13,049 nucleotides of DNA, from positions 1 to 13,049 of the forward strand of contig JASHXW010000213.1 in NCBI GenBank assembly GCA_030043395.1. Reading direction: 5' to 3'. Within the stretch, counting starts at the first letter, position 1. The number at the start of each line of letters is the position of its first letter. A program made the position numbers and the translations under genes. The notes beneath the pieces are model-generated. The model was not told the origin of the DNA and searched no databases. It saw only the letters and a program-made list of their open reading frames with translations. Below are positions 1 through 13,049 of this stretch, in pieces. The DNA comes from Streptosporangiaceae bacterium (GTDB lineage Bacteria > Actinomycetota > Actinomycetes > Streptosporangiales > Streptosporangiaceae).

Positions 1-14
1 TGGCCCGTAACGCG

Positions 15-1415
15 ATGGTCCGCAGGTCCCCAGGCGCGGTTCCGGTGAATGCCTCGGCTCCGGTGAGCGCAACGGCTCCGGTGAGCGCAACGGTCGCGGT
101 GAATGGCCCAGTACCGGTCAACGGGTCAGCTCGGGTGGACAGCGCGGCTCCAGTTGCCCCGACGATCTCGGCCCGGATCCTGGATCCCGAGCCGCGCGGC
201 ACGCCGCGTGCGGCAGCGAGAGGTGCATTGAGCATCAGCCCGGGAGACCGCGTGGTCATCACCGGCGCGTCCGGCTTCATCGGATCGGCGGTTGCGCGCG
301 TCGTCGCGGAGACTGGAGCGCACGTCGTCGCGGTGGTGGAACCCGGTGCCGATGACCGCAACCTCAAGGACGTCGACGCCGAGCGAGCGGTCCTCGACAT
401 CAGGGACGCCGAGGCCGTCAAGGACGCTTTCCGGGGCGCGCGATTCGCCTTCCACCTGGCTGCCATCTACCGGTTCTGGGCGCGCGACCGGAGCATCTTC
501 GCCGACGTGAACATCGGCGGGACGCTGAACGTGCTGGACGCGATCAGGTCCGCTGGCTGCGAGCGGCTGGTGTTCACTTCGACCGTCGGCACGCTCGGGC
601 TGGACAAGACCAGGCAGGGCGCGCTGGCCGACGAGACGTGCTACACCGACATTTCCCATCTGTTCGGCCACTACAAGCGCACGAAGTACGCCGCCGAGCA
701 CGAGGTTCTCCGGGCCACAGCGGAAGGACTCGACGTCTGCATCGTGCTCCCGACGTTCCCGCTCGGCCCTGGCGACCTTGCGCCCACGCCCACCGGGAAG
801 GTCGTAGCCGACTTCCTGAACGGCAAGATGCCGGGGTTCGTGGATACCGCGCTGAACGTGACCCATGTCGACGACCTCGCGCGCGGGCACCTCGCGGCTC
901 TCGAGCTCGGGCGAACCGGGCGGAGCTACATCCTCGGCGGCGAGAACATGTCCATGCGCGAGATCCTGCACGAGCTGGCTGATCTCACCGGGCTGCCGAC
1001 GCCGCGGTTCTCGGTCCCGCGCGGGCTCGTGCTGGCGGCCGGCGCGACGTCCAGCCTGATCCAGGGCAAGATCATGCGAACCGAGCCGCTCGTCCCGTAC
1101 GAGGCTGCCCGGATGGCCACCACGAGGATGGCCTTCAGCGACCAGCGGGCTCGCCGCGAAATCGGGTACACCTCCCGGCCGGCGAGTGAGGCGATCGAGG
1201 CCTCAGCGCGCTGGTTCGCCGAGAACGGCTACGTGTCACCGCAGCGACGCGCGGCCATCCGCTGGCGGAGGTTATCGGCGGACGTTATCGGCAGAGAACA
1301 GGTTGGAGGTACTGGGGCGGGTCGGCTAAGCTTCTCAGGCGACCCGAGCCCGGCTGGGCTCGAATCCCATGGGGTATGGGGTAATTGGCAGCCCGACTGG
1401 TTCTGGCCCAGTTAG
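15..1415 (+). CDS. NAD(P)-dependent epimerase/dehydratase, HpnA-like extended SDR
   Basis: Extended short-chain dehydrogenase/reductase acting on a nucleotide-sugar or similar substrate in the cytoplasm. Counting from the ATG at 15, the Rossmann motif TGASGFIG is at residues 83-90 and the catalytic YKRTK (YxxxK) at 220-224. The motifs YRFWARD, TLGL, PTPTGKVV, NVTHVDD and YILGGEN match my memory of the hopanoid-associated sugar epimerase family (HpnA), which is usually about 330 aa; this frame is 466 aa. The excess lies at both ends. Residues 1-71 are an Ala/Pro/Val-rich low-complexity stretch with weaker third-position GC. About 60 residues follow the usual end (FAENGYV). A TTG at 228 (residue 72), preceded by GAGAGG, would give a normal N-terminus and is a good alternative start. 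The frame is also open to the left edge, so the gene could start outside the window. The stop (1413-1415) lies inside tRNA-Gln. Fold sure; substrate unproven. Confidence 0.8.
   Translation: MVRRSPGAVPVNASAPVSATAPVSATVAVNGPVPVNGSARVDSAAPVAPTISARILDPEPRGTPRAAARGALSISPGDRVVITGASGFIGSAVARVVAETGAHVVAVVEPGADDRNLKDVDAERAVLDIRDAEAVKDAFRGARFAFHLAAIYRFWARDRSIFADVNIGGTLNVLDAIRSAGCERLVFTSTVGTLGLDKTRQGALADETCYTDISHLFGHYKRTKYAAEHEVLRATAEGLDVCIVLPTFPLGPGDLAPTPTGKVVADFLNGKMPGFVDTALNVTHVDDLARGHLAALELGRTGRSYILGGENMSMREILHELADLTGLPTPRFSVPRGLVLAAGATSSLIQGKIMRTEPLVPYEAARMATTRMAFSDQRARREIGYTSRPASEAIEASARWFAENGYVSPQRRAAIRWRRLSADVIGREQVGGTGAGRLSFSGDPSPAGLESHGVWGNWQPDWFWPS
55..90 (+). repeat. 18-bp perfect tandem duplication
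   Basis: The 18-mer CGGCTCCGGTGAGCGCAA occurs twice head to tail (55-72 and 73-90). In frame it encodes two copies of an Ala-Pro-Val-Ser-Ala-Thr-type hexapeptide in the low-complexity N-terminal part of the dehydrogenase reading frame. Related but imperfect copies (PVNA, PVNG, VAVNG) flank it. Confidence 0.85.
1303..1332 (+). promoter_or_regulatory. Candidate promoter of the tRNA-Gln/tRNA-Glu unit
   Basis: A TTGGAG box (1303-1308) and a TAAGCT box (1327-1332) are separated by 18 bp, close to the sigma-70/HrdB-type consensus. Transcription would start near 1339, about 30 nt before the mature tRNA-Gln end. This would place a tRNA promoter inside the tail of the dehydrogenase reading frame, where codon bias has already faded. 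Inferred from sequence only. Confidence 0.4.
1318..1362 (+). other. Two adjoining stem-loops ahead of tRNA-Gln
   Basis: CGGGTCG (1318-1324) pairs with CGACCCG (1340-1346) around a 15-nt loop. CGAGCCC (1345-1351) pairs with GGGCTCG (1356-1362) around the tetraloop GGCT. Both stems have 7 perfect pairs and share two bases, so the terminal pairs compete. They may end transcription of the dehydrogenase or shape the 5' leader of the tRNA precursor. No U-tract follows. Confidence 0.5.
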
Positions 1416-1441
1416 TCTAGGTTCGAGTCCTGGTACCCCAG
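1370..1441 (+). tRNA. tRNA-Gln (anticodon CUG)
   Basis: A full cloverleaf can be folded by eye. The acceptor stem is TGGGGTA/TACCCCA (1370-1376 with 1434-1440). The D stem is GGGT/GCCC. The anticodon stem ACTGG/CCAGT encloses the loop TTCTGGC, giving anticodon CTG for Gln codon CAG. The T arm is CTAGG-TTCGAGT-CCTGG. The variable loop is 4 nt and the discriminator is G1441. The 3' CCA is not encoded. The last 46 bases of the upstream dehydrogenase reading frame overlap its 5' half on the same strand. Confidence 0.95.
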
Positions 1442-1479
1442 CGACGCATGCGCAGTTCTCGTGATTGTGTGTTGTGCCT

Positions 1480-1552
1480 GGCCCCGTCGTCTAGCGGCCC
1501 AGGACGCCGCCCTCTCAAGGCGGTAGCGCCGGTTCAAATCCGGTCGGGGCTA
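1480..1552 (+). tRNA. tRNA-Glu (anticodon CUC)
   Basis: Cloverleaf folded by eye: acceptor GGCCCCG/CGGGGCT (first pair G-U), D stem GTCT/GGAC, anticodon stem CCGCC/GGCGG around CTCTCAA (anticodon CTC), T arm GCCGG-TTCAAAT-CCGGT, discriminator A1552. No encoded CCA. It lies 38 bp after tRNA-Gln with no obvious separate promoter, so the two are probably processed from one precursor. Gln and Glu tRNA genes are commonly adjacent in actinobacteria. Confidence 0.96.
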
Positions 1553-1575
1553 CAAGGGAAGAATTCTGCCTTAGC

Positions 1576-1606
1576 CGAACCCCGGGGCCGAAGGCCCCGG
1601 GGTTCG
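1576..1606 (+). terminator. Strong hairpin terminator after the tRNA pair
   Basis: CGAACCCCGGGGCC (1576-1589) pairs perfectly with GGCCCCGGGGTTCG (1593-1606) over 14 bp around the 3-nt loop GAA, 24 nt after tRNA-Glu. There is no U-run, as is usual for actinobacterial hairpin terminators. It also sits 47 bp past the stop of the convergent XRE regulator, so it may serve both directions. Confidence 0.75.
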
Positions 1607-1652
1607 AGCGTCGCGGGGCAGGGATCAGGAATCTGATAGTCGTCCTGTTCCT

Positions 1653-3666
<2,014 letters not shown>

Positions 3667-3795
3667 GACGACGCCGCTATACCGCACCGGACGGGTTCGA
3701 TAGCCCTGCTGTGTTCGTGTGCAGAGCGTGCGCGGGTTCTGCCCGCACCTCGTAGAGCCTGTTCTTTCGATGCGATTACGGTTCGCGACCTTCGG

Positions 3796-3824
3796 TTGGA
3801 CCACTTCGAAATGTCACATATCGT
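3796..3824 (+). promoter_or_regulatory. Candidate promoter for a leaderless transcript
   Basis: TTGGAC (3796-3801) and TATCGT (3819-3824) are separated by 17 bp. Six bases separate the second box from the GTG start at 3831, so transcription would begin at or next to the start codon. No Shine-Dalgarno sequence is present upstream of that GTG, which supports leaderless expression. Confidence 0.5.
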
Positions 3825-3830
3825 TTCCGT

Positions 3831-4742
3831 GTGCTATACGACGAGCTAACAGCCCCCGCCCTGCTGGCCGCGCCGGAACCGGCAAACGCCGAGGTCATCA
3901 TGGCCTCACCGGAAGCGGGCGGGGACAACTGGATAGGCTCGCCGAGCGCCATCCTCGTCGGTGACGAGATCTACCTCGCTTACCGCCTGCGCGCTGCGGG
4001 ACGGCGCGGTTACGCCGTCGAGGTTGCCAAGTCCCGCGACGGCGTCCACTTCACCACCCTGTGCTCTATCACCCAGGAGCAGATGGACACCGAGTCGCTG
4101 GAGCGCCCTGCGCTCGTCATCACGCCGGACGGGACCTGGCGGCTCTACCTCAGCTGCGCGACCACCGGCACCAAGCACTGGCGGGTCGAACTCATCGAGG
4201 CGGCGGCGCCAGACGCCTTCGACCCGGCCACCAGCCAGGTCGTCCTCCCCGGCGACCAGGCCAAGGGCGTCAAGGATCCGGTCATCGTCTTGCAGGACGG
4301 GCTCTGGCACATGTGGGCGTCGGTGCATCCGCTCGACGACCCCGACGCAACCGACCGGATGACGACCGATTACGCCACCAGCGCGGACGGGCTCGAGTGG
4401 GCCTGGCAAGGGACGGCGCTCTGGCCCCGGCCAGGTGAGTGGGACGCCAGGGGAGTGCGAGTGGCGGCTGTGAAGTTCACGCCTGAGGCGGTCATGGCCT
4501 ATTACGACGGCCGCGCCACTGCTGGCCAGAACTGCGAGGAGCTCACCGGCGTGGCCAGCGGCAGCAAGCCAGGGGCGCTGACCGCGCTCGGCAACATGCC
4601 CGTCGCCCAGTCCGTTCATCCTGGCTACGGACTGCGCTACCTGAGCATCGTCGACCTTGGCGCTGGCCGGGAACGGTTCTACTACGAGCTCACGAACGAG
4701 CGCGGCTCGCATGACCTGGTGACCGAGCTGCGCCTCGCCTGA
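3831..4742 (+). CDS. Putative beta-propeller glycosidase-like protein (GH43/GH32-like fold)
   Basis: 303 aa, no signal peptide, probably cytoplasmic. The repeated pattern of short beta-strands with Gly-Asp turns recalls the five-bladed propeller of the arabinanase/levansucrase/invertase superfamily: AILVGDEIYLAYR, VAKSRDGVHF, ERPALVITPDGTWRLYLS, KDPVIVLQDGLWHMWAS, ATSADGLEW, MAYYDGRA. KDP (148-150) matches the place of a conserved acid in family 43-type enzymes; E88 and E91 in ESLERP and D205 in GEWDARGVR are other acidic candidates. The start is GTG 3831; there is no ribosome site and a promoter-like pair ends 6 nt before it. It stands alone, convergent with the sulfotransferase gene. Whether it cleaves a glycoside is unproven; it could be a non-catalytic carbohydrate-binding propeller. 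Confidence 0.7.
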   Translation: MLYDELTAPALLAAPEPANAEVIMASPEAGGDNWIGSPSAILVGDEIYLAYRLRAAGRRGYAVEVAKSRDGVHFTTLCSITQEQMDTESLERPALVITPDGTWRLYLSCATTGTKHWRVELIEAAAPDAFDPATSQVVLPGDQAKGVKDPVIVLQDGLWHMWASVHPLDDPDATDRMTTDYATSADGLEWAWQGTALWPRPGEWDARGVRVAAVKFTPEAVMAYYDGRATAGQNCEELTGVASGSKPGALTALGNMPVAQSVHPGYGLRYLSIVDLGAGRERFYYELTNERGSHDLVTELRLA

Positions 4743-4804
4743 GGTCCCGCTTACGCGCAGGCCAGCCCTGATGATGGCGAGTCGGTGGGGGAGCTGCGTT
4801 AATC

Positions 4805-5794
4805 CTAGAACTGCCGTGGCTGCCCGTTGCGCGCCTGATGCTGGCCAGCTGGCCTCGCCCCGACGAGGCCGCCGGAATCGCCGCGCGGCTCCAGCCAGTC
4901 ACTGAAGTCCTCCCCGGTCACCGACTCAAGCAGGCGGATCTCCGACTCGAAGCGCGGGAGCAGGGCTTCCCGCTCCTCCCACGTCAGCGGCCGCCTCGGT
5001 GCCGCGTCAGCCTGCAGCATGTGCTCGAGCCGGTCGGTGAGGCCGCTGCCGAGGTGGCCGGGCAGGACCGTGGAGACCGCCGCGCTGGCTCGCCGACCGG
5101 CCGCGACGACGCGGTGGCGCAGGGTGGGGTGTGGATGAGCGGTGACGTTCTCCCGCGGGATCTCGGTGAGCTGGCCGGTCGGCACGCCGAGGAACGCGCA
5201 GACCAGGTCGAGCGTGGCGAGCGGGGCAGTGATCATCCGGCGGTACCGGAAGATCAGGACGTTCTCGCGCGGGAACACCTTGTACAGGTCCTGGAGCTGC
5301 GACCCGTACGTGCCCAGGCCCGTGTACCGCCAGAAGTCGGCCCATCCCGCGGCAATCCGCTCGTCCTCGTGCGCGCACGCCTCCAGGAAGTCGTTGCACG
5401 GGTCGAGGCCAGCTGACCACATGTGGGTCCAGTTCGAATGGGCCCGCTCGACCGGGTCGCGCAGGACGATGATCAGCTTGGCGTCCGGGATGAGGCGGGC
5501 AATCCGGTGCTGAGCGTCCCTGCTGAACAGGTAGAACGGAGTCGATTCGCCGCGGAGCGTCCCAGGTGGCGCGGGGTCGAACAGCGCCTCGTAGTCCTGC
5601 CTGCGCCAGATGTGCTCGTGGTAGGTCCTGACATCGCCAGGGCCGCCCTCCGCTGGCGGCGGTCCGTCGGTCAGGAAGAACTTCGGCTCCTTGACCGCCG
5701 ACATGTACAGATCCGGATGCCGGGCTAGTGCCGAGTGCAGGGCCGTTGTGCCCGCCTTGGGCACACCTGCTACGAAGAAGTCTGGAAGCGCCAT
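4805..5794 (-). CDS. PAPS-dependent sulfotransferase domain protein
   Basis: 329-aa enzyme that transfers sulfate from PAPS to a hydroxyl or amine of a carbohydrate, lipid or small molecule. The 5'-phosphosulfate loop is GVPKAGTTAL (residues 10-19, with K13 in the catalytic position). The 3'-phosphate motif is RDPVERAHSNW (112-122, R112 and S120). KEPKFF (35-40) and STPFYLF (84-90) are typical of the heparan/Stf0-like bacterial group. The start ATG 5794 has AGGGGG 7 nt upstream; frame-open codons beyond it to 5884 include a promoter-like box and are not coding. The last 25 residues are Gly/Gln/Pro-rich and look disordered. It lies 119 bp downstream of the pirin gene with its own likely promoter. 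Acceptor unknown. Confidence 0.9.
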   Translation of the reverse strand: MALPDFFVAGVPKAGTTALHSALARHPDLYMSAVKEPKFFLTDGPPPAEGGPGDVRTYHEHIWRRQDYEALFDPAPPGTLRGESTPFYLFSRDAQHRIARLIPDAKLIIVLRDPVERAHSNWTHMWSAGLDPCNDFLEACAHEDERIAAGWADFWRYTGLGTYGSQLQDLYKVFPRENVLIFRYRRMITAPLATLDLVCAFLGVPTGQLTEIPRENVTAHPHPTLRHRVVAAGRRASAAVSTVLPGHLGSGLTDRLEHMLQADAAPRRPLTWEEREALLPRFESEIRLLESVTGEDFSDWLEPRGDSGGLVGARPAGQHQARNGQPRQF

Positions 5795-5846
5795 AGACGA
5801 CCCCCTACGTTGCGCCGGTCCTCTGCAATCCCGACCAGTTGAGTAG

Positions 5847-5852
5847 GTTATA
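5847..5852 (-). promoter_or_regulatory. -10-like box for the sulfotransferase gene
   Basis: The minus strand reads TATAAC at 5852-5847, five of six matches to TATAAT, inside the 8-bp palindrome GTTATAAC. It gives a leader of about 45 nt before the ATG at 5794. No convincing -35 box sits at 16-18 bp, so an activator or extended contacts may be needed. Confidence 0.4.
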
Positions 5853-5913
5853 ACGCGATCAGGTGCTTCTTTGTGCCCGCTCACGCAAGATTTACGCCCG
5901 GGTTCTCGTTGGT

Positions 5914-6897
5914 TTACGCGCGCCTGGTCAAGCGGGCCACGTCCAGCGGCGGGGCGGCAAGCGCTGGTCCTTCGTACCCGCCGACCTCGCCGAACCTGCC
6001 TTCACGCCAGTCAGCGGTCGCGTCTTCGATCTCCTGCGGCGTCCTGGCGACGAAGTTCCACCACATCAGCAGCGTCTCCCCGAGCGGGATGCCGCCAAGC
6101 AGCATGAACACGCTGCCGGCCGCGACGGACACGGGCAGTTGCTCGCGGCCGGGTGCGCAGTAGAGCAGGCTGCCGGGGCTGAGCTGCGTTCCGGCCACCT
6201 CGGCGGCTCCGTCAGTGACGAAGACAACGTGCTCGAACGAGGGCTGCAGGTCGATGCGGACGTCCCGCACACCGTTCGGTGCCGAGAGCTGAGCTCCGAC
6301 GATGTCGGAGAAAGTCGTCGCGGGGGACACCTCGCCGGCCAGCGAGCCGAGCAGGACGGTGATGTCCAGGCCCCCGATACGGGTGGCTGGCAACTCGGCA
6401 TGGTGCTCGAATCCCGGCTCCACCTGCCGCGACGCGTCGGGCAGCGCGACCCACAGCTGAACGCCGTGCAGCAGCGGGTCGTGCTCGCGCGGCGATTCCT
6501 CCGCGTGCGCGATGCCGCGTCCAGCTGTCATCAGGTTGAGCTGGCCAGGCCGGATCATCTGCTCGCTGCCCAGGCTGTCGCGGTGCAGCACGTCACCGCT
6601 GAGCAGCCAGGTTACGGTCTGCAGGCCGATATGCGGGTGCGGCGGGACCGACATACCGGTGACGCCGTCGACCGACATCGGCCCGTAGTGGTCGACGAAG
6701 CACCAGGCGCCGACGCTGCGCCGCAGGCGGAGCGGGAGCAGCCGCCGGACCGTCATGGTGCCGACGGTGGCCTGACGCGCGGGGGTGAGCTCCAGCCCGG
6801 GCGCGGTTACTGGCGCAGCGTGCGCCTCGAGGCTGGTCGCTTCGAGGCTGGTCGCTTGGAGGCTGGTCCCTTCGAGGTCGGCGTCGATGGTGCTCAT
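5914..6897 (-). CDS. Pirin family protein
   Basis: Bicupin metalloprotein of 327 aa related to pirin/YhhW (family members include quercetin dioxygenases and transcription cofactors). The N-terminal cupin holds the iron ligands H87 and H89 in PPHPHIGLQT and H131 and E133 in GRGIAHAEES, the full four-residue set. RRLLPLRLRRSVGAW and DHYGPM precede them as in relatives. The C-terminal cupin lies around residues 180-290. I chose ATG 6897 (MSTIDADLEG); the frame is open to 7020 but those residues look non-coding. No clear ribosome site precedes 6897. Residues 10-25 are three repeats of a pentapeptide (A/G)TSL(E/Q), an unusual N-terminal addition. It is divergent from the SC-repeat protein and upstream of the sulfotransferase. 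Family sure, reaction not. Confidence 0.92.
   Translation of the reverse strand: MSTIDADLEGTSLQATSLEATSLEAHAAPVTAPGLELTPARQATVGTMTVRRLLPLRLRRSVGAWCFVDHYGPMSVDGVTGMSVPPHPHIGLQTVTWLLSGDVLHRDSLGSEQMIRPGQLNLMTAGRGIAHAEESPREHDPLLHGVQLWVALPDASRQVEPGFEHHAELPATRIGGLDITVLLGSLAGEVSPATTFSDIVGAQLSAPNGVRDVRIDLQPSFEHVVFVTDGAAEVAGTQLSPGSLLYCAPGREQLPVSVAAGSVFMLLGGIPLGETLLMWWNFVARTPQEIEDATADWREGRFGEVGGYEGPALAAPPLDVARLTRRA
6827..6871 (-). repeat. Three tandem 15-bp repeats in the pirin gene
   Basis: The unit TCGAGGCTGGTCGCT (plus-strand reading) occurs at 6827-6841 and 6842-6856, and again with two changes at 6857-6871. It encodes a Thr-Ser-Leu-Glu-Ala-type pentapeptide three times at the N-terminus. The near identity at DNA level points to recent slippage expansion. 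Confidence 0.85.
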
Positions 6898-7176
6898 GAG
6901 GACTAGCTTGCCAGCTTCCACGCGGCAAGGATTGGCGCCCGCTCGCGTATCGGGTCGGCTCTTCACCGCAGACCGCCCGTGAACGAACGGCGAACGTAGG
7001 CCAGCCTGACCGTACGCCAATCAGGATATTCCGCCGCCGAGCGCCCGGACTTGGCAAGATGCCTGCAAAGCTGACCAAAGAAGTAGCACATTGGACTGGC
7101 GATAGCCGGCCCGATGACCCGGCAGACGTGCTAGCCGAGTCGCCTGGCCACCGGGCCACTACGTGCGGGAGCGCCG

Positions 7177-8631
7177 ATGAAGCGACACCGAGCCCTCCTG
7201 GTCCTCGCTAGCGCGACGGCCGTGCTGTGGGTCGCGCCGCTCACGACCGTAGCCGCATCGGCAACCGGTTCGGTCGCCCATGCCGCCGGCTGGCACCGGG
7301 CCATGGAGGTGCCTGGCCTGGGCGCGCTGAACCGAGGCGGCGGTGCCGAACTGGTCTCGTTGTCGTGCGCGTCCTCGGGCAATTGTGCCGGCGGGGGCTT
7401 CTATCTGGACGGCTCGCACCGCACGCAGGCGTTCGTGGTCAGCGAGGAGAACGGCATATGGCGCAAGGCCTCCGAGGTGCGCAGGTCAGGTGCACTGAAC
7501 GTCGGCGGTGATGCCTTCGTCAGCTCGGTGTCGTGCGCTTCGGCGGGCAACTGCGCGGCTGACGGAGCCTACGCGGACGGCTCAGGCGATACGCAGGCGT
7601 TCGTGGTCAGCGAGAAGGACGGCGCCTGGGGCAAGGCGATCGAAGTGCCCGGGTTCAGCGCGCTGAACGCGGGCGGGAATGCAGGATTCGATCAGTCGGT
7701 ATCGTGCGGTTCGGCTGGGAATTGCGCTGCCGCAGGCAGGTACACGGACGGCTCGGGCCATGCGCAGGCGTTCGTGGCCACTGAGAAGAACGGCACCTGG
7801 GGCAAGGCGATGGAGGTACCCGGCTCTGCTGCCTTGAACGCGGGAGGCGATGCCTTCGTCAGCTCGGTGTCGTGCGCTTCGGCGGGCAACTGCGCTGCCG
7901 GCGGCCAATACGCGGACGGCTCCGGCCATGGGCAGGCGTTCGTGGCGAACGAGAAGGACGGCGCCTGGGGCAAGGCGATGGAGGTACCTGGCTCTGGTGC
8001 GCTGAATGTAGCGGGCGGTGCCGCAATCACCTCGGTGTCGTGCGCTTCGGCGGGCAACTGCGCTGCCGGCGGGTTCTACGCCAGCGCCGCCGCCCGGCTC
8101 AACGGCTGCGGCGCGCAGGGCTTTGTGGTGAGCGAGAAGGACGGCACCTGGGGCACGGCGCTCGGCGTACCGGGCTTGGGCCGGCTGAATTCGGGCGAGT
8201 GCGCACGAGTCTTTTCTGTGTCGTGCGCTTCGGCGGGCGACTGTGCCGCTGGCGGTGGCTACTCGACGAGCCTGGAGCAGGGTGACGACCAGCCGGCGTT
8301 CGTAGCGAGCGAAGTGCACGGCGCATGGCGTAAGGCAAGGAAAGTAGCGATCACAGGACTGAGCGCGGTGATCTCTTCTGTGTCGTGCGCCGCAGCGGAT
8401 TTCTGCGTTGCGGTGGTGTCCTCGGATTCCGGGCAGTTCCTGATCGGCGCGGCGAACGGCTCGTGGGGCAAGGCGTTGCGGCTGCCCGGGCTTCAGCGGC
8501 TGAACAGGGGCCGCGCCGCCGTTCGTTCGGTCTCGTGCGCTCCGGCAGGAACGTGCGCTGCCGGCGGGTACTACACGGGCAGATCCGGTCACGGCCAGGC
8601 GTTCGTGGTCAGCCAGAGTCGAGAACGCTAG
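7177..8631 (+). CDS. Secreted eight-repeat SC-x5-C protein, predicted beta-propeller
   Basis: 484-aa exported protein. Residues 1-36 form a signal peptide (KRHR, hydrophobic core, AHA cleavage site). The rest is eight repeats of 50-61 residues with consensus SVSCASAGNCAAGG, then Y-x-DGSG, QAFV-x-x-E, G-x-WGKA-x-EVPG and ALN-x-GG. Cysteine pairs fall at 64/70, 120/126, 177/183, 233/239, 289/295, 350/356, 404/410 and 454/460. Tryptophans fall at 39, 95, 151, 208, 264, 325, 384 and 430. The chain begins with a W-strand and ends with a QAFVV strand, so the N-terminal strand would complete the last blade, as in propellers with a velcro closure. Such SC-repeat proteins occur widely in actinobacteria with unknown role. 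ATG 7177 has GGGAG 6 nt upstream. Structure inferred, function unknown. Confidence 0.85.
   Translation: MKRHRALLVLASATAVLWVAPLTTVAASATGSVAHAAGWHRAMEVPGLGALNRGGGAELVSLSCASSGNCAGGGFYLDGSHRTQAFVVSEENGIWRKASEVRRSGALNVGGDAFVSSVSCASAGNCAADGAYADGSGDTQAFVVSEKDGAWGKAIEVPGFSALNAGGNAGFDQSVSCGSAGNCAAAGRYTDGSGHAQAFVATEKNGTWGKAMEVPGSAALNAGGDAFVSSVSCASAGNCAAGGQYADGSGHGQAFVANEKDGAWGKAMEVPGSGALNVAGGAAITSVSCASAGNCAAGGFYASAAARLNGCGAQGFVVSEKDGTWGTALGVPGLGRLNSGECARVFSVSCASAGDCAAGGGYSTSLEQGDDQPAFVASEVHGAWRKARKVAITGLSAVISSVSCAAADFCVAVVSSDSGQFLIGAANGSWGKALRLPGLQRLNRGRAAVRSVSCAPAGTCAAGGYYTGRSGHGQAFVVSQSRER
7291..8616 (+). repeat. Eight in-frame repeats of about 150-183 bp
   Basis: Internal repeats of the secreted protein, one per SC-x5-C module. 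Modules 2 and 4 share an identical run of 47 bases (7510-7556 and 7849-7895), and module 5 repeats much of it (from about 8032). Module 7 is the most diverged (lacks the GG-x-Y-x-DGSG part). Confidence 0.85.
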
Positions 8632-8686
8632 CCTGCCTGCCGCGAGTTGCAGGAAACCCGGTAGGGCGTGCCGGACATTATGGGAT

Positions 8687-9307
8687 GTGGCGATCGACTG
8701 GCGATCTGCGAGCGACCTGGAGCTCTGGTCGCACGCCGCCAGCGATTACGCGGGAGAGGCGTTCGGGGAGCTCTTCGAGCGGCACGCCAACCGCGTTTAT
8801 GCGCACTGCTTCAGCCGAACGGGCTCCTGGTCGCTGGCCGAGGACCTCACCTCGGCGGTGTTCCTGGAGGCATGGCGGCGCCGCAAGGAGGTCCGGTTCA
8901 GCGGCGACTCGGTTCTGCCGTGGCTGCTCGGCGTGGCCAACAACGCCACGCGCAACGCCCAGCGCACGTACCGCAGGCACAGCATGCTGCTGGCGAAGCT
9001 CCCGCGGCCAGGCGACGAGTCCGACATCGCGGCGGATGCCGCCGCCCGGGTGGATCAGGAACGCCTGGTAACTCAGATACTCGGCATCTCAAGCCACCTG
9101 CGGAAAGCCGAGCGCGAGATCCTGGCCCTCTGTGACTGGAACGGGCTCAGCTATGCCGAGGCCGCGATTGCCCTCGGCATCCCCGAGGGAACGGTTCGCT
9201 CCAGGCTCTTCCGGGCTCGTCAGCATCTGCGCAGCCTGCTGGAGGACGAGAACGCTGCGGCGTTGCAGGAGGCGCTTGGCTCTCGGTTCGCGGGGGAACA
9301 GTCATGA
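8687..9307 (+). CDS. ECF-type RNA polymerase sigma factor (sigma-70 family)
   Basis: 206-aa sigma factor that directs core RNA polymerase to a private promoter set. Region 2 spans about residues 24-92 (AFGELFERHANRVY, AEDLTSAVFLEAWRRR). Region 4 spans about 127-185 (REILALCDWNGLSYAEAA, ALGIPEGTVRSRLFRAR, the helix-turn-helix). Regions 1 and 3 are absent, as in the ECF group. The GTG at 8687 is chosen because DLELW near the N-terminus is where relatives begin; there is no well-spaced ribosome site. A GGAAAC box (8652-8657) and CATTAT (8676-8681) lie 18 bp apart just upstream and could be an autoregulated ECF promoter with almost no leader, which is weak evidence. Its stop overlaps the next start (ATGA), so the two proteins are probably translated together. 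Confidence 0.93.
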   Translation: MAIDWRSASDLELWSHAASDYAGEAFGELFERHANRVYAHCFSRTGSWSLAEDLTSAVFLEAWRRRKEVRFSGDSVLPWLLGVANNATRNAQRTYRRHSMLLAKLPRPGDESDIAADAAARVDQERLVTQILGISSHLRKAEREILALCDWNGLSYAEAAIALGIPEGTVRSRLFRARQHLRSLLEDENAAALQEALGSRFAGEQS

Positions 9308-9819
9308 CCTATTTCGGCTCGCAATCGGCTCCAGTCTTGCCTGAGCGTCGGCGCCGGGCAGCGAGGGCCCAACTCGAAGAGGTCGTGCGGAACTCCGCGC
9401 CAGGACCGCGCAGATTCAGTCGCAAGGCGAAATGGATCATCTTCGGCAGCGCCTTGCTGTGCGTGACGGCGGTCGCGTGCACCGTGGCCGTGGTCTCCGT
9501 CGAGAACGTGCCGAACAAGACGCAGGCACGCTGTTACACCGTCGACAAGGTCGCAGGCTTTCACATCGGCATTGGCATGGCCAGCACGTCGGCGACTCCC
9601 GGAGAAGTGCGCAACGCGCGCAGCGTCTGCGCCGCCCTTTACCGTGACGGCAACCTGAGGGTGGGCGTAGCCAGGATCGACCCGAAGCCTGGCAGCGGCA
9701 AGCATCGGGTGCCGCCACTCGCCGTCTGCGTGCTGCCTGCGGGTACCGCAGCCGTATTTCCTGGTCATCCGCAGATATGCGCTCGACTGGGCCTGCCCAG
9801 AGCGCGCGCCAGCGGCTGA
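9304..9819 (+). CDS. Single-pass membrane protein, candidate anti-sigma partner
   Basis: 171 aa, not recognised as a named family. A basic cytoplasmic part (residues 1-43, with the likely helix ERRRRAARAQLEEVV at 14-28) is followed by one membrane segment (about 44-66, WIIFGSALLCVTAVAC and on). An outside part of about 100 residues holds four cysteines (C77, C109, C142, C159), enough for two disulfides. The start overlaps the sigma stop by ATGA, the usual layout of a sigma/anti-sigma pair. The short N-terminal helix outside a single membrane span suits a sigma-binding role, but the zinc anti-sigma motif HxxxCxxC is absent. Alternatively it is an exported effector of the same operon. Inference from position and topology. 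Confidence 0.75.
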   Translation: MTYFGSQSAPVLPERRRRAARAQLEEVVRNSAPGPRRFSRKAKWIIFGSALLCVTAVACTVAVVSVENVPNKTQARCYTVDKVAGFHIGIGMASTSATPGEVRNARSVCAALYRDGNLRVGVARIDPKPGSGKHRVPPLAVCVLPAGTAAVFPGHPQICARLGLPRARASG

Positions 9820-9837
9820 TCAGACTAAGGAGCATCT

Positions 9838-10611
9838 ATGGCGTTGCACGGACTCCGCGCCAGCACGCGGATCGCTGTCCGGGCCGGCATCGGCGGGATC
9901 GTGTTAACTGTCCTGCTCGGCTATTCGGGTATATCCGCAGGTCAGCGGGCGCTGGCGGCGGCAGATGCCACATGCTCCTCGCACCACGCAAATGTAGAGG
10001 CATATGACAGCGGAGGGAACGGGTCCTTCGGCGAGCAAGCCGATATCTACGTGAATGAATATTCAAGCCTTAGTTCGCTACAGGATATGATCGCCCGCAC
10101 TATCTTCCTCATGAATGACGCGCAGACATCGGACGTCGAGTTCGGCTGGGTCGACGATGACTACGGCTACTCCGCTCCGGTAGTCGTGAGCGACTACATG
10201 GTGCAGGGGACGACGCAGCCGCCGAGTTTCTGGACCAGCTATTCGCTCAGTTACGACACCACGGTCAATTTCCGGATAGAAAACGTCGGTGACGAGGGAG
10301 TCTTCCGGTACGTCGTAGCTAACGAGGGGTCGCCGATCGCCTATAGCCCGACTATGGGTTTCAACGAGGGCTGGCCGGTCACGAACTCCGAGCACTACAA
10401 CACCTGCGACACGCTGTGGACCGACATGAGCGGGCTGGAAGACCAGTATTCCCTGCAACCCGAGAACTGGGAGTCGTACGTCAACGTCAACTGCTGGAAT
10501 AACACATCAGTCAATGACTGGTATCTCCAGAAGGTCAATTCAGGCGAAATACAGGTCAACCAGAGTTCTAGCGGCAGCCAGGAAACCTGGGGCCTGGACT
10601 GCGCGACATAG
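9838..10611 (+). CDS. Secreted acidic protein of unknown function
   Basis: 257 aa with a signal peptide (about residues 1-41, cleavage near ALA-AADA). The mature part is rich in Asp, Glu, Asn, Ser, Tyr and Trp, with very few Lys/Arg, so it is strongly acidic. It has four cysteines (C46, C190, C219, C255). The order of motifs VEFGWVDD, SYSLSYDTTVNFRIENV, FRYVV, GFNEGWPVTNSEHYN recalls secreted actinobacterial beta-sandwich proteins with a G-F-x-x-GW-x-x-x-x-SE pattern, but I cannot name the family. AGGAG stands 6 nt before ATG 9838, one of the best ribosome sites here. GC is visibly lower than in neighbours and the gene holds an in-frame TTA codon (9904-9906). It is the third gene in the sigma operon, 18 bp after the membrane protein. 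Confidence 0.8.
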   Translation: MALHGLRASTRIAVRAGIGGIVLTVLLGYSGISAGQRALAAADATCSSHHANVEAYDSGGNGSFGEQADIYVNEYSSLSSLQDMIARTIFLMNDAQTSDVEFGWVDDDYGYSAPVVVSDYMVQGTTQPPSFWTSYSLSYDTTVNFRIENVGDEGVFRYVVANEGSPIAYSPTMGFNEGWPVTNSEHYNTCDTLWTDMSGLEDQYSLQPENWESYVNVNCWNNTSVNDWYLQKVNSGEIQVNQSSSGSQETWGLDCAT

Positions 10612-10632
10612 GCTGAGCGAAAGGCACCCGCA

Positions 10633-11283
10633 ATGCAGAGAAAAGCCCCTTGCCACAGGACTGCCCGATGGCATCGAGTCCTGCGCTCGTGGAAATTCGT
10701 CCTGGCCGGATCGCTGGTCGCGGGAACTGTCAGCGCCTGCATGGCCGCGAGACCCAGTGTCTCGGCACCGCGTGTCGTCACTGGCGCAGTGGCTCCCGAG
10801 CCGGGCCAGAACTGGGTACAGCCGCTGCACGGTGCCCGCCGCACGACGATTCCCCGCGCTCGGGCGGCGGTAGGGTTCGCCATCCCGATGCCCGATGTCT
10901 CGTCACCGATTCGCGTCGCGGCCGACCCGCCCAGCCGGCTGAGCTTGCGGCTCAGTCAGGTCTGGGTGAGTCGTGGACGGGAAATCGCGCTTGTCTTCGA
11001 CACGAATAAGGTGACTGTTCTCGTCGGGCGCGCACAGTACGACGATCCTGGCAGGGAATTCCGCCAGGAGCTTGCCGCGATACACGTCGGGCGCGCGGCC
11101 ATCGGGAGCGTTCGAGGCGCACCCGCCCTGGTGATTCAGCCGCGCACCGACTACGTCAAGGCCAATCCTGCGCTGGTCGAGTTCTACTTGCGGGGCCTGG
11201 ACATCGAGGTCCTGAGCACAAGGCTTGGCACAGCGGACCTGCTCGCGATCGCCGCCTCTATCCGGCCTCGCTCGCTCAGCTGA
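10633..11283 (+). CDS. Putative lipoprotein of the sigma operon
   Basis: 216 aa. A basic N-terminus and hydrophobic stretch end in the lipobox VSAC (residues 33-36), so the protein is probably lipidated at C36 and held on the outer face of the membrane. The mature part contains SLRLSQVWVSRGREIALVF and ends in LGTADLLAIAASIRP, a pattern like the C-terminal beta-sheet/helix of DUF4367-type envelope proteins often found near sigma/anti-sigma genes; that resemblance is weak. AAAGG lies 10 nt upstream of ATG 10633, with 21 bp after the previous stop. The stop overlaps the stop of the convergent permease gene by 8 bp. Function unknown. Confidence 0.75.
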   Translation: MQRKAPCHRTARWHRVLRSWKFVLAGSLVAGTVSACMAARPSVSAPRVVTGAVAPEPGQNWVQPLHGARRTTIPRARAAVGFAIPMPDVSSPIRVAADPPSRLSLRLSQVWVSRGREIALVFDTNKVTVLVGRAQYDDPGREFRQELAAIHVGRAAIGSVRGAPALVIQPRTDYVKANPALVEFYLRGLDIEVLSTRLGTADLLAIAASIRPRSLS

Positions 11284-12010
11284 TGTCCCGCCGGTCGGAG
11301 AGGACGATACCGGCAGCCGCCAGCGCGCATGCCCAGGCGATCAAGGTGACCGCGCCAACGCCTGGGGAGACCAGGTGATCGACTCGCAGGCCCATCAGTG
11401 CGTCGGAGGCGCGGGTAGGCGTGAACCGCCCTACCGATGGGGCGAGGCCGAACAAGAGGTTGTCGACGACGAGGCCCCAGGCGAGCAGTGTGATAACCCC
11501 GCCGACTTGGTTGTGGATGATCGCCCCGAGGCCGGCTCCGATCGCGCCCCACAGGGCCGCGCCGGCGAGCCCGCCGAGCGTGAGCAGCAGAATGTCTCCG
11601 CTGGTGAGTACGACGGTGATGCCACGCCCGTCGAGAATCGCGTAACCGACCGCCCAGCCGACTGCCTCGCCGAGGACCCCGAATGCGACTCCGGCCAGCG
11701 CGCCGGCGACGACCTTGGCGGCCAGGACGTGTGAGCGCGCCGGGTTGAACAGGATCGTCGGACGGATCGTGCCGAAGCGGTACTCGCTGGTCACCAGCAA
11801 CACCCCGGCAAGTGCGGAGAACACGCCGGCGAAGCTGACCACGCTTAGCAGCTCACGTTGGTCCTCTCGGCTGACAAGCCCGCTCGGGTGGGTGAGCAGT
11901 CCGGTGAGCAGCGTGATGAGGAGGATCAGCGCGATCATCGCGAGGATCAGAGCGATCGTGGTCCGGGTCGAGCGAATCTTCAGCAGCTCTGCCCTGATCT
12001 GCGCGATCAT
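11276..12010 (-). CDS. ABC-2 type transporter permease
   Basis: 244-aa integral membrane subunit of an export ABC transporter. Six membrane segments can be seen, at about residues 18-40, 56-74, 97-124, 136-163, 171-189 and 216-237. The motif TSEYRFGTIRPT after the second segment is typical of this permease family in actinobacteria. The N-terminal RAELLKIRSTR is the usual cytoplasmic coupling start. Its ATG overlaps the stop of the ATPase gene (ATGA, 12007-12010), so the two are co-translated. It ends in an 8-bp overlap with the plus-strand lipoprotein gene. The substrate is not evident; relatives serve drug, lipid or bacteriocin self-protection roles. Confidence 0.9.
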   Translation of the reverse strand: MIAQIRAELLKIRSTRTTIALILAMIALILLITLLTGLLTHPSGLVSREDQRELLSVVSFAGVFSALAGVLLVTSEYRFGTIRPTILFNPARSHVLAAKVVAGALAGVAFGVLGEAVGWAVGYAILDGRGITVVLTSGDILLLTLGGLAGAALWGAIGAGLGAIIHNQVGGVITLLAWGLVVDNLLFGLAPSVGRFTPTRASDALMGLRVDHLVSPGVGAVTLIAWACALAAAGIVLSDRRDIS

Positions 12011-12903
12011 GCCGGTGCCTGTGCGGTCAGTTCGAGGAAGATGTCCTCCAGCAAGCCTGCATCGTTGACCAGCTCGTGCACCGCGACGCCGGCGGCGAAG
12101 GCGATCTCACCGATCCGCTCGCTCGAAGCTCCCTGAACGAGCAGCGCGTGGTCGGTACCCGTTGTCACTTGCAGCGCCTCCTCACGCAGTGCCGTAGTGA
12201 GCCGCTGCGGATCGCCGCTGCGGACGCGGACTGCGCCGCCGGCGCGGGCCGTCAGCTCTGCCAGCGGGGACGAGAGCACGAGCCGCCCGTGACTGATGAT
12301 GAGCACCCGGTCGGCTGTCTGCGCGACCTCGGCGAGGACATGACTTGAAATGAGCACCGTGCGGCCCTCTGAGGCCAGCCTGCGCAGGAAGTCCCGCAGC
12401 CAGCGAACGCCCTCCGGGTCAAGCCCGTTGGCCGGCTCGTCGAGAATCAGCAGCTCCGGGTCGCCCAGTAGGGCCGCCGCGAGCCCGAGCCGCTGACGCA
12501 TTCCCAGCGAATATCCCTTCACCCGCCGGCGGGCGGCGTCACCGAGCTCCACCAGTCGCAGTACCTCGTCCGCGCGTGAGTCAGGAACTTCGACGGCCTG
12601 CCCGAGCATCCGCAGGTGATCGCGGCCTGAACGGCCGGGATGGAAATCGGTCGCCTCGAGCACGGCACCGATCCGCAGCGCGGCATGCGGCAACTGCGCG
12701 TAAGGATGATTGAACACCAGTGCCCGTCCGCTCGTCGGCGCCGCCAGGCCCAGGATCATCCGCAGCGTCGTCGTCTTGCCAGCGCCGTTCGGTCCGAGAA
12801 AGCCCGTGATCGTCCCGGCCTCCAGCGCAAATGACAGGTCCGTGACCGCTGGGACCTGACCGAAGCGCTTGGTCAGCGACTCGGCTTCCACGACCACGGT
12901 CAT
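12007..12903 (-). CDS. ABC transporter ATP-binding protein
   Basis: 298-aa ATPase subunit, partner of the downstream permease. The Walker A motif GPNGAGKTT is at residues 37-45, the signature YSLGMRQ at 131-137 (with G in place of the usual second S of LSGGQ, common in this subfamily), Walker B LLILDEP at 151-157 and the switch histidine in ISSHVL at 188. Residues after about 215 form a C-terminal domain of the DrrA/BcrA/CcmA type. The start ATG 12903 overlaps the stop of an upstream gene (ATGA, 12900-12903); there is no Shine-Dalgarno, so translation is probably coupled. It works as a dimer on the inner face of the membrane. Confidence 0.95.
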   Translation of the reverse strand: MTVVVEAESLTKRFGQVPAVTDLSFALEAGTITGFLGPNGAGKTTTLRMILGLAAPTSGRALVFNHPYAQLPHAALRIGAVLEATDFHPGRSGRDHLRMLGQAVEVPDSRADEVLRLVELGDAARRRVKGYSLGMRQRLGLAAALLGDPELLILDEPANGLDPEGVRWLRDFLRRLASEGRTVLISSHVLAEVAQTADRVLIISHGRLVLSSPLAELTARAGGAVRVRSGDPQRLTTALREEALQVTTGTDHALLVQGASSERIGEIAFAAGVAVHELVNDAGLLEDIFLELTAQAPA

Positions 12904-13049
12904 CCGCGTGGCCGATCGCTGAACGGGGTGACTGCATCCAATCGGCGCCGAACCTCGGGCGTGTTCACGCCCAGAGCGCCTAGCAGCACCGCGGCGGGAT
13001 CTGGTGGCTGGAGAATGAGGATCTGGGCCAACAGCTGCTGGGCCGTGAT
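12900..13049 (-). CDS. C-terminal end of a Clp-N-domain-like protein (partial)
   Basis: An open frame enters from the right edge and ends at TGA 12902-12900, overlapping the ATPase start. Its last 49 residues include LLAQILILQPPDPAAVLLG and ALGVNTPEVRRRLDAV. This resembles the second helical repeat of the Clp amino-terminal domain (LL-x-x-L-x-x...AA-x-x-L-x-x-LGV-x-x-x-x-x-R). Stand-alone Clp-N proteins occur beside ABC exporters in actinobacteria, sometimes with an N-terminal regulator domain. The start and most of the protein lie outside the window, so the call is tentative. Confidence 0.6.
   Translation of the reverse strand: MTAQQLLAQILILQPPDPAAVLLGALGVNTPEVRRRLDAVTPFSDRPRG

Follow-up and report, generated by a model that had tools for sequence, protein, structure and literature searches.

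What controls an ECF sigma factor whose membrane partner carries no zinc motif, and why should two exported proteins without known family be encoded directly behind the pair? These questions are raised by a four-gene locus on contig JASHXW010000213.1 of a Streptosporangiaceae bacterium (GCA_030043395.1), the whole stretch of which, 13,049 nucleotides and here called the window, was analysed. The reading that we consider probable is a self-contained ECF sigma operon, in which the membrane protein (MEM) would hold the sigma factor (SIG), SIG would read its own promoter, and an acidic exported protein (SEC) and a putative lipoprotein (LIP) would be the output.

All four genes lie on the forward strand. 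SIG (8687-9307) is a GTG-initiated reading frame of 206 aa, assigned as an ECF sigma factor from the frame, Pfam and its relatives. It has sigma regions 2 (3e-12) and 4 (4e-16, r4_2), both above the Pfam cut-off, and no other sigma domains, as in an ECF sigma-70 factor; it scores 75.1 bits against TIGR02937 (cut-off 42.9), and its sequence relatives in the PDB include SigE, SigK, SigW and CnrH. MEM (9304-9819), a putative anti-sigma factor of 171 aa with one hydrophobic segment, starts within the last codons of SIG through a 4-bp ATGA overlap. SEC (9838-10611; 257 aa, four cysteines) follows after 18 bp and LIP (10633-11283; 216 aa) after a further 21 bp; the 3' end of LIP overlaps the next gene (11276-12010, reverse strand) by 8 bp, tail to tail. 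The earlier note had proposed these four frames, the overlap and the two gaps from the letters of the DNA, and all were borne out, with relatives supporting each of the four as a gene. Neither MEM nor SEC matches a Pfam family at E up to 1, and LIP gives a single chance-level row (E 0.2).

The membrane partner can be divided into three parts. Residues 1-44 (9304-9435, +) form a basic cytosolic segment with a net charge of +8 and a predicted helix at residues 14-31, a transmembrane segment occupies approximately residues 45-63 (9436-9492, +; hydrophobicity maximum at residue 45), and the remainder (9493-9816, +) is an ectodomain in which Cys77, Cys109, Cys142 and Cys159 are invariant in 16/16 aligned sequences. 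The helix comes from a structure model that also predicts a ββ-α-ββ ectodomain, with a mean pLDDT of 64 and poor quality in the membrane part. Fold searches against the PDB, in which a beta-grasp-like ectodomain was considered, gave nothing significant, and a MEM profile run against the sequences of solved structures gave weak unrelated rows only. A relationship between MEM and LIP was considered and rejected, the similarity being limited to hydrophobic stretches. By inspection, His and Cys are absent from residues 1-44, and the segment therefore has no zinc motif. Thus, the short basic non-zinc helix postulated in the earlier note holds up, as do the cysteines of its disulfide-bonded ectodomain, the disulfides themselves being presumed.

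The lack of zinc ligands is, in itself, ordinary. The Hx3Cx2C motif that defines the zinc-binding class I (ZAS) proteins is missing from the cytosolic domain of MEM, and according to PMC7406223 about 48% of the anti-sigma factors of class I that sit in the membrane have that motif, so that roughly half do without it. What sets MEM apart is rather the shortness of its cytosolic segment. With about 44 residues before the span and one predicted helix, MEM falls outside the general definition of class I, and in the curation described in PMC7406223 cytosolic domains under 50 aa were set aside and treated as possible class II. The class II pair CnrH-CnrY does have a very short cytosolic segment like that of MEM, but CnrY uses two helices (PMC7406223), as the class definition has it, with the helices wrapping the sigma factor, whereas one is predicted in MEM. 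Classes I to III are described in PMC8103513, where the class III pair BldN-RsbN offers another likeness, by description: an actinobacterial ECF sigma factor with a partner that is anchored in the membrane and does not belong to class I. Terms for class II do not occur in PMC8999054. Taken together with the gene pairing and a segment common to other sigma partners (see below), the sequence suggests that MEM is probably a minimal non-zinc membrane anti-sigma factor. A positive or mixed activity would have a parallel in RskA, the partner of SigK, which is reported as a dual activator-inhibitor in PMC7509140; no feature of the MEM sequence specifically favours such a role, which we regard as decidedly unlikely.

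Does the pair occur elsewhere? Four relatives of MEM besides itself were found in a protein collection and eight MEM loci among genome contigs, six of them titled Acidimicrobiaceae. Searching 296 genomes of the phylum gave matches in 8, of which three (G007, G196 and G015, with the loci L018, L020 and L021, where L018 is the L010 locus once more) were kept as the four-cysteine type and one (G259, L022) as a distant relative; the four others were dropped as spurious. Read by eye, the rejected L023-L026 are an aminotransferase, two peptidyl-prolyl isomerases and a thioredoxin-like protein. Among 198 genomes of the order there were 6 matches: G006 once more, four distant relatives whose ectodomains are longer (L027-L030) and a single weak row, which was dropped. 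L031, where a 503-aa protein encoded downstream of a different sigma gene gave a weak match, was also discarded. Altogether, 13 separate loci of the four-cysteine type were assembled besides that of the window, and in 11 of them a sigma gene lies directly 5' of MEM. Since three (L033, L034 and L053) had been found through the sigma factor, the unbiased count is 8/10. The two loci without a sigma gene in this position are L010, which meets a contig end, and L020/L065. The pairing of an ECF sigma factor with this membrane partner, as the earlier note had it, recurs, for the most part in MAGs of Acidimicrobiaceae.

A few of these loci have features of their own. The L020/L065 gene (5008-5517, reverse strand), which has no sigma gene adjoining it, encodes a protein whose N-terminus is short and whose ectodomain is of the four-cysteine type, and lies next to a DUF4399 gene and a gene resembling peptidase inhibitor I36. 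In L021 the sigma and MEM frames are both broken, and the promoter motif described below is still there. Upstream of the sigma/MEM pair of L006 (2-1875, +) lies an apparent second sigma fragment and, after it, a protein that has a hydrophobic segment and an ectodomain of repeats.

Starting from the sigma factor gave a wider view. SIG matches 61 of 394 genomes of the class at 1e-30, and in all 30 loci examined the downstream partner (picked by hand in L037, L044, L050 and L061) has a hydrophobic segment near its N-terminus. Three of these partners are of the four-cysteine type, six are larger proteins with 6-8 cysteines, and 21 have few cysteines and are called CU-type here, a label of our own that was not checked against the NF038083 cut-off for each protein.

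The key element of the window operon, missing from the earlier note, is an ECF-type autopromoter at 8652-8678 (+), with a -35 element GGAAACC (8652-8658), a spacer of 13 nt and a -10 element CGGACAT (8672-8678). The motif shared 5' of related sigma genes is GGGAACC-N13-CGGACAT, from which the -35 of the window differs at one position. A matrix built from 12 other loci, with the window excluded, gives this site a score of 21.3; the top score in 100 order-1 Markov windows was 17.7, and the next best site in the window reaches 10.9. Six loci that were not used in training (L021, L048, L049, L056, L057 and L060) score 20.8-25.2. The spacing was examined by letting the spacer vary between 11 and 16 and counting a match when the best site had a spacer of 13 and at most three mismatches. 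Such a motif precedes the sigma gene in 12/12 four-cysteine loci bearing one, the window included, and in 6/6 larger-cysteine loci, 10 and 2 of which, respectively, had been part of the matrix training. In contrast to the window, spacer 13 was found in only 3/21 CU-type loci (L046, L048 and L052), with spacer 12 in four more (L032, L054, L055 and L058); the 5' stretches searched were longer for the larger-cysteine and CU-type loci.

The position of the promoter is informative as well. Its -10 element ends 8 nt 5' of the SIG start codon, so the mRNA of the operon is probably leaderless or nearly so. A comparable distance of 8-9 nt holds for the four-cysteine loci, where the broken L021 was counted without a frame check, and in the larger-cysteine loci the distance from the -10 to the first start codon in frame is 1-21 nt. 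Because the motif with its fixed spacer sits before the sigma genes of MEM-type loci, the operon is probably activated by SIG itself.

These elements could be joined into a simple circuit. MEM would keep SIG inactive at the membrane through its short basic cytosolic segment and helix, until an outside signal acting on the four-cysteine ectodomain released it. Free SIG would then read GGAAACC-N13-CGGACAT directly before its own gene, a recognition suggested by the fixed place of the motif before the sigma genes of the group, and would switch on the whole operon in a positive feedback. The main products, SEC and LIP, would function on the surface of the cell or beyond it. Such a circuit would give a recurring ECF sigma group a defined promoter, a start site and a minimal partner, and would make two orphan families of exported proteins part of a regulated response at the surface.

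How far does this arrangement extend beyond the four-cysteine proteins? The MEM segment resembles, in sequence, the N-termini of the CU044_5270-type partners (NF038083) of the same sigma group. NF038083 matches 27 of 33 scanned partners at E up to 1. MEM itself scores 15.3 bits (E 0.013), with residues 14-69 aligned to positions 2-55 only, against a curated cut-off of 100 bits over 284 positions, which places it outside the family proper. With an HMM of the cytosolic N-termini of the 21 CU-type partners, the segment of the window scores 18.9 bits, compared with 8.7 bits for the highest-scoring of 1600 shuffled segments. Above that best shuffle lie 11/16 four-cysteine and 6/6 larger-cysteine segments; below it lie the other five four-cysteine segments (L004, L006, L007, L008 and L020), and the distant relatives of greater length (L022 and L027-L030) do not rise above it either. 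In the reverse test, an HMM of four-cysteine segments placed 10/21 CU-type segments above the best shuffle (15.8). The MEM profile also matches the larger-cysteine proteins, and in three of the six (L050, L056 and L057) the match runs to position 167-168, through the ectodomain.

A related system of the CU044_5270 kind is found on a Streptomyces clavuligerus plasmid (I3J09_RS30830/I3J09_RS30835), where the sigma factor is 49% identical to SIG and the partner, like MEM, lies directly 3' of it with a 4-bp overlap and a similar N-terminal segment. CU-type partners differ from the 171-aa MEM with its four conserved ectodomain cysteines in being mostly 330-381 aa long (three of the 19 measured are 212-330) with 0-2 cysteines. 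The tag CU044_5270 was absent from the literature searched, which did not include the main ECF classification paper and in which other names may be in use. It is conceivable that the segment common to the four-cysteine, larger-cysteine and CU044_5270-type proteins marks one minimal single-helix anti-sigma class outside classes I to III, with interchangeable ectodomains, and that in the cysteine clade this segment drives a closed loop directed chiefly at its own leaderless operon, with exported products that vary by locus and are themselves the response. As a whole, this extension is tentative and attracts more doubt than confidence.

The two exported proteins are a different matter, as the pair of them is rare. 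SEC is strongly acidic (pI 4.05; 31 D+E vs 8 K+R) and has 12 relatives, and LIP has three besides itself, all from metagenome or assembly sources. By inspection, a lipobox-like V-S-A-C ends at residue 36 of LIP, and its cysteine is also present in the relatives P0019 and P0021 and missing in the third, P0020. A database call starts LIP later, at 180 aa; the 216-aa start is favoured here because the N-terminus of P0019 is conserved and an SD-like GAAAGG lies upstream. The structure model of SEC has a mean pLDDT of 31. Against PDB sequences, the SEC and LIP profiles gave weak unrelated rows, with best E values of 0.085 and 0.85, and PHROGs gave no useful match. A C-terminal pattern had suggested DUF4367 for LIP, and Pfam gave no such match. 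In 296 + 197 genomes, plasmids, phages and viral contigs, SEC was not among the matches listed; since the genome searches scored a capped number of candidates and included no genome known to carry SEC as a positive control, this absence is weak evidence. LIP gave two weak rows in the 296 genomes, both judged spurious, one of which recurs as a match to the signal-peptide region only.

Conservation of the four genes as a unit is not supported: the core sigma/MEM pair is kept, and relatives of SEC or LIP were found in 0/99 other loci scanned, which goes halfway towards the refutation that the earlier note had set out. This absence is the main argument for regarding SEC and LIP as unrelated passengers 3' of a sigma/anti-sigma pair, especially as the sequence reaches more than 1 kb past MEM in 11/13 four-cysteine loci (L004 and L009 end too soon). 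On the other hand, the two genes share the strand of the pair and its close spacing, 18 and 21 bp, with no promoter site above 10.9 of their own. There are also hints of linkage elsewhere in the sizes of contigs, as MEM P0002 and SEC P0007 each lie on a 1972-bp JGI contig and SEC P0011 and LIP P0020 each on a 3404-bp ENA contig. These coincidences are suggestive, and fall short of proof, of a MEM-SEC and a SEC-LIP linkage; no such coincidence occurs for MEM P0003 (23,388 bp), P0004 (9,337) and P0005 (12,089), SEC P0017 (17,850 bp) or LIP P0021 (57,386 bp). On balance, mere passengers seem unlikely.

If SEC and LIP do belong to the circuit, they could still stand at either end of it. The earlier note left them as ligand, modulator or output, and of these the output is favoured here because the operon has a single promoter, at its front. 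As input, SEC could bind the MEM ectodomain as its ligand, or LIP could modulate that ectodomain as a lipoprotein. The lipoprotein CseA, a proposed modulator in the Streptomyces sigma-E system, is a model for such a LIP; in sigE-cseA-cseB-cseC an ECF sigma gene is likewise followed by a lipoprotein gene, although that system works with a two-component system and is not known to have a membrane anti-sigma partner, unlike the window. Further support comes from exported I36-like genes, which lie within about 0.6 kb of MEM in 4/13 four-cysteine loci: L005 (6805-7371), L011 (7020-7589), L053/L064 (3858-4577 in L064) and L020/L065 (4103-4828 in L065). They are on the same strand as MEM in two loci and convergent in two, and only the L065 protein is above the Pfam I36 cut-off. 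One copy was found in each of 5/11 genomes, beside MEM in four of them, by a profile that had been built from these same four neighbours, which biases the count. Moreover, L020/L065 retains MEM and the I36-like gene without a sigma gene. But SEC has no detectable relation to the I36-like protein (rejected at an hhalign probability of 0.7%), the four I36-like genes have no promoter motif of their own at score 13, and the position of the two exported genes downstream of the sigma promoter fits an output as well. An input role is thus somewhat unlikely, and the output remains the preferred reading.

The mycobacterial SigK-RskA system with MPT70 and MPT83 has a gene order different from that of the window operon. 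In function, it is the nearest precedent (PMC7509140). Two differences are that RskA has a class I domain (PMC7406223), which MEM has not, and that the best E values of the SEC and LIP profiles among PDB sequences are no lower than those given above.

A strict promoter pattern gave 30 matches in 17 related genomes, comprising 13 sigma autopromoters and 17 others, and a reversed control pattern gave 10 in the same genomes. The strict pattern undercounts targets, as it would miss the site at 8652-8678 of the window itself and three related autopromoters, those of G657, G666 and G690. Two of the 17 other matches were judged plausible: one precedes a gene for a 458-aa membrane protein adjoining the sigma gene (L087, G004), and the other precedes a 275-aa gene, 2.2 kb from the sigma promoter (L078, G543). 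Away from sigma genes, G664, G690 and G708 share one site that stands equally far upstream of a similar ORF (L079, L091 and L092), and another recurs in G690 and G708 (L080 and L098); these may be real targets or else conserved coding sequence. The picture, short of proof, is of a largely local regulon.

Elsewhere in the window, two tRNA genes were found by Rfam on the forward strand (1370-1441 and 1480-1552); the ORF listed at 15-1415 extends 46 bp into the first of them, and its listed end may be doubtful. Just 5' of the sigma operon, the gene at 7177-8631 (+) encodes an exported 484-aa protein with repeats of approximately 56 residues that each carry a C-x5-C pair, and contains a DNA array at 7423-8072 with 3.9 copies of a 168-bp unit. 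This gene was left out of the operon because the promoter stands after it. The gene 5' of the sigma gene in L006 is weakly similar to this repeat protein (E 0.001).
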